Of a stretch of 64,000 nt of DNA, positions 1 through 64,000 are shown one piece after another. The position numbers and the translations under genes were made by a program. Positions within the stretch are counted from its first letter, which is position 1; every line of letters begins with the position of its first letter. The notes beneath the pieces are model-generated. The model ran no database searches. It saw nothing but the letters and a program-made list of their open reading frames with translations, and was not told the origin of the DNA. The stretch is from Mesorhizobium loti (GTDB taxonomy: Bacteria > Pseudomonadota > Alphaproteobacteria > Rhizobiales > Rhizobiaceae): assembly GCF_002858745.1 (NCBI RefSeq), contig NZ_PJRO01000001.1, positions 620,001-684,000 of the forward strand. The letters run 5' to 3'.

Positions 1-1479
1 GGCTTCGGCGATGAAGTCGGCGGCCCGCTTCTTGCGCTTGGAACGGCGCACCAGCCGATCACCCAGAATGTCCTGTTCGGCTACAACGACCAGTGCATCG
101 GTCTCGAAGCCGGTTTCCAGCGGCAGAACGGCCAGACCCGCTTCGCCCGGCGCCAGCTTTGCCGCCTCGGCCAGTGACGCGACTTGCTTGATGTTGCCGA
201 GATGATGCTCGGCCAGGATCTGACCGAGCCGGTCGAGCGAGCCTTCAGTCCAGCCGGCGATGACGACCCGGCGCTTGGCGGCGCGCTCTTCGGCGATGTG
301 TTTCACCGCGACGTCGAAGACATTGGCGTTGGGATCGGCGCGTTCCTCGGCAAAGGAGCGGCCGGCACGCGAACCGGCATGGAAGACCTTGCGGCCGCCG
401 GCATCCGGTGCATCAAACGGCGTGAGTTCGATCTGCTCGCGCTCTCCTGTCGCCGCCTTCACATCGTCTGGTGCCAGATACATCAATGCCGGCGCCACCG
501 GCTTGTAGGGCACCGCATCCTTGAGCGCCGCGTCGGCCTGTTTGCGCCGTGCCTCGTAGTGGTCGAGGATGAGCTCGTGCCGCTCGGCCAGCGCTTCTTG
601 TGCCAGATGATCAAACACCACCGGGGCGTCCGGCAGATAGTCGAACACCGTTTCCAGCCGCTCGTAGAAGAAGGGGAGCCAGTGTTCCATTCCGGCGAAA
701 CGACGCCCTTCGGAGACCGCTGCATAAAGTCCATCGTCGCGTGACGGTGCACCGAAAGCCTCGATGTAGGAGCGACGGAATCGGCTGATGGTTTCGGGCG
801 TCAACGCCACTTCGCTCATCGCCTGCAATGTCATCGACTTGCGCTGGCCAGTGGTGCGCTGGCTGGCGACATCGAAACTGCGGATCGATTCCAGCGTGTC
901 TCCAAAGAAGTCGAGGCGCAGCCCCTCGCTCCAGCCGGGCGCATAAAGATCGAGGATGCCGCCACGTACGGCGAACTCGCCGACATCGCGCACGGTCGGC
1001 ACGCGTTCGAAGCCGGAATTCTCCAGCTGCGAAATCAGCTTGTTCATGTCGACCTGATTGCCGGGCCTGGCATGGAAGGTCTGGGCTTCCAGCAATTCGG
1101 CAGGCGGCATGCGCTGCAGCAACGCATTGACGGTGGTCAGCACAATGGCACGGTGCGGCTTCCTGGCCAGCACGACCATCGCCGCCGCCGCATCAAGCCG
1201 GCGCGCAGCCGCATCGGAGCCCGGCGAAACCCGATCGTAGGGCAGGCAGTCCCAGGCCGGCAGTTCCAGCACCGGCAGGCCAGGTGCGGCAAAGGCAAGC
1301 GCCTCGACGATGGCGGGCAGGCGCTGGCCGTCACGAGCGACGAACAGCAGTGGCCCGTCCGGCGCGATTTCCCTCGCCGCCTGCACCAGCGCGAAGGCTT
1401 CGAAGCCGTCGGCAACGCCATCGACGATATAGGAGGCGGCGCGACCCTTGGGCAGGCCGATTTTGGGTATCAGGCTCAT
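1..1479 (-). CDS. mfd: Transcription-repair coupling factor Mfd, N-terminal part (cut by window edge)
   Basis: Mfd is a DNA translocase that removes RNA polymerase stalled at lesions and recruits UvrA. The ATG at 1479 opens a frame that stays open to base 1, giving about 493 of the usual ~1,150-1,200 residues, so the translocase motor lies outside the window. The visible part is the UvrB-like N-terminal module: an early region around residues 45-75 with the short run PAWDCLPYDRVSP, then FERVPTVRDVGEFAVRGGI and ILDLYAPG around residues 165-190, as in UvrB and Mfd. The gene starts 7 bases after the sdhE stop, so the two are probably co-transcribed. The 3' end is missing only because of the window edge. 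Confidence 0.95.
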   Translation of the reverse strand, partial: MSLIPKIGLPKGRAASYIVDGVADGFEAFALVQAAREIAPDGPLLFVARDGQRLPAIVEALAFAAPGLPVLELPAWDCLPYDRVSPGSDAAARRLDAAAAMVVLARKPHRAIVLTTVNALLQRMPPAELLEAQTFHARPGNQVDMNKLISQLENSGFERVPTVRDVGEFAVRGGILDLYAPGWSEGLRLDFFGDTLESIRSFDVASQRTTGQRKSMTLQAMSEVALTPETISRFRRSYIEAFGAPSRDDGLYAAVSEGRRFAGMEHWLPFFYERLETVFDYLPDAPVVFDHLAQEALAERHELILDHYEARRKQADAALKDAVPYKPVAPALMYLAPDDVKAATGEREQIELTPFDAPDAGGRKVFHAGSRAGRSFAEERADPNANVFDVAVKHIAEERAAKRRVVIAGWTEGSLDRLGQILAEHHLGNIKQVASLAEAAKLAPGEAGLAVLPLETGFETDALVVVAEQDILGDRLVRRSKRKKRAADFIAEA

Positions 1480-1486
1480 GGTCGTT

Positions 1487-1789
1487 TCAGAATTCGAGCG
1501 TTTGGCGTGATGCCAGAATCTTGTGCAGGACCGGCAGGTCGATGTCGCCGGGAACCGGCTCGCCGCCGGTCAGCCAGGGCATCAGCACCGTGTCGGAGAT
1601 TTCGAGGAGCCTTTCATATTGGTCGATCTCGTCGGCGGTCAAGCCGGCGATCTCGCGCTCCGCGAAGTTGCCAAGGATGAGGTCCATCTCCTTCATGCCG
1701 CGATGCCAGGAGCGGAACAGGAGCTTCTTGCGGTGTGGGTCCAGTTCGTTGTTCGCCAGTCTTGCGTTCGATCGTGTCGTGGCGGTCAT
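1487..1789 (-). CDS. sdhE: Succinate dehydrogenase assembly factor SdhE (DUF339 family)
   Basis: SdhE is a small cytoplasmic protein that helps attach FAD covalently to the succinate dehydrogenase flavoprotein. The 100-residue product carries the family signature RGMKEMDLILGNFAE (the RGxxE motif) near residues 29-43, and its length is normal. The frame is open upstream to 1861, but that extension does not resemble the family, and the ATG at 1789 gives the expected N-terminus. It lies immediately ahead of mfd on the same strand. In related rhizobia recG usually faces this gene. Here the divergent side instead holds the RiPP-like locus starting at 1983. Confidence 0.9.
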   Translation of the reverse strand: MTATTRSNARLANNELDPHRKKLLFRSWHRGMKEMDLILGNFAEREIAGLTADEIDQYERLLEISDTVLMPWLTGGEPVPGDIDLPVLHKILASRQTLEF

Positions 1790-1893
1790 GGCGGTGGCAT
1801 CCCTCACTTGCACGGCGCATATAGCGTGGATAGGCGGCGGTGTCAGCCTGTTCGCGACCAAGGCCCACTCACGGCTCCGCCGCTGGTGTTCTC

Positions 1894-1915
1894 GACTGTG
1901 ATTGATCTCACAGTC
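1894..1915. promoter_or_regulatory. Perfect Crp/Fnr-type palindrome in the sdhE / RiPP-precursor intergenic region
   Basis: The core TGTGA-N6-TCACA spans 1897-1912 and matches the classical Crp half-site arrangement exactly. Symmetry extends to 8-base arms at 1894-1915. It is centred about 78 bases upstream of the precursor-peptide ATG at 1983 and about 115 bases from the divergent sdhE start, so it could act on either side. Which Crp/Fnr-family protein binds, if any, is inference. Confidence 0.55.
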
Positions 1916-1982
1916 GCACGCTCGGCTTCGTGCTCAGATTTCCGGTGCACTCAAGCACCTGGTCACATGAGGGAGCATGATT

Positions 1983-2237
1983 ATGGTCAAAGCAGTCACC
2001 AAAAGTCCCGTCAAGACCACTGCCGCCAGCCTGAAAAGCACCGATGTAAAGTTCGGCGACAGTTTTCTCAGCGATCCGTCGAAAGCCTTGAAAGCCAAGG
2101 GCCTGGTCATTTCAGATGCCGAGGCCGCCCGGCTCTCCCGCGAAGTCGCAAAGCTGAGAACGCGCCCCGGCGGCGCACTCACCGGCTCCGAGGCAGCGGA
2201 AACCGAAGTCACAGTTTCCGTCGGCGTCAAATTCTGA
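1983..2237 (+). CDS. Putative RiPP precursor peptide, 84 aa
   Basis: This small gene lies directly upstream of a radical SAM RiPP maturase and is probably its substrate. An ATG at 1977 is in frame, but the purine-rich site GAGGGAG (1969-1975) sits 7 bases from the ATG at 1983 and only 1 base from the earlier one, so 1983 is chosen. The peptide starts Lys/Thr/Ser-rich. Around residues 28-41 it has SFLSDPSKALKAKGL, which recalls the DPxxAL...G pattern of nitrile-hydratase-like RiPP leaders. A double glycine at 63-64 (TRPGG) is followed by a 20-residue tail ending EVTVSVGVKF, with alternating Val/Thr/Ser. The leader/core reading is inference and the family was not recognised by name. There are no Cys residues, so lanthionine or sactipeptide chemistry is unlikely. 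Confidence 0.65.
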   Translation: MVKAVTKSPVKTTAASLKSTDVKFGDSFLSDPSKALKAKGLVISDAEAARLSREVAKLRTRPGGALTGSEAAETEVTVSVGVKF

Positions 2238-2361
2238 CGACGACGGAAAGGTCGGCTGCGGTATACCGCCGTCGATCCGGCATGCGTTCATCGCGCAAAG
2301 CCCTCCGCGCCATGCGTACCGACGCGGAGGGAGTTTCCCCGACAACAAACAGAGGTGCACC

Positions 2362-4215
2362 ATGTTCGAGACGGGCTATGAAACAGCCGACATCCTTGTG
2401 GTCGTACCGCCTTTCGCGAGCCCGGATCGACCGGCTCTCGGTCCGCACGTGATTGCCGCGCGCGCAGCACAGGCCGGCTTCGAAGCCAGAGTGCTTTACG
2501 CCAACCTCTCATTCGCCAGCCGGATCGGCGTTCGTCGTTACCAGAAGCTCTGCGGAACCCCGACCGGACTGCTGATCGGAGAGCGGATCTTCGCGCGCGC
2601 CATGTTCGGAACCAAGGCGCATGGGCGCATGGAACCCGAAGTCGAATGCGCCATTGCAGCCGCGACCGCCCCATCAAGCGTCACGCTCGAGTGGCTCCAG
2701 CAAACCGCCAGGCAATGGGCCGACGATTTCTCCGCGGCACTGGCGGCGATGCCCGCAACCATTATCGGTTTCAGTACCGTCTTCGAACAGACTCTGGCTG
2801 CACTGTCCATCGCAAAACGAACCAAGAAAGCGGCGTCGGACAAGATACTTCTGCTTGGCGGCGCCAACGTCGACGGCGTCATGTCGGAAGGCATCCAGCC
2901 GCTGGCGGATTCGATCGATCATATCTTTTCCGGCGAGAGCGACGTTTCCTTTGTCGATTTCCTCACCAGCCTGCGTGGTTCAAAATCGGACAATGAGAAA
3001 ATCATCCGCGGCGAACCGCTCGAGGCCCTCGATGACTCGCCGATGCCCGATTATGACGACTACTTCGCGCAACTGGCGCAGACCGTAGCCAGCGATGTCC
3101 ATCCCGACGGTCTGCGTCCGGAAGAAATCTGGCTGCCTTACGAAACAAGCCGTGGCTGCTGGTGGGGTGCAAAGCAGCATTGCACCTTCTGCGGGCTGAA
3201 CGCCAACGGCATGCAGCATCGCCAGAAATCGGCGGAAAAGGCGTTCACCGAACTCAATGAGCTTGTTACGCGGCACAAGTCGACGAGGATCATGATGGTC
3301 GACAACATCATGCCGCACTCCTATTTCTCGACCCTGCTTCCCGAACTGGCGAAAGCCGAGAACAAGGTCGGCATCTTCTACGAACAGAAGGCCAATCTTT
3401 CGTTCCAGAAGATGAGGCTGCTAAAATCCGCCGGGGTCGAACGCATCCAGCCCGGCATCGAGTCGCTTGCCACCTCGGTGTTGAAACTGATGCGCAAGGG
3501 CAGCACGCTGAAGATCAACCTCGACTGCCTGCGCTTTGCACGTGCGCTTGGCATTGAAGCGGCCTGGAACCTGCTGACCGATTTTCCGGGCGACGAAGAC
3601 GCAGCCTATGAGGTGACAGCAGACCTGATTCCGTTGCTGCAGCACCTGCAGCCGCCGGTCGGGGTCGGCCAACTCAGCATCGAACGATTTAGCCCGTATT
3701 TCGACAGACAAGACGACTACAAGATCACCAACGTCCGGCCCATTCCGGCCTACAGCCTGGCGTTCCCGACGCTCGAACGAGCCGATGACATCGCCTACCA
3801 TTTCATCGGCGACTATGATTCCAGCCTTCGCCGCAGACCGGACCTGGCCCGCCGGCTGGGTGATGGTGTCGAGGCCTGGAAAGCTGCCTGGGCCCCGGAC
3901 CGCGTCATGCCTGTCCTGTGTGTGCTCGACCTGTCACCCGGTCGCTACTTGCTGGTCGATACGCGCGGATGCGCCCACGTGGACGCCGAAATCCTCAACG
4001 AGGCGACGATGTCGGCGTATCTTTCCGGCGTCGGCGAACAAGCAGTGCTCCGGCGCGCGCTCGATTGGGGCTACCTGCATGATGATTATGGATTGCTGCT
4101 GCCGCTGGCGACGGCAACGGAACATCTGCTGGAAAGATTCGAATCGCCACGCGGCCATACCGCCGTGTTCGAGCGGCAGGAGCCCGGCCCCGCAAGGGCC
4201 GTACCCCGTCGGTAA
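2362..4215 (+). CDS. RiPP maturation radical SAM enzyme, putative C-methyltransferase type
   Basis: The 617-residue enzyme probably modifies the peptide encoded just upstream. Residues 261-278 read ETSRGCWWGAKQHCTFCG. The three cysteines (266, 274, 277; C-x7-C-x2-C) hold the [4Fe-4S] cluster, and the GCWWG-KQHCTFCGLN block is the signature of 'RiPP maturation radical SAM protein 1' (TIGR03975-like). The N-terminal ~200 residues form a Rossmann-like region (ILVVVPPF, later ILLLGGANVDG) as in B12-binding radical SAM enzymes, which include C-methyltransferases. A conserved C-terminal domain follows. AGAGGTG at 2351-2357 is a good ribosome site. The gap from the precursor is 124 bases. There is no transporter, protease or immunity gene alongside. 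Family membership is firm; substrate and reaction are inference. Confidence 0.88.
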   Translation: MFETGYETADILVVVPPFASPDRPALGPHVIAARAAQAGFEARVLYANLSFASRIGVRRYQKLCGTPTGLLIGERIFARAMFGTKAHGRMEPEVECAIAAATAPSSVTLEWLQQTARQWADDFSAALAAMPATIIGFSTVFEQTLAALSIAKRTKKAASDKILLLGGANVDGVMSEGIQPLADSIDHIFSGESDVSFVDFLTSLRGSKSDNEKIIRGEPLEALDDSPMPDYDDYFAQLAQTVASDVHPDGLRPEEIWLPYETSRGCWWGAKQHCTFCGLNANGMQHRQKSAEKAFTELNELVTRHKSTRIMMVDNIMPHSYFSTLLPELAKAENKVGIFYEQKANLSFQKMRLLKSAGVERIQPGIESLATSVLKLMRKGSTLKINLDCLRFARALGIEAAWNLLTDFPGDEDAAYEVTADLIPLLQHLQPPVGVGQLSIERFSPYFDRQDDYKITNVRPIPAYSLAFPTLERADDIAYHFIGDYDSSLRRRPDLARRLGDGVEAWKAAWAPDRVMPVLCVLDLSPGRYLLVDTRGCAHVDAEILNEATMSAYLSGVGEQAVLRRALDWGYLHDDYGLLLPLATATEHLLERFESPRGHTAVFERQEPGPARAVPRR

Positions 4216-4227
4216 GGCTTGTTTTCA

Positions 4228-4437
4228 GTGCGTCCTTCGAGGCTCACCCACAAAAGACCGCGGCGTGCTTTCAGCCGATGTGCGGGCTCGCACCTCAGGA
4301 TGAGGGAGGTCGGTGCGGTTCCCAGTCTCTTTCAGAACGAGGAAGCCTTGCGCGACCGTCCTCATCCTGAGGTGCGAGACCGCACTGTGGCTGGAGGCAT
4401 TGCGTAGTCTTTTGCGGGCGAGCCTCGAAGGACGCAC
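4228..4437. repeat. Nested inverted-repeat element (rhizobial intergenic palindrome)
   Basis: Outer arms 4228-4249 and 4416-4437 are 22-base inverted copies with one mismatch (GTGCGTCCTTCGAGGCTC core). Inner arms 4287-4305 and 4360-4378 are a perfect 19-base inverted pair (CTCGCACCTCAGGATGAGG). No coding potential is apparent inside. Sequences of this type recur between genes in Rhizobiales. It fills most of the 315-base gap between the radical SAM gene and recG, and may act as a transcription stop or mark an insertion boundary. Confidence 0.8.
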
Positions 4438-4476
4438 CAAAATCCTATCCGCCGCAACGGAGAGATAGCGACAACA

Positions 4477-4515
4477 GGAACCGGCCGCATATGCCTTGCA
4501 CATGCGGCCGGTTCC
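4477..4515. repeat. Strong hairpin just upstream of recG
   Basis: The arms GGAACCGGCCGCAT (4477-4490) and ATGCGGCCGGTTCC (4502-4515) are perfect 14-base inverted copies separated by 11 bases. No T-run follows on the plus strand, so a simple intrinsic terminator is unlikely. It lies 16 bases before the recG ATG and could affect the leader or be bound by a protein. Confidence 0.6.
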
Positions 4516-4530
4516 GCGCTTATTGCGGGC

Positions 4531-6639
4531 ATGCGCCCTTCCCTGCTCGATCCGCTTTTCTCCCCCATCACGACGCTCGCAGGCGTCGGATCGAAAGTCG
4601 CCCTGTTGATCGAACGGGTTCTGCCGGTGGACCTCGGCGACCGGCAAGCGCGCGCAGGCGATCTTCTGTTCGTACTGCCCAATTCAGTCATCGACCGCCG
4701 CAATCGCCCAGGCATCGCCCATGCCACCGAGGGCGCGATTGTCACGCTGGAGGTTCGCATTGATCGCCACCAGCCGCCGCCACGCGGCAACAAGTCGGTG
4801 CCTTACAGGGTCTATGCGCATGACGACACCGGCGAGATCACGCTGACCTTTTTCCACGCCCATGCCAGCTATCTCGAAAAGGCAATGCCCGAGGGCGAGC
4901 AGGTGGTGGTTTCGGGGCGCATGGAATGGTTCAACGGCCGGCCGAGCATGGTGCATCCCGACCATATCGTACTGGCAAGCGAAGCAGGCAATCTGCCGCT
5001 GGTCGAGCCGGTCTACCCGCTCACCGCCGGCCTGTCCTCCAAGGTGCTGCGCCGTGCCATCGGCCAGGCGCTGGGGCGTGTGCCCGCCTTGCTGGAGTGG
5101 CAGGACGCCGCGTTCATGCGGCGTCATACCTTCCCGTCATTTGCGGCAGCACTGGAGCGGGTGCACAACCCGGAAAATCCGGTCGACGCGCAGCCGGAAA
5201 GTGCTGCCTGGCGCCGGCTTGCCTATGACGAATTCCTTGCAGACCAGGTATCCCTAGCGCTGGTACGCTCGCGCATCCGCAAGCTGTCAGGCAGACCGCT
5301 CGACGGCGACGGCCGGATCATCGAACGGCTGCGCACCGCTCTGCCCTATTCGCTGACCGGATCGCAGGAAACGGCACTCGCCGAGATCCTCACCGATCTT
5401 GCAACGCCGGAACGCATGCTGCGGCTACTGCAGGGCGATGTCGGCTCCGGCAAAACGGTGGTGGCACTGCTGGCCATGGCGCGCGCAGTCGAGGCAGGCG
5501 GCCAGGCAGCGCTCATGGCGCCGACCGAAATCCTGGCGCGCCAGCATCTTGCCACCATCGCACCACTGGCCGAGAAAGCCGGGCTGAAGACAGCCATCCT
5601 CACCGGCCGCGAAAAGGGACGAGAGCGAACCGAGACCTTGGCCAGACTTGCCGACGGCTCGATCGACATCGTGATCGGCACGCATGCCCTGTTCCAGGAG
5701 ACAGTGTCGTTCCAGAACCTGGTCTTTGCGGTGATCGATGAACAGCACCGTTTCGGTGTGCACCAGCGGCTGGCCATCACCGCCAAGGGTGACGCCCCCG
5801 ATATGCTGGTGATGACGGCGACACCGATCCCGCGCACGCTGGTGCTGACCGCCTTCGGCGACATGGACGTTTCGAAACTCACCGAAAAACCAGCGGGACG
5901 GCAGCCGATCCGCACCGTCACCCTGCCGCTGGAACGGCTGGACGAGCTGGTTGGCCGCATTCGCGACGCGGTTGCGGAAGGCCAGAAAATCTACTGGATC
6001 TGCCCGCTGGTGGAGGAATCCGAAGAGATCAAGCTGATGTCGGCTGAAGATCGCTTTGCCTCTCTCAAGCCGGTGTTCGGCAACCGGCTCGGGCTGGTGC
6101 ATGGTCGCATGAAAGGCGCCGAGAAGGACGAGGCCATGCGTGCCTTCAAGGAGGGCGAAACCCGCGTGCTGATCGCCACCACGGTCATCGAAGTGGGCGT
6201 CGATGTGCCGGACGCCACCATCATGGTGATCGAACACGCCGAGCGCTTTGGTCTTGCACAGTTGCACCAGTTGCGCGGCCGCGTCGGACGCGGCTCGAAA
6301 CCGTCGAGCTGCGTGCTGCTCTACAAGGACCCGCTCGGCGAGACGGCGAAACGGCGGCTCTCGGTGATGCGCGAGACCGAGGACGGCTTCGTCATCGCCG
6401 AAGAAGACCTCAAACTGCGCGGCGAAGGCGAGCTTCTCGGCACGCGTCAATCGGGCACGCCGGGTTTCCAGGTGGCGCGCATCGATGCTCATGCCGACAT
6501 GCTGGAGGCCGCGCGCGACGACGCGAGGCTGATTCTATCGCGCGATCCCGAACTGCAGGACGAGCGCGGCGAGGCGCTGAGGCTGCTGCTCTATTTGTTC
6601 GGGCGCGACGAGGCGGTGCGGCTCTTGCGTGCCGGCTGA
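4531..6639 (+). CDS. recG: ATP-dependent DNA helicase RecG
   Basis: RecG is a superfamily 2 translocase that remodels stalled replication forks and Holliday junctions. The 702 residues are family length. An N-terminal wedge/OB region covers roughly residues 1-200. The motor carries Walker A GDVGSGKT (302-309), the DEQHR box (403-407), a TATPIPRTL motif III and a QLRGRVGRG motif VI. The ATG at 4531 gives the usual MRPSLLDPLF start. Its 3' end overlaps the convergent DUF502 gene by 49 bases. In related genomes recG sits next to sdhE-mfd; here about 2.7 kb containing the RiPP locus separates them. Confidence 0.97.
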   Translation: MRPSLLDPLFSPITTLAGVGSKVALLIERVLPVDLGDRQARAGDLLFVLPNSVIDRRNRPGIAHATEGAIVTLEVRIDRHQPPPRGNKSVPYRVYAHDDTGEITLTFFHAHASYLEKAMPEGEQVVVSGRMEWFNGRPSMVHPDHIVLASEAGNLPLVEPVYPLTAGLSSKVLRRAIGQALGRVPALLEWQDAAFMRRHTFPSFAAALERVHNPENPVDAQPESAAWRRLAYDEFLADQVSLALVRSRIRKLSGRPLDGDGRIIERLRTALPYSLTGSQETALAEILTDLATPERMLRLLQGDVGSGKTVVALLAMARAVEAGGQAALMAPTEILARQHLATIAPLAEKAGLKTAILTGREKGRERTETLARLADGSIDIVIGTHALFQETVSFQNLVFAVIDEQHRFGVHQRLAITAKGDAPDMLVMTATPIPRTLVLTAFGDMDVSKLTEKPAGRQPIRTVTLPLERLDELVGRIRDAVAEGQKIYWICPLVEESEEIKLMSAEDRFASLKPVFGNRLGLVHGRMKGAEKDEAMRAFKEGETRVLIATTVIEVGVDVPDATIMVIEHAERFGLAQLHQLRGRVGRGSKPSSCVLLYKDPLGETAKRRLSVMRETEDGFVIAEEDLKLRGEGELLGTRQSGTPGFQVARIDAHADMLEAARDDARLILSRDPELQDERGEALRLLLYLFGRDEAVRLLRAG

Positions 6640-7343
6640 GGCAAGGTGCCGGCCGGCGGATTGCCGAGGTCGATCAGCCGTCCATCCGGTCCCTTGACCT
6701 TTTTCCTGGGGTCCGGCGCAACGAGGCCGGCCGAGACGATGAGGCGTGCGCCTTCCTCGATGGTCATGTCTAGCATGACGATCTCGGATTTGCGGACATA
6801 CATCAGGAAACCGGTGGTCGGGTTCGGTGTACAGGGCATGAAGACACCGATCAGCTGATCGCCCTCGACATCGAGTTTCTCGTTGATCTCGGTGTGCTTT
6901 TCGCCGGCGACGAAGACCAGCGACCAGACGTCCTTGCGCGGATATTCGACCAGGCCGACCTCCCGGAACATCTCGCTCTTGTTCGAGAGCACGGTCTCGA
7001 AGATCTGCTTCAGCGAACCATAAATGCCGCGGACCAGCGGCATGCGCCCGAGCAGGCGTTCACCGAAGGTGACGATGGCACGGCCGACAATGTTGGCGGC
7101 AAGGAAGCCGATCAGCGTGATCAGTACCAGCGCAACGATGAGCCCGAAACCCGGGACCGGGACCGGCAGGTAGGTATCGGGATTGTAGCGTGCCGGGATG
7201 TAGGGTTTGACCCAGGAATCGACCCAGCCAACGAACGACCAGGCAATGTAAGCGGTGATCGCCAACGGCGCGCAAACAACAAATCCGGCGAGGAAATAAT
7301 TCCTCAGCCGGGTGATCGCTGATGTCTTCGGTGTGTCCGACAT
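6591..7343 (-). CDS. DUF502 family inner-membrane protein
   Basis: A 250-residue membrane protein of unknown function, widespread in proteobacteria. It has two N-terminal transmembrane segments (about residues 13-35 and 60-85), then the conserved DUF502 domain with RMPLVRGIYGSLKQI and MPCTPNPTTGFLMYV. The C-terminal tail is Pro/Lys-rich and cytoplasmic. The ATG at 7343 (MSDTPKTS) is preferred; an in-frame GTG at 7385 would add 14 residues. It converges on recG and overlaps its end by 49 bases, a common arrangement for this pair in rhizobia. Confidence 0.88.
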   Translation of the reverse strand: MSDTPKTSAITRLRNYFLAGFVVCAPLAITAYIAWSFVGWVDSWVKPYIPARYNPDTYLPVPVPGFGLIVALVLITLIGFLAANIVGRAIVTFGERLLGRMPLVRGIYGSLKQIFETVLSNKSEMFREVGLVEYPRKDVWSLVFVAGEKHTEINEKLDVEGDQLIGVFMPCTPNPTTGFLMYVRKSEIVMLDMTIEEGARLIVSAGLVAPDPRKKVKGPDGRLIDLGNPPAGTLPQPARKSRTASSRPNK

Positions 7344-7435
7344 TCCGTGCTCGGGATTGCCATGCTCTAGGATTGTGCGCTGCACCTACCTTAGAGCATC
7401 AACACGAATGGGCGACAATCTGACTCTCTGCTGGA

Positions 7436-7480
7436 GCATGATCTTTTCCGAAAACCGGTTCCCACTTTTCGGGATCATGC
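7436..7480. repeat. Rhizobial palindromic element
   Basis: An imperfect palindrome opening with GCATGATC (7437-7444), closing with GATCATGC (7473-7480) and containing TTTTCCGAAAACCGG. It belongs to the same general class as the tandem pair at 27135-27247. It lies between glmS and the DUF502 gene. Confidence 0.75.
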
Positions 7481-7501
7481 CCTGTCGCGACAGCCTGGCC
7501 G

Positions 7502-9325
7502 TCACTCCACCGTAACCGATTTGGCCAGGTTGCGCGGCTGATCGACATCGGTGCCCATGAAAACTGCCGTGAAATAGGCCAACATCTGGACAGGAAGCGC
7601 GTAGAGGATCGGCGCGATGATTTCCGGCACGTCCGGCAGGACGATGGTGTCGATGGTCTTCACTGTCGACTTCTCGGCGCCCTTCTTGTCGGTGATCAGA
7701 ATGATCTTGCCACCGCGTGCCGCCACTTCCTGCATGTTCGAGACGGTTTTCTCGAAGATGCGGTCGTATGGGGCGATAACGACGACAGGCATGTTTTCGT
7801 CGATCAGCGCGATCGGACCGTGCTTGAGCTCGCCCGCCGCATAACCTTCGGCATGGATATAAGACAGTTCCTTGAGCTTCAGCGCGCCCTCGAGCGCCAG
7901 CGGGAAGTTGGTGTCGCGGCCAAGATAGAGCACATCGCGGTGATGGGCGAGATCGCGAGCGACTTTCTCGATCTGCTCCTCCAGCTTGATGACCTGGCTG
8001 GCCAGGCGCGGCGCCTCGGCGAGCTGCTTGACCAGCTTTGCCTCCTCCTCAGGCGAGATATGGCCGCGGGCAACACCCGCGCGCACGGCAAGTGCGGCCA
8101 TCACCGAAAGTTGGCAAGTGAAAGCCTTGGTCGAGGCGACGCCGATCTCCGGCCCCGCCAGGATCGGCAGGACAATATCGGCCTCCCGCGCCATGGTCGA
8201 TTCGCGCACATTGACGACGACGCCGATCGGCACGCCTTCCTTGCGGCAGTAGCGCAACGAGGCAAGCGTGTCGGCCGTCTCACCGGACTGGGAAATGAAA
8301 AGCGCGGCGCTGTTCTTCGACAGCGGCATTTCGCGATAACGGAATTCCGAAGCGATATCGATATCCACCGGCAAGCGGGCGAGACGCTCGAACCAGTATT
8401 TGCCGACCAGGCCGGCGAGATAGGCAGTGCCGCAAGCCGAGATCGCCAGCCGCTCGATCTTGGCGAAATCCCACGGCAGGTCCAGCGCCTTGGCCTTGCC
8501 ATTGGTGAAATCGATGTAGTTGCCAAGCGTGTGGGAGATGACTTCCGGCTGCTCGTGGATTTCCTTGTGCATGAAGTGGCGATGGTTGCCCTTGTCGACC
8601 AGGAACGAGGTGCCGATCGACTGCTGGCGCTTGCGCTCGACCTTCTTGCCTTCCATGTCGAAAATGACGATCTCGTTGCGGCGCACCACTGCCCAGTCAC
8701 CATCTTCAAGATAGGTAATGGAGTTGGTGAACGGCGCCAGCGCGATGGCGTCCGAACCCAGATACATCTCGCCCTCGCCATGGCCGACGGCGAGCGGTGG
8801 ACCGTTGCGGGCGCCAATGATCAAATCCTCGTCGCCCTTGAACATGATGGCGAGTGCGAAAGCGCCTTCGAGGCGCTTCAGCGCGTTATGGGCGGCCTCC
8901 ACCGGCTTGGCACCGCGCGCCATTTCACGCGAGACCAGATGGGCAACGACTTCAGTGTCGGTCTGCGAGGAGAACTCGTAGCCATCCGCCGAAAGCTCGG
9001 TACGCAGCTCGGCAAAATTCTCGATGATGCCGTTGTGGACGATCGCCACGCCGTTGGAAAAATGCGGATGCGCATTGGTTTCGTTGGGAACGCCGTGCGT
9101 CGCCCAGCGGGTGTGGCCGATGCCGATGGTGCCATCGAGCGGCTCGGCCTGCAGCCTGCGCTCCAGATTGACCAGCTTGCCTTCAGCGCGGCGCCGCGAC
9201 AGTTCGCCATGTTCGATCGTGGCAACGCCTGCTGAATCGTAGCCGCGATATTCCAGCCGCTTCAGCGCATCGACGATCAGCGGCGCTACCGGCGAATGGC
9301 CGACAATTCCAACAATTCCGCACAT
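7502..9325 (-). CDS. glmS: Glutamine-fructose-6-phosphate aminotransferase (isomerizing)
   Basis: GlmS makes glucosamine-6-phosphate from fructose-6-phosphate and glutamine, the entry to UDP-GlcNAc, peptidoglycan and lipid A. The 607-residue protein begins MCGIVGIVG, giving the N-terminal Cys nucleophile after Met removal. The glutaminase domain (about 1-240) has GIGHTRWATHG. Two SIS domains follow, with SACGTAYLAGL, SQSGETADTLAS and the C-terminal ...DQPRNLAKSVTVE typical of GlmS. It lies 159 bases downstream of glmU on the same strand, so two steps of one pathway are adjacent. Confidence 0.97.
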   Translation of the reverse strand: MCGIVGIVGHSPVAPLIVDALKRLEYRGYDSAGVATIEHGELSRRRAEGKLVNLERRLQAEPLDGTIGIGHTRWATHGVPNETNAHPHFSNGVAIVHNGIIENFAELRTELSADGYEFSSQTDTEVVAHLVSREMARGAKPVEAAHNALKRLEGAFALAIMFKGDEDLIIGARNGPPLAVGHGEGEMYLGSDAIALAPFTNSITYLEDGDWAVVRRNEIVIFDMEGKKVERKRQQSIGTSFLVDKGNHRHFMHKEIHEQPEVISHTLGNYIDFTNGKAKALDLPWDFAKIERLAISACGTAYLAGLVGKYWFERLARLPVDIDIASEFRYREMPLSKNSAALFISQSGETADTLASLRYCRKEGVPIGVVVNVRESTMAREADIVLPILAGPEIGVASTKAFTCQLSVMAALAVRAGVARGHISPEEEAKLVKQLAEAPRLASQVIKLEEQIEKVARDLAHHRDVLYLGRDTNFPLALEGALKLKELSYIHAEGYAAGELKHGPIALIDENMPVVVIAPYDRIFEKTVSNMQEVAARGGKIILITDKKGAEKSTVKTIDTIVLPDVPEIIAPILYALPVQMLAYFTAVFMGTDVDQPRNLAKSVTVE

Positions 9326-9484
9326 AAAAGCTGCCCCGATTCCTCTTGGCGAACACCCGGCCGCTGTTTAGTCGACCGCTGCCACCCACGACAATCACAT
9401 TGCGTTTCGTCCAGTCTTTTGACTTAGACTTATTCGGCCGCCTCCTATGACAGGCTTGCCACGAAGTCCAGCCGTAAGAAATCC

Positions 9485-10834
9485 CTACTTCTTGGCAGCA
9501 GAGGCACGGCGCTCACGCAGTTCCTTGCCTTTGCCGGGCAAGATTTTCTGACGCGCACGACCAAATGCCAAAGCATCTTCGGGGACATCTTCGGTAATCA
9601 CACTTCCCGAAGCGATGTAGGCGCCGTCGCCAAGCTTGATGGGCGCCACCAGCGACGAATTCGAACCAACGAAAGCGCCGGCGCCGATGTCGGTGAAGAA
9701 CTTGGAGTAACCATCATAGTTGCAGGTGATGGTACCCGCGCCGATGTTGGCGCCTGCCCCGACACGGGCATCGCCGATATAGGTCAGGTGGTTCACCTTG
9801 GCACCGGCCTCGATCCTTGCGTTCTTGACCTCGACGAAATTGCCGACCTTGGCCTTGGCTGCAAGATCGGCGCCTGGCCGCAGGCGAGCATAAGGGCCGA
9901 TGTCGGCGTTGTCGGCAACGGTCGTGCCTTCCAGATGGCTGAAGGCATGCACCTTCACGCCACACGCGATCTTCACACCCGGACCAAAGAAGACATTGGG
10001 CTCAACCACCGTGTCCTGGCCGATCTCGGTGTCGTGCGAGAAATAGACAGTTTCCGGCGCGATCAGCGTGACGCCGCCAAGCATCGCCTCGCGGCGGCGG
10101 CGCTTCTGCCAGATCTCCTCGGCTTCTGCGAGTTCCGCGCGGTTGTTGATGCCGAGCGCGTTTTCATATCCAGCCTCGATGGCGACGACATCGAGCCCCT
10201 TGGCGTTGGCGATCTCAACGATGTCGGTCAGATAATATTCGCCCTTGGCGTTGCCGTTGCCGACGCCGTCCAGCAGACCGAGCGCGTGATTGCCGGAGAC
10301 AGCCATCATGCCGGCATTGCAAAAGCCGATCTTGCGCTCTTCGTCGGTACAATCCTTTTCCTCGCGGATCGCGGTGAGCTTGCCACCCTTTTCGATCAGC
10401 CGGCCATAGCCAGCCGGGCTTGGCGGACGGAAGCCGATGACCACGACGGCGGCGCCCTCGGCGAGCTTCGCCCGCGCCGCACCAAGAGCAGCGGCATCGA
10501 TCAGTGGCGTGTCGCCGAACATGACGAGGACGTCGTCATACCCTTTGGCCATGGCTTCGCGGGCGGCCAGCACCGCATGCGCCGTGCCCAGGCGCTGTTC
10601 CTGAACGAATGCGCCGGCACGAGGCGCGAACTTCTCCGCCGCCTTGCGCATCTCGTCAGCGCCATGACCGATCACCAGAGCAATGTCCGTAGCGCCAGCA
10701 GTCTCCGCAGCCTTCACCACATGCGCCACCATCGGCAGACCGGCAATTTGATGCAGGACCTTCGGCAGCGCGCTTTTCATGCGCGTGCCTTCGCCGGCAG
10801 CGAGGATGATGGACAGGCAGGTTCTGGATGTCAT
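9485..10834 (-). CDS. glmU: Bifunctional UDP-N-acetylglucosamine pyrophosphorylase / glucosamine-1-phosphate acetyltransferase
   Basis: GlmU acetylates glucosamine-1-phosphate and uridylylates the product to UDP-GlcNAc. The N-terminal nucleotidyltransferase shows LAAGEGTRM and [11 protein letters not shown] near residues 11-35. From about residue 250 there is a left-handed beta-helix of hexapeptide repeats ([42 protein letters not shown]) carrying acetyltransferase activity. The 449-residue length is normal. It is transcribed toward glmS, and a palindromic element lies just upstream at 10873-10917. Confidence 0.97.
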
Positions 10835-10872
10835 GAGCAGCTACCGATGCAGGAAAGACGAAGGCCTTCTAA

Positions 10873-10917
10873 GCAGGTTCCGCAAAAGTGTTCCACGGTT
10901 TTGCGATGAGAACCTGC
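10873..10917. repeat. Palindromic element upstream of glmU
   Basis: Inverted arms GCAGGTTCCGCAAAA and TTTTGCGATGAGAACCTGC, imperfect in the middle, surround GTGTTCCACGG. It is similar in style to the other short palindromic intergenic elements in this window but is a different sequence type. The rest of the glmU-ccdA gap (10835-11017) shows no gene. Confidence 0.7.
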
Positions 10918-11017
10918 GACAAAACAATAAACTAGACTGACGAAGCGTGGGCGAAGCCACGCAAGTCTGCTCAGTATCGGCGGGTTATGGTACCAATATG
11001 GTTAAATTCGGAGGCTG

Positions 11018-11764
11018 TTATCCAAGTCGTCCGAGCGCAGGGAAATTTTCGAGCAGCCAATAGGCCATGACCTGCACGCCGCCGGTCAGGAAAAAGACGC
11101 CAGCGATGACCAACAGCGCGCCGATCGCCTTCTCGACCCTGCCGAGATGAACGCGGAATTTGCTCAGGAACCGCATGAAAGCGCCGGAGAACAGCGCCGC
11201 GATCAGAAACGGAATGCCTAGGCCAAGCGAATAAGCGGCGAGCAACAAGGCGCCCTCGCTCACTGTCTCACGCCCGCCAGCCAAAGTCAGGATCGGCCCG
11301 AGCACCGGGCCAATGCATGGCGTCCAGCCAAAAGCGAAGGCCAGCCCCATGACATAGGCGGCAATCGCGCTGGCCGGCTTGCCTTGCGACTGGAAGCGCG
11401 CTTCGCGCGACAGAAGCGGAATGCGCAGGATACCGAGGAAATTCAGGCCCATCAGGATGATGAGCGCGCCGGCAATCATCGCCAGCGGCTCCTGGTAGAC
11501 GCGCAACAGCCGCCCGATCGTCGAAGCGCCGGCGCCCAATGCTATAAAAACGGTGGAGAAGCCGAGAACGAAAGCAATGGAAGCGGCGATCAGTGCGCCG
11601 CGCGCGCCCGTCTTGGCTGCGACACCGGCATTGCCGCGGAAATCATCGACGGAAACACCAGCCATGTAACACAGGTAAGGCGGCACGAGTGGAAGCACGC
11701 ATGGCGATAGGAAGGAGATGGCCCCTGCCCCGATCGCGCTGACATAGCCGACATCCAATGCCAT
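11018..11764 (-). CDS. ccdA: Cytochrome c biogenesis protein CcdA
   Basis: CcdA is an inner-membrane thiol-disulfide carrier that passes electrons from cytoplasmic thioredoxin to periplasmic partners needed for haem attachment to c-type cytochromes. The 248-residue protein has about six membrane segments. The two redox cysteines lie in the family motifs LSPCVLPLVPPYL (near residue 21) and GWTPCIGPVLG (near residue 150). The start MALDVGYVSAIGAGA is standard. It stands alone here, with no ccm genes beside it, divergent from topA. Confidence 0.93.
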   Translation of the reverse strand: MALDVGYVSAIGAGAISFLSPCVLPLVPPYLCYMAGVSVDDFRGNAGVAAKTGARGALIAASIAFVLGFSTVFIALGAGASTIGRLLRVYQEPLAMIAGALIILMGLNFLGILRIPLLSREARFQSQGKPASAIAAYVMGLAFAFGWTPCIGPVLGPILTLAGGRETVSEGALLLAAYSLGLGIPFLIAALFSGAFMRFLSKFRVHLGRVEKAIGALLVIAGVFFLTGGVQVMAYWLLENFPALGRLG

Positions 11765-12236
11765 TCTTTGGTGCTCCGTCCGTTACGCAGCAGGATATAG
11801 CCCTGCCAAGGCCCGGTCTCCAATCACCATTATGTGGCAAGTCAGCGCAGAACGGTTTTGTCAGTGATGACGAAATTGTGAGGCGAGGATTTTCGCGGAG
11901 GCGCATGTCAAGCGCCCCCAGCCATGTCAGTTCCGACCGGTACTGAAGGCGCACCCCTGGGTTTCTGCATGGACAACAGTTCCTGTTGCAATTCTCATCC
12001 AGGTCAGCGTAGGCCAGCGATGACCTGATCGAAGCCGCACACCGACGGCAGCGTGCCGCAAACAGCTCAAGCCGCGAAAGATCGTCTTCAAATGGGCGAG
12101 TTACGCCTGGCTTGGGACATCCAATTTGCGGCAACCACTTGACCGGACTGAAAAGCACGGCCATTTGACGGGCGGATTTTTCAGCTTCCGGCGCTTCCAT
12201 TTCCTGGTTTGACGCCGCACGGGAACGCAGCCGCTC
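11765..12236. other. 472-base intergenic region between ccdA and topA, no gene seen
   Basis: No frame on either strand here looks like a protein family. The region must hold the divergent promoters for ccdA and topA, but no convincing -35/-10 pair was identified. In several Rhizobiales topA is preceded by dprA. No dprA or recognisable remnant is present. Confidence 0.5.
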
Positions 12237-14798
12237 ATGGACATCGTCGTCGTCGAGTCGCCGAACAAAGTTAAAAGCATCAACAAATATCTCGGTCGGA
12301 ACTACAAGGTTCTGGCCTCCTTCGGCCATGTCCGCGACCTCCCCGCCAAGGACGGTTCGGTGAAACCCGACGAGGATTTCGCCATGTCCTGGGCGGTCGA
12401 CGCCGCTTCGGCCAAGCGGCTGACCGACATCGCCAAGGCGGTAAAAGACGCCGACGGCCTCATCCTCGCAACCGATCCGGATCGCGAAGGCGAAGCCATT
12501 GCCTGGCATGTGCTGGAGGTGCTGAAGCAGAAGAAGGTGCTGAAGGACAAGCCGATCAAGCGTGTCGCCTTCAACTCCATCACCAAGCAGGCGGTGCTCG
12601 ACGCCATCGCGAACCCGCGTGAGATCGATCCGCCATTGGTGGATGCCTATCTGGCGCGCCGCGCTCTGGACTATCTGGTCGGCTTTACCTTGTCGCCGGT
12701 GCTGTGGCGCAAGTTGCCGGGAGCCCGTTCAGCCGGCCGCGTGCAGTCGGTGGCGCTGCGTTTCGTCTGCGACCGCGAGGCAGAAATCGAACGTTTCGTG
12801 CGCGAGGAATACTGGCAGATCGCCGCCACTCTCGGCACGCCGCGCAATGAGAACTTCGAGGCCAGGCTGACGGCCTATGAAGGCAAGAAGCTGCAGAAGC
12901 TCGATATTTCCTCGCAGGTAATGGCCGATGACATCAAAGCGATGCTGGAAGGCGCATCCTTCCGGGCGCTGTCGGTGGAAGCCAAGCCGACCAAACGCAA
13001 CCCCGGACCGCCTTTCACCACGTCGACGTTGCAGCAGGCCGCATCGTCGAGCCTCGGATTCTCAGCCCAGCGAACCATGCAGGTTGCCCAGCGCCTCTAC
13101 GAGGGCATGGACATCGGCGGCGAGACCACCGGTCTCATCACCTATATGCGTACCGACGGCGTTCAGATGGCGCCCGAGGCGATCTCGGCTGCCCGCGACG
13201 CCATCGTCAAGGAATTCGGCGCCAAATACCTGCCGGAAAAGCCGCGCCACTACACAACCAAGGCCAAGAACGCGCAGGAAGCGCACGAGGCCATCCGCCC
13301 GACTGATTTCAACCGGACGCCGGCCGAGGTGCGTAAGTATCTCGATGCCGACCAGGCACGACTCTACGAGATCATCTGGAAGCGGGCGATCGCCAGTCAG
13401 ATGCAGCCGGCCGAGATCGAGCGCACCACGGTCGAAATCGAAGCACGCAACGGCGCAAAAATCGCTGGCCTGCGCGCGGTCGGTTCCGTCACCCGCTTCG
13501 ACGGCTTCATCGCCGCCTACACCGACCAGAAGGAAGAAGATTCGGAGGACGAGGAAAACCGCCGTCTGCCCGAAATCCGCGCTGAGGAGACACTCAAGCG
13601 CGAACAGATCAGCGCCACGCAGCACACGACCGAGCCGCCGCCGCGCTACTCCGAAGCCTCGTTCATCAAGAAGATGGAAGAGCTCGGCATCGGCCGGCCC
13701 TCGACCTATGTCGCGACGCTGAAGACGCTGGAAGATCGCGATTACATCAAGATCGAGAACCGCAAGCTGATGCCGCAGTCCAAGGGCCGGCTGGTCACCG
13801 CCTTCATGGAAGGCTTCTTCGAGCACTACGTGGAGTACGATTTCACCGCTTCGCTCGAAGAGAAGCTGGACGAGATCTCCGACGGCAAACTCTCCTGGAA
13901 GGACGTGCTGCGCGACTTCTGGAAAGATTTTTCCGGCGCTATCGACGGCATCAAGGAGCTGCGTGTCACCGACGTGCTCGACGCGCTCAACGAAGAACTG
14001 GCGCCGCTGGTCTTCCCCGAGCGCGAGGACGGTTCCAACCCCCGCATCTGCCCGAAATGCGGCAACGGCAACCTGTCCCTGAAACTCGGCAAGTTCGGCG
14101 CCTTCGTCGGCTGCTCGAACTATCCCGAATGCGGCTACACCCGTCAGCTCGATGGCCAGAACGGCAATGCCGAGAACGGTGCGATCGAGGATGGCACTAA
14201 GCTGCTCGGCAAGGATCCGTACACGGCCGAAGAGATCACGCTGCGCTCGGGGCGCTTCGGCCCCTATGTGCAGCGCGGCGAAGGCAAGGATGCAAAACGC
14301 TCCAGCCTGCCCAAAGGCTGGACGGCTGCGACGATCGATCATGAGAAGGCGCTGGCGCTGTTGTCGCTGCCGCGCGACGTCGGCCAGCATCCAGAAACCG
14401 GGAAGATGATTTCGGCGGGCCTCGGCCGCTACGGTCCGTTCGTGCTGCACGACGGCACCTATGCCAATGTCGAAAGCATCGAGGACGTGTTCACGATAGG
14501 GCTCAACCGCGCCGTCTCGGTGCTGGCGGAAAAGCAATCGAAGGGCGCGGCTGGACGCAACGGCGGAACGCCCGTGGCCCTGAAGGATCTCGGCGAGCAT
14601 CCCGCCGGCGGCGGCAAGATCACCGTGCGTGACGGCCGCTATGGCGCCTATGTCAATTTCGGCAAGATCAACGCGACCCTGCCCAAGGGCAAGGATCCGC
14701 AGACCGTGACGCTCGACGAGGCGGTCGCGTTCATCGCCGAAAAGGAAGCCAAGGGCGGAGGCGGCAAGAAGCCGTTCCGCGGCAAGAAGAAGGGATAG
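12237..14798 (+). CDS. topA: DNA topoisomerase I
   Basis: A type IA topoisomerase that relaxes negative supercoils by single-strand passage. The 853 residues include a Toprim domain beginning VVVESPNKVKSINKYLG, with the metal-binding DPDREGEA around residues 81-88. The catalytic tyrosine is Tyr303 in GLITYMRTDGV. A C-terminal zinc ribbon has CPKCGNGNLSLKLGKFGAF followed by GCSNYPECGY, then repeated basic GRYGPF/GRYGAYV modules. The C-terminus is Lys/Gly-rich (GGKKPFRGKKKG). It is followed 4 bases later by rnr, so the two are probably co-transcribed. Confidence 0.97.
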   Translation: MDIVVVESPNKVKSINKYLGRNYKVLASFGHVRDLPAKDGSVKPDEDFAMSWAVDAASAKRLTDIAKAVKDADGLILATDPDREGEAIAWHVLEVLKQKKVLKDKPIKRVAFNSITKQAVLDAIANPREIDPPLVDAYLARRALDYLVGFTLSPVLWRKLPGARSAGRVQSVALRFVCDREAEIERFVREEYWQIAATLGTPRNENFEARLTAYEGKKLQKLDISSQVMADDIKAMLEGASFRALSVEAKPTKRNPGPPFTTSTLQQAASSSLGFSAQRTMQVAQRLYEGMDIGGETTGLITYMRTDGVQMAPEAISAARDAIVKEFGAKYLPEKPRHYTTKAKNAQEAHEAIRPTDFNRTPAEVRKYLDADQARLYEIIWKRAIASQMQPAEIERTTVEIEARNGAKIAGLRAVGSVTRFDGFIAAYTDQKEEDSEDEENRRLPEIRAEETLKREQISATQHTTEPPPRYSEASFIKKMEELGIGRPSTYVATLKTLEDRDYIKIENRKLMPQSKGRLVTAFMEGFFEHYVEYDFTASLEEKLDEISDGKLSWKDVLRDFWKDFSGAIDGIKELRVTDVLDALNEELAPLVFPEREDGSNPRICPKCGNGNLSLKLGKFGAFVGCSNYPECGYTRQLDGQNGNAENGAIEDGTKLLGKDPYTAEEITLRSGRFGPYVQRGEGKDAKRSSLPKGWTAATIDHEKALALLSLPRDVGQHPETGKMISAGLGRYGPFVLHDGTYANVESIEDVFTIGLNRAVSVLAEKQSKGAAGRNGGTPVALKDLGEHPAGGGKITVRDGRYGAYVNFGKINATLPKGKDPQTVTLDEAVAFIAEKEAKGGGGKKPFRGKKKG

Positions 14799-14802
14799 GG
14801 CA

Positions 14803-17103
14803 TTGGCGCGCAGGATCTCCGGACGAAGCCATGGCGATCCCCGTACTGTCGATACCCGCCGGGGGACACGCGACCAGTATCGTCCCTCGCGTGACGAAAT
14901 CCTGCGTTACATCGCAGAAAATCCTGACCGCTCCGGCAAGCGCGAGATCGCCAAGGCCTTTGCCTTGCGCGGCGACGATCGTGCGTGGTTGAAGGATCTT
15001 CTGCGCGACCTGCAGGATGAGGGGCTCCTGGAAAAAACGCGTAAACGTCATATTCGCCCAGGCGCCCTGCCCCATGTCACCGTGCTCGACGTCGTCGGAC
15101 GCGATGACGAAGGCGGCCTGATCGGCCGACCGGCCGAGCATCAGGGCAATGGCGAGCCACCACGGGTTTCGATCCGCGTCTCGCGTGGCGGCCCGGTAGC
15201 CGGGATCGGCGACCGGGTGCTTGCCAAGACGTTCCCGACCGACGACTCGACAGGCGCGGCCTATACCGCGCGGATCATGAAGGTGTTCGAAAAACGCAAG
15301 GATGCGGTGCTTGGCGTCTTCCGCATTCTGAAGGACGGCACTTTCCGCATCGAACCGGTGGAGCGACGGCAGCCCGAACTCATCGTCGACAAGGAATTCC
15401 AGAACGGCGCCAAGAACGGCGACTTGGTGGAAGTGGAGCCTTCAAGCTCCGGCCGCTACGGCTTGCCGCGCGCCAAGGTACTGGCGGTGCTGGGCTCGCT
15501 GACCAGTGAAAAGGCGGTCTCGATGATCGCCATCCATGCGCATGACATTCCGCATATCTTCCCGTCCGACGTGCTGGCCGAGGCCGAGGCTCTCAAGCCG
15601 GTGACCCTGCAAGGGCGCGAGGACTGGCGCGACCTGCCGCTGGTCACCATCGATCCGGCAGACGCCAAGGACCATGACGACGCGGTTTACGCGATACCGG
15701 ATTCCGACGAGAACAATCCTGGCGGCGTGGTGGTGAGCGTGGCCATCGCCGACGTCGCAGCTTATGTCCGACCGAATTCCGCGCTCGACCGCGAGGCCCT
15801 GAAACGCGGCAATTCGGTGTATTTCCCGGATCGGGTCGTGCCGATGCTGCCCGAACGCATCTCGAACAATCTCTGTTCGTTGCGTGAGGGTGAAGACCGC
15901 CCCGCCATCGCGACGCGCATGACCTTTTCCGCCGAAGGGCGAAAGATACGCCACAGCTTCCATCGCGTGATGATGAAGTCGGCCGCCAAGCTCGCCTATC
16001 CGCAGGCGCAGGCCGCCATTGACGGTGTGCCAGATGACAAGACCGCCCCTCTCCTCGGGGGCGTGCTGAAGCCACTGTGGGATGCCTATGCCGTGCTGAA
16101 GCGCGGCCGCGATGCGCGCCAGCCGCTGGAACTTGATCTGCCCGAGCGCAAGATCCTGTTGAAAGAGGACGGCACGGTCGACCGCGTCGTCGTCCCGGAA
16201 CGGCTCGATGCGCACAAGCTGATCGAAGAATTCATGATCCAGGCGAACGTCGCTGCAGCAGAAACGCTGGAAGCGAAGAAACAGCCGCTGATCTACCGCA
16301 TCCACGATGGCCCGACGCTCGCCAAGCAGGAATCGCTGCGCGAGTTCCTGCAGACGCTTGGCCTGTCGCTGGCGCGCGGCGCCCAGATGCGCCCGAGCCA
16401 GTTCAACTCCATCCTCGAGCGCGTGCGCGGTGCCGACAATGAAGCGCTCGTCAACGAGGTGGTGCTGCGCTCGCAGAGCCAGGCCGAATACAATCCCGAC
16501 AACATCGGCCATTTCGGACTCAACCTGCACCGCTACGCGCATTTCACCTCGCCGATCCGTCGCTATGCCGACCTGATCGTGCATCGTGGGTTGATCGCGG
16601 CGCTCGGTCTCGGATCGGATGGGCTGACGCGGGGCGAAGAGGAAAGACTGGCCGAAACCGGCGCGCTGATTTCAGCGGCGGAGCGCCGTGCCATGGCTGC
16701 GGAACGCGAAACCGTCGACCGCCTCATCGCCGCTTTCCTGGCCGAGCGTGTCGACGAGCGATTCGACGCCCGCATCTCCGGTGTCACCAAGTCAGGACTT
16801 TTTGTCCAATTGCCGCAATATGGCGCAGATGGTTTTATCCCGGTGTCATCCTTGGGTGACGATTATTATATATTCGATGAAACGGCGCGTTCGCTTTTCG
16901 GAGAACGCAGCGGCAAGGGATATCAGCTTGCGGACCGTGTCGAGGTCCGCCTTGTCGAAGTGGCGCCGCTGGCCGGCGCAATGCGCTTCGAGATGCTGAG
17001 TGCACCGAAACCACTGCCCGGCTCGAAACGGTCGTTTCACAAGGCAAAGGGCCGCGCCCGAGCCTCGCAATCGCGTTCTGGACCGCGCGGCAGGAGACGA
17101 TGA
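14803..17103 (+). CDS. rnr: Ribonuclease R
   Basis: RNase R is a processive 3'-5' exoribonuclease able to degrade structured RNA. The 766-residue protein has an N-terminal winged-helix region (RDEILRYIAENPDRSGKREI), cold-shock-like domains, and the RNB catalytic domain opening RDLPLVTIDPADAKDHDDAV, with the acidic metal ligands. A C-terminal S1 domain (RISGVTKSGLFVQLPQYGADG) and a basic tail follow. The start codon is TTG at 14803, preceded by AGGGATAGGG (14791-14800) that overlaps the topA stop; no ATG fits the N-terminus better. The use of TTG may lower its output relative to topA. Confidence 0.95.
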   Translation: MARRISGRSHGDPRTVDTRRGTRDQYRPSRDEILRYIAENPDRSGKREIAKAFALRGDDRAWLKDLLRDLQDEGLLEKTRKRHIRPGALPHVTVLDVVGRDDEGGLIGRPAEHQGNGEPPRVSIRVSRGGPVAGIGDRVLAKTFPTDDSTGAAYTARIMKVFEKRKDAVLGVFRILKDGTFRIEPVERRQPELIVDKEFQNGAKNGDLVEVEPSSSGRYGLPRAKVLAVLGSLTSEKAVSMIAIHAHDIPHIFPSDVLAEAEALKPVTLQGREDWRDLPLVTIDPADAKDHDDAVYAIPDSDENNPGGVVVSVAIADVAAYVRPNSALDREALKRGNSVYFPDRVVPMLPERISNNLCSLREGEDRPAIATRMTFSAEGRKIRHSFHRVMMKSAAKLAYPQAQAAIDGVPDDKTAPLLGGVLKPLWDAYAVLKRGRDARQPLELDLPERKILLKEDGTVDRVVVPERLDAHKLIEEFMIQANVAAAETLEAKKQPLIYRIHDGPTLAKQESLREFLQTLGLSLARGAQMRPSQFNSILERVRGADNEALVNEVVLRSQSQAEYNPDNIGHFGLNLHRYAHFTSPIRRYADLIVHRGLIAALGLGSDGLTRGEEERLAETGALISAAERRAMAAERETVDRLIAAFLAERVDERFDARISGVTKSGLFVQLPQYGADGFIPVSSLGDDYYIFDETARSLFGERSGKGYQLADRVEVRLVEVAPLAGAMRFEMLSAPKPLPGSKRSFHKAKGRARASQSRSGPRGRRR

Positions 17104-17537
17104 TGCAACAGCAGGTTTTCGGCGGCGAACAGCATTCCGGCAGGGCGACCCGCCCGCTTTGGACGGCAATGAAGCGCGGCTTCCTGTGCCGCTGCCCGAA
17201 CTGCGGCGAAGGCAAGCTGTTCCGCGCCTTCACCAAGACCTTCGATCATTGCGAAGCCTGTGGTGAGGAATTCCACCATCACCGTGCCGACGACCTGCCG
17301 GCCTATCTGGTGATCGTTATCGTCGGCCACGTCATCCTTGGCGGTTTCATGGGCGTGGAAGCGACCTCGACGCTTTCCATGTGGCAGCATTTGGCCATCT
17401 GGGCGCCGCTTACCATCATCATGTCGCTGGCGCTCCTGCAGCCGATCAAGGGCGCCGTGATCGGCCTGCAATGGGCCTATTACATGCATGGCTTCGGCGG
17501 CGAGGTCGACCATATCGAGGGCCATCCCGAGACGTGA
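17100..17537 (+). CDS. DUF983 family membrane protein
   Basis: A 145-residue protein of unknown function common in alphaproteobacteria. The N-terminal zinc-ribbon-like section has CRCPNCGEGKLFRAF and CEACGEEF (two CxxC pairs). Two transmembrane segments follow (about residues 68-90 and 97-118). It starts at an ATGATG that overlaps the rnr stop codon, indicating translational coupling and a topA-rnr-DUF983 operon. Confidence 0.88.
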   Translation: MMQQQVFGGEQHSGRATRPLWTAMKRGFLCRCPNCGEGKLFRAFTKTFDHCEACGEEFHHHRADDLPAYLVIVIVGHVILGGFMGVEATSTLSMWQHLAIWAPLTIIMSLALLQPIKGAVIGLQWAYYMHGFGGEVDHIEGHPET

Positions 17538-17610
17538 TGTACAGGCTGGTGCAACGGACCAGTCCAGACCACCCCTTTAATTTGACAAAAGTTTCCGCTA
17601 GGTCGGTCAC

Positions 17611-18348
17611 ATGCAAGGGATGACCAAGGCGGAAGTCGACAAGGCCGAGCACAAGGACGCGGCGCTCGGAGATGGGCCGAAACGGCCGCGCGATGCTGCG
17701 ACGCTGATCCTGCTCGATCGCAAGGGCAACGACTTCCACGTGCTGATGGGCCGCCGCCATGCGGCCCATGCCTTCATGCCCGGCAAATTCGTTTTCCCAG
17801 GTGGCCGCACCGATCCCGCCGACAGCCGCGTTCCGGTTGCGACAGGACTGCATCCAGAAGACGAAACCAAACTGACGGTCCGCGCCGGGCGCACTGGCCC
17901 GACCCGTGCTCGCGCGATCGCCTTGTCGGCAATCCGCGAAACCTACGAGGAAGCAGGCCTGCTGATCGGCCGCAAGGGCCCACTCGCTACCGGAAAGCGC
18001 GACTGGCAGGGCTTCGTCGACCATGGCGTGCAGCCTTCGCTGGAAGCTGTGCGTTTCATTGCCCGCGCGATCACTCCGCCCGGACGCGTGCGCCGCTTTG
18101 ATACCCGCTTCCTCGCCGCCTGGCGCGACGACGTGGCGGTTGCCCTGCCGAACGGCCCAACCAACGAACTTGAAGAACTGGTCTGGCTGCCGCTGGCCGA
18201 GGCCAGGAAAGTTGACATCCCGACAATTACACGAACGATCCTGGATGAGCTGGAAAAGCGGCTCAGCGATGATCCGCTGCTGCGGCCGGGTGGAGCAGTT
18301 CCTTTCTATCGGATGCTTCACAACCGCTTCGTGCGCGACGTTCTCTAG
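17611..18348 (+). CDS. Nudix hydrolase, NUDT7/NUDT19-like
   Basis: Nudix enzymes hydrolyse nucleoside-diphosphate-linked substrates. This 245-residue protein resembles the subgroup that acts on CoA derivatives, in which the Nudix box is split by an insertion: FVFPGGRTDPADSR (about residues 60-75) and, 35 residues later, AIRETYEEAGLLIG. The start could be 17611 or the in-frame ATG at 17620. A TTGACA hexamer lies at 17582-17587, but no matching -10 was found at normal spacing. Substrate is not assigned. Confidence 0.85.
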   Translation: MQGMTKAEVDKAEHKDAALGDGPKRPRDAATLILLDRKGNDFHVLMGRRHAAHAFMPGKFVFPGGRTDPADSRVPVATGLHPEDETKLTVRAGRTGPTRARAIALSAIRETYEEAGLLIGRKGPLATGKRDWQGFVDHGVQPSLEAVRFIARAITPPGRVRRFDTRFLAAWRDDVAVALPNGPTNELEELVWLPLAEARKVDIPTITRTILDELEKRLSDDPLLRPGGAVPFYRMLHNRFVRDVL

Positions 18349-18372
18349 ACGAAATCCATAAATCAGGTTGGC

Positions 18373-19557
18373 ATGACGGACGAAACCATGGCGCAGGACG
18401 AGGAGCGCGTACATTGGCTGCCGATGATAGCAGCCATTTCCTCGATCAGTGTCGTGGGCATTGCCATCGGCCTCGGCATGCCGCTGCTCAGCGTCATCCT
18501 GGAATCGCGTGGCCATTCAGCCTCGATGATCGGACTGAACACGGCGGTCGCCGGTCTCGCCTCGATCGCGGGGGCACCATTGGCAACGCCGATCGCCACG
18601 CGCCTTGGCGTCGCCTGGGCCATGCTGATCATGATCGCAGCCGGCGCGCTGGCCTTTGTCGGCTTCCATTTCGCACCCGCCTTCTGGATGTGGTTCCCAC
18701 TGCGCATCGTGCTTCACATCGCACTGACGGTTCTCTTCATCCTGTCCGAATTCTGGATCAGCACCTCAGCGCCGCCACAGCGACGCGGTCTGGTGCTCGG
18801 CATTTATGCTACGGTGCTTTCGCTGGGTTTTGCCGCCGGACCATGGTTGTTCTCGCAGATCGGCAGTTCCGGTTTCCTGCCCTTCGGCGTCATCATCGTG
18901 CTTGTTGCCGTCGCGGCGATCCCCGTGCTTGCCGCCCGTAAGGAAAGCCCGCCCATCCGGCCGGAAGGCGAGGAAACCAGCGGCTTCCTCCAGTATATCT
19001 GGCTGGTTCCGACCGCTACCGCCGCCGTCCTGGTATTCGGCGCAGTCGAAACCGGCGGCTTTGCGCTGTTTCCCATCTATGGCAACCGCATCGGCTACTC
19101 GGAAGCGGACGCAGCGCTGCTGCTCACCATGATCGGTCTCGGCAACGTGCTGCTGCAGATCCCGATCGGCATGGTCAGTGACCGTGTCGGCGACCGCCGC
19201 TACCTGCTTCTCGGCTGCGCCGCGGTCGGACTCGTCGGGACATTGGTGATGCCGCATCTGGCTGCGAACTGGCACCTGATGGCCGCGTTGCTGTTCCTGT
19301 GGGGCGGCGTGGTGGCGGCACTCTACACGGTCGGTCTCGCCCATCTCGGCTCGCAGCTTTCCGGCCACGAGCTTGCCTCTGCCAATGCCGCCTTCGTGCT
19401 CTGCTACGGTGTCGGCATGGTGCTGGGTCCACAGGCCATCGGCCTCGGCATGGACGCTTTCGGCCCCTCCGGCTTCGGCGGCGCGCTGTCCCTGTTCTTC
19501 GGGGCCTACATCCTGCTGGCGGTCGGGCGCCTCGTCCTGAAATCAGGGCGAGGCTGA
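18373..19557 (+). CDS. Major facilitator superfamily transporter
   Basis: A 394-residue inner-membrane protein with about 12 hydrophobic segments and a central break near residue 200 (RKESPPIRPEGEETSG). The loop GMVSDRVGDRR after segment 8 matches the MFS loop signature. In the YcaD-like MFS subgroup such proteins are usually annotated as exporters, but no substrate can be read here. It follows the Nudix gene by 24 bases and converges on the methyltransferase gene, with 6 bases between the two stop codons. Confidence 0.85.
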   Translation: MTDETMAQDEERVHWLPMIAAISSISVVGIAIGLGMPLLSVILESRGHSASMIGLNTAVAGLASIAGAPLATPIATRLGVAWAMLIMIAAGALAFVGFHFAPAFWMWFPLRIVLHIALTVLFILSEFWISTSAPPQRRGLVLGIYATVLSLGFAAGPWLFSQIGSSGFLPFGVIIVLVAVAAIPVLAARKESPPIRPEGEETSGFLQYIWLVPTATAAVLVFGAVETGGFALFPIYGNRIGYSEADAALLLTMIGLGNVLLQIPIGMVSDRVGDRRYLLLGCAAVGLVGTLVMPHLAANWHLMAALLFLWGGVVAALYTVGLAHLGSQLSGHELASANAAFVLCYGVGMVLGPQAIGLGMDAFGPSGFGGALSLFFGAYILLAVGRLVLKSGRG

Positions 19558-19563
19558 AGCGTT

Positions 19564-20295
19564 TCAGAGCGCAAGCGGCTGTGCCTTCAGCCAAAGGAAC
19601 AATGGAATACGGTCCCAGTTGCGCAAGGCCGCCCATTGCGGCCCGGTGTCAGGCGTCGGTTCCTTAAGTGACGTGATCGCCAACCCGGCACCTTCCAGCG
19701 CCGCCATGTAGTTCTGCAGCGGCTGCGACCAGCCGGCAAAACGCATCCGCAAGCCGTCCCGTTCTTCCGCACCTTCGAAATGCTCGCGGCCGAAATAGGT
19801 GCCGTCGACCACAAAAGGCGTATCCGGACGCTCGCGGTCGAAACGGCCGCGATCCGCAAAGGGGTGTACGATCGACACGAACAGCGTGCCGGACGGACGC
19901 AGAACCCTGCGCATTTCGTTCACCGCGGCAGGCACATCGTCGACATCCATCAGGACGTTGTAGGCCATGACGAAATCGAAGCTGGCTGGCTCGAACGGCA
20001 GGTCGGTGGCCGGGGCGACTTCGTAGCGGTCGGCCGAATCAGCCTCTCTGGCAGCAGCCACGAAAGCTTCGACCGGATCGGTGGCGGTTACACGATACCC
20101 GCTCTCGCCAAGCAGCCGCGAAACGCGCCCTTCGCCGCAACCGACTTCCAGGGCAGTACCGACGCCTTTCCCGATAAATTCATGCAAGGCAGGCCGGTAG
20201 GCCCAGAACGCATCATGGTTAGGGGCTCGTGCCCATTCGATCCACTCGGACGCGACATCGGACCAATGGTCTTGGTCTTTCCTGGGGCTGGTCAT
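19564..20295 (-). CDS. Class I SAM-dependent methyltransferase
   Basis: A 243-residue methyltransferase of type-11/UbiE-like fold. Motif I is ALEVGCGEGRVSRLL and the acidic post-I residue lies in VTATDPVEAF. The segment FDFVMAYNVLMDVDD corresponds to motif II and HPF follows in the C-terminal half. The ATG at 20295 is chosen because GGAG lies 6 bases upstream; the frame is open to 20376 and an ATG at 20307 is also possible. Substrate unknown. Confidence 0.83.
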   Translation of the reverse strand: MTSPRKDQDHWSDVASEWIEWARAPNHDAFWAYRPALHEFIGKGVGTALEVGCGEGRVSRLLGESGYRVTATDPVEAFVAAAREADSADRYEVAPATDLPFEPASFDFVMAYNVLMDVDDVPAAVNEMRRVLRPSGTLFVSIVHPFADRGRFDRERPDTPFVVDGTYFGREHFEGAEERDGLRMRFAGWSQPLQNYMAALEGAGLAITSLKEPTPDTGPQWAALRNWDRIPLFLWLKAQPLAL

Positions 20296-20443
20296 GGCGG
20301 GCTCCATGTTCGAGACGAAACGGCCCTGATGGCTCATTCGAACGGCCCGTACAATGTCCAATTTTGGCCTGCTCATGATCCAGCAATCGGGCGTTGCTAA
20401 CCTCTTGAAGTCGCGTTCCCCGCAATGCCAGCCCGGCTACGCC

Positions 20444-20671
20444 TCAGTCACCGGGTTTCTTCTTGCCGGTCAGCAGGGCGTAGACAGCCATGGAGTGACC
20501 ATGACCGAGATCATAGTCGGTCTTCAGCCATTCTATCACCTGCCCCGCCTTGATGCCCGGCCTCAGCTTTCCGCCCTCTGAAAGGCCCCTCGCATCGGCC
20601 AGACGCATCAGATCGTCCGGCCCCTGGCCCGTCTTGTTCTTGATCGTATCGAGATAGGCCTGGAAGGACAT
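20444..20671 (-). CDS. DUF4287 domain protein, 75 aa
   Basis: A small cytoplasmic protein of a widely distributed uncharacterised family. It begins MSFQAYLDTIKNKTG and contains the conserved IKAGQVIEWLKTDYDLGHGH segment with the HGHSMAVYA end. CCGGAG lies 6 bases before the ATG. It is transcribed away from the rpsF operon. Confidence 0.82.
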   Translation of the reverse strand: MSFQAYLDTIKNKTGQGPDDLMRLADARGLSEGGKLRPGIKAGQVIEWLKTDYDLGHGHSMAVYALLTGKKKPGD

Positions 20672-21043
20672 GAACGTCTCCGGTTATTGAGGCGCTGGAA
20701 TATGAGGTGCCCGGAGGTCCGTCGCAATGGCTGTGATTTGGACCATTCCAAATCCGGTTCTTGTGATTTCGGTCGCGGATCGCCGCGACCAAGCCTGTCA
20801 GGGTTGTGTTCCAGCCAAATTCCTGTATAGACGCCCGCAATCTGCCGGTCCCAGCTGGGGGCTGAACGGAGGGCCGGAGGTTTTGCAAAGAACCACCGTG
20901 TGGAGCGAAAGCGCTTCCGCCTCCCGTGTCTCCGCTCTCGACCGTCTCGTCATGCTCCTTTCTTCTCCGCCTTGCGGATAAAGAGAAGTTGCAGAGGCTT
21001 TAGCCGCCGGGAACCGGGAGAGAAACGAAGAAAGGCAAGACAA
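20672..21043 (+). other. 372-base region upstream of rpsF; leader, hairpin and promoter candidate
   Basis: No gene was seen. A perfect hairpin with 8-base arms (GGTCGCGG ATCG CCGCGACC) lies at 20771-20790. A sigma-70-like promoter candidate is TTGTGT (20804-20809), 16 bases, then TATAGA (20826-20831), which would give a leader of about 205 bases before the rpsF ATG. A long leader could host S6:S18 feedback, but the diagnostic RNA fold could not be confirmed by eye. Confidence 0.4.
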
Positions 21044-21529
21044 ATGGCTCTTTACGAACATGTGTTCCTTGCCCGGCAGGATCTGTCGCAGCAGCAGGTC
21101 GATGAGCTCGTTGAACGTTTCAAGGGCGTCATCACCGCAGGCGGCGGCTCGGTTGGCCGGGTTGAGAACTGGGGACTGAAGTCCCTCACCTACCGGGTCA
21201 AGAAGAACCGGAAGGCTTACTACACGCTTATGGACCTGACCTGCCCGCCGGCTGCGCTCAGCGAAATGGAGCGTCAGATGGGTCTGTCGGAAGACGTTCT
21301 GCGCTTCCTGACCATCAAGGTCGAGAAGCACGAGGAAGGCGTTTCGGCCATGATGCAGAAGCGTGAAGAGCGCTCCGAGCGTGGCGGCTTCGGCGACCGT
21401 GATCGCGGCGATCGCGGCCCGCGTTCGTTCGGCGACCGCGGTGATCGTGGTCCGCGTTCGTTCGGCGACCGTGACGGGGGCGATCGTGGCCCGCGTCCGC
21501 AGCGCAGCTTTGAAGGGGGTGCAGAATAA
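21044..21529 (+). CDS. rpsF: 30S ribosomal protein S6
   Basis: S6 binds the central domain of 16S rRNA together with S18. The 161-residue product begins [22 protein letters not shown], the usual alphaproteobacterial S6 start. The S6 fold ends near residue 110. After it comes a tail of about 47 residues rich in Arg, Gly and Asp, with near-repeats of [11 protein letters not shown] encoded by a GC-rich tandem repeat (about 21390-21500). The frame is open further upstream, but the ATG at 21044 follows a purine-rich stretch (GAAGAAAGG) and fits the family. The rpsR start overlaps its stop by one base. Confidence 0.96.
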
Positions 21530-21777
21530 TGGTCGACATCAACCAGATCCCGACCCGGCGCCCGTTCCATCGCCGCCGCAAGACCTGCCCGTTCTCCGGC
21601 GCCAACGCCCCGAAGATCGATTACAAGGACGTACGTCTGCTGCAGCGCTACATTTCCGAGCGCGGCAAGATCGTGCCGTCGCGCATCACCGCCGTCAGCC
21701 AGAAGAAGCAGCGCGAACTCGCCCAGGCGATCAAGCGCGCCCGCTTCCTCGGCTTGCTGCCCTACGTGGTTCGCTAA
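21529..21777 (+). CDS. rpsR: 30S ribosomal protein S18
   Basis: An 82-residue S18 with the conserved [19 protein letters not shown] and [19 protein letters not shown] blocks. Its ATG shares a base with the rpsF stop (TAATG), so the S6 and S18 partners are translationally coupled. A hairpin terminator follows at 21787-21816. Confidence 0.97.
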
Positions 21778-21786
21778 GCTTTTTAA

Positions 21787-21816
21787 CCCCGCGGGCAGCA
21801 ATGCCCGCAGGGTTTT
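21787..21816 (+). terminator. Intrinsic terminator after rpsR
   Basis: The arms CCCCGCGGGC (21787-21796) and GCCCGCAGGG (21803-21812) pair with one mismatch and are followed by TTTT. It separates rpsF-rpsR from rplI and may allow partial read-through. Confidence 0.65.
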
Positions 21817-21978
21817 CGCCGATCATGATGGGCATGGCCGGCAGCTTTGAAATCCCGAGTTGGGCTCATAGGCCCTAACTGCCTCGACAGGCAGGACAGC
21901 GAAACCGGTGCTGAAGCGCCCTTCTCTTCCTGACTGTCTCCCGAAAGGCGTCGATCGCGACGCAAATGGAGAAAAACA

Positions 21979-22563
21979 ATGGAAGTCATTCTTCTCGAAC
22001 GCATTTCCCGCCTCGGCCAGATGGGTGATACCGTCAAGGTCAAGGACGGCTTCGCCCGCAACTTCCTGCTGCCGCAAGGCAAGGCGCTGCGCGCCAATGA
22101 AGGCAACAAGAAGAAGTTCGAAGGTCAGCGCGCGCAGTTGGAAGCACGCAACCTTGAGCGTAAGTCGGAAGCCCAGCAGATCGCCGACAAGCTCGACGGC
22201 AAGATCTTTATCATCGTGCGCTCGGCTGGCGAAACCGGTCAGCTTTACGGTTCGGTCTCGACCCGTGACATCGCTGATTTGGTGACCGCCGAAGGTTTCT
22301 CGGTTGCACGCAACCAGGTTGAGCTGAACCATCCGATCAAGACCATCGGCCTGACCAATGTGGCGATCGCGCTGCATCCGGAAGTCGAAGTCACCGTTAC
22401 GCTCAATATCGCCCGTTCGTCCGAAGAGGCTGAGCGTCAGACCAAGGGCGAGATGCTCACCACTGCCGAAGCCATCTATGGTGACGACATCAACGAGAAC
22501 GCCCGTCCCGACAGCTTCTTCGATCCGAACGCCGAGTTCGAAGGCGACGAAGAGAACGCCTGA
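21979..22563 (+). CDS. rplI: 50S ribosomal protein L9
   Basis: L9 binds 23S rRNA near the L1 stalk. The 194 residues start [22 protein letters not shown], with [13 protein letters not shown], the conserved N-domain and linker. The C-terminal domain extends into an acidic tail (FEGDEENA) longer than in E. coli, as is common in rhizobia. It is separated from rpsR by about 200 bases with no DUF2232-type gene between them, although many relatives have one there. Confidence 0.96.
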
Positions 22564-22633
22564 TCTATTGGAGTGCCGCGCATCCATTCGGATGCGTGGC
22601 GATCTGTCACAAAGCCAGCCCTGTTGCTGGATC

Positions 22634-22667
22634 AAAAAACCGGGCCTGGTGCCCGGTTTTTTTATGC
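22634..22667 (+). terminator. Strong bidirectional-looking terminator after rplI
   Basis: A-run, then ACCGGGC, a CTGGT loop, GCCCGGT and a run of T. The stem is perfect and the tracts on both sides would support termination in both directions. It lies about 70 bases after the rplI stop. Confidence 0.85.
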
Positions 22668-22748
22668 CAACCGGAACTTTTCGACGCCTCCGCCTTTTTT
22701 GAAGAATTGGACAGCAGTGCTGTCACTATCGTTCTTTGAGGGCACGTC

Positions 22749-24026
22749 ATGAATGTTTTTCTGGAAAGCATTGCCGAACGCGTTGTTCGCAGAGGCAATC
22801 TGGTCATCACCGGCCCCAATGGGGCGACCCGAACTTTCGGCGACGGCACCGGCCAGAAAGTGCATATGGTGATCCACACGCGCCATGCCGAGCGCGCCAT
22901 CACACTGCACCCCTCCCTGGCCATTCCCGAAGCATTCATGGAAGAAGAGCTCGACTTCGTCGAAGGCGACGTGCTGTCGTTCCTGCACCTTGTCTACCAG
23001 AACACCGGCATTTCCTGGATCGAATCGACCTGGGGCAAGCTGGTCAATTCGGCAAGGCTGACCGTCCGCCCCCTGCAGCAGCTCAACAATGCCCGCCAGT
23101 CGCGCCGGAATGTCGCGCACCACTACGACCTGTCGGGCGACCTCTACAAACTCTTCCTCGACGAGGACATGCAGTACTCCTGCGCCTATTTCGAGCGACC
23201 CGATATGACGCTGGAGGAGGCACAGCTCGCCAAGAAACGGCATATCGCAGCCAAGCTGAAGGTACGGCCGGGTCAGACCGTGCTCGACATCGGTTCGGGC
23301 TGGGGCGGTCTCGGTCTCTATATCGCCGACGCCTTCGAGGCGGATGTGCTGGGTGTCACGCTATCCACCGAGCAGCACCAGGTCTCGACCGACCGCGCCC
23401 ATGCCCAGGGCCTCGATCGGCGTGTGCATTTCGAACTGCGCGACTATCGCGACCTGTCCGAGCGCTTCGACCGCATCGTGTCGGTTGGCATGTTCGAACA
23501 TGTCGGTGTCAATCACTACAAGACCTTCTTCGACAAGAGCTCGAAACTGCTGAAGCCGGACGGCGTGATGCTGCTGCACACGATCGGCCGGACCGGACCG
23601 GCTACCACCACCAACGCCTTCATCCGCAAGCATATTTTCCCCGGCGGCTACATCCCCGCACTTTCGGAAATGATGCCGCATATCGAACGCTCTGGTCTGG
23701 CTGTCACTGACGTCGAAATCCTGAGGCTGCACTATGCCGATACGCTGAAGCATTGGCGCGAGCGATTCCTGGCCAACCGTGACAAGGTCAAGGAAATCTA
23801 TGACGAACGCTTCTGCCGCATGTGGGAGTTCTACCTGTCCGGCTCCGAGGCCTCCTTCCGCTGGCAGGATCTTGTGGTGTTCCAGATCCAGCTCACGCAC
23901 AAAAATGACGTGCTGCCGATGACACGCGACTACATCGGCAAATGCGAAAAGGCGCTTGAAGTGCGCGACGCGCCGCAGAAGCCGCTGTTCGCCAAGCCGG
24001 CACGCCGCCGCAAGGTGAAGGAATAG
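22749..24026 (+). CDS. cfa: Cyclopropane-fatty-acyl-phospholipid synthase family methyltransferase
   Basis: This enzyme uses SAM to add a methylene group across the cis double bond of membrane phospholipid acyl chains, typically in stationary phase or acid. The 425-residue protein has the N-terminal lipid-binding region and the typical NVAHHYDLSGDLYKLFLD and MQYSCAYFE blocks. The SAM motif is VLDIGSGWGGLGLYI, followed by GMFEHVG. The C-terminus is basic (KPARRRKVKE). Rhizobia often carry several paralogues, so the exact cfa assignment is slightly uncertain. Confidence 0.9.
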   Translation: MNVFLESIAERVVRRGNLVITGPNGATRTFGDGTGQKVHMVIHTRHAERAITLHPSLAIPEAFMEEELDFVEGDVLSFLHLVYQNTGISWIESTWGKLVNSARLTVRPLQQLNNARQSRRNVAHHYDLSGDLYKLFLDEDMQYSCAYFERPDMTLEEAQLAKKRHIAAKLKVRPGQTVLDIGSGWGGLGLYIADAFEADVLGVTLSTEQHQVSTDRAHAQGLDRRVHFELRDYRDLSERFDRIVSVGMFEHVGVNHYKTFFDKSSKLLKPDGVMLLHTIGRTGPATTTNAFIRKHIFPGGYIPALSEMMPHIERSGLAVTDVEILRLHYADTLKHWRERFLANRDKVKEIYDERFCRMWEFYLSGSEASFRWQDLVVFQIQLTHKNDVLPMTRDYIGKCEKALEVRDAPQKPLFAKPARRRKVKE

Positions 24027-24092
24027 GCTGGCGTATTTCCTCGCCTGGCATTTGTCGGACTGGTGCCACGGCCACTGAGATCGACTAAGAGA

Positions 24093-24110
24093 GGAGGATG
24101 TACATCCTCC
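24093..24110 (+). promoter_or_regulatory. 18-base palindrome enclosing the ynfA ribosome-binding site and start codon
   Basis: GGAGGATGTACATCCTCC is a perfect palindrome. As RNA it folds into a 7-pair stem (GGAGGAU/AUCCUCC) with a GUAC loop, burying both the Shine-Dalgarno core and the AUG at 24098. Direct control of translation or a DNA-binding site are both possible. The function is inference. Confidence 0.5.
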
Positions 24111-24421
24111 CCTTTGTCGTTGCGGCTTTCGCCGAAATTGCTGGTTGTTTTTCGTTCTGGGTCTGGTGGCGGCTCGGAAAATCACCGTTGTGGCTGCTGC
24201 CCGGCTTCGTCTCGCTGATCGCCTTTGCCTGGTTGCTGGCGCTGGCGCCCACCGACGCGGCCGGCCGCGCCTACGCGGCTTATGGTGGCATCTATATTGC
24301 AGCATCCCTGCTCTGGCTCTGGTTGGCCGAAGGCGTTCGGCCTGACCGCTGGGATGTCGTTGGCGCGGCGATCTGCGTGGCCGGAGCCTCGGTTATCCTG
24401 TTCGCCCCGAGGAGCGTCTAG
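24098..24421 (+). CDS. YnfA/UPF0060 family small membrane protein
   Basis: A 107-residue inner-membrane protein with four transmembrane helices, related to small multidrug resistance proteins. Family residues are visible in [17 protein letters not shown] and [15 protein letters not shown]. The ATG at 24098 matches the family N-terminus, but the purine-rich site GAGGAGG directly abuts it with no spacer. Transport function is assumed from related proteins. It is followed 2 bases later by the Rsm22-like gene. Confidence 0.88.
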
Positions 24422-24423
24422 GC

Positions 24424-25401
24424 ATGGAACTACCCGCGGAACTGCGACAAGCCGTCGAGCGCTTGCTGGACGGCGTGCCCTTGGCTACCTTGAAACAGGC
24501 CTCCCGGACGCTTTCCGATCGCTACCGTGCGGAAGTGCGCGACGGCCGCCTGCATATGGGTGACGACATCGCCGCCAAGGCCTATCTCGCCACCCGGCTG
24601 CCTGCCACCTACGCCGCTGTACGCACCAGCCTTGAAGCGCTCGCCGACACGTTGCCAGATTTCGCCCCGACGACAATGCTCGACATCGGCGCAGGCCCTG
24701 GAACCGTGTTGTGGGCGGCGACCGATCTGTGGACATCGATCGAAGCTGCGACGCTATTGGAAGCCAGCAACGCGGCCCGCAAGGTGGGGCAGACGCTGGC
24801 AGCCAGCATCGACAAACCGCAAATCCGCTGGCAGGCAGGCGACGGCACGATCGACCTGGCCGACATGCCGGCCGCCGATCTCGTCACCATGGCCTATGTC
24901 ATGGACGAAATCGCGCCGGCATCGCTGCCCAGGCTGATCGAACGCCTCTGGCAGCTTACCGCCGGCACGCTGCTTATCGTCGAACCGGGCACGCCCGCCG
25001 GCTGGCAGCGCATTCTCGATGCAAGAACGAGGCTGATCGCCGTCGGCGCCGCTATCGCCGCTCCCTGCCCGCATCACGCGCCCTGCCCGCTGACTGCGCC
25101 AGACTGGTGCCATTTTTCGCGGCGTGTCGCCCGCTCGCGCCTGCACCGGCTGGCCAAGGACGCGGATGTGCCCTGGGAGGACGAGAAGTTCATTTATCTG
25201 GCCGCCTCCCGTACGCCGCGAGCCGCGCGTCCCGCGCGCGTGCTGGCACCGCCAAAAGCCGGCTCGGGGAAGGTCGCGCTGAAGCTGTGCCAGCCTGCCG
25301 GCACTGTTTCGGAGCGGCTTTTCACGAAGCGAGACGGCGAAACCTTCAAGGCGGCACGCCGCTTGGACTGGGGCGACGTTCTCGATCTCGAATCTGGCTG
25401 A
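24424..25401 (+). CDS. Rsm22/METTL17-like small-ribosomal-subunit methyltransferase family protein
   Basis: A 325-residue protein with a Rossmann methyltransferase motif (TMLDIGAGPGTVLW) and TLLIVEPGTPAGW. Downstream is the Rsm22 iron-sulfur signature PCPHHAPCPLTAPDWCHFSRR, with a further Cys in KLCQPAG, as expected for a four-cysteine cluster. The eukaryotic mitochondrial relatives act in small-subunit assembly; in bacteria the role is inferred to be similar. It starts 2 bases after the ynfA stop. Confidence 0.85.
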   Translation: MELPAELRQAVERLLDGVPLATLKQASRTLSDRYRAEVRDGRLHMGDDIAAKAYLATRLPATYAAVRTSLEALADTLPDFAPTTMLDIGAGPGTVLWAATDLWTSIEAATLLEASNAARKVGQTLAASIDKPQIRWQAGDGTIDLADMPAADLVTMAYVMDEIAPASLPRLIERLWQLTAGTLLIVEPGTPAGWQRILDARTRLIAVGAAIAAPCPHHAPCPLTAPDWCHFSRRVARSRLHRLAKDADVPWEDEKFIYLAASRTPRAARPARVLAPPKAGSGKVALKLCQPAGTVSERLFTKRDGETFKAARRLDWGDVLDLESG

Positions 25402-25607
25402 CAGCACATTAGTTCTTGATATGTTCCTATTGCTCGGCTAGGCTTTATGCCCCATCGAGTCAATCGGATTCGAGGTGCTGGAATATCGTCCTGTGGACGA
25501 TGAGGCCATTCTGTGAATCACGGGCATGTTTGGTCATTCTGGGCATCAGGATGAACCGCGGCCGCGATCCTTCTGCTAACGACACGACTGAATAGGTTGG
25601 GGATATC

Positions 25608-27095
25608 ATGGCAGAGGCAGCTCTCAAGTTCGGCACGGCGGAAACGCCGCTCTACCGCGAAGCCCCCAACAACATCGAGGCCGAACAAGCTCTGCTCGGC
25701 GCCCTTCTCGTCAACAACGACGCCTTCTACCGTGTCTCCGATTTCCTGAAGTCCTCGCATTTCTATGAGCCGTTGCACCGCAAGATCTTCGAGGTCTCGG
25801 CGGAGCTGATCCGGATGGGCAAGATGGCCACACCGGTGACCGTCAAGACCTTCCTGCCGGCCGACGAAAAGGTCGGCGACATGACCATCGCGCAGTATCT
25901 TGCCAGGCTAGCGGCGGAAGCCGTTACCGTTATCAATGCCTCTGACTACGGCCGAGCCATCTATGACCTGGCCACCCGCCGCGCGCTGATCACTGTCGGT
26001 GAGGACATGGTCAACATAGCCTATGACGCGCCTGTCGACATGTCACCGTCCGAACAGATCGAAGACGCTGAGCGGCGCCTGTTCGAGCTGGCTGAAACCG
26101 GCCGCTACGATGGCGGTTTCGAGGCCTTCACCGATGCCGTCAAGACCGCGGTCGACATGGCAAATGCCGCCTATATGCGCGACGGCCACCTGTCCGGCAT
26201 CTCCACCGGCCTGCGCGATGTCGATCGCAAACTCGGCGGCCTGCAACCCTCCGACCTGATCATCCTTGCCGGCCGCCCGGCCATGGGCAAGACCTCGCTG
26301 GTCACCAACATCGCCTTCAACATCGCCGAAGCCTACAGGCCCGAGCAGCAAGCCGACGGGTCGTTCAAGGCCGCCAATGGCGGCGTGGTGGGCTTCTTCT
26401 CGCTCGAAATGTCGTCCGAGCAGTTGGCAACCCGTATCATTTCAGAGCAAACCGAGATCTCTTCGTCGAAGATCCGCCGCGGTGAAATCACCGAGGCCGA
26501 CTTCGAAAAGCTGGTCGCCTGCGCGCAGACGATGCAGAAGATACCGCTCTTCATCGACGCCACCGGTGGCATCTCGATCGCCCAGCTTGCCGCGCGTGCG
26601 CGCCGCCTGAAGCGTCAACGCGGCCTGGAAGTCATCGTCATCGACTACGTGCAGCTGATGCAGGGCAGCGGCAAGTCTTCGCAGAACCGCGTGCAGGAAA
26701 TCACCGAAATCACCACCGGCCTGAAGGCGCTGGCCAAGGAGCTCAACGTTCCCATCATCGCACTGTCGCAGCTGTCACGTCAGGTCGAAAGCCGCGACGA
26801 CAAGCGCCCGCAACTTTCGGACCTGCGCGAATCGGGTTCGATCGAGCAGGACGCGGACGTCGTGCTCTTTGTCTATCGCGACGAATACTACCTGCAGAAC
26901 AAGCAGCCTGAGGAAGGCACGCCGGAATATGAGGACTGGCGAATCAAATTCGAGAAGGTGAAGGGCAAGGCCGAGCTTATCATCGCCAAGCAGCGTCACG
27001 GCCCCACCGGCATGGTCGAGCTCGCCTTCGAGGGCCAGTACACCCGCTTCTCCGATCTCGCGGAGGAACACCACCTGCCCGAGCGGTTCGAGTAG
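25608..27095 (+). CDS. dnaB: Replicative DNA helicase DnaB
   Basis: The hexameric helicase that unwinds DNA at the replication fork. The 495 residues comprise an N-terminal helical domain (NNIEAEQALLGALLVNNDAF) and a RecA-like motor with Walker A GRPAMGKTSLV near residue 225, Walker B VIVIDYVQLM and LRESGSIEQDADV. The insertion near residues 245-260 (YRPEQQADGSFKAANGG) is typical of alphaproteobacterial DnaB. In many rhizobia alr follows dnaB. Here the next gene is radA, with two tandem palindromic elements in between. Confidence 0.97.
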   Translation: MAEAALKFGTAETPLYREAPNNIEAEQALLGALLVNNDAFYRVSDFLKSSHFYEPLHRKIFEVSAELIRMGKMATPVTVKTFLPADEKVGDMTIAQYLARLAAEAVTVINASDYGRAIYDLATRRALITVGEDMVNIAYDAPVDMSPSEQIEDAERRLFELAETGRYDGGFEAFTDAVKTAVDMANAAYMRDGHLSGISTGLRDVDRKLGGLQPSDLIILAGRPAMGKTSLVTNIAFNIAEAYRPEQQADGSFKAANGGVVGFFSLEMSSEQLATRIISEQTEISSSKIRRGEITEADFEKLVACAQTMQKIPLFIDATGGISIAQLAARARRLKRQRGLEVIVIDYVQLMQGSGKSSQNRVQEITEITTGLKALAKELNVPIIALSQLSRQVESRDDKRPQLSDLRESGSIEQDADVVLFVYRDEYYLQNKQPEEGTPEYEDWRIKFEKVKGKAELIIAKQRHGPTGMVELAFEGQYTRFSDLAEEHHLPERFE

Positions 27096-27134
27096 CGTCT
27101 TGATCTGCGTCTCGGCACCTCGCTCTATTTCTTT

Positions 27135-27247
27135 GTTTTGGCGCATGATCCTTATCCGAAAAGTCTGCAACTTTTCGGGATCGTGCTCTGGGTTTTGGCG
27201 CATGATCCTTGTCCGAAAAGTCTGCAACTTTTCAGGATCACGCTCTG
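27135..27247. repeat. Two tandem copies of a 56-base palindromic element between dnaB and radA
   Basis: Copy 1 is 27135-27190 and copy 2 is 27192-27247. Both read GTTTTGGCGCATGATCCTT, then TCCGAAAAGTCTGCAACTTTTC, differing at a few bases near the 3' end. Each is internally palindromic (CCGAAAAG...CTTTTCGG). Copy 2 ends 12 bases before the radA ATG, so the radA ribosome-binding region abuts the element. Confidence 0.85.
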
Positions 27248-27259
27248 GCGGCCGCGCTC

Positions 27260-28663
27260 ATGGCTAAGTCGCGCGTCCAGTTTATCTGCCAGAATTGCGG
27301 CACGGTGCATCAGCGCTGGGCGGGCAAGTGTGATGCCTGCGGCGAATGGAACACGCTGATCGAGGAAGGCACTGCCGGCGGCATCGGCTCGGGGCCTGCT
27401 TCGCTGAAGAGCGCCCGCAAGGGCCGCGCTGTGGTACTGACCACGCTTTCAGGCGACATCGAAGATGCACCGCGCATCGCCTCCGGTATCAACGAGCTGG
27501 ACCGGGCCACGGGCGGCGGCTTCGTGCGCGGCTCGGCCCTGCTGGTTGGCGGCGACCCGGGCATCGGTAAATCGACGCTGCTCACTCAGGCGGCCGCAGC
27601 GCTCGCAAACCAGGGCCATCGCATCGTCTACGTGTCCGGCGAAGAAGCCGTTGCACAGATCCGGTTGCGCGCGCAGCGGCTGGGCGCTGCCTCGGCGCCG
27701 GTGGAACTTGCCGCCGAGACCAATGTCGAGGACATCCTGGCAACCATTGCCGATGGCAAACGGCCGGATCTCGTCATCATCGATTCGATCCAGACCTTGT
27801 GGACGGACTTGGCCGAATCGGCGCCAGGAACCGTCACGCAGGTGCGTGCTGCAGCCCAGGCGATGATCCGTTATGCGAAATCCACAGGCGCTGCAGTGGT
27901 GCTCGTCGGACATGTCACGAAGGAAGGCCAGATCGCCGGACCGCGTGTCGTCGAGCACATGGTCGATGCCGTCCTCTACTTCGAAGGCGAAGGCGGTCAC
28001 CACTTCCGCATCCTGCGCACGGTGAAGAACCGCTTCGGCCCGACCGACGAGATCGGCGTGTTCGAAATGTCGGACAAAGGGTTGCGCGAAGTCGCCAATC
28101 CGTCCGAGCTTTTCCTCGGTGAAAGGCACGCAAAGTCGCCGGGCGCTGCGGTTTTCGCCGGAATGGAAGGCACCCGGCCGGTGCTCGTCGAAATCCAGGC
28201 TCTCGTCGCGCCCTCCACTCTTGGCACGCCGCGACGAGCCGTCGTCGGCTGGGACGGCGCACGTCTGTCGATGATTCTGGCCGTTCTGGAGGCGCATTGC
28301 AGCGTGCGTTTCGGCCAGCACGATGTCTATCTGAATGTCGCCGGCGGCTATCGCATTTCGGAACCAGCCGCGGATCTCGCGGTGGCGGCGGCACTTGTGT
28401 CATCGCTCACCGGTCTTGCCCTTCCTGCCGATTGCGTCTATTTCGGCGAAATCAGCCTTTCTGGCGCCGTGAGGCCCGTTGCACATGCGCAACAGCGTCT
28501 CAAGGAAGCCGAGAAGCTGGGCTTCGGAAGCGCAGTCCTGCCCGTGGGCAGCGAGGAAATAGCCGGGGGGATAGGCGCCGGCGCTTTCCAGCCTACCGAG
28601 CTTGCCGATCTCGTGGCGCGTATCGCCGGCACCCGCCGCGGCCGCGCTACCGAGGACGAATGA
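27260..28663 (+). CDS. radA: DNA repair protein RadA (Sms)
   Basis: RadA is a RecA-like, DnaB-type branch-migration ATPase in recombinational repair. The 467-residue protein starts MAKSRVQFICQNCGTVHQRW with a four-cysteine zinc finger (CQNCG...CDACG). Walker A is GGDPGIGKSTLL, and the RadA-specific KNRFG motif lies in TVKNRFGPTDEIGV. The C-terminal Lon-protease-like domain contains SGAVRPVAHAQQRLKEA. The frame continues upstream into the repeat element; the ATG at 27260 is chosen because the zinc finger then sits in its usual place. No clear Shine-Dalgarno was seen. Confidence 0.95.
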   Translation: MAKSRVQFICQNCGTVHQRWAGKCDACGEWNTLIEEGTAGGIGSGPASLKSARKGRAVVLTTLSGDIEDAPRIASGINELDRATGGGFVRGSALLVGGDPGIGKSTLLTQAAAALANQGHRIVYVSGEEAVAQIRLRAQRLGAASAPVELAAETNVEDILATIADGKRPDLVIIDSIQTLWTDLAESAPGTVTQVRAAAQAMIRYAKSTGAAVVLVGHVTKEGQIAGPRVVEHMVDAVLYFEGEGGHHFRILRTVKNRFGPTDEIGVFEMSDKGLREVANPSELFLGERHAKSPGAAVFAGMEGTRPVLVEIQALVAPSTLGTPRRAVVGWDGARLSMILAVLEAHCSVRFGQHDVYLNVAGGYRISEPAADLAVAAALVSSLTGLALPADCVYFGEISLSGAVRPVAHAQQRLKEAEKLGFGSAVLPVGSEEIAGGIGAGAFQPTELADLVARIAGTRRGRATEDE

Positions 28664-28689
28664 CAGGGCATATGGAGTAGGCGCAAGAC

Positions 28690-29364
28690 ATGCCGATTAC
28701 GCTGCTAGACGGGATTCTCGCCGGCTTCACCCTCGTTTCCGCAATGCTCGCCATGGTGCGCGGCTTCTCTCGCGAGGTGCTGTCAATCGCATCCTGGGCG
28801 GCAGCGGCGGTTGCAGCCTATCTGTTCTACAAGCCGATCATTCCCTACGTTCAGCCCTATATCGACAATGAAAAGATCGCGATGGGCGCCGCCGCCGGCA
28901 TCGTTTTCATCGTTGCGCTGATCGTCGTGTCGATCATCACCATGAAGATCGCCGACTGGATCATCGATTCCCGGGTAGGCGCGCTCGACCGCACGCTGGG
29001 CTTCCTCTACGGCGCCGCCCGCGGCGTCCTCGTCGTTGCGGTCGGCCTGATGTTCTTCAACTGGCTGGCTGGCGACAAGGCACCGAACTGGGTTGCCGAA
29101 TCGAAATCGCGTCCGCTGCTGGAATCGATCGGCAAGTACATCGAAAGCGTGCTGCCGGAAGATCCCGAAAAGACGATCCTCAAGCAGCTTAACAAGAGCG
29201 GTGTGGTGCCTGAAGCCGGCACCGGAACGCCGCCTGCAGCCGGTTCGCAGGCCCCAGCCCCAGAAGGCACGGCTCCTGAAAACAACGAAGCACCGGCCCC
29301 GGACGACGAAGCTCCGGCCGACCAGCCCCCTGCCGGCGGCAATGCGCCGGCTACAAACAACTGA
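28690..29364 (+). CDS. cvpA: CvpA family membrane protein
   Basis: A 224-residue inner-membrane protein with four hydrophobic segments (about residues 1-25, 30-50, 65-85, 105-125) and the family core SREVLSIASWAAAAVAAYL and DRTLGFLYGAARGVLVV. The final ~50 residues are a Pro/Ala/Glu-rich, low-complexity tail. In proteobacteria cvpA commonly precedes purF, as here (gap about 86 bases). It is linked to colicin V production and envelope stress in enterics; the role here is unknown. Confidence 0.9.
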   Translation: MPITLLDGILAGFTLVSAMLAMVRGFSREVLSIASWAAAAVAAYLFYKPIIPYVQPYIDNEKIAMGAAAGIVFIVALIVVSIITMKIADWIIDSRVGALDRTLGFLYGAARGVLVVAVGLMFFNWLAGDKAPNWVAESKSRPLLESIGKYIESVLPEDPEKTILKQLNKSGVVPEAGTGTPPAAGSQAPAPEGTAPENNEAPAPDDEAPADQPPAGGNAPATNN

Positions 29365-29450
29365 CGATCGTGTGATAGGCCACGCGAGCACGTTGCTTTC
29401 GTGGCCTCATGGCCTTATATCGCGGTTTTAGCGGGCAAGAGGCTTCCGGC

Positions 29451-30920
29451 ATGGCAGACGCAAACGACGTGCTTTGCGCCGAGGCAGATGACCACTTCCA
29501 TGACGAATGTGGTGTCTTCGGCATTTTCGGCCGCCAGGATGCGGCGGCTATCGTCACACTTGGACTTCACGCCCTGCAGCATCGCGGCCAGGAAGCTGCA
29601 GGTATCGTCTCCTATGACGGAACCCAATTCCATGTCGAACGGCATGTCGGCCTGATCGGCGACACCTTCACCAAGCAGTCGGTGATCGACCGCCTGCAGG
29701 GCAACCGTGCCATTGGCCACACGCGCTACGCCACCACCGGCGGCGCCGGTTTGCGCAATGTGCAGCCGTTCTTCGCCGAGCTTTCGACCGGCGGCCTCGC
29801 CGTCGCCCACAACGGCAACATCACCAATGCGATGACCGTGCAGCGCACCTTGCAGAAGCAGGGCTCGATCTTTTCCTCGACTTCCGACACCGAGACGATC
29901 CTGCATCTGGTCGCCACCTCCAAGGAACGCGACATCAATTCTCGCTTCATCGAGGCCATCCGCCAGTTGGAAGGCGCCTTCTCACTGGTGGCACTGACCT
30001 CGAAGAAGTTGATCGGTGTGCGCGACCCGCTGGGCATCCGCCCGCTGGTGCTGGGCGATCTCGACGGTGCCTGGATTCTCGCTTCCGAGACCTGTGCGCT
30101 CGACATCATCGGCGCCCGCTTCGTGCGCGACATCAAGCCCGGCGAAATGGTCGTCATCACCACCAAGGGCATCGAGAGCCATTTCCCGTTCGAGCCGCAG
30201 AAGACCCGCTTCTGCATTTTCGAATATGTCTATTTTGCTCGCCCGGACTCCTCGGTCGAGGGCCGCAACGTCTATGACGTCAGGAAGAGCATCGGCGCCG
30301 AGCTGGCGCGCGAAAGCCCCGTCGATGCCGATATTGTCGTTCCGGTGCCGGATTCAGGAACTCCGGCCGCGATCGGATTTTCCCAGGAAGCCGGCATTCC
30401 GTTCGAGCTCGGTATCATCCGCAACCACTATGTCGGCCGCACTTTCATTTCGCCGGGTGACAGCATCCGCCACATGGGCGTCAGGCTGAAGCACAATGCC
30501 AACCGCCGCATGATCGAGGGCAAGCGCGTGGTGCTGGTCGACGATTCGATCGTGCGCGGCACCACTTCGCAGAAGATCGTGCAGATGGTGCGGGACGCCG
30601 GTGCCAAAGAAGTGCACATGCGCATCGCTTCGCCGCCGACCCGGGCGTCCTGTTTCTACGGCGTCGATACACCGGAAAAGTCGAAGCTGCTTGCTTCGCG
30701 CATGTCGGTGCAGGAAATGGCGGATTTCATCCGCGTCGACACGCTCGGCTTCCTCACCATCGATGGGCTTTACCGCGCCGTCGGCGAAGCCGCCCGCAAT
30801 GAAGAGCAGCCACAGTTCTGCGATGCCTGCTTCACCGGACAATATCCGACGCGCCTGCTCGACCACGAAGGCGCCGACAACGTGCGTACTTTGTCGCTTC
30901 TGGCGACCGGCGGCCAATAG
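29451..30920 (+). CDS. purF: Amidophosphoribosyltransferase
   Basis: PurF catalyses the first committed step of purine synthesis, from PRPP and glutamine to phosphoribosylamine. With the ATG at 29451 (AAGAGG 8 bases upstream) the protein has 489 residues and a 19-residue propeptide before Cys20 in HDECGVFGIFG, the processed N-terminal nucleophile. The glutaminase domain has GNRAIGHTRYATTG. The PRPP loop is VVLVDDSIVRGTT near residue 365. A start at 29409 is possible but adds an uncharacteristic segment. Confidence 0.96.
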   Translation: MADANDVLCAEADDHFHDECGVFGIFGRQDAAAIVTLGLHALQHRGQEAAGIVSYDGTQFHVERHVGLIGDTFTKQSVIDRLQGNRAIGHTRYATTGGAGLRNVQPFFAELSTGGLAVAHNGNITNAMTVQRTLQKQGSIFSSTSDTETILHLVATSKERDINSRFIEAIRQLEGAFSLVALTSKKLIGVRDPLGIRPLVLGDLDGAWILASETCALDIIGARFVRDIKPGEMVVITTKGIESHFPFEPQKTRFCIFEYVYFARPDSSVEGRNVYDVRKSIGAELARESPVDADIVVPVPDSGTPAAIGFSQEAGIPFELGIIRNHYVGRTFISPGDSIRHMGVRLKHNANRRMIEGKRVVLVDDSIVRGTTSQKIVQMVRDAGAKEVHMRIASPPTRASCFYGVDTPEKSKLLASRMSVQEMADFIRVDTLGFLTIDGLYRAVGEAARNEEQPQFCDACFTGQYPTRLLDHEGADNVRTLSLLATGGQ

Positions 30921-30962
30921 GTAGGGCATATTCCACGTCCGGTCATCGACGGTCGGTCTTGA

Positions 30963-31382
30963 CTATCTCCTGGACTCCGAACCTCGCCCAGCCAGACCTC
31001 GCTTGATGGCAAGAACCTCGCCTGGCCCATGCACCGCGGCATAGAGCAGCCCTGCCAGGAAGGTGAAGTGATCGACGAAGAAGCCGAACTCGGCTTGGTT
31101 GGCCTGCCAGTGCGATGGGCCGTGAAAAGAAATGGCCAAGAAGATCACGTAAGCGGCGGCCAGCAAGGCGGCTTCCGAAAAGAAGGCGCCGGTCAGGAAG
31201 GCCAGCACCAGCCCGACTTCGAAGATCGCCGCCAGCCAGGCCAGAAGCAGCGGAACCGGAAAGCCTGCCGCCGCGATGTAAGCGGCCGTATTGGCCATCC
31301 CCGCAAACTTGAACGTTGCGGCCATGGCGAAGACACCGGTGAAGATCAGTCTTGCGACGAGAATTGCAGCAGTCCGGCCCAT
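30963..31382 (-). CDS. DoxX family membrane protein
   Basis: A 139-residue protein with four transmembrane helices and the DoxX pattern (ARLIFTGVFAMAATFKFAG, then LLAWLAAIFEVGLVLAFLTG). AAGGAGGA a few bases before the ATG at 31382 is a strong ribosome site, so the much longer upstream frame is rejected. It is divergent from the SDR gene. DoxX proteins are loosely linked to redox or thiosulfate metabolism; no specific role can be given. Confidence 0.82.
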   Translation of the reverse strand: MGRTAAILVARLIFTGVFAMAATFKFAGMANTAAYIAAAGFPVPLLLAWLAAIFEVGLVLAFLTGAFFSEAALLAAAYVIFLAISFHGPSHWQANQAEFGFFVDHFTFLAGLLYAAVHGPGEVLAIKRGLAGRGSESRR

Positions 31383-31416
31383 CTTGTCCTCCTTTGCAAG
31401 CCGTGTTCGCTTCAAG

Positions 31417-31430
31417 GACGTCCGGACGTC
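31417..31430. promoter_or_regulatory. Perfect 14-base palindrome upstream of doxX
   Basis: GACGTCCGGACGTC is fully self-complementary and lies 35 bases upstream of the DoxX start in the divergent DoxX/SDR intergenic region. This is an operator candidate; the binding protein is unknown. Confidence 0.35.
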
Positions 31431-31566
31431 GACTTTCCCGACATGCCCCCGCGAAATGCTGCGACCATTCGTCGAACCGGCCATCGGCAAGGGCCAGCGG
31501 GGTTTCGTTTGGGCGGATTTCGTCCTATCTGGTCGCGCTGACCGTTCTGTCATATTGGATGATCGC

Positions 31567-32328
31567 ATGACCGCTACTCCAGACCTCACCGGCCGCCTCG
31601 CTGTCGTCACCGGCGCTTCGCGCGGCATCGGCTATTTCATCGCCAAGCAGATGGCGGCCGCCGGCGCGCATGTCATCGCAGTGGCCCGCACCGTTGGTGG
31701 ACTTGAAGAGCTGGATGACGAGATCAAGGCGGAGCACGCCAGGACCGGCAAGGGCGAAGCGACACTGGTGCCGCTCGACCTCGCCGACATGACCGGCATC
31801 GACCGGCTGGGCGGCGCAATCCACGAGCGCTGGGGCAAGCTGGATATTCTGGTCGCCAATGCCGGCGTGCTTGGTGTGATTGCCCCGCTCGGCCATGTCG
31901 AGGCCAAGACCTTCGAGAAGGTGATCAACGTCAACGTCACCTCGACATGGCGACTGATCCGCTCGGTCGACCCGCTGCTCAGGCTTTCCGATGCCGGCCG
32001 CGCCATCCTGCTCTCCTCGGGGGCAGCACACTCGGCACGCGCCTTCTGGGGCCCCTACGCCGCTTCCAAAGCTGCGATTGAAGCAATGGGGCGTTCCTGG
32101 GCGGATGAAACCCGCAATTCGCCACTGCGCGTCAACATGGTCGACCCCGGTGCCACGCGCACCGCCATGCGCGCGCAGGCCGTGCCCGGCGAAAACCCCG
32201 ACACGCTGCCCCACCCTTCCGAGATCGCCGCGCGTATCGTGCCATTGGCCGGCCAATCGGTGACGGAAACCGGCATGATCTTCCAGGCCAAGCCCAACCG
32301 CTGGGTCTCGTACCAGATGCCGGCCTGA
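31567..32328 (+). CDS. SDR family oxidoreductase
   Basis: A 253-residue short-chain dehydrogenase/reductase with the NAD(P)-binding motif VVTGASRGIGYFIAK (TGxxxGxG) and NAG in LVANAGVLG. The catalytic Ser and Tyr-x3-Lys lie in LLSSGAAHSARAFWGPYAASKAA. It starts MTATPDLTGRLAVV at 31567. Genes of this type follow purF in several Rhizobiales. Substrate is not predictable from sequence. Confidence 0.88.
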   Translation: MTATPDLTGRLAVVTGASRGIGYFIAKQMAAAGAHVIAVARTVGGLEELDDEIKAEHARTGKGEATLVPLDLADMTGIDRLGGAIHERWGKLDILVANAGVLGVIAPLGHVEAKTFEKVINVNVTSTWRLIRSVDPLLRLSDAGRAILLSSGAAHSARAFWGPYAASKAAIEAMGRSWADETRNSPLRVNMVDPGATRTAMRAQAVPGENPDTLPHPSEIAARIVPLAGQSVTETGMIFQAKPNRWVSYQMPA

Positions 32329-32417
32329 GGCCGCTCGAAACAAGTCACAGTTGCGGGATGAATTCGTTCCCCGGTATCGTTGCTCTTGGCAGGGGCATCC
32401 AACCGGGAGGAGTTTCC

Positions 32418-33047
32418 ATGCGCAAACTGCTTTTCTTGTCCGCAACCGTGGCGATGCTTGTTGCGGGATCTGCCTACGCTCAAGACAAGACGATGAGTTT
32501 TTTCGTCACCAGCGTTGGTTCCGGTAAGGGCGCCGATCTCGGCGGACTGGCCGGCGCGGATGCTCATTGCGGCAAGCTGGCCGAAGCTGCCGGTGTGACC
32601 GGCAAGACCTGGCATGCCTATCTTTCCACCAAGGAGGCAGACGCACGCGACCGTATCGGCAAAGGCCCATGGCTGAACGCCAAGGGTGAGAAGATCGCGG
32701 ATGATGTCGCATCCCTGCATAGCGACAAGAACAACCTCACCAAACAGACGGCACTCAACGAAAAGGGCGAAGTCATCAACGGGCGCGGCGACAAGCCGAA
32801 CCGCCACGATATCCTGACGGGCTCGAACCCGGACGGTACCAAGGCTGCCGACAAGACCTGTGGCGACTGGACACAGAGCGGCGCGGATGGCGTTGCCCTG
32901 ATGGGTCACTCCGACCGCACCGGCCTGGACGATTCGGCAGCGGCCAAATCCTGGAACTCATCGCATGGCTCGCGTGGTGGCTGCAGTCAGGACGCTCTGA
33001 AGGGCACCGGCGGCGACGGCCTCTTCTATTGTTTCGCAGCTGAATGA
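32418..33047 (+). CDS. Secreted lectin-like protein
   Basis: A 209-residue exported protein. The signal peptide MRKLLFLSATVAMLVAGSAYAQ ends with an AYA-Q cleavage site. The mature part reads MSFFVTSVGSGKGADLGGL then GADAHCGKLAEAAGV, with later cysteines in KTCGDWTQSG, GGCSQDAL and LFYCFAAE. This resembles the C-type-lectin/endostatin-like fold used by bacterial periplasmic 'lectin' proteins. GGGAGGAG at 32405-32412 supports the start. The fold assignment is by pattern only and the ligand is unknown. Confidence 0.7.
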   Translation: MRKLLFLSATVAMLVAGSAYAQDKTMSFFVTSVGSGKGADLGGLAGADAHCGKLAEAAGVTGKTWHAYLSTKEADARDRIGKGPWLNAKGEKIADDVASLHSDKNNLTKQTALNEKGEVINGRGDKPNRHDILTGSNPDGTKAADKTCGDWTQSGADGVALMGHSDRTGLDDSAAAKSWNSSHGSRGGCSQDALKGTGGDGLFYCFAAE

Positions 33048-33245
33048 GCGAACCAGTAGCGACGGTCGGGATCTAGGCCACACTTAAATCCAAGTTCGGT
33101 CGCTGTGTTCACTTTTGAAGGCAGCTGGCTCCGAAGGTTGATTCAGCTTTCGGAGCTATGCGTCATGGGCGTGCTTTCATGCGCGGCCAAGACTTGCTAG
33201 GTTCCGTCAACTCATTCATTCCCAATCTCAAAGTGAGGACTTTCC

Positions 33246-33500
33246 ATGTCATCGACCGTTGCCCTGGTCTGGTATCTTGTCGTTGCCGGCCCGCAAGGCG
33301 GCATGGTTGTGCTGCCCAGCACCTTCGACAATCGCGAGCAGTGCGCGGCGGCTATCACCGAATTCCAGAAGCAGCAGCCTGCGCCGACTGGCTGGACTGT
33401 CCAGTGCGTGCCAAGTGCCTCGCCTTATGCCGACATGGGTGACGACGAGCCTGGTGCAGAGCAACCGCAGCAACAGCAGCCGGCAGCACCCGCTCAGTAA
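33246..33500 (+). CDS. Small hypothetical protein, 84 aa
   Basis: An ATG with TGAGGA a few bases upstream opens an 84-codon frame. The product has a hydrophobic start (MSSTVALVWYLVVAG), two cysteines (in REQCAAA and VQCVPS) and a Gln/Pro/Ala-rich tail (EQPQQQQPAAPAQ). The family is not recognised. Its pattern resembles small DUF-type proteins common in rhizobia. The 200 bases before it show no gene. Confidence 0.6.
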   Translation: MSSTVALVWYLVVAGPQGGMVVLPSTFDNREQCAAAITEFQKQQPAPTGWTVQCVPSASPYADMGDDEPGAEQPQQQQPAAPAQ

Positions 33501-33650
33501 GAACCGCGCTTCGACGCCAGAACTGCGCCAACGCAAGCATTTGTCTGGCTCAGCAGCGCTGAGACAGCCTCTCGTGTAGCCTGGCGGCTGCGGAGGGCCT
33601 GGAACAATGACGATCCAGGCTCGGCCGTGCATCCCACAGCCGAGCCCACA

Positions 33651-34541
33651 ATGACAGACGTCGTTCTCTCCGATACGCGCGAAAAATTGCTTGCGGGCAT
33701 TCTGCTGACCAGCCTCGCCTACCTGCTGTTTTCGCTGCAGGACGCCTCGATCAAACTGCTGGTGACGGCTGCCACGGTCTGGCAGATCCTGTTCATCCGC
33801 AGCGCCACGATCCTCACTGGTTGCCTAGCGACCGGTGGTCGTCAATTGATCGTCGATTCGGCGCGCTCGCCGATCCTCAAATCCATGCTTTTGCGCAGCT
33901 TCCTCATCCTGGCGGCCTGGCTTTGCTACTACACGGCGGCCAAAGACCTGCAACTCGCAGAGCTCACCACCATCTATTTCGCCGCGCCGATCATCGTGAC
34001 GGCGCTATCGATCGTCATCCTGGGAGAAAAAGTCCCGCTGCTGCGCTGGGCAGCCGTCCTGATGGGCTTTGCCGGCGTCTTCGTTGCCTGTGATCCCGCC
34101 AGCCTCGGCTTTTCGCTACCCGTTCTGCTGGTCTTAGCGGCTGCCGGTTTCTGGGGGCTGTCCATCGTACTGCTCAGCAAGGTCGCCACACAGGAGCGCA
34201 CCACAGTGCAGCTCGTGCTCAACAACGCTTTCTTCCTGGTGATTGCCGGAGTTCCATTGCTGTGGACATGGCAGACACCAAGCTGGCCGGAGCTTCTGCT
34301 GATGATCGCCGTCGGTGCACTCGGCGGACTCGGCCAATATTTCCTGTTCGAAGGCATGAAACGGGCACCGATCTCCGTCATCGCTCCGTTCGAATACACC
34401 GCCTTGCTCTGGGCTTTCGCGCTTGGGTTCCTGATCTGGGGAGACGTGCCGCGTGACGCCGTGTTCGTCGGGGCGGCCATCATCGTGCTTGCCGGTTTTG
34501 TCGTCGTCGCCAGTGAGCGTTTCCGCAAACCAGCAGCCTGA
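33651..34541 (+). CDS. EamA/DMT family transporter
   Basis: A 296-residue inner-membrane protein with about ten transmembrane helices in two EamA repeats (first repeat around YLLFSLQDASIKLLV, second around AGFWGLSIVLLSKVA). Probably an exporter of small metabolites, substrate unknown. The ATG at 33651 is preferred; an in-frame GTG at 33627 would add 8 residues. Another EamA gene follows after about 70 bases; they are likely paralogues. Confidence 0.85.
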   Translation: MTDVVLSDTREKLLAGILLTSLAYLLFSLQDASIKLLVTAATVWQILFIRSATILTGCLATGGRQLIVDSARSPILKSMLLRSFLILAAWLCYYTAAKDLQLAELTTIYFAAPIIVTALSIVILGEKVPLLRWAAVLMGFAGVFVACDPASLGFSLPVLLVLAAAGFWGLSIVLLSKVATQERTTVQLVLNNAFFLVIAGVPLLWTWQTPSWPELLLMIAVGALGGLGQYFLFEGMKRAPISVIAPFEYTALLWAFALGFLIWGDVPRDAVFVGAAIIVLAGFVVVASERFRKPAA

Positions 34542-34610
34542 AGAACGGGTACTTCTGTCAGAAGGCTGTCAGTAGCCTCGCGTTAGTATGGTCGCGCTGG
34601 AGGAGCGATG

Positions 34611-35516
34611 ATGCAGTCAGTTGAGGCTGGAAAGAACCGTGCACTTGGCATCCTGCTGGTGTCGGCCTCGACGATCGTGTTCGGTCTCAGCGGTGTGCTC
34701 ACCAAATCGATCTCGGCCGACGCACTGACGGTGACCTGCTGGCGCGGGCTTGTCGGTTTCCTGTTGATCGGAGCCTATGTGTACTGGCGGCTGGGCAAGG
34801 CCAGCCGACGGCCGGACATGCGGCTTGGCTGGCGCGGCTGGCTGTTGGCCGTAGAAGGCGCTGCTGCCAGCATCGCTTTCATCGCGGCCTTCAAATTGAC
34901 CTATGTCGCCAATGTCGCGGTGATCTATGCGACGGCGCCTTTTGTGACCGCTATGCTCGCCTGGATCCTGGTGCGCGAGCCGTTCCGGCTGCCGACCGTA
35001 GCCGCAGCCATCCTTTCGTTGGCTGGTGTCGCCATCATGGTGCATTCCGGCCTTGGGTCCGGTAATCTGTTCGGCGACGGGCTGGCACTGCTGATGACGA
35101 TCGGCAGTGCGTTTTACATGATCATGGTCCGCGCTTTCCGCGACACGCTGGTGGTCTGGGCCGGTGCCATCTCATCGCTTCTGCTGTTCTTTTTTGGCTG
35201 GTTCGTCACAGATCCGCTGGCCATAAGCCGCCAAGACGCCTTTCTGCTTGCCGCGTTCGGCACGTCTTTCGCCCTCGCCTCGGTGCTGTGGACCGAAGGC
35301 AGCCGGCTGATTCCCGCCCCGGAATCGGCACTGCTCGGCGCAGCCGAGATTCCATCAGCCGTGCTGTTCGCCTGGCTTTTCCTGTCGGAAGCACCACCCT
35401 ATGCCAGTCTGGTTGGTGGGGCCATCGTGCTTTCTGCAGTCCTTGCGCATGGTTGGCATGACTGGAGCGCCGCGCAGCGCTTGACGCAGCTCTCCACAGG
35501 CGAGGCTGCAAAATAA
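34611..35516 (+). CDS. EamA/DMT family transporter
   Basis: A 301-residue protein with about ten membrane segments and two EamA repeats (LVSASTIVFGLSGVLTKSI at the start, LLMTIGSAFYMIMVRAF in the middle). GGAGGAG at 34599-34605 fits the second of two adjacent ATGs (34611, spacing 5) better than the first (34608, spacing 2). It is tandem with the preceding EamA gene and is followed by an intrinsic terminator. Confidence 0.85.
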   Translation: MQSVEAGKNRALGILLVSASTIVFGLSGVLTKSISADALTVTCWRGLVGFLLIGAYVYWRLGKASRRPDMRLGWRGWLLAVEGAAASIAFIAAFKLTYVANVAVIYATAPFVTAMLAWILVREPFRLPTVAAAILSLAGVAIMVHSGLGSGNLFGDGLALLMTIGSAFYMIMVRAFRDTLVVWAGAISSLLLFFFGWFVTDPLAISRQDAFLLAAFGTSFALASVLWTEGSRLIPAPESALLGAAEIPSAVLFAWLFLSEAPPYASLVGGAIVLSAVLAHGWHDWSAAQRLTQLSTGEAAK

Positions 35517-35609
35517 TCGCGCTGTCATGGAACCATCATGAAGCACAAGCATTATAGAGTTGCGGGCCATGCTCTAGTCCCCCCAACCCCTCGGCCCGCT
35601 CCCCCTCCA

Positions 35610-35632
35610 GCCGACCTTCTGGTCGGCTTTTT
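35610..35632 (+). terminator. Intrinsic terminator after the EamA pair
   Basis: A GCCGACC stem, TTCT loop and GGTCGGC, followed by five T. It lies about 95 bases downstream of the second EamA stop and ahead of the acyltransferase/ligase gene. Confidence 0.85.
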
Positions 35633-35771
35633 CTTGGCACTACGGCATCCTCCGTTTCACATTGACCTTGATGTCACTTCCGATAGGGTCTGCGCGGTGT
35701 GGCCGGTGACGGATCGCACGAGCGTCCGTATGGACGCGCGACACCCTGAAGTGCATTGGGAGTGACGCGGC

Positions 35772-37991
35772 ATGATCCTGACTGTTGCGCTGTTCGCAGC
35801 TCTCGCGGCGGCCTGGTTGCTCATCGCAATCATCGAGAAGATCCGCCTTGGACTGAGCTTCGCCCAGGCTTTTCTCTATACGCCGTTCAAGCTCGCCTAC
35901 CGGATAACCGACCACAAACTCAAGGTCGCACGCGACGCTGACGCGCCTGTGATCTATGCGATCATCCACCAGTCGAAACTCGATCCGGCATTGATGCTGT
36001 CGCTGCTGCCGGAAAATACGCTCCATATCCTCGACGAGGCCTCCGCACGTTCATTCTGGCTGGAACCGTGGCGCGAATTGGCCCGCACCATTGCCTTCAA
36101 TGCCGAACATGTCTTCGTCAGCCGGCGGCTGGTGCGTGTCCTGAAAGGGCGCGGTCGGCTCGCCGTCTATTTCCCCGATGCCATCGAACCAGATCTGAAA
36201 TCCTTCCGGCTTTACCGTGCAGTGTCGCGCATTGCCTTGCAGGCCGATGCCCGCATCGTGCCGATCTTCGTCGGCGGCGCGCGCTGGCTTCACACATCGC
36301 TGACGTCCGTGGAGCAGGCGCCGCGCAGCCTGTTTCCCAAGCTCGCGGTCAGTGTGTTGCCGCCGATGACGCTCGACGCACTGGCCGCACGCGACGGAGA
36401 ACCTGCCAGGAATCGCGGCAATGCGCTGTTCGACTATGTTGCGGAGGCTCGCTTTGGCGCCACCGATCTCGGCCGCAGCCTGTTTCAGGCAGCTCGCGAT
36501 GCTTCCGACCATTTCGGTGCATCACATCCCATCGTCGAAGACGTGGTCGGTGGAACGCTCAGCTACCGGATGCTGTTCGCCGCCGCGCGCATCGCCGGCC
36601 AGCGTATCGAAGCCCGCACCGCTCCAGGCGAAGCGGTAGGCATCCTCCTGCCAAATACGAACGGCGTCGCAATCTCGCTGCTCGGTCTCTGGTCGGCCGG
36701 ACGTGTAGGGGCGATGCTCAACTACACGGGGAGCACGGCCAATATAACATCGGCTGTACGCACGGCCATGATCCGCACAGTGATCTCCTCGCGTGCCTTC
36801 GTCGAAAAGGCAGCACTTTCGAATGCCGTCATGGCTGCCGAGGAAGGCGGTGCGCAGTTCCTCTGGCTGGAGGATCTACAAGAGAGCACTTCCGTATTGG
36901 AGAAAATGGCCGCAGCCGCGCTCTGGCGCTGGCCTCTGCAGCCACAGAATGCAACGAACCCGGCCGTCATCCTGTTTACCTCGGGCTCCGAAGGTACGCC
37001 CAAAGCTGCGGTGCTCTCCAACCGCAATCTGCTTGCCAATGTCGGCCAGGCTTTGGCTCGCATTACCATTTCGCCCAGGGACACGCTGCTCAATGTGATG
37101 CCGGCGTTCCACTCCTTCGGCCTGACCGAGGGCACCGTCCTGCCGCTGCTGACCGGGATGAAGGTATTTTTCTATCCGTCGCCACTGCATCACAAAATCA
37201 TCCCTGAAATCGCGCGCAAGGTGCGACCGACCATCATGTTTGGCACCGACACCTTCCTGGCAAACTATGCGCGCCATGCCGAAGATAGCGATTTCTCCAG
37301 CCTTCGTTTCATCATAGCGGGATCCGAGCCCGTTAAAGCGGAGACGCGCCGCATCTATCGGGAGCGCTTCCAGGCTGAGATCGTCGAGGGTTTCGGACTG
37401 ACCGAGGCAGCACCGGTCGTAGCGGTCAACACCGCGATCCACAGCCGCGATGGCACCGTCGGCCGCTTGTTGCCCGCCCTGCGGATGCGCCTCGACCCTA
37501 TCGAAGGCATCAAGGATGGCGGCAGGATGTGGCTGCAAGGCCCCAATATGATGACCGGTTATATGACCGCTGACCGGCCGGGCGAATTGCAACCGCTTGA
37601 GGGATGGTATGACACCAGTGATATCGTCTCCGTCGATCGCGACGGTTTCGTCACCATCCGTGGCCGCGCCAGACGTTTCGCCAAGGTCGCCGGAGAGATG
37701 GTCTCCCTTGGCGCAGTCGAAACGCTGGCGCGTTCATTGTGGCCGGAGGACAATCATGCCGCGGTGTCGGTGCCTGACAAGCGGCGAGGCGAACGTGTCG
37801 TGGTGGTAACCACCGCCGACGAAGCCGAGCCCGACCAGTTGCGCAAATTCGGCAAACAGAATGGCGCGGCGGAGCTGACAATGCCGCAAGACATCGTCAA
37901 GGTAGACGCCCTGCCGGTTCTGGGATCCGGCAAAACCGACTATGTCGCGGCCGCGAAACTGGCCATGAAGCGGCTGGGGCTGGAGGCGTAA
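35772..37991 (+). CDS. Fused 1-acyl-glycerophosphate-type acyltransferase and AMP-dependent acyl ligase (Aas-like)
   Basis: A 739-residue two-domain protein resembling Aas, which re-acylates lysophospholipids and activates fatty acids on ACP. The N-terminus has one hydrophobic helix, then a PlsC-type acyltransferase with the HX4D motif HQSKLD at residues 66-71. The C-terminal half is an adenylate-forming ligase with LFTSGSEGTPKAA near residue 400, EGFGLTEAAPV, and GWYDTSDIVSVDRDGFV, ending in the catalytic lysine region GSGKTDYVA. It lies just upstream of pssA-psd on the opposite strand, consistent with a phospholipid role. Confidence 0.87.
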   Translation: MILTVALFAALAAAWLLIAIIEKIRLGLSFAQAFLYTPFKLAYRITDHKLKVARDADAPVIYAIIHQSKLDPALMLSLLPENTLHILDEASARSFWLEPWRELARTIAFNAEHVFVSRRLVRVLKGRGRLAVYFPDAIEPDLKSFRLYRAVSRIALQADARIVPIFVGGARWLHTSLTSVEQAPRSLFPKLAVSVLPPMTLDALAARDGEPARNRGNALFDYVAEARFGATDLGRSLFQAARDASDHFGASHPIVEDVVGGTLSYRMLFAAARIAGQRIEARTAPGEAVGILLPNTNGVAISLLGLWSAGRVGAMLNYTGSTANITSAVRTAMIRTVISSRAFVEKAALSNAVMAAEEGGAQFLWLEDLQESTSVLEKMAAAALWRWPLQPQNATNPAVILFTSGSEGTPKAAVLSNRNLLANVGQALARITISPRDTLLNVMPAFHSFGLTEGTVLPLLTGMKVFFYPSPLHHKIIPEIARKVRPTIMFGTDTFLANYARHAEDSDFSSLRFIIAGSEPVKAETRRIYRERFQAEIVEGFGLTEAAPVVAVNTAIHSRDGTVGRLLPALRMRLDPIEGIKDGGRMWLQGPNMMTGYMTADRPGELQPLEGWYDTSDIVSVDRDGFVTIRGRARRFAKVAGEMVSLGAVETLARSLWPEDNHAAVSVPDKRRGERVVVVTTADEAEPDQLRKFGKQNGAAELTMPQDIVKVDALPVLGSGKTDYVAAAKLAMKRLGLEA

Positions 37992-38011
37992 CCAGTCACG
38001 ACACGCCTGGA

Positions 38012-38845
38012 TCAGATCTCGGCGTCGCTGCCCTTGTGATCGACATCCGGCGGCAGGATTGCCTCGCCTTCCTTCTTGGCGCGGCGCGAATAAGCCCTCA
38101 CGCTGAAGGGCAGGAAGATCAGATAAGCCGCAACCGACGCCGTCAGTGTGTGCCAGGGGTAACTCACCAGAAGCAGCACGTAGAGCACGACGGCTAGGAT
38201 CACCGGCAGCACGCGATCCCCGGGGATTTTCAGGCTCTTGCCGGAATAAACCGGCAATCGGCTGACCAGCAGGAAGGCAATCAGCACGGTGAAGGCGGCG
38301 CCCGCGAAGGCGATCGGCCGTGTCGGCTGCAGGCCGAGGAATGACAGGTAGAGAGGCAGGAGGACAAGCACGGCGCCGGCGGGTGCCGGCACACCGACGA
38401 AATAGTCGATCTGCCAGCCCGGGCGATCGGTTTGTTCGTCGAGTACGTTGAAGCGTGCCAGGCGCATGCCACAGGCGATGGCGAACAGGAGGGCGGCAAT
38501 CCAGCCCGGCGAGCCTGCCCTGTCGAGGAGATAGGCGTAGAGGACCAGCGCCGGCGCGACACCGAAATTGACGATGTCGGCCAGTGAATCCATCTGCGCC
38601 CCGAATTTCGACGTTGCCTTGAGCAGCCGTGCCAGACGGCCATCGATACCGTCGAGGAAGGCTGCGATCAGCACCATCACCACCGCGGTCTCGAAACGGT
38701 TCTCGAAGGCGAAACGGATGCCCGAAAGGCCGGCGCAGATCGCCAGGACAGTGACAAGGTTCGGCAGAACCATGCGCAGCGGAATCTCGGTGATACGCGG
38801 GCCGCCATGACCATGCGGCTCGAATTTCTTGAAAGGAGCGCCCAT
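38012..38845 (-). CDS. pssA: CDP-diacylglycerol-serine O-phosphatidyltransferase
   Basis: PssA makes phosphatidylserine from CDP-diacylglycerol and serine in the inner membrane, the step before PE formation by Psd. The 277-residue membrane protein has the CDP-alcohol phosphotransferase motif DG-x2-AR-x8-G-x3-D-x3-D in DGRLARLL...FGAQMDSLAD. The start ATG at 38845 has GAAAGG nearby, and the frame beyond it is rejected. It begins 10 bases after the psd stop, so psd-pssA form an operon. Confidence 0.93.
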   Translation of the reverse strand: MGAPFKKFEPHGHGGPRITEIPLRMVLPNLVTVLAICAGLSGIRFAFENRFETAVVMVLIAAFLDGIDGRLARLLKATSKFGAQMDSLADIVNFGVAPALVLYAYLLDRAGSPGWIAALLFAIACGMRLARFNVLDEQTDRPGWQIDYFVGVPAPAGAVLVLLPLYLSFLGLQPTRPIAFAGAAFTVLIAFLLVSRLPVYSGKSLKIPGDRVLPVILAVVLYVLLLVSYPWHTLTASVAAYLIFLPFSVRAYSRRAKKEGEAILPPDVDHKGSDAEI

Positions 38846-38855
38846 TGCGCCGTCC

Positions 38856-39554
38856 CTACGAGATGCGCACCAGCGGTGCCGCCTGTGCACCGCCGAATTC
38901 TGCAATGATGGTCTCGCCGGCAACCGCAGTCTGGCCAACGGCAACTCGCGGCGCGGCGTTGGACGGCAGGAAGACATCGACACGCGAGCCGAAGCGGATC
39001 AACCCGAAACGCTCACCAACAGCCAGCGTACCGCCGGTGTCAGCCCAGCAGACGATGCGCCGCGCCACCAGGCCGGCGATCTGCACTGCTGCCACCGTAC
39101 CGTTCGGGCTTTCGATGACGAGACCGTTGCGTTCATTTTCCTGGCTCGCCTTGTCGAGCTCGGCATTGAGGAATTTTCCCGGCCGATGCTCGATGCGCGT
39201 GATGCGGCCACGCACGGGAGAGCGATTCACATGGCAGGAGAACACATCCATGAACACCGAGATGCGCGTCATCTCGGTCGTGCCGAGGCCAAGCTCGCGC
39301 GGGGGCACCGCTGGTCCTACCGCCGAGACGACGCCATCGGCGGGACTGACCACCAGCCGGTCATCAACTGGCGTCACCCGCTCCGGATCGCGGAAGAAGT
39401 AGGCGCACCAGGCAGTGAGAATCAGCCCGATCCAGAACACGGTCGAAGAAAAATAACCAAGCAGAAGCGTCGCCGCGGCAAAACCCGCGATGAACGGATA
39501 GCCTTCGCGGTGGATCGGAACGAACGCGTTCTTGACCGTGTCGACAAGGTTCAT
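38856..39554 (-). CDS. psd: Phosphatidylserine decarboxylase proenzyme (short form)
   Basis: Psd decarboxylates phosphatidylserine to phosphatidylethanolamine, using a pyruvoyl group produced by self-cleavage. The 232-residue protein begins [20 protein letters not shown]. It has one or two hydrophobic segments, [17 protein letters not shown], and near residue 190 the cleavage site Gly-Ser in [12 protein letters not shown]. The ATG at 39554 gives the usual alphaproteobacterial N-terminus. It is followed by pssA. Confidence 0.93.
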
Positions 39555-39709
39555 CGGGCTGGGGGCGGCTCCGTTTCGGATGCGCCTCTCTACCGGAAAG
39601 CGCCTGCCATCGCAACGCGCCAAAGCCGCGCGGGCCGAGGCCAACGCGTAAACGCAGCTGCGAGGACCCGATATCCAGCAGATCAACTGGCTAAAGGATT
39701 GAGATCCCT

Positions 39710-40099
39710 CTAACTTTCTTCGGCTTGCGTAACCGGGAATGGAACACCCGGCAAATAGACCGGAATGGGCCGGATCTCATAGACTGCGGTCGGATTGGCG
39801 CTGCGGAGGCTGCGTGCGGCCTCGACGGCTTCCTCGCGGGTCGCACAGTCGACGACATAGAAGCCGAGCAACTGTTCCTTGGTCTCCGCGAATGGTCCGT
39901 CGATGACCATGCCTGCTCCCGGCCCACGCAAGGTGAAAGCACCTTCGGTCGGCCCGAGCCGTGCGGCAGGGCCCAGCTTGCCCTCCGCAAGCAGTTTGTC
40001 GCGGATAATGGCGAGATCCGCCATCACGGCAGCGTCCTCGTCCGGCGTCCAGGATTCGACCACGCCCGAGGCGTGGTAAGCGAGAATGGCGTAGAGCAT
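39710..40099 (-). CDS. YciI/YCII-related domain protein (DGPF type)
   Basis: A 129-residue protein of the YCII-related/DGPF family, with [18 protein letters not shown] as the core signature and [10 protein letters not shown] at the start. Related proteins accompany ECF sigma factors in other genomes, but none is adjacent here. The frame runs upstream to 40261 through a palindromic repeat (40151-40246); the ATG at 40099 is the natural start. Confidence 0.85.
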
Positions 40100-40150
40100 C
40101 GGTTCCCCGGCTTTTTTGTTGTAGCGCACGTCCCTGCCCTCGACGCACGT

Positions 40151-40246
40151 TAGAGCAATTTCAGGAAAAGTGCCTAGCGGTTTTCCGTCCGGAATTGCGT
40201 AAAAACAAGGGGCTAGAGCGTTTCCGTTAAAACGGAAACGCTCTAG
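40151..40246. repeat. Composite palindromic intergenic element, copy 1
   Basis: Opens TAGAGCAATTTCAGG, continues through AAAAGTGC-TAGCGGTTTTCC and GGAATTGCGTAAAAACA, and closes with the hairpin GAGCGTTTCCGTTAAAACGGAAACGCTC. A close copy lies at 59416-59519. It sits between the YciI gene and the ABC exporter, with no gene inside. Confidence 0.9.
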
Positions 40247-40279
40247 CCCGACCGTTGGCATAACGCAGATGTGTGTTGC

Positions 40280-42169
40280 CTACGACACTTCTTCCGTGCG
40301 TCTGCGCACGACGACACCAAGATCGTCGGTTTCGCGGGCAATACGCAGGCGCTCTTCCGCTTCCGTGGCCTCGCGCTGGCGATCCCACATCGAGGCATAC
40401 AGGCCACGCTGCCGGAGCAGGTCCGCATGCGTGCCACGCTCGGCAATCTGGCCATCCTTCAGCACGATGATCTCGTCTGCCGAAATCACGGTCGAGAGCC
40501 GGTGTGCGATCACGATGGTTGTGCGGTCCTTCGAAACCAGATCGAGTGCCGTCTGGATTTCCTGCTCGGTGTGGCTGTCCAGTGCGGATGTCGCCTCGTC
40601 GAGGATGAGGATCGGTGGTGCCTTGAGAATGGTACGGGCAATCGCCACACGCTGCTTCTCGCCACCCGAGAGCTTCAGGCCGCGTTCGCCGACCATGGTG
40701 GCATAACCGTCTGGCAAGCGTTCGATGAAAGGGCCGATCTGGGCCAGTTCCGCAGCGCGGCGAACCTCATCCTCGCTGGCGTCCACGCGACCGTAGCGGA
40801 TGTTGTAGGCGACGGTATCGTTGAAGAGCACTGTGTCCTGCGGCACCATGCCGATGGCCGAGCGCAGGCTCTCCTGCGTAACGTCGCGCACGTCCTGACC
40901 GTCGATCAGCACCGCCCCCGACTGCACGTCGTAGAAGCGGAACAACAGCCGCGAAATCGTCGACTTGCCGGCGCCGGACGGTCCGACAATGGCCACCGTC
41001 TTGCCCGCTGGCACCTCGAAACTGACACCCTTCAGGATCTTGCGGTTGGGGTCATAGGAAAAATGGACATCACGGAACTCGACGCGACCGGCACCCACCG
41101 CCAACGGCTTGGCGTCCGGCTTGTCGACCACTTCCTGCCGGACGCCGAGCAGGTCGAACATGTGCTCGATGTCGGTGAGGCCCTGGCGGATTTCGCGGTA
41201 GATGAAGCCGATGAAGTTGAGCGGCACGGAGAGCTGGATCAGCATGGCGTTGATGAACACAAAGTCGCCGATGGTCTGCGTCTTATTCATCACTTCATAG
41301 GCCGACATGCACATGACCACGGTGGTGCCGAGGCCATAAATGACGCCCTGACCGAAGTTCAGCCAGCCGAGCGAGGTCCAGATGCGGGTGGCGGCAGCCT
41401 CATAACGCGCCATCGACCGATCGAAGCGCTGGGCCTCCATCACCTCGTTGCCGAAATATTTGACCGTCTCGAAATTGAGCAGCGAATCAATTGCCTTGGT
41501 GTTGGCGTCTGTATCGCTGTCGTTCATGTCGCGACGGATACCGATGCGCCAGTCACTGGCCCTTACAGTGAACCAGACATAAAGCGCGACAGTAACGGCA
41601 ACGACGGCGACATATTTCCAGCCATAGGTGAAAGCGAAGATGCCAGCCGTCAGCGCGAACTCGAGCACAGTCGGCGCCGTGTTGAGCATGATGAAGCGTA
41701 CGATGGTCTCGATGCCCTTCGTGCCGCGTTCGATGATACGCGACAGTCCACCCGTGCGGCGCTCCAAATGGAAGCGCAACGACAGCTGATGCATGTGCAC
41801 GAACGTGCGGAAAGCAAGCTGACGCACCGCATGCTGGCCGACCCGCGCAAACAGCGCGTCGCGCAACTGGTTGAATCCAAGCTGCACCAGGCGCAGGAAA
41901 TTGTAAGCGATGACGAGGGCAATTGGCGCCAGCAGGATTGCCGGCAGCGGCGGCTTGTATTGTCCGGTACCGGCAAGGGCGTCGGTCGCCCATTTGAAGA
42001 AATAGGGACCCGCCACAAGCACCAGCTTGGCTACGATCAGGAGCAACGTTGCCCAGGTGACGCGCCAACGCAGATCAGGCCGGTCAGCCGGATACATATA
42101 GGGCCACAGATTGCGGAGCGTCTGGAGAGTGGTGCCGCTATCGGCGGCGGAAACAGTTTTTTCAGCCAC
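40280..42169 (-). CDS. ABC exporter of the Atm1/HMT1 type (ABCB7-like)
   Basis: A 629-residue half-transporter, with six transmembrane helices followed by an ATPase domain. Atm1-type proteins export glutathione-linked sulfur or metal-thiol compounds. The NBD shows Walker A GPSGAGKST, signature LSGGEKQRVAIAR, Walker B ILILDEATSALD and the H-loop IAHRLSTV. The N-terminal TLRNLWPYMYPADRPDLRWRV matches the bacterial Atm1 group. A GTG start at 42169 with AAGG 8 bases upstream is preferred over an ATG at 42214, which would lie inside arsR. It follows arsR by 10 bases, suggesting ArsR-controlled metal or thiol stress export. Confidence 0.87.
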   Translation of the reverse strand: MAEKTVSAADSGTTLQTLRNLWPYMYPADRPDLRWRVTWATLLLIVAKLVLVAGPYFFKWATDALAGTGQYKPPLPAILLAPIALVIAYNFLRLVQLGFNQLRDALFARVGQHAVRQLAFRTFVHMHQLSLRFHLERRTGGLSRIIERGTKGIETIVRFIMLNTAPTVLEFALTAGIFAFTYGWKYVAVVAVTVALYVWFTVRASDWRIGIRRDMNDSDTDANTKAIDSLLNFETVKYFGNEVMEAQRFDRSMARYEAAATRIWTSLGWLNFGQGVIYGLGTTVVMCMSAYEVMNKTQTIGDFVFINAMLIQLSVPLNFIGFIYREIRQGLTDIEHMFDLLGVRQEVVDKPDAKPLAVGAGRVEFRDVHFSYDPNRKILKGVSFEVPAGKTVAIVGPSGAGKSTISRLLFRFYDVQSGAVLIDGQDVRDVTQESLRSAIGMVPQDTVLFNDTVAYNIRYGRVDASEDEVRRAAELAQIGPFIERLPDGYATMVGERGLKLSGGEKQRVAIARTILKAPPILILDEATSALDSHTEQEIQTALDLVSKDRTTIVIAHRLSTVISADEIIVLKDGQIAERGTHADLLRQRGLYASMWDRQREATEAEERLRIARETDDLGVVVRRRTEEVS

Positions 42170-42179
42170 GGTTCTTGCC

Positions 42180-42521
42180 TTATGAAATCGATTCGGCTGT
42201 GCGGCGGCAGGCATCTACCAGCGCGGCTACGGAGGCCGAGACATCAGCCAGCGCCTTGTGGTCAACCTCGTAGCGCGAACGCTGCCGATCGGGCGTGAAG
42301 CGGACCAATCCTGCTTCGACGAGAACCTTCAGATGTTGCGAAACCGTCGACTGTGCGAGGTCGAGATGATCCACCACGTCGCCGCAACAGCAGGAGTGGC
42401 TGGCGGAAAGACACTTGAGGATTTCAATCCGCGCAGGATGCGACATCGCCGCAAATTTTGCGGCGACAGCCCGTGTATCGAGAGGATGGCCCAAGCCACA
42501 AAGTTCGAGTGAAGATTCCAT
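42180..42521 (-). CDS. ArsR-family transcriptional regulator
   Basis: A 113-residue winged-helix repressor. The HTH is VVDHLDLAQSTVSQHLKVLVEAGLV and the HSCCCGDVV stretch just before it supplies thiols at the place where ArsR/SmtB proteins bind metalloids or metals. The effector could be a metal or another thiophile. A perfect inverted repeat directly abuts its start codon, which strongly suggests autoregulation together with the downstream ABC exporter. Confidence 0.88.
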   Translation of the reverse strand: MESSLELCGLGHPLDTRAVAAKFAAMSHPARIEILKCLSASHSCCCGDVVDHLDLAQSTVSQHLKVLVEAGLVRFTPDRQRSRYEVDHKALADVSASVAALVDACRRTAESIS

Positions 42522-42547
42522 GGTTCATCGTCGATAGACGATGAACC
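42522..42547 (-). promoter_or_regulatory. Perfect 11-base inverted repeat at the arsR start: candidate operator
   Basis: GGTTCATCGTC (42522-42532), spacer GATA, then GACGATGAACC (42537-42547), with perfect arms. It ends at the base just before the arsR ATG, overlapping the expected ribosome site. It probably serves as the ArsR binding site for autorepression of arsR and the Atm1-type exporter. Confidence 0.6.
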
Positions 42548-42585
42548 AATTTTGCGCAACCTAGCCAGATGGACGAAACGAAATT

Positions 42586-43902
42586 CTATTCGGCAACGGT
42601 TGCCTGGTCGCCCAGTGTCTTCATGTCGGCGGTTTCGCCTTCCTTCGACTTCTGCGGCACTTTGAAGACCTGGCCCGGCCAGATGCGGTCCGGGTTGCGG
42701 ATCTGCTGCTGGTTGGCGAGGTAGATGGTCGAAAAACGCATGCCATGCCCATAAACCCGACGCGAAATGCGCCAGAGCGAGTCACCGCGACGGATGATGA
42801 CGGCATGGTCGACCTGCTCCAGCTTCGGCGCGACAGTGGTCGGAGCCTTGTCGGCGGATGCCGTATCCTGCTCAGACGCGGGCGACGCGGCATCGGAAGC
42901 AGCTGGAGCGACTGCCGCGACGGCTTCGCCGGGTTCGCGCTGGAATGGCACCGCAGCGCGGGCAATGACCTTGGCGCCGTCGGCATCCAGCAGATCGACC
43001 CGGATGGTGTAGTCGCCGACCGGCAGATCGCGGGTCGCCTCGACCAGGAACTGTCCCTTTTCAGATGTCACGGCTTCGCCGAGCAGGATTTCGTTGGCAT
43101 AGGCGCGTACCTTGCGACCTGGGTCCGCAGTACCGGCGACAAAGATCTTGCCGCCGTCGATCTCGACAGCCCCGACTGCAACCTTTGGCGCTCCAGGTGC
43201 GGGCTGGCCTGCCGGTTCAGCCGGTTGGGCCGCGGAGGCTGCTGCCTGTGGCGATGCGGCTTGAGCGCCCGCAGGTTCCGATGCCGCTTGCTGGGCATTG
43301 GGTTCGCCGCTGGTTTCAGCCTTCGGCACAGAAAGCAGGGTTGCCGCTTTTCCTGGCTCCTCGACCAGTGCGAGAACCTGACCATTCGGCTTCTCGGGGA
43401 TCGCGACAACGGCGGTCTGCGCCGACGGAACGACACCATTGGATGGAGAGGTAGAACGCAACTGCAACTGGTAGTTTCCGGGCTTCAGCGGATCGCTCAG
43501 AACGATGGCGAAGTCGCCGTCCGGCCCGGCCGTCGTTGAGCCGTACACCGTTGCACCTTGCACGACGTCCACCTTAGCGTTCGGGGCGGCTTTGCCGGCA
43601 ACAACGACGGAGCCATCACCTTCGGCACGCACGACGTCGAAGGTTGGCGCGACCGGGCCCGTTGCCACGGGTGCGGGTGCGGCCGGCTTTTCGAGCGCTG
43701 GAGTCACTGCGGCCTGTTGCTGTGTAGACGGCTGTTGTGCCGCAGGCTGCTGTGCAGCCGGTGCGGGCGGTTGAGCGGCAATCTGAGCTGGTGGAGTGGA
43801 TTTCAGGTAAGGGTCAAGAGCGCCGGAAACGTAGGCCACGCCGGCCACCGCCGCCGCGCCGCCTCCCGCAAATAGCAATGCCCTGACAAGCGCTGTTGCC
43901 AT
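42586..43902 (-). CDS. LysM-domain envelope protein
   Basis: A 438-residue protein with an N-terminal membrane/signal segment (LLFAGGGAAAVAGVAYVSG). Long Ala/Pro/Gln-rich stretches follow, with two bacterial Ig-like modules (around GDGSVVVAGKAAPNAKVDVV and GGKIFVAGTADPGRKV). A C-terminal LysM (VIIRRGDSLWRISRRVYG, then ANQQQIRNPDRIWPGQVFKVP) binds peptidoglycan glycans. Proteins of this layout are conserved in Rhizobiales with no known enzyme activity. It is divergent from the LOG gene. Confidence 0.85.
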   Translation of the reverse strand: MATALVRALLFAGGGAAAVAGVAYVSGALDPYLKSTPPAQIAAQPPAPAAQQPAAQQPSTQQQAAVTPALEKPAAPAPVATGPVAPTFDVVRAEGDGSVVVAGKAAPNAKVDVVQGATVYGSTTAGPDGDFAIVLSDPLKPGNYQLQLRSTSPSNGVVPSAQTAVVAIPEKPNGQVLALVEEPGKAATLLSVPKAETSGEPNAQQAASEPAGAQAASPQAAASAAQPAEPAGQPAPGAPKVAVGAVEIDGGKIFVAGTADPGRKVRAYANEILLGEAVTSEKGQFLVEATRDLPVGDYTIRVDLLDADGAKVIARAAVPFQREPGEAVAAVAPAASDAASPASEQDTASADKAPTTVAPKLEQVDHAVIIRRGDSLWRISRRVYGHGMRFSTIYLANQQQIRNPDRIWPGQVFKVPQKSKEGETADMKTLGDQATVAE

Positions 43903-44018
43903 ATCCTCTTAGCCCCCTTAGCCACCTATAGTTGGTCTAGCTGCTTTTCGAGAACCCGACAAGAAAAAGCCCGCCTCAAGGCTTGACCGAACTCGCAGAC
44001 GGCATCACCAATCCAATC

Positions 44019-44630
44019 ATGAACACGATTCGATCCGTCTGTGTTTATTGCGGCTCTTCACCTGGCCGCGATGGCGTTTACCTTGAGGCCGGGCGACAGC
44101 TCGGCCACTCGCTTGCCCGCTCGGGTCTGCGCCTGGTCTATGGCGGTGGGACCAAGGGCATCATGGGCGCGGTCGCCGAAGGCACCATACGCTCAGGCGG
44201 CAAGGTCATGGGCATCATTCCGCGCTTCCTGATGAACAGGGAAGCGACGGAAAGCGCTCTCGACCGGCTGCATGAACTGGTCGTCACCGAAAACATGCAC
44301 CAGCGCAAGCACAGGATGTTCGAAGAATCCGACGCCTTCGTGGCGCTGCCGGGCGGTATCGGCACGGTCGAGGAAATCGTCGAGATCATGACCTGGGCAC
44401 AGCTCGGTCACCATCGCAAGCCGATCGTGTTCGCCAACATCAAGGGTTTCTGGGACCCTATGCTGGCGTTGATCGATCATATGGCAGCGGAAGGCTTCAT
44501 CCATACCGCCCACAATGTGAGGCCCCTGGTGGTGGACGATCCCGAGAAGATCGTCGCAACCATTCTTGCCACAGGTGCTGCTGTCGACGCTCCGACCAGC
44601 GGCGTCTCCTCCGTCATCGACAAGATGTGA
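44019..44630 (+). CDS. LOG family nucleotide-binding protein (TIGR00730)
   Basis: A 203-residue Rossmann-fold protein with the family motif LPGGIGTVEEI (PGGxGTxxE) and VYCGSSPG at the start. LOG proteins hydrolyse cytokinin riboside monophosphates or other nucleotides in plants and some bacteria; many are wrongly labelled lysine decarboxylase. The ATG at 44019 is chosen over an in-frame TTG at 43983. It converges on rarD. Confidence 0.88.
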   Translation: MNTIRSVCVYCGSSPGRDGVYLEAGRQLGHSLARSGLRLVYGGGTKGIMGAVAEGTIRSGGKVMGIIPRFLMNREATESALDRLHELVVTENMHQRKHRMFEESDAFVALPGGIGTVEEIVEIMTWAQLGHHRKPIVFANIKGFWDPMLALIDHMAAEGFIHTAHNVRPLVVDDPEKIVATILATGAAVDAPTSGVSSVIDKM

Positions 44631-44640
44631 CGTCGACCGC

Positions 44641-45549
44641 TCAGCCGCGCCGGCTCGCGACCAGCATTGACCATGTATAGATAGCCAGCGCCGCCCAGAT
44701 CAGGCCGAAAGCGATGGCTTTTGTCGTGTCGAACGGCTCGCCGAAAATGAAGACGGCGATCAGAAACACGATTGTCGGCGCGATGTATTGCATGATGCCA
44801 ATGGTGGAGAGGCGCAGCAACTTGGCGCCGAAGGCAAAAAGCAGCAGCGGTACGGCGGTGACGATACCGCTGCCCATGAACAGCAGCGTGTCCGTGGTAT
44901 TGCCCGTCGCGAAATGCCCCTCACCCGTCGACGCCAGCCAAATCACATAGGCAAGTGACGGAATGGAGAGAAGCAGCACCTCCAGCAGGAAGCCCTGGCT
45001 CGGACCGATAGGCAGTGTCTTGCGAAAGAACCCATAGGCTGCAAACGAGAAGGCCAGCGCCAGCGAAACCCAAGGCAACGTGCCGCTTTCGACGGTGAGC
45101 ACGACCACGGCAACTGCCGCGAGCACCACTGCCACGATCTGCAGGCGGTTCAAACGCTCGCCAAGCAACAATGCGCCAACCAGAACGTTGACCAGTGGGT
45201 TGATGTAGTAGCCCAGCGCCGTCTCGACCGTGCGGTCGACGGCGATGGCCCAGACATAGATGCTCCAGTTGACCGTGATCAACGTTGCCGTCAGCGCTGC
45301 CATGGCCAGCATGCGCGGCGAGCGCAGTGCCACCTTGAAATCGCCGGTACGGCCGAGCCAGATCAGTACGGCGGCTGCGATCGGCACCGACCAGATGATG
45401 CGGTGCGCGATAACTTCAGCCAGCGGCAGATGTGCCACCGCCTTCATGTAGAAGGGCAAAAGCCCCCACAAAAGGTAAGCGCCTAGGGCCAGGACAAAGC
45501 CGCGACGCGCGTCTGCGTCAGCTTCCATGGGTACAGTCTGGCTGGTCAT
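44641..45549 (-). CDS. rarD: EamA family transporter RarD
   Basis: A 302-residue inner-membrane protein of the RarD branch of the DMT superfamily, with about ten helices. The N-terminal GAYLLWGLLPFYMKAVAHLP and NWSIYVWAIAVDRTVETALGYYINPL are family blocks. Some homologues confer chloramphenicol tolerance; the substrate here is unknown. The start at 45549 (MTSQTVPM) is plausible, with a second ATG at codon 8. Confidence 0.88.
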   Translation of the reverse strand: MTSQTVPMEADADARRGFVLALGAYLLWGLLPFYMKAVAHLPLAEVIAHRIIWSVPIAAAVLIWLGRTGDFKVALRSPRMLAMAALTATLITVNWSIYVWAIAVDRTVETALGYYINPLVNVLVGALLLGERLNRLQIVAVVLAAVAVVVLTVESGTLPWVSLALAFSFAAYGFFRKTLPIGPSQGFLLEVLLLSIPSLAYVIWLASTGEGHFATGNTTDTLLFMGSGIVTAVPLLLFAFGAKLLRLSTIGIMQYIAPTIVFLIAVFIFGEPFDTTKAIAFGLIWAALAIYTWSMLVASRRG

Positions 45550-45677
45550 GGCTCAAACCTATGCGCCAGCGAATGCGCCAAGACCATCAACTAATTCTGA
45601 TGTATCATGGATTTTCGCTGATGGATTCCGCAAAGATCACGGTGCCGCCCGGATGAAGATATGCGGGCAGCGGATTG

Positions 45678-48722
<3,045 letters not shown>

Positions 48723-48726
<4 letters not shown>

Positions 48727-49202
48727 GATCTGTCCTCCAGGGGCCAGGTTGCGGTGTCGTGATCGGGGTGCTGGTGAATGGACGGGGCAATCGCCGCATA
48801 CCATTCGGACTCATCCGTGGAAGGCTCTGAAGAATCGATCTCATCGAACCACGGCATCTTGGTGCGAAGTCCGCACTGAAATGTCGGTTTGACGGCGGCC
48901 GGCTCGTCGAGCGCACCCAGCACCACGTTGACGGTGTTGCGGTCGAGCACATCGAAGAGCAATGGCGTTCCGCAATCACGGCAGAAACCGCGCCGCACGA
49001 GATCGGACGAACGGAACCAACTCACTTCGCCGCGCGTCACCGCAAATTTGGCCTTCGGCGCGCGCGCAAGCGGCAAGAAGTAGTTACCGGATGCCTTCTG
49101 GCACATGCGGCAATGACAGACATGCGCGTTCTCGAGCGTGATATCGATGCGGTAGCGCACCGCGCCGCACTGGCAGCCACCTGTCGAGGCCTCGTCGCTC
49201 AC
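48723..49202 (-). CDS. GFA family protein (second of three paralogues)
   Basis: A 159-residue GFA protein with GGCQCGAVRYRI, CHCRMCQKASGNY and GFCRDCGTPLLF. It starts at GTG 49202, overlapping the stop of the third GFA gene (GTGA). The C-terminus HQHPDHDTATWPLED closely resembles that of the third paralogue, HQHPDHDTVAWPPVD, supporting local duplication. Function unknown. Confidence 0.9.
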
Positions 49203-49702
49203 GACTGCTGTTCCTGATCAACCGGCGGCCAGGCCACGGTGTCGTGGTCGGGGTGCTGATGGTTCACTATCGACGTTACGAACGGCAGCGAAACGGGATC
49301 TTCTTCCGTTACCCCGCCAGGCAATGAGGGGATGGCATCGACATAAGGCAGCTTCGCCTCGATACCCCACTGGATCGTCGGCGGAATTTCTTCCGGATGA
49401 TCGAAGGCCGCGATAGCCAGCGCGATGCCATCCGGAGCCTCAAAAGTCAGCGGGGTACCGCATTCGGGACAAAAGCCGCGCTTGGCGAAATTGGAGGACT
49501 GGAAAAGCTTTGGCTCGGCGCGCGTCCATGTCAGCCTCGCACCGGCAATGGAAACCAGCGGCTGGTAAAAATTGCCGCTCGCCTTCTGGCACATGCGGCA
49601 ATGGCAGATCGAGGCTTCGCCAAGCACGCCCTCGACGCGAAAGCGTACCGCGCCACACTGGCATCCGCCGGCATAAGTGGGTCTGTTGTCGAGGGTCATC
49701 AT
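49199..49702 (-). CDS. GFA family protein (third of three paralogues)
   Basis: A 167-residue GFA protein with GGCQCGAVRFRV, CHCRMCQKASGNFY and GFCPECGTPLTF. It begins with two adjacent ATGs (49702 and 49699), overlapping the VOC stop by four bases. It shares the CHCRMCQK-SG core and the Pro/Trp end with its two neighbours. Confidence 0.9.
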   Translation of the reverse strand: MMTLDNRPTYAGGCQCGAVRFRVEGVLGEASICHCRMCQKASGNFYQPLVSIAGARLTWTRAEPKLFQSSNFAKRGFCPECGTPLTFEAPDGIALAIAAFDHPEEIPPTIQWGIEAKLPYVDAIPSLPGGVTEEDPVSLPFVTSIVNHQHPDHDTVAWPPVDQEQQS

Positions 49703-50082
49703 GCGGGCCTGTGGCAGACGGCTTCGATGTTGTTGCCGTCGGGATCGAAAACGAAGGCAGCATAATAGTGCTCGTGGTAGTGCGGACGCAGCCCAGGGGC
49801 CCCGTTGTCCTTGCCGCCGGACGCGAGCGCTGCCTTGTGGAACGCGTCGACATCGGCACGACTATGGGCGGTGAAGGCATAGTGGCGGCCAGGCGCCGGT
49901 GTCGTCGTCTCGTGAAGCCAGAACACCGGCCGATCTCGGCCATAACCGCCAACCTTGGCGCCGCCCGTATACTGCTCAGGCACCATGTAAAGCAGCGAGG
50001 CGCCGAGCGGCGCCATCGCCTTATCATAGAACGTCTTCGCCGCCGCAAAGTCGACGACTGAAATGCCGGTATGATCGATCAT
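49699..50082 (-). CDS. VOC family protein (glyoxalase/bleomycin-resistance fold)
   Basis: A 127-residue vicinal-oxygen-chelate protein beginning [20 protein letters not shown] and ending [15 protein letters not shown], where the metal-ligand Glu lies in NIEAV. Its relatives include glyoxalases and dioxygenases; this one is unassigned. It overlaps cysS and the third GFA gene by four bases each. The cluster with three GFA proteins suggests a shared small-aldehyde or thiol-detoxification role, which is inference. Confidence 0.87.
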
Positions 50083-51515
50083 CTCTTCACCTCCCAGGTC
50101 GTCACGCGCTCGCCAGTCACAGGATCCTTGCCATCCTTCAACTGGATACCCTGTGCCAGCAATGCGTCACGGACGCGATCTGCCTCGGCCCAGTTCCTGG
50201 CTGCGATGAAAGCCAGGCGCTCCGCTATGGTCTTCGAAACAGCCTGCTCGTCAATGACCGGGGTCGCAAGACTGAAACCCAGGAATTGCAACGCCGCCTT
50301 GAGACTTGCCGCTGCAGTGTTTCCCTCCGCAGCATCCGTCGCAAGCTGCGTCAGCAGCTGGAACGCCTGATAGGTACCGAGATCGTCCGAAAGCGCCTCG
50401 ACAACGGCTTGCGGAACACTACCCGCCTCGCCGGCTGCCAGATCGGCGGCGCGCTTCCATTTGCGCAACGTGTTCTCGGCCTCTTCCAGCTTGCGGACCG
50501 AAAAATCGATCGGCTCGCGATAGTGTGTCATCAGCATGGCGAGGCGCAGTACCTCGCCTGGCCATTTGCGGCCGCCGAAGGTCTCGGTCTCCAGGAGTTC
50601 GTTGATCGAGTAGAAATTGCCCAGGCTCTTGGACATCTTCTGCCCTTCGACCTGCAGGAAGCCGTTGTGCATCCACACCTTGGCCATCACCGCAGTGCCG
50701 TGGGCGCAGCGTGACTGCGCGATCTCGTTTTCATGGTGCGGAAAGATGAGGTCCAGGCCGCCGCCATGGATGTCAAAGACTTCACCGAGATAGGCTGCAC
50801 TCATGGCCGAGCACTCGATGTGCCAACCAGGCCGCCCCCTGCCCCATGGGCTTTGCCAACCAGGCTCTTCCTCGGATGACAGCTTCCACAGGACAAAATC
50901 GCCTGGATTTTTCTTGTGCGCGTCAACGGCGACGCGGGCACCAGCCTGCTGCTCGTCCAGCGGACGCTTGGAGAGTTCGCCATAGTCCGGCATCGACGCT
51001 GTATCGAACAGCACCTCGCCTTCCGCGGTGTAGGCATGGCCGCGATCGATCAGTTGATGGATCAAGCCGATCATGTCGGTCTTGCCATCAGCGCGCGGCT
51101 CGACGAACTCAGTGGCGCGCGGTTCGTGCGTCGGCTCGAGGCAACCGAGCGTGGCGACGTCCTTGTGGAACTGGTCTGCCGTCTTCTCGGTTACCCGCCG
51201 GATTGCTTCGTTGAGCGACAGCTTGCCTGAGGCGATATCGTCGCCGAAATCGCGCAGGGCGCGCGCGTTGATCTTGTCGTCGAGGTCGGTGATGTTTCGA
51301 ACATAGGTGATGTGCTCGGCGCCATAGGCATGGCGAAGCAGCCTGAACAGCACATCGAAGACGATCACCGGCCGGGCATTGCCGATGTGGGCGAAGTCGT
51401 AGACGGTCGGGCCGCAGACATACATGCGCACATTGGCGGGATCGATGGGGACAAAATCCTCCTTCGCCCTGTTCAACGTGTTGTAGAGGCGCAAGCCTTT
51501 CGAACCCTCGGACAT
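50079..51515 (-). CDS. cysS: Cysteinyl-tRNA synthetase
   Basis: A class I synthetase that charges tRNA-Cys. The 478-residue protein has [16 protein letters not shown] (zinc Cys and HIGH-like HIGN), the KMSKS loop KMSKSLGNF near residue 305 and further zinc ligands in the middle section. The ATG at 51515 gives [14 protein letters not shown], and the longer open frame upstream is rejected. It is the first gene of the overlapping chain leading to cimA. Confidence 0.97.
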
Positions 51516-51903
51516 TCTTCCCCTTCCCCGCCGATCCCGGCCGCCGCGCGTTTTCGCGCACAATCGAACACCAGCCTGCTGGCCGGGGCGTTGTCCACTC
51601 AGAGAGAAAGTTGAGGCGAAAACGTCCAGACCAGCGCGAGCGCTAGCCAATAATGCAAATGCCACAAATGGCGAAAGACGTTCTCATGGGCGGCTTTATC
51701 GCGCTCGCCTGTGTTGCCGTCAAGTCGCAACTTTCGCCGACAAGTCGCCCAGGCGACAGCAAAGGGTGTGAAGAAACAATTTCTTAAGCATGTGCGTTCA
51801 GTGCTATAATATTCGTCGGCTCACGTGGAAAACGCCACGATTTGGTCGGAATCGGCCATCATGTGCAGCGCCTTCCAGTGACCTTGACCTTGGGGAAGTC
51901 GTA
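51516..51903. other. 388-base region between cysS and the small ORF, no gene seen
   Basis: Nothing with family resemblance is visible on either strand. A short hairpin AAGAAACAATTTCTT lies near 51773-51787. This region should contain the promoter of the cysS chain, but no clear -35/-10 pair was found. Confidence 0.4.
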
Positions 51904-52059
51904 ATGCCACGCAGCAAGCAAGAAGCCAGTCGAGCTAAACAACCGGCACTCGCCAGCCAATATCGGGCAATCGGCCCAGCGGCGGTGGTTGCGGCCCTGC
52001 TCCACACGGCTAAGAAGAAAAAGCCCGCGCACAAGATCATTTCGCCACGCGCGGCCTGA
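51904..52059 (+). CDS. Small hypothetical protein, 51 aa
   Basis: A 51-codon frame with GGGGAAG a few bases before the ATG. The product is basic and Ala/Lys-rich (MPRSKQEASRAKQPAL, then LLHTAKKKKPAHKIISPRAA), with a short hydrophobic centre (GPAAVVAALL). No family recognised. The ribosome site and its unoccupied position favour a real gene, but it could be chance. Confidence 0.4.
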   Translation: MPRSKQEASRAKQPALASQYRAIGPAAVVAALLHTAKKKKPAHKIISPRAA

Positions 52060-52119
52060 CAGAACGGTCTGTGGGCGCAGACCGCCGCTGACGAGCATAT
52101 GCTCGTTCAGCGCGACAAA

Positions 52120-52902
52120 CTAGAATAGCGACATCTGATCAGCATCGTCGCCATCGGGTTTCCTGCGCGCTGGTTTGGCCGGCCTTTGCTCGGTCGCGTC
52201 TTGAACCGACGTCACAAATCTCTCCTGGATTTCAGGCCCCGTGTTGGCGACCTTGTTGACGAGGTCTGAAACCGGGATCGCCTCGAAAAAACCCTCCTCG
52301 ACCGGGCGCAGAAGCTCAGCGACAGCACGCGGCTCCTGGCCTCTGCAATCCAGCCAGCGTGAAAAATCCCCAGGATGGATCACGACCGGCATCCGGTCGT
52401 GGATATGGGCAATGTCGGCATTTGCGGTCGTAGTCATGATGGCGCCGGTATCCATCTCGGAACCGCCGGGGTCCGCATAGGTCTCCATGAGCCCGGCAAA
52501 GGCGACGATGCCCCCGTCTTTCGGACGCACCCAATAGGCCTGTCTTGTCCTGCTGCCCATCTGGCGCCATTCATAAAAACCGCTCGCCGGCACCAGGGTG
52601 CGACGATGGCGCATAGCGGTACGAAAGGAGGCCTTCTCAACCGCGCTTTCGGAGCGGGCATTGATGAGAAGCGGAAACTGACGCGTGTCCTTGACCCAGG
52701 CGGGTATCAGCCCCCAGCGAACCAGCATGGAAGTACGGTCGGAACGGTTCGAACCAGGTGCCTTCGGAGCGCCGGAAAGCACCATCATGATGGGTTGCGT
52801 GGGTGCGATGTTGTAGCGCTCCGGAAAGGCTTCGACATCATCCAGGCCCATGAAGGTGCTGGTCTGGTCCGGTGTCGCGGTCAGGGCAAAACGTCCGCAC
52901 AT
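52120..52902 (-). CDS. SOS-response-associated peptidase-like protein (SRAP/YedK-HMCES)
   Basis: SRAP proteins form a thiazolidine crosslink to abasic sites in single-stranded DNA, protecting them at replication forks. The 260-residue protein starts MCGRFALTAT, with catalytic Cys2, INARSE, GFYEW (Glu) and the His in IHDRMPVVI. About 30 extra residues follow the domain, basic then acidic, ending DDADQMSLF. The final QMSLF resembles a beta-clamp-binding pentapeptide. The ATG at 52902 places Cys at residue 2 as required. It is divergent from a Nudix gene. Confidence 0.92.
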   Translation of the reverse strand: MCGRFALTATPDQTSTFMGLDDVEAFPERYNIAPTQPIMMVLSGAPKAPGSNRSDRTSMLVRWGLIPAWVKDTRQFPLLINARSESAVEKASFRTAMRHRRTLVPASGFYEWRQMGSRTRQAYWVRPKDGGIVAFAGLMETYADPGGSEMDTGAIMTTTANADIAHIHDRMPVVIHPGDFSRWLDCRGQEPRAVAELLRPVEEGFFEAIPVSDLVNKVANTGPEIQERFVTSVQDATEQRPAKPARRKPDGDDADQMSLF

Positions 52903-53031
52903 GGCGCAATCTCTTCTCTGTCTGGGCCCGAAAGTGGTGGTGGAAGCGCGTCGCTGCAACCGCTAAAGCTCGGTTTGGCAGCGCGATCCACAGCCATCGC
53001 GCGGTCTGGAACATCAGGAAGACAGAATGAA

Positions 53032-53457
53032 ATGACCAGCAGGCAGACCATACCCTCGGTTTCCGTGGCGGTCGTGCGTGGCAACACGGTGCTTCTGGTC
53101 AAGCGGGCCCGACCGCCCTCTCAAGGCGTCTATGCTTTTCCAGGCGGCAAGGTCGAGGCCGGCGAAAGCCTGGAGACAGCGGCGAAACGGGAGCTTCTTG
53201 AGGAAACCGGCCTCGACGCTGCCGACTTACACCCGCTGATCGAGATTTTCATCGACGGCTCTGTCGAAGGCCATCCCGTCGATTACCGTCTGGCTGTATT
53301 TGGTGCCCGCTACATCGGAGGCGAAGCGAAAGCCGACGATGATGCTGAAACGGCTGCCTTCTACACGCTTGCCGAGATGGAAACGATGCCGCTGGTTGGT
53401 TCAGTCTTCTCGGTAGCCCAGGATCTGCTGCAACCGGACAAAAAGCCATTGGGCTAA
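53032..53457 (+). CDS. Nudix hydrolase, ADP-ribose pyrophosphatase/MutT-like
   Basis: A 141-residue Nudix protein with an intact box GGKVEAGESLETAAKRELLEETGL (23-residue pattern G-x5-E-x7-RELxEExG). It begins MTSRQTIPSVSVAVVRGN, with KRARPPSQGVYAFPGGK. Likely substrates are damaged nucleotides or ADP-sugars. The ATG at 53032 is chosen; a 2-codon ATG AAA TGA lies just before it (53027). It is divergent from SRAP, another DNA or nucleotide-damage protein. Confidence 0.87.
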   Translation: MTSRQTIPSVSVAVVRGNTVLLVKRARPPSQGVYAFPGGKVEAGESLETAAKRELLEETGLDAADLHPLIEIFIDGSVEGHPVDYRLAVFGARYIGGEAKADDDAETAAFYTLAEMETMPLVGSVFSVAQDLLQPDKKPLG

Positions 53458-53504
53458 GCCCAGGAACGCCTTGCAGCAGACAAATTGTTTCTTCACAAAG
53501 GCTT

Positions 53505-53882
53505 ATGATCCGCGCGTTCGCTCTTTTCGTGCTTGGCCTCGCCATTTTCGTGGCCGCCCCGGTGCGCCCCGCGGCGGCAGCCGAGGCTCCATTCGAGCCG
53601 GGGCTGATGCGGCTGGCCGAGGTTTTGGGTTCCCTGCATTTCCTGCGCAACCTCTGCGGCGAAAAGGGAGACCAATGGCGAGGCGAGATGGAAAAGCTGC
53701 TGGAGTCCGAGAATCCCGATCCGGAACGGCGTGCGCGCTTCGTCGCTGCATTCAACCGGGGCTACCGCTCGTTCGGCAGCACCTATACACAGTGCACCTC
53801 GTCGGCGAGCGAGGCGATCAACCGGTACATGAAAGAGGGTGAGAAACTCTCGCGCGACATCGCGTCGCGCTACGGCAATTAG
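53505..53882 (+). CDS. TIGR02301 family exported protein
   Basis: A 125-residue protein of an alphaproteobacterial family of unknown function. A signal peptide (MIRAFALFVLGLAIFVAAP...AAA) precedes the conserved LAEVLGSLHFLRNLCGEKGDQW and AFNRGYRSFGSTYTQC blocks, whose Cys residues may form a disulfide in the periplasm. It follows the Nudix gene by about 47 bases. Confidence 0.85.
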   Translation: MIRAFALFVLGLAIFVAAPVRPAAAAEAPFEPGLMRLAEVLGSLHFLRNLCGEKGDQWRGEMEKLLESENPDPERRARFVAAFNRGYRSFGSTYTQCTSSASEAINRYMKEGEKLSRDIASRYGN

Positions 53883-53942
53883 CGAGCTGTTAACTTTTTC
53901 ACCATTGTGGCAGCACAGCACCAAAGTCCTGTGGTAGGAACC

Positions 53943-53957
53943 TTAATGGGACATTAA
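53943..53957 (+). promoter_or_regulatory. CtrA-like box TTAA-N7-TTAA
   Basis: TTAA (53943-53946), seven bases, TTAA (53954-53957) is the full CtrA recognition pattern of alphaproteobacteria. It lies about 65 bases upstream of the ATG at 54022, a position suited to control of the small downstream gene. Functional binding is inference. Confidence 0.45.
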
Positions 53958-54021
53958 AGGGACGGGTCAAGTTTGATCCTCATTTGAAGGATCGCCACTT
54001 GGATAAGGGTGATAGTTGCGT

Positions 54022-54279
54022 ATGGGACACACAGCCAACGATATCGATGCCCTCGTCAGGGAAGAAAAGCGCCTGACCGCCGTCGAAAGCCACAGCGAAG
54101 CGTGGGCCGAAGGGCTTTCAGCGGGCATTGAGCCAGATATCATCGCAGAGGCGGCACTGGAAACGGCGTTTTGTGAGATGCTGCGCGCCAATGGCGAAAC
54201 CGCAGCCCTTGCCCTGCTCGACAGGATGCGTGAAAAGGTGATTGCTGGGGCGTTCGAACCCGACCAAGTGCGGCACTGA
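54022..54279 (+). CDS. Small hypothetical protein, 85 aa
   Basis: An 85-residue, Glu/Ala-rich, predicted helical protein (MGHTANDIDALVREEKRL, then ETAALALLDRMREKVIAG). It has one Cys (in FCEMLRANG) and no signal peptide. AAGGGTGAT lies about 8 bases before the ATG at 54022. Family not recognised. A CtrA-like box upstream suggests cell-cycle-linked expression. Confidence 0.65.
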   Translation: MGHTANDIDALVREEKRLTAVESHSEAWAEGLSAGIEPDIIAEAALETAFCEMLRANGETAALALLDRMREKVIAGAFEPDQVRH

Positions 54280-54370
54280 ACCGGCGTCCGGCGCCGACCG
54301 GCGGAATTGCCTTTCCGCCGCGCGGCGGCATACCGACCGGGCATTGCCCGGCAGCATGGAGAGGCGGCCG

Positions 54371-55177
54371 GTGAAATTTTTGTCCTTCGACAGACCCCGT
54401 GGCCTGACGTTTGGTGCTGGTTTCCTCGCCCTGACGCTCGCGATCCCTTCGGCCCTCACGACAACCCGTCAGGCTGTTGCCCTCAGCGAAATCAAACGCG
54501 ATGAGGTGCAGGTCCCCGGCCGGCGTCAGCAAATGGGACCAGAAGCACCCAAACCCGGTGTCGTGCCGCTGCCGGATCCGATCCAGACCGTTCCGCCGGC
54601 CCAAAAGACAACGCCACCGGGTCAGGACGAGCCCGAGCAGGTCGAGCCCGCCAAGCCTGGAGAGGGCAGCGGCAATCTCGCGCGGCCTCAGATCGATCCC
54701 ACCGCATCGTTGCCACCGGTGCAGTACGATCTCGCCAAACTGCCGGAACCGGTGCGGCGCATGCGCGACCTGATCATCGAGGCCTGCAAGACCGGCGATA
54801 TTGAAAAGCTTCGACCGCTGATCGGTACCGGCGATTCACTCACACAGCTTTCGCTGACCGACATCGAGGGCGACCCGGTCGCCTTTCTCAAAGGGTTGTC
54901 TGGCGACACCGAAGGCCAGGAAATCCTGGCTATTCTGCAGGAAGTTCTCGATGCAGGCTACGTGCAGCTCGATCCCGGCACTCCGCAGGAACTTTACGTT
55001 TGGCCTTACTTCTTCGCCTATCCGCTGGCCAAGCTGGATGCCAAGCAGCGCGTCGAGCTGTTCAAGATCGTCACCGCCGGCGACTATGAAGACATGAAGC
55101 AATACGGCACCTACATCTTCTACCGGGTAGGTATCACGCCACAGGGCCGCTGGACCTTCTTCGTCGCGGGGGATTGA
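54371..55177 (+). CDS. Conserved exported protein of unknown function, 268 aa
   Basis: A GTG start at 54371 follows GGAGAGG by 6 bases; an in-frame ATG at 54356 is an alternative. An N-terminal signal-like segment (GLTFGAGFLALTLAIPSAL) is followed by a Pro/Gln/Glu-rich spacer of about 80 residues. A compact C-terminal domain follows (MRDLIIEACKTGDIEKL, LYVWPYFFAYPLAKLD, GITPQGRWTFFVAGD), which appears conserved among rhizobial hypothetical proteins. It is presumably periplasmic. No enzymatic motif was recognised. Confidence 0.72.
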   Translation: MKFLSFDRPRGLTFGAGFLALTLAIPSALTTTRQAVALSEIKRDEVQVPGRRQQMGPEAPKPGVVPLPDPIQTVPPAQKTTPPGQDEPEQVEPAKPGEGSGNLARPQIDPTASLPPVQYDLAKLPEPVRRMRDLIIEACKTGDIEKLRPLIGTGDSLTQLSLTDIEGDPVAFLKGLSGDTEGQEILAILQEVLDAGYVQLDPGTPQELYVWPYFFAYPLAKLDAKQRVELFKIVTAGDYEDMKQYGTYIFYRVGITPQGRWTFFVAGD

Positions 55178-55275
55178 GAGTGGCTGTCCGACATCTTGAA
55201 TGACTGCCGGGCGGCAGCATCAGCGCCACGGAGGTGCCCGACGAGGCCATATGGCGGCTATGTCGGGCTAAACTC

Positions 55276-55605
55276 TCAGTAACCGCCGCGACGGTAATAA
55301 CGCTCGTCACAGGGCGCGGTGAAGATACGACCATAGCGATCCTGATAACGACACATCTCGCGACCGCGGTCACGCGGCTGCGGGCCGCCGGACGTCGCCA
55401 GAACCGCACCAAGCAGCGCGCCGGCGCCTGCTCCGATCAGCGTGCTTTCGGTATTGCCGCCAATCGCCTGGCCGACCAACGCACCGCCGGCCGCGCCAAG
55501 GGCGGCACCGCCGGTTGCCCGCTGCTGCTGCGGTGTCTGCGAACAGGCGGCGATGCCGAGCGTCATGACCAACGCCGTGGCGGTCGCGAATTTCATCAGA
55601 TTCAT
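55276..55605 (-). CDS. Glycine-zipper lipoprotein
   Basis: A 109-residue outer-membrane-type lipoprotein. The signal peptide MNLMKFATATALVMTLGIAAC ends in the lipobox IAAC. The mature part has a glycine-zipper 2TM motif (GGAALGAAGGALVGQAIGG, then GAGAGALLGAV) as in the 17-kDa antigen family, and ends with two further Cys (MCRYQDRYGR, APCDERYY). It converges on the 54371 gene with about 98 bases between them. Confidence 0.85.
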   Translation of the reverse strand: MNLMKFATATALVMTLGIAACSQTPQQQRATGGAALGAAGGALVGQAIGGNTESTLIGAGAGALLGAVLATSGGPQPRDRGREMCRYQDRYGRIFTAPCDERYYRRGGY

Positions 55606-55736
55606 CAGGATAGTCTCCGTTTAGTCCGAGCGGACGTCGGCGCGACCTTACCGATCTAACATGAACGCAGCCTGTCTAAATCTCGCAACCTTGCGGCAAC
55701 CAAACCTCTGCCCGCAGCGACAGTGGCAATGAGGCT

Positions 55737-57068
55737 CTAGCCGACCACAGCTTCCGAGAATTCGACCGCCCTGCCCTGCGATGGCATGACGATCTCGCCT
55801 TCCCACATGACACGGGTGCCGCGAACGATCGTACCAACCGGCCAGCCGGTGACTTCCTTGCCATCATAGGGCGTCCAGCCTGCCCGCGAGCCTGCCTGGG
55901 CGTTGGTGATGGTTTCGCGCCGCTTCATATCCACGACCGTGAAGTCGGCGTCATAACCAGCGGCGATGCGCCCCTTGCGGGCCATACCGAAGATGCGGTT
56001 CGGACCATGGCTGGAGAGATCAACGAAGCGCTCCAGCGTGAGCCGGCCGGCATTGACGTGGTCCAGCATGATCGGGACCAGCGTCTGCACGCCTGTCATG
56101 CCCGAGGGGGAAGCTGGATAGGGTTTTGCCTTCTCGGCCAGCGTGTGCGGGGCATGGTCGGAGCCGAGCACATCGACAACGCCCTGGCCGATGCCGTGCC
56201 AGATGCCGTCACGGTGACGGGCCGCGCGCACCGGCGGGTTCATCTGCAGCAACGTGCCGAGACGCGCATAGTCATCCGAACTCATCGTCAGATGGTGCGG
56301 CGTCGCCTCGCAGGTGGCGACATCCTTGTGCTGCTGGAGGAAGGTGATCTCCTCCGCCGTCGAGATGTGCAGGACATGGATGCGCGCGCGGGTCTGACGT
56401 GCGATGCGCACCAGGCGCTCGGTGCACTGGAGGGCTGCGATCTCGTCGCGCCATATCGGGTGCGACGACGGATCGTTCTCGACCCGCAGGCCAAGGCGCT
56501 CGCGCAGGCGGAATTCGTCTTCCGAGTGAAACGCCGCGCGGCGGCGCGTGTTACGCAGGATGGAGGCCACACCTTCGTCATCCTCTACCAGCAGATCGCC
56601 AGTGGACGAGCCCATGAACACCTTGATGCCGGCGGCACCAGGCAAGCGCTCTAGTTCGGCAACGTCACCGGCATTGTCGCGCGTACCGCCGACCCAGAAA
56701 GCGAAGTCGCAATGCATGCGTCCCGTAGCGCGCCCGATCTTGTCGGCGAGCGTCGCTTCGCTGGTGGTGAGCGGATTGGTGTTGGGCATTTCGAAGACAG
56801 CAGTGATGCCACCCAGCACCGCCGCGCGAGAACCGGTCTCGAGATCTTCCTTGTGCTCGAGGCCCGGCTCGCGGAAATGCACCTGGCTGTCGACAACGCC
56901 AGGCAGCACATGCAGGCCGCGGCAATCCATGGTTTCTCCAGCGGAAGCGGTACCGAGGTCGCCGATTGCAGCGATCCTGCCGCCACTCACGCCAACGTCG
57001 CGCTGGCCAATGCCATCATGATTGACGACGATGCCGCCCTTAAGGATGAGATCGTAGGTCACTGCCAT
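55737..57068 (-). CDS. Dihydroorotase-family amidohydrolase with an altered metal motif
   Basis: A 443-residue cyclic amidohydrolase of the class I dihydroorotase family, which ring-closes carbamoyl-aspartate in pyrimidine synthesis. Visible ligands are the Lys in GIKVFMGSS, His in AFHSEDEFR, His in VLHISTAEE and Asp in GSDHAPHTLAEK. In the N-terminal DxHxH motif the first His is Gln: residues 60-66 read DSQVHFR (Q62, H64). Fully active enzymes usually have DPHVHFR, so this may be a divergent or partner-dependent DHOase. The ATG at 57068 starts MAVTYDLILKGG. It is divergent from ygfZ. Confidence 0.83.
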   Translation of the reverse strand: MAVTYDLILKGGIVVNHDGIGQRDVGVSGGRIAAIGDLGTASAGETMDCRGLHVLPGVVDSQVHFREPGLEHKEDLETGSRAAVLGGITAVFEMPNTNPLTTSEATLADKIGRATGRMHCDFAFWVGGTRDNAGDVAELERLPGAAGIKVFMGSSTGDLLVEDDEGVASILRNTRRRAAFHSEDEFRLRERLGLRVENDPSSHPIWRDEIAALQCTERLVRIARQTRARIHVLHISTAEEITFLQQHKDVATCEATPHHLTMSSDDYARLGTLLQMNPPVRAARHRDGIWHGIGQGVVDVLGSDHAPHTLAEKAKPYPASPSGMTGVQTLVPIMLDHVNAGRLTLERFVDLSSHGPNRIFGMARKGRIAAGYDADFTVVDMKRRETITNAQAGSRAGWTPYDGKEVTGWPVGTIVRGTRVMWEGEIVMPSQGRAVEFSEAVVG

Positions 57069-57138
57069 CCGCTCCGGCCCTTGTGTGGGAATTGCCTGCG
57101 GCTTACGTAATGGCTCTTCGAAATGCAAGATCGGGCCC

Positions 57139-58023
57139 ATGCCGACAACCCTTCTCGCCGACCGCACCCTTATCTCCGTTTCCGGCTCCGAAGCCGAACA
57201 CTTCCTGCAGAATATCCTGACCGTCGATCTCGACGGTCTTGGCCAAGCTGAGGCCAAACCGGGCGCATTGCTGGCGCCGCAAGGCAAGATCCTGTTCGAC
57301 TTCCTGGTCTCCCGCGCGGGCGAAAATGCCTTCCGGTTGGAGTGCCGCGCCGATATTGCTGACGATTTCGTCAAGCGACTGATGTTCTATCGGCTGCGCG
57401 CCAAGGTCGACATTTCCAAGCAGGAACAGGATGTTGTTGCCATTTCGTGGCGGGCTGATTCAACAACCTCGCAAAATGATTCCGCTACCTCACCTGGTGA
57501 TTCAAGCGCAGGCGTGCGTGACAGCCGGTTCGAACCTCCTGTCTTGCGCTTCTATGAAACGCCGTTGCCTGAAGCAGATGCCACGCAGGCCGAATGGGAT
57601 GCCTTCCGCCTTTCGCGGGGCGTGGCCGAAAGCGGTCCCGACTACGCACTGAACGACGCCTTCCCGCATGACGTGCTGCTCGACCAATTGGATGGCGTCG
57701 GCTTCAAGAAAGGCTGCTTCATCGGCCAGGAAGTGGTTTCGCGCATGCAGCACCGCGGCACCGCGCGCCGGCGGGTGCTGCTGGTGGAGGCCGCCAGTGC
57801 CTTGCCCGCCTCGGGCACCGAACTGACCGTCAACGGCCGCCCTGTCGGTGCCCTCGGCTCGGTGTCAGGTACGCGCGGCCTGGCCATTGCCCGCATCGAC
57901 CGCGTCAAGGCAGCGATGGACGCCAGCCAGGAAATCAGCGCCGATGGCATCGCCGTGTCGCTGAGCATTCCTGGTTGGGCGCGCTTCACCTTCCCCAAAA
58001 CCGCCAGTGCGGAAGACGCCTGA
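57139..58023 (+). CDS. ygfZ: Folate-binding YgfZ/GcvT-fold iron-sulfur repair protein
   Basis: YgfZ supports assembly or repair of iron-sulfur proteins with tetrahydrofolate. The 294-residue protein has the diagnostic KGC-x-GQE motif in KKGCFIGQEVVSRMQHRG near residue 195, and the N-terminal SGSEAEHFLQNILTVDL. A Ser/Asp/Thr-rich insertion lies near residues 110-130 (TSQNDSATSPGDSSAG). The ATG at 57139 is used. Its stop overlaps the start of the HD hydrolase gene. Confidence 0.9.
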   Translation: MPTTLLADRTLISVSGSEAEHFLQNILTVDLDGLGQAEAKPGALLAPQGKILFDFLVSRAGENAFRLECRADIADDFVKRLMFYRLRAKVDISKQEQDVVAISWRADSTTSQNDSATSPGDSSAGVRDSRFEPPVLRFYETPLPEADATQAEWDAFRLSRGVAESGPDYALNDAFPHDVLLDQLDGVGFKKGCFIGQEVVSRMQHRGTARRRVLLVEAASALPASGTELTVNGRPVGALGSVSGTRGLAIARIDRVKAAMDASQEISADGIAVSLSIPGWARFTFPKTASAEDA

Positions 58024-58631
58024 TGGCGGACCGCGTCGGCGCGCCGCCGCGAGCCTGGCAACGCATGCTGTCGGGGCGCAGGCTCGACCTGCTCGACCCT
58101 TCTCCGCTCGACATCGAGATCGGCGACATCGCGCATGGCCTTGCCCGCGTCGCGCGATGGAATGGCCAGACCTCTGGCGATCACGCCTTTTCGGTGGCGC
58201 AACACTCGCTCCTGGTCGAAGATATTTTCCGCGCCATCGTGCCGTCAGCGCCGCCAACGGCACAGCTGACCGCTTTGCTGCATGATGCGCCGGAATACGT
58301 TATCGGCGACATGATATCGCCGTTCAAATCCGTCGTCGGTGGTGGCTACAAATCCTGCGAGGAACGGCTGCAGCATGCCATTCATCTGCGTTACGGATTG
58401 CCGGCTTCGACAGGTCAAGGCCTGAAGAAGGACATCAAGCGCGCCGACCAGATCGCCGCCTATTTCGAGGCGACTGCACTGGCCGGATTCGGGCTGGCGG
58501 AAGCAGCGGAGTTCTTCGGCCGCCCGCGCGGCTTGTCCGCCGATCAGTTCGACCTCACGCCCAAGCCTGCCAAGCAGGTGGAAAAGGCCTTCACGGCCCG
58601 TTTCCACAAGATCGAAGCCGATTTGCGCTAG
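58023..58631 (+). CDS. HD-domain hydrolase, YfbR/HDDC2-like
   Basis: A 202-residue HD-superfamily phosphohydrolase. The metal motifs are HAFSVAQHSLLVEDI and LLHDAPEYVIGDM (H..HD), and IKRADQIAAYFEA supplies a later Asp. YfbR relatives are 5'-deoxynucleotidases, so a nucleotide substrate is plausible. The ATG at 58023 shares one base with the ygfZ stop (TGATG), so the two are coupled. Confidence 0.87.
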   Translation: MADRVGAPPRAWQRMLSGRRLDLLDPSPLDIEIGDIAHGLARVARWNGQTSGDHAFSVAQHSLLVEDIFRAIVPSAPPTAQLTALLHDAPEYVIGDMISPFKSVVGGGYKSCEERLQHAIHLRYGLPASTGQGLKKDIKRADQIAAYFEATALAGFGLAEAAEFFGRPRGLSADQFDLTPKPAKQVEKAFTARFHKIEADLR

Positions 58632-58637
58632 GTTTAC

Positions 58638-58955
58638 TCAGCCCTCGATGAAGCGCAGCCCAACCACTCCGACAACGATAAGCACAATACAGCCGAGCCT
58701 GAGTGGTGTCGCCGGATCACCGAAGAGCACGATGCCGAGGGTCGCGATGCCGACAGCACCGATGCCTGTCCACACCGCATAGGCAGTGCCAGCCGGCAGG
58801 TGGCGCATGGCGAAAGTCAGCACGAAGACGCTGAGCAACGCGAAGAAAATGCCGCCGACGCTCGGCCAGAACCGCGTCCAGCCTTCGGCATATTTCAGCG
58901 AGACACCCATCGCAATCTCGATGACGCTCGCGACAAGAAGCAGCAACCAAGCCAT
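58638..58955 (-). CDS. Small multidrug resistance (SMR) family protein
   Basis: A 105-residue four-helix membrane protein of the EmrE/SugE family. The essential membrane Glu lies in SVIEIAMGVSLKYAEG and the GTAYAVWTGIGAVG block is typical. AAGGAGGG precedes the ATG at 58955. Substrates may be guanidinium or quaternary ammonium compounds. It is divergent from an HxlR regulator. Confidence 0.88.
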   Translation of the reverse strand: MAWLLLLVASVIEIAMGVSLKYAEGWTRFWPSVGGIFFALLSVFVLTFAMRHLPAGTAYAVWTGIGAVGIATLGIVLFGDPATPLRLGCIVLIVVGVVGLRFIEG

Positions 58956-59000
58956 TCCGGCCCTCCTTTGATTTTCAGGCGCAGGCTCATGTGTGATAAC

Positions 59001-59036
59001 AGGAACCAAAGAGCAATTACGCACCTTTTGGTGCCT
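59001..59036. promoter_or_regulatory. Inverted repeats in the SMR/HxlR divergent region
   Basis: AGGAACCAAA (59001-59010) and TTTGGTGCCT (59027-59036) are inverted with one mismatch, and the second arm itself contains the smaller hairpin GCACC-TTTT-GGTGC (59021-59034). It lies between the two divergent starts and is an HxlR operator candidate. Confidence 0.4.
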
Positions 59037-59046
59037 ATGGGTTTCG

Positions 59047-59418
59047 ATGGCTGCTCCGAACGTTTATGATTCCGCCTGCTCCGCCAGGGACGCGCTGGAA
59101 CTGATCGCTTCCAAATGGGCGATGCTGATCCTGCCGGCTTTATCCGGGGGACCGACGCGCAACAGTGCATTGCTCCGGAAAATCGGCGGCATCTCGCAGA
59201 AAATGCTGACACAGACACTGAAAGACCTGGAACGCAACGGGCTGGTGATCCGGCAGGACATGCAGACTGTGCCGCCGCATGTCGAATACAGGCTGAGCAC
59301 TCTCGGAAGCTCGCTCAGCGAAGCGCTGATCGTGCTCGACCGCTGGGCGGAGCGTCATTCGGTCGATCTTGACGCCGCTCGCGAGCGCTTCGATGCTGCT
59401 CGAACGGAAGGTGCCTAG
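59047..59418 (+). CDS. HxlR-family transcriptional regulator
   Basis: A 123-residue winged-helix regulator with SACSARDALELIASKWAMLIL near the start and GGISQKMLTQTLKDLERNGLV as the recognition region. The start MAAPNVYDSAC at 59047 is supported by family length. A Cys near residue 10 may sense oxidation or an electrophile. It faces the SMR pump and likely controls it. Its stop codon lies inside the repeat element at 59416-59519. Confidence 0.87.
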   Translation: MAAPNVYDSACSARDALELIASKWAMLILPALSGGPTRNSALLRKIGGISQKMLTQTLKDLERNGLVIRQDMQTVPPHVEYRLSTLGSSLSEALIVLDRWAERHSVDLDAARERFDAARTEGA

Positions 59419-59519
59419 AGCAATTCCAGGAAAAGTGCGTAGCGGTTTTCCGCCCGGAATTGCGTAAAAACAAAGAGTTAGAGCGTTTCCGCGCTTCCGT
59501 TAAAACGGAAACGCTCTAG
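59416..59519. repeat. Composite palindromic intergenic element, copy 2
   Basis: Begins TAGAGCAATTCCAGG and ends with the hairpin TTTCCGTTAAAACGGAAA inside GAGCG...CGCTC, closely matching the element at 40151-40246 but with an extra GCGCTTCC insertion in the hairpin arm. It fills the gap between the convergent HxlR and RimK-like genes, and the stop codons of both (59416-59418 and 59516-59518) lie within it. Confidence 0.9.
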
Positions 59520-60979
59520 CGTCCCTGCCGCTCCAGACGGTCGAGGAACCACTGTGTCAGCCGTACCCAGACTTCGTCTTTCTCGCCGGTGTCTTCGCAA
59601 CCGTGGTCGAGATTCGGATTGTCGTTGACCTCGATGACGAAAACGCCGTCCCTGGTTTCCTTCAGGTCGACGCCATAAAGACCGTCGCCGATGCATCGAG
59701 CGGCTTTGACTGCCGTCTGCACGGCATGAGACGGCGCATCCTTCAAGGTGAAAGTCTTGAAGCCACCTTCGTCGGGCTTGCCGGCGCGGTCGTGATTGAC
59801 GATCTGCCAGTGCTGCTTGGCCATCAGATACTGCACGGCAAACAAAGGCTCGCCACCCAGCACGCCGATGCGCCAGTCATAGTCGGTCGGGATGAATTTC
59901 TGAGCGACGAGCAGATCGGAGTCCTCCAGCCATTCCGTCGCCAGCTTCTTCAACTCGCCAAAATCCTTGCATTTCTTGACACCACGCGAGAACGCGCTGT
60001 CGGGGATTTTGAGGACCAGCGGGAAACCAAGCGTTTCGGCGGCCACTTCCAGGTCAGACGGGCCGGCGATCATCACGGTGGGCGGCACCGGCACGTCATT
60101 AAAGGCCATCAACTCATTCAGATAGACCTTGTTGGTACAGCGGATCATCGACAGTGGATCGTCGATCACCGGCATGCCTTCCTGCTGGGCACGGCGGGCA
60201 AAACGATAGGTATGATTGGAAATCGAAGTCGTCTCGCGGATGAACAATGCGTCGTAGTTGGCGACCTTGGCCAGATCCTTCCTGGTGATCGGCTCCACCT
60301 CCACGCCCATCTTTTCGGCGATGCGGGCCCAATAGCGCAGCGATGAGATCGCCGAGGGCGGCAGTTGCTCATGCGGATCGACCAGCGTTGCGAAAGTGTA
60401 GCGTGCCGGGACACGTGCCTTGCTGTCGCGCCATTCGCGGCCGGTGTAGGTATCGAGGCATTCGAGGAAGCGCTTCTCCTCCTCCTCCGTCATGCGTGCC
60501 AACGGATAGAAGCCAATCTTGCGAATCGTCGCCCACTCACCTGCGTCGGTTATCGCCACTTCCAGCGCCGGCGCGCGGAACCAATCGAACAGGAGCTTGG
60601 CAAAACGATCCCAGGCCTTGCCGGGACCGATACCGAAGAAGATGTGAACCTTGGCAGGAAAAACACCGCCGATATCCTTGCGGCACTTGTTCAGCGCCAG
60701 CTCCAATTCCGGCAGCGCATGCTCGTAGAGCTTGCGCTCGGAGAGATCGATCATCGTCTCGACGGTTGGGATGACCTTGTGGCCGCGTGAACTCGCCAGC
60801 AGCGAGGCATAGTAACCGCGGCTCTGATAGTCATAACGATTGGAAAGGTTGATGACCTTTGGGCGCGGCCCGCGAAACAGGGCCGGATGGGCCAGATAGT
60901 CCCGGTTGGTGATGACTTTGTGCGGCGTTGCCACCTGGTCGAGATCGTTCTGCCTGCCGGTGAGGATGACCCAGGTCAT
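59516..60979 (-). CDS. RimK-like ATP-grasp ligase with RLAN N-terminal domain
   Basis: A 487-residue ATP-grasp enzyme. The N-terminal half (YYASLLASSRGHKVIPTVETM, FFGIGPGKAWDRFAKLLFDW) resembles the RLAN region found ahead of RimK-like ligases. The ATP-grasp domain has FPLVLKIPDSAFSRGV and the metal-binding VIEVNDNPNLDHG. Such enzymes join an amine to a carboxylate, often adding amino acids to proteins or peptides. It overlaps the upstream GNAT-C39 gene by four bases (ATGA), so they are translated together. Substrate unknown. Confidence 0.86.
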   Translation of the reverse strand: MTWVILTGRQNDLDQVATPHKVITNRDYLAHPALFRGPRPKVINLSNRYDYQSRGYYASLLASSRGHKVIPTVETMIDLSERKLYEHALPELELALNKCRKDIGGVFPAKVHIFFGIGPGKAWDRFAKLLFDWFRAPALEVAITDAGEWATIRKIGFYPLARMTEEEEKRFLECLDTYTGREWRDSKARVPARYTFATLVDPHEQLPPSAISSLRYWARIAEKMGVEVEPITRKDLAKVANYDALFIRETTSISNHTYRFARRAQQEGMPVIDDPLSMIRCTNKVYLNELMAFNDVPVPPTVMIAGPSDLEVAAETLGFPLVLKIPDSAFSRGVKKCKDFGELKKLATEWLEDSDLLVAQKFIPTDYDWRIGVLGGEPLFAVQYLMAKQHWQIVNHDRAGKPDEGGFKTFTLKDAPSHAVQTAVKAARCIGDGLYGVDLKETRDGVFVIEVNDNPNLDHGCEDTGEKDEVWVRLTQWFLDRLERQGR

Positions 60980-62082
60980 TGTTTCTCGCGCGCTCCAAGA
61001 ATGATGGCGGCACGCAGTCCGTCGCGACCGAACTGCGCCATGGAAATGAAGATGTCGTAAGGCACCGGAATGTTGGCTGCATCCGCTTGCGTTTCTTCCC
61101 GTTCGTCCTCGACCCACGGGTCGTGGATGAGGATATGGTCACCGTCGTCGCCGATGGCCAGAACCCAGTGCGGAACTTTCTTGCCGAACATCAGGAAGCC
61201 ACTGATCAGGACCACAACGAGCTTGTCTGCGGCGATCGCCGTACGGATGTCATCAATGGAAAAAGCGCTGTGGTGCACCGGAATCCCATATTCCCGGGCG
61301 CGACGCTGAAAATCGATCTGTGCCAGTTCCATCACCCGGCGCTTCTCGCCGCTGCGCACCGACTGCAGGAACAGCGGGCCGTCGAACGAGACAAAAACCT
61401 CGGCCGAAAGCCCATATTCGTAGGCCGTCACCGCCAATCCGAACGGCTCGCAGCCGCCGGGACCCGACATCATGAAGACTGTGGTTGCCTCGCGCCATAA
61501 CCGCACTTCCATGACCGGGTCTGGCCGGAAGCCAGGGTCGAAATGCGCCATCGTCATCATCAGACAGCAGGGCCCACAGGTGAAATCGCAAGTCTGCTCG
61601 TAAAAGGGTACGGACGTTGCCATCTGCACATGGCCACGCAGCATCTTCTCGTACCGGAGTGCAGGCGCGCCATCCTCGTAGTAGTCGATCTCGCGGCCGA
61701 TCTTGCGATAGCCTGCCTGTTCATAGATGCGGATGGCGCGAGAATTGTCCTCCCGCACTTCCAGGCGCAGCATCATGCGATCGTGTTCAAAAGCCGTATC
61801 TTCAGCCGCCTCCAGCAACAGGCGGCCGATGCCTTGCCCACCGAAATCGGGGCCGGTGGCCAACGAATAGAGCCGCGCCACGCGGCTGCCCTTGCGAAAC
61901 AGGATGATTGCGTAACCTGCGATTTTACCGCCACTCTCTGCGATCAGCGTCTCGGCCGTCTCCCGTTCGATGAGTTGGCGGAAGGAACGGCGCGAAATTC
62001 GGTCGCTTGCAAAGACGGCGTTTTCGATGGCGGCGAGAACATCGACGTCGGAAGCGCGGGCCGTGCGGAGTTCGGCAGGCAT
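60976..62082 (-). CDS. Fused GNAT acetyltransferase and C39-like peptidase
   Basis: A 368-residue two-domain protein. Residues 1-150 are a GNAT domain with the acetyl-CoA loop GGQGIGRLLLEAAED and IYEQAGYRKIGRE. Residues 155-368 resemble a C39 cysteine peptidase: EQTCDFTCGPCCLMM holds the putative catalytic Cys and upstream Gln, and HWVLAIGDDGDHILIHDPW supplies His and Asp. C39 peptidases usually cut double-glycine leaders, but this one lacks membrane segments and an ABC domain. It is coupled to the ATP-grasp gene, forming a peptide-modification-like module of unknown purpose. Confidence 0.85.
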   Translation of the reverse strand: MPAELRTARASDVDVLAAIENAVFASDRISRRSFRQLIERETAETLIAESGGKIAGYAIILFRKGSRVARLYSLATGPDFGGQGIGRLLLEAAEDTAFEHDRMMLRLEVREDNSRAIRIYEQAGYRKIGREIDYYEDGAPALRYEKMLRGHVQMATSVPFYEQTCDFTCGPCCLMMTMAHFDPGFRPDPVMEVRLWREATTVFMMSGPGGCEPFGLAVTAYEYGLSAEVFVSFDGPLFLQSVRSGEKRRVMELAQIDFQRRAREYGIPVHHSAFSIDDIRTAIAADKLVVVLISGFLMFGKKVPHWVLAIGDDGDHILIHDPWVEDEREETQADAANIPVPYDIFISMAQFGRDGLRAAIILGAREKQ

Positions 62083-62408
62083 GAAGGCTTGAAAAACCTC
62101 GGTGCGTAGCAGGAAAGAGACCTATCGAAACATCGATGACGCCGACGGGGAAAGCCGACGCATGTCCAGCGTTTCGCGCTTCGATTTCGGCTGAATTGTG
62201 ACAGATTCGACTTGCTTGCCAAGACGTCGACCACCTTCCCCCGGTGGATATAACGCTGCCGAGTGTCGGAAACGCAGCTACCTGACAACCCTCTGCGCGC
62301 TGGCCAGTGTGCCGATTGCCGCCAACACGTTGGAGCGGTCAGGGAACAGATGCTGATGGAGCGCGACCCGGAAGCCTGCCGATAGACCTGGCTGCGTTGG
62401 TGCCCCCC
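62083..62408. other. 326-base region between the GNAT-C39 gene and the anti-sigma gene, nothing recognised
   Basis: No gene, repeat or clear regulatory motif was seen. Apart from the GNAT-C39 promoter, which must lie here, the content is unexplained. Confidence 0.4.
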
Positions 62409-63200
62409 TCAGACCTTGCTTTCGGCGCCCTCGATCAACTGGCGGTAGGCATTTCGCGCCACGACGGCGAGGCGTTCTTGCGGCAGCGCGCCCACAACGG
62501 CGCAACCATAGCCCTTGTCGAGCCAGTAGACCGCCGTTGGGCCATTCTTCTCTGTGTAAGTGCCCTTGGCATAGCTGCCCGATTCCGAGGTTACGAAGAG
62601 CGAGATGCGGTTGCCCTCCGCATCCTCATAAAGCAGCATCGCCGCCTTGCCCGTGCCCGCCGGCAGCAGCCTGCCTCCGATGAGTTGGAACCCATCGGCA
62701 GTCAGATCCGGTGTCACCAGCCGCAAGCCGATCCGTGCCGACAACCAGTTGCGCATATGCTCCTCATCCGAGGCGGGCACCTCGACCGCATGACGCTTCT
62801 CAGCAGCATAAACGACATAGGCCGCAACCGCTTCCTCGGCAAACCTGTCGGCCGAGACATCTTCCACACCAATGCCACGCGTGCCGGCGACATAGCCACC
62901 AGTACCGCCTATTGCCAAAAGAACCGCTGCCGCAGCGGCCTGCCACCAGCGGGAACGTTGCGGCAGCCGGGGCCTGCCATCGCCAGCAACCAGCGTGGTG
63001 AAGCGCGCTGGAACCGGCTCATCGAGAATCCCTGCCATGGCGAAGCGTAGTGCTTCGCGATCGGCGCTGAAGCGATTGCTCCTGGCCTTCATCTCCGGGT
63101 TGGCTTCGAGCCACATGTCGAAGGCGGCACGCTCCTCGTCCGGCAGCTCGCCGTCGAGTGCCAGATGAATGTCCCGTTCGGTGAAGTCGCGCGCGGTCAT
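62409..63200 (-). CDS. Transmembrane anti-sigma factor
   Basis: A 263-residue protein starting MTARDFTERDIHLALDGELPDEE, the usual N-terminal zinc-finger-like or ASD-type segment of anti-sigma factors (LALDGELPDEERAAFDMWL). One transmembrane helix lies around residues 85-105 (AAAAAVLLAIGGTGGYVAG), with a periplasmic C-terminal domain. It overlaps the ECF sigma gene by four bases. It presumably holds that sigma factor at the membrane until an envelope signal arrives. Confidence 0.85.
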   Translation of the reverse strand: MTARDFTERDIHLALDGELPDEERAAFDMWLEANPEMKARSNRFSADREALRFAMAGILDEPVPARFTTLVAGDGRPRLPQRSRWWQAAAAAVLLAIGGTGGYVAGTRGIGVEDVSADRFAEEAVAAYVVYAAEKRHAVEVPASDEEHMRNWLSARIGLRLVTPDLTADGFQLIGGRLLPAGTGKAAMLLYEDAEGNRISLFVTSESGSYAKGTYTEKNGPTAVYWLDKGYGCAVVGALPQERLAVVARNAYRQLIEGAESKV

Positions 63201-63715
63201 TTCTCGACCACCTTCAGCGAACGGCGGCGCGCACGATCGTCGAGCAGTGCGCGCAGATCCTCCCGGCCGCGCGAAATCCGCGACATCAGCGTACCGGCGG
63301 GAATGCCCAGAATGTTGGCCGCTTCCGCATAGGAGAAACCTTCGATGGCAACAGTCACGATTGCTGCCCGGCGCTCAGGGGCGATCGCCTGCAAGGCGTC
63401 GAGGATTTCCCTGGAAGCAATGTTTTCGACCTGGATCGAAGGAACCGTCAGCGCCTCGTCGCCATCCAGCGGCAGCATTGCCATTTCGCCGCGACGACTC
63501 ACCTTGCGCATCTGGTCGATGAAAAGGTGGTGCATGATCGTGAACAGCCATTTCCTCGGGCTCTCGCCGGTTTGCCAATTGTCCAGCTTGGCCAGGGCAC
63601 GCTCGAGACAATCCTGGACGAGGTCGTCCGCGGAATCGCGATCGCGCGACAACGCACGCGCGTACCGGCGCAAGCGCGGAATCTCGCCAAGGATCGCGGC
63701 CTTCCTGTCGTCCAT
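63197..63715 (-). CDS. ECF-type RNA polymerase sigma factor
   Basis: A 172-residue sigma factor with regions 2 (RDSADDLVQDCLERAL, then WLFTIMHHLFIDQMRK) and 4 (AIVTVAIEGFSYAEAANILGI, SRISRGREDLRALL). The ATG at 63715 gives MDDRKAAILGEIPRLRRYARAL; the longer upstream frame is rejected. Its stop overlaps the anti-sigma start, forming a sigma/anti-sigma operon. An ECF-type promoter lies about 100 bases upstream. Confidence 0.9.
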   Translation of the reverse strand: MDDRKAAILGEIPRLRRYARALSRDRDSADDLVQDCLERALAKLDNWQTGESPRKWLFTIMHHLFIDQMRKVSRRGEMAMLPLDGDEALTVPSIQVENIASREILDALQAIAPERRAAIVTVAIEGFSYAEAANILGIPAGTLMSRISRGREDLRALLDDRARRRSLKVVEK

Positions 63716-63818
63716 GGGTGGCGGTTCGCCAATCTTTCCCGTTGCCCCGGCGATTGAACGCGCCTTCGCTGGCCGGCGCAAGCTGTGCCGGTACCCGCTT
63801 TGTTGCCTTCAAGAGCAG

Positions 63819-63844
63819 AACGAAGCCGGCAGAAGGATTATTCC
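63819..63844 (-). promoter_or_regulatory. ECF-type promoter candidate upstream of the sigma factor gene
   Basis: On the minus strand GGAAT (-35) is followed by 17 bases and CGTT (-10). The EcfG-like consensus in alphaproteobacteria is GGAAC-N16/17-CGTT, so this differs by one base. It is placed so that the ECF sigma gene would be autoregulated or under general stress control. Confidence 0.5.
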
Positions 63845-63866
63845 CGAGCTGATCGGAGACAGCATC

Positions 63867-63906
63867 AAAAAATGCAACGCCGCCAGCGATAGAACCAGCG
63901 GCGTTG
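63867..63906 (-). terminator. Intrinsic terminator after the outer-membrane protein gene
   Basis: On the minus strand the stem CAACGCCGC/GCGGCGTTG is followed by six T (63867-63872 read as A on the plus strand). It ends the gene that stops at 63930 and lies just before the sigma-factor promoter. Confidence 0.75.
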
Positions 63907-63929
63907 GGGAGACCGTATGTCGACCGATA

Positions 63930-64000
63930 TCAGAAGCGGTAGTTGACACCCATCTTGACGGTGTGGCTCTTCAGATCTTCCGAGCGTTTGGAGCCGTTGC
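63930..64000 (-). CDS. Outer-membrane beta-barrel protein, C-terminal end (cut by window edge)
   Basis: Only the last 23 residues are visible, NGSKRSEDLKSHTVKMGVNY then RF and the stop. The end ...GVNYRF with a C-terminal Phe is the classical BAM recognition signature of outer-membrane barrels, and the HTVKxGxNYRF pattern is that of rhizobial Omp25/Omp31-like proteins. The upstream part is outside the window. Confidence 0.65.
   Translation of the reverse strand, partial: NGSKRSEDLKSHTVKMGVNYRF

Follow-up and report, generated by a model that had tools for sequence, protein, structure and literature searches.

The analysed window, a stretch of 64,000 nucleotides, comes from the 6.4 Mb genome (G000) of Mesorhizobium loti, and Mesorhizobium is a soil bacterium and kin of root-nodule symbionts. 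Near its left end, a small peptide gene and a radical SAM enzyme gene form a compact module, flanked on the left by mfd and sdhE on the minus strand and on the right by recG (4531-6639, plus strand), as shown in Table 1; these three flank names were read by eye and taken from the initial annotation. The gene order sdhE, peptide, enzyme, recG is the same, at one site, in all four species that carry the pair (G000, G005, G094 and G165). Among the ORFs listed for window positions 1-10000, no protease, transporter or immunity gene was recognised by eye, as had also been stated in the initial annotation. PADLOC returned no match, and scanning detected neither a promoter nor a terminator. The stretch from the enzyme to recG also has ORFs of 51-143 aa, which overlie a repeat element and the start of recG.

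Table 1. Positions of the features of the locus in the window.
Feature	Position	Strand	Remarks
Two-gene module	1850..4530		Present in four species; missing from the sdhE-recG site of G109
Operator-like perfect palindrome GACTGTGA-N6-TCACAGTC	1894..1915		61 bp before ATG 1977
Putative RiPP precursor, 84 aa (86 aa from ATG 1977)	1983..2237	+	Leader with weak NHLP-clan match, RPGG, then ALTGSEAAETEVTVSVGVKF
Codons of the invariant tail ETEVTVSVGVKF	2199..2234	+	Val at residues 78, 80, 82 and 84 (86-aa frame)
Intergenic spacer	2238..2361	+	Possible stem CCCTCCGC/GCGGAGGG; CCTTCCGC/GCGGAAGG in G165
B12-type radical SAM enzyme, 617 aa	2362..4215	+	TIGR03975 'RiPP maturation radical SAM C-methyltransferase'
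Cluster motif Cx7Cx2C CWWGAKQHCTFC	3157..3192	+	Enzyme residues 266-277
C-terminal domain, possibly RRE/PqqD-like and leader-binding	3895..4137	+	Enzyme residues 512-592; shortened in the carrier clade

The small ORF is open for 86 codons on the plus strand (1977-2237), and ATG 1983, which gives the 84-residue form, is favoured as the predicted start because the AGGGAG at 1970-1975 ends 7 nt ahead of it, against only 1 nt ahead of ATG 1977; peptide residues are numbered in the 86-aa frame throughout. An 84-residue peptide gene upstream of the radical SAM enzyme had been proposed initially, and both the open frame and the better start bear this out. The dN/dS values of the peptide ranged from 0.05 to 0.15 in six pairwise comparisons of the four species, and since the pair is also kept at a common site, the small ORF is, judged from its conservation, a true gene. 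The initial annotation had expected a conserved pairing with the enzyme and had named random codon drift as the outcome speaking against it; drift is contradicted by these values, and the homology and neighbourhood comparison that it suggested recovered the pair in 4/4 carriers at the same sdhE-recG site. Differential conservation was observed along the peptide, as the last 12 alignment columns, which form the tail, comprise eight identical, four synonymous and no nonsynonymous columns among the four species, while eight nonsynonymous columns were found in columns 1-20 and four in columns 63-75. The four valines of the tail alternate with Thr, Ser and Gly. The structure model of the precursor is poor (pLDDT 52.7), and when the precursor profile was searched against the PDB, three rows were obtained, the best at E 0.82.

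The leader of the peptide is tentatively placed as NHLP-like, in the Os1348 clan. Against NF038399 (Os1348 family NHLP clan), the window's peptide scores 22.5 bits and those of the other three species 21.8, 20.6 and 19.9 bits, with a cut-off of 40, and against TIGR04509 it reaches 16.8 bits with a cut-off of 34. An hhalign comparison with three NHLP-clan-like sequences of TIGR03975 loci aligned the expected segment (E 6.4e-4, probability 27.7%). The placement is tentative because equally strong matches to NF038399 are frequent, with 88 of 385 genomes holding one at E <= 0.001 and none of these over the cut-off. TIGR03793 (NHLP leader) was not matched, being absent from the two families listed for the peptide at E up to 1. 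The precursor family had been called unrecognised in the initial annotation, which is amended in that NF038399 and TIGR04509 are the best curated matches, and holds in that both lie below their cut-offs and leave the placement tentative.

The enzyme matches TIGR03975 with 535.5 bits (cut-off 281.85) over residues 11-554, in accordance with its initial assignment to the family 'RiPP maturation radical SAM protein 1', and the next NCBIfam families are other B12 radical SAM enzymes that score far under their cut-offs. Pfam Radical_SAM was matched at 48.5 (cut-off 29.5) and B12-binding at 15.2, below its cut-off of 32.1. The spacing of the Cx7Cx2C motif is the same in 25/25 aligned sequences, the window's enzyme included. 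This unusual spacing is reported for the polytheonamide and bottromycin methylases (PMC5682303) and the motif for PoyC (PMC11285071), which is described in both sources as methylating Val. The AlphaFold2 model of the enzyme, built from 19 sequences, has a mean pLDDT of 85.6, and the first 13 rows of its Foldseek search against the PDB are OxsB, TsrM, TokK, MgmA and CysS. With VIA-align, OxsB reached a Z of 23.3 (rmsd 3.2 over 383 residues) and AprD4 19.8; by these best matches, the predicted fold is of the B12 radical SAM type. Speaking against it are the non-B12 enzymes MiaB/RimO, which likewise align to the whole model at a Z of 16-17, and the Pfam B12-binding score under its cut-off. The enzyme dN/dS is 0.07-0.09 in six pairs of the four species.

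A reduction was observed at the C-terminal end of the enzyme. The spacing from the conserved R535 to L582 is 46 residues in all four carriers, in contrast to 63-72 residues in 21/21 relatives, among them Streptomyces, Niallia, an Anaerolineae MAG and an Anammoxibacter MAG, so that the domain is 17-26 residues shorter in the carriers than in these relatives. The TIGR03975 hmmscan match stops at profile position 558 of 606, and in the model the missing piece falls in a C-terminal domain whose strands and helices follow one another much as in a winged helix. For proteusins, the authors of RRE-Finder mention leader-binding parts fused at the C-terminus (PMC7470986). The Pfam PqqD model (PF05402) gave a weak match in 1/14 relatives (E 0.0037), PqqC/D and PqqD chains appeared with E values of 0.55 and 0.63 in a list that held many unrelated entries, and NCBIfam tests of PqqD likeness gave single weak rows; the VIA-align list holds no PqqD chain, but its rows barely cover this domain. 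As a lead from sequence and model, the domain is possibly an RRE of PqqD-like type, and its shortening could have changed how the substrate is handled.

The palindrome upstream of the peptide gene was found in 4/146 genus genomes, at one place in each, and these are exactly the four carriers, while a control pattern was found in 0/146; in G165 the spacer between the arms differs and the arms are unchanged. The inner TGTGAN6TCACA, which resembles the E. coli CRP consensus, occurs at five places in G000 against one for the control pattern, and once in the window, where it was present in 4/100 shuffles. No regulator gene was recognised inside the module. The possible stem of the intergenic spacer is part of the minimum-energy fold in three of the four species, and the best fold of the window's own spacer pairs differently.

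The pair has a narrow distribution. Enzyme matches at E <= 1e-30 were found in 16/146 genus genomes, of which only four are close (86-100% identity), the other 12 having 28-43% identity over the matched part, and the class sample gave 8/385 genomes at E up to 1e-50, the source genome included. A first search among relatives gave 2/61. A wider precursor family was considered and rejected, the peptide profile (A1) giving nothing convincing beyond the carriers: it matched 4/297 genomes of the family sample at E <= 0.01, strongly in the source genome alone, and 15/398 genomes of the phylum sample, strongly in the source genome and G094 only, and among plasmids there was no match at E up to 1. The other rows were weak (E 3.4e-4 to 0.009), came without exception from open frames of at least 324 aa and were set aside.

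The best-scoring 30 recG loci of 146 genomes include 26 non-carriers, and at the insertion site every one of these has sdhE no more than 1.5 kb upstream of recG; G109 aligns to window positions 1301-1849 and 4531-4718 with 33 bp between them. In the recG tree of the same 30 loci, the four carriers and the non-carrier G109 form one clade (support 0.996), in which G109 and three carriers group together with G165 outside (0.999) and G109 stands beside those three (0.845). The simplest account is one gain before this five-species clade split and one loss in G109, and transfer of the module among relatives is possible. A recent horizontal arrival was rejected because the divergence across the module is roughly in step with that of its flanks. 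The GC content of the peptide (0.58) and enzyme (0.61) genes is mildly lower than that of mfd and recG (0.65), as is the third-position GC (0.69 and 0.73, against 0.78 in recG), with which an older foreign origin fits. Of the acquired module proposed initially, the insertion itself thus stands, as G109 lacks the region of about 1850-4530, whereas the acquisition is not recent.

Taken together, there is good support for a conserved two-gene RiPP locus whose enzyme is a C-methylase of the PoyC type. We consider it probable, though well short of certain, that this is a minimal locus in which the enzyme methylates the Val-rich tail of the peptide, a regulator acts at the palindrome and the product has an internal or signalling role. 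The small gene would encode a precursor whose leader is NHLP-like and whose C-terminal tail is short, fixed and rich in Val and Thr, and the neighbouring enzyme would be a B12-dependent radical SAM C-methyltransferase of the PoyC type. We infer that the peptide is the substrate of this enzyme and that its leader is cleaved off. The Cx7Cx2C motif would bind a [4Fe-4S] cluster, SAM would be cleaved to a 5'-deoxyadenosyl radical, and this radical would abstract a hydrogen from a beta-carbon in the tail, most likely of one or more of Val78, Val80, Val82 and Val84; transfer of a methyl group from methylcobalamin would then yield tert-leucine-type residues, each with a shift of +14 Da. Among the conceivable reactions, methylation of the Val-rich tail is the likeliest, and the upstream palindrome is probably the site of a dedicated DNA-binding regulator. 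The tail is invariant and no exporter, C39 peptidase or immunity gene was recognised, which suggests that the product has a conserved function, internal or in signalling, and is not a toxin under diversifying selection. A more specific version, in which the RiPP is never exported, a leader specific to the Mesorhizobium clade evolved with a leader-binding domain cut down in step, the methylated peptide with its fixed tail acts inside the cell or at the membrane, and the regulator serves a single site, is speculative and on the whole unlikely to hold in full.

The same precursor and enzyme might instead undergo another reaction, either methylation at Thr, Phe or a further residue or a non-methylating change such as a crosslink, which we regard as unlikely but far from negligible. 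TIGR03975 is a subfamily-level model, radical SAM enzymes of other chemistry share the fold (OxsB and AprD4), and the three bottromycin C-methylases are reported to act on Phe, Val and Pro (PMC11285071); the closest characterised enzymes with the Cx7Cx2C motif, as far as described in these sources, are nevertheless C-methyltransferases for which Val is a common target, and C-methylation, already the leading chemistry in the initial annotation, stays the leading inference.

Somewhat less probable is a secreted bacteriocin of the NHLP/Os1348 type, served by an exporter and a protease encoded at a distance. Such a product would suit the weak best match of the peptide, as the founder of the Os1348 family is tied to antibiosis (PMC7726476), and the RPGG of the peptide as a possible Gly-Gly site. 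It is opposed by the invariance of the tail in four species, as compared with the hypervariable NHLP cores described in PMC2887384, by the lack of a recognised adjacent immunity or transport gene, and by the search for Peptidase_C39 (PF03412), which covered the C39 type alone and gave no match in the genome while being positive in 8/14 control genomes. A search for a PoyD-type epimerase found none in the genome, and none in the control genomes as well.

There is only a slight chance that the small ORF encodes a small protein of independent function, such as a regulator, and that the substrate of the enzyme lies elsewhere. The link between peptide and enzyme is drawn from the genes, and the possible leader-binding domain of the enzyme is reduced in the carrier clade, which would suit this reading; against it, in all four carriers the two genes stand side by side in the same orientation, preceded by one palindrome, G109 lacks both, and in Ruegeria and an Anaerolineae MAG a small NHLP-clan peptide likewise lies directly upstream of a TIGR03975 enzyme. 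That the small ORF is spurious, as its shortness and the lack of any match over a curated cut-off might suggest, was rejected on its dN/dS in all six pairs, the ribosome-binding site and the palindrome being conserved in the four species as well.

If the methylated-tail reading holds, the locus has value as a small test case. The pathways from which radical SAM C-methylases with the Cx7Cx2C motif are chiefly known, those of polytheonamide and bottromycin, comprise many enzymes, and a locus of one peptide and one enzyme with a 12-residue invariant tail would allow the question of how the enzyme picks its Val positions to be addressed. It would equally suit the question of whether holding the leader requires the C-terminal domain of the enzyme, because this domain is naturally shortened here. 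With its invariant tail and absent exporter, the peptide would further illustrate that a modified peptide can be retained for internal use.

In comparison with known systems, the two-gene layout is not unique, as comparable pairs are present in Ruegeria sp. B32 and the Anaerolineae MAG. On the Ruegeria sp. B32 plasmid (NZ_CP081107.1), an 85-aa 'Os1348 family NHLP clan protein' lies directly upstream of a TIGR03975 enzyme, as in the window, and no exporter or protease is present among the seven features listed within 4 kb, in a table that may be incomplete. The Ruegeria enzyme is 30% identical to that of the window and has a C-terminal domain of the usual length, and its peptide, unlike the window's, passes NF038399 (41.3 against 40) and lacks a Val-rich tail. 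The peptide directly upstream of the TIGR03975 enzyme of the Anaerolineae MAG matches NF038399 with 63.2 bits. Os1348 of Pseudomonas sp. Os17, the founder of the family that the window's peptide weakly matches, is an 85-aa precursor-like protein whose loss lowers antibiotic activity, and its described partners differ from those here, comprising an acetyltransferase, a peptidase-like protein, a SagB-type dehydrogenase and transporters (PMC7726476); the term 'radical SAM' does not occur anywhere in that paper's text.

As a caution from the literature, one metagenome study inspected by hand the clusters that the antiSMASH rules DUF692 and TIGR03975 had picked out and dropped them as likely false positives (PMC9426513), while in another a highly expressed cluster of the TIGR03975 rule was taken as a RiPP cluster (PMC12350317). 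A literature search on older names of the TIGR03975 family gave no match, and none among the matches listed for a search with Mesorhizobium names this genus.

The clusters of the rhizobial plasmids pHRB800 of S. meliloti and pRLb1 of R. leguminosarum share the enzyme family and Val-rich C-terminal tails with the window and differ from it in having Nif11 leaders and an amino acid epimerase; the S. meliloti cluster has four annotated precursors, and its enzyme is 33% identical to the window's. Val-rich ends beside TIGR03975 enzymes were observed in S. meliloti (Nif11, ...VVTVVVVVV), R. leguminosarum (...VVVAAVLV) and G100 (...GVGIGVVW), and such a tail is not a rule, since the adjacent peptides of Ruegeria (...VIRPRCA), Anaerolineae (...SGTGGKS) and S. 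globosus (...SASNVKD) lack one.

The initial account did not say what kind of element the palindrome at 1894-1915 is, nor did it cover the shortening of the enzyme's C-terminal domain, the invariance of the peptide core or the recurrence of the layout elsewhere. With PoyC and PoyB (PMC5682303, PMC11285071), the enzyme has in common the Cx7Cx2C motif, the B12 radical SAM architecture and Val as the likely target, a likeness drawn from motif, fold and published description rather than from sequence alignment. Polytheonamide maturation, as described there, involves several enzymes including the PoyD epimerase, whereas a single enzyme is present here and no epimerase was recognised adjacent to it. 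While the two-gene layout itself is known elsewhere, what differs here is the leader, the fixed tail, the operator-like palindrome and the shortened enzyme domain.

Between the window and G005, another carrier of the module, the identity reaches 92–97% from about 1401 to 2800 of the window (against L029 of G005), which covers the end of sdhE, the palindrome, the peptide gene and the start of the enzyme gene, with 90% in the block 2201–2400, and it ranges from 78 to 92% beyond about 2800 up to about 4200. Judged from the alignment, this shift resembles what would be seen after local recombination. An inverted-repeat element, with arms of 90 nt each that are 81% complementary, was also observed 3' of the enzyme gene. 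In the other three carriers (G005, G094 and G165), only 34–48 of the 200 bases at 4201–4400 are alignable, which suggests that the element was inserted later, in the window's species.

The ORF directly upstream of the TIGR03975 enzyme (the C-methyltransferase family of the module) in G100, a genome of the same genus group, carries a C-terminal GVGIGVVW, shows no match to NCBIfam at E <= 0.05 and possibly represents another undescribed precursor. In three genomes of the genus (L033, L034 and L035), a TIGR03975 enzyme adjoins a 525-aa protein and a protein of about 1535 aa, the latter looking like a peptide synthetase, as recognised by eye from its opening residues.

Features of the window and of the compared loci
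Feature	Source	Length	Coordinates
Inverted repeat	Window	220 bp	4223-4442
Upstream ORF	G100	112 aa	L031:7892-8230
ORF with leader	Microvirga massiliensis	307 aa	L021:1239-2162
Tandem TIGR03975-type enzymes	Anammoxibacter MAG		L023:6022-10033
Tandem TIGR03975-type enzymes	Defluviicoccus MAG		L024:5995-10062
Nif11-type precursors	S. meliloti plasmid		L105:824-3101
Nif11-type precursor	R. leguminosarum plasmid		L107:2716-3072

Among the other loci, the ORF of Microvirga massiliensis lies several genes upstream of the enzyme. Its N-terminal part is an NHLP-like leader, which at 29.8 bits scores below the cut-off, and it continues into an extended run of prolines where some bases are masked or cannot be read. 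The two MAGs each harbor a tandem enzyme pair. The Nif11-type precursors of the rhizobial plasmids, four of which are annotated at the S. meliloti locus, exhibit Val-rich C-terminal runs, as examined in three sequences from S. meliloti and one from R. leguminosarum, and in both species they adjoin an epimerase and a TIGR03975 enzyme.
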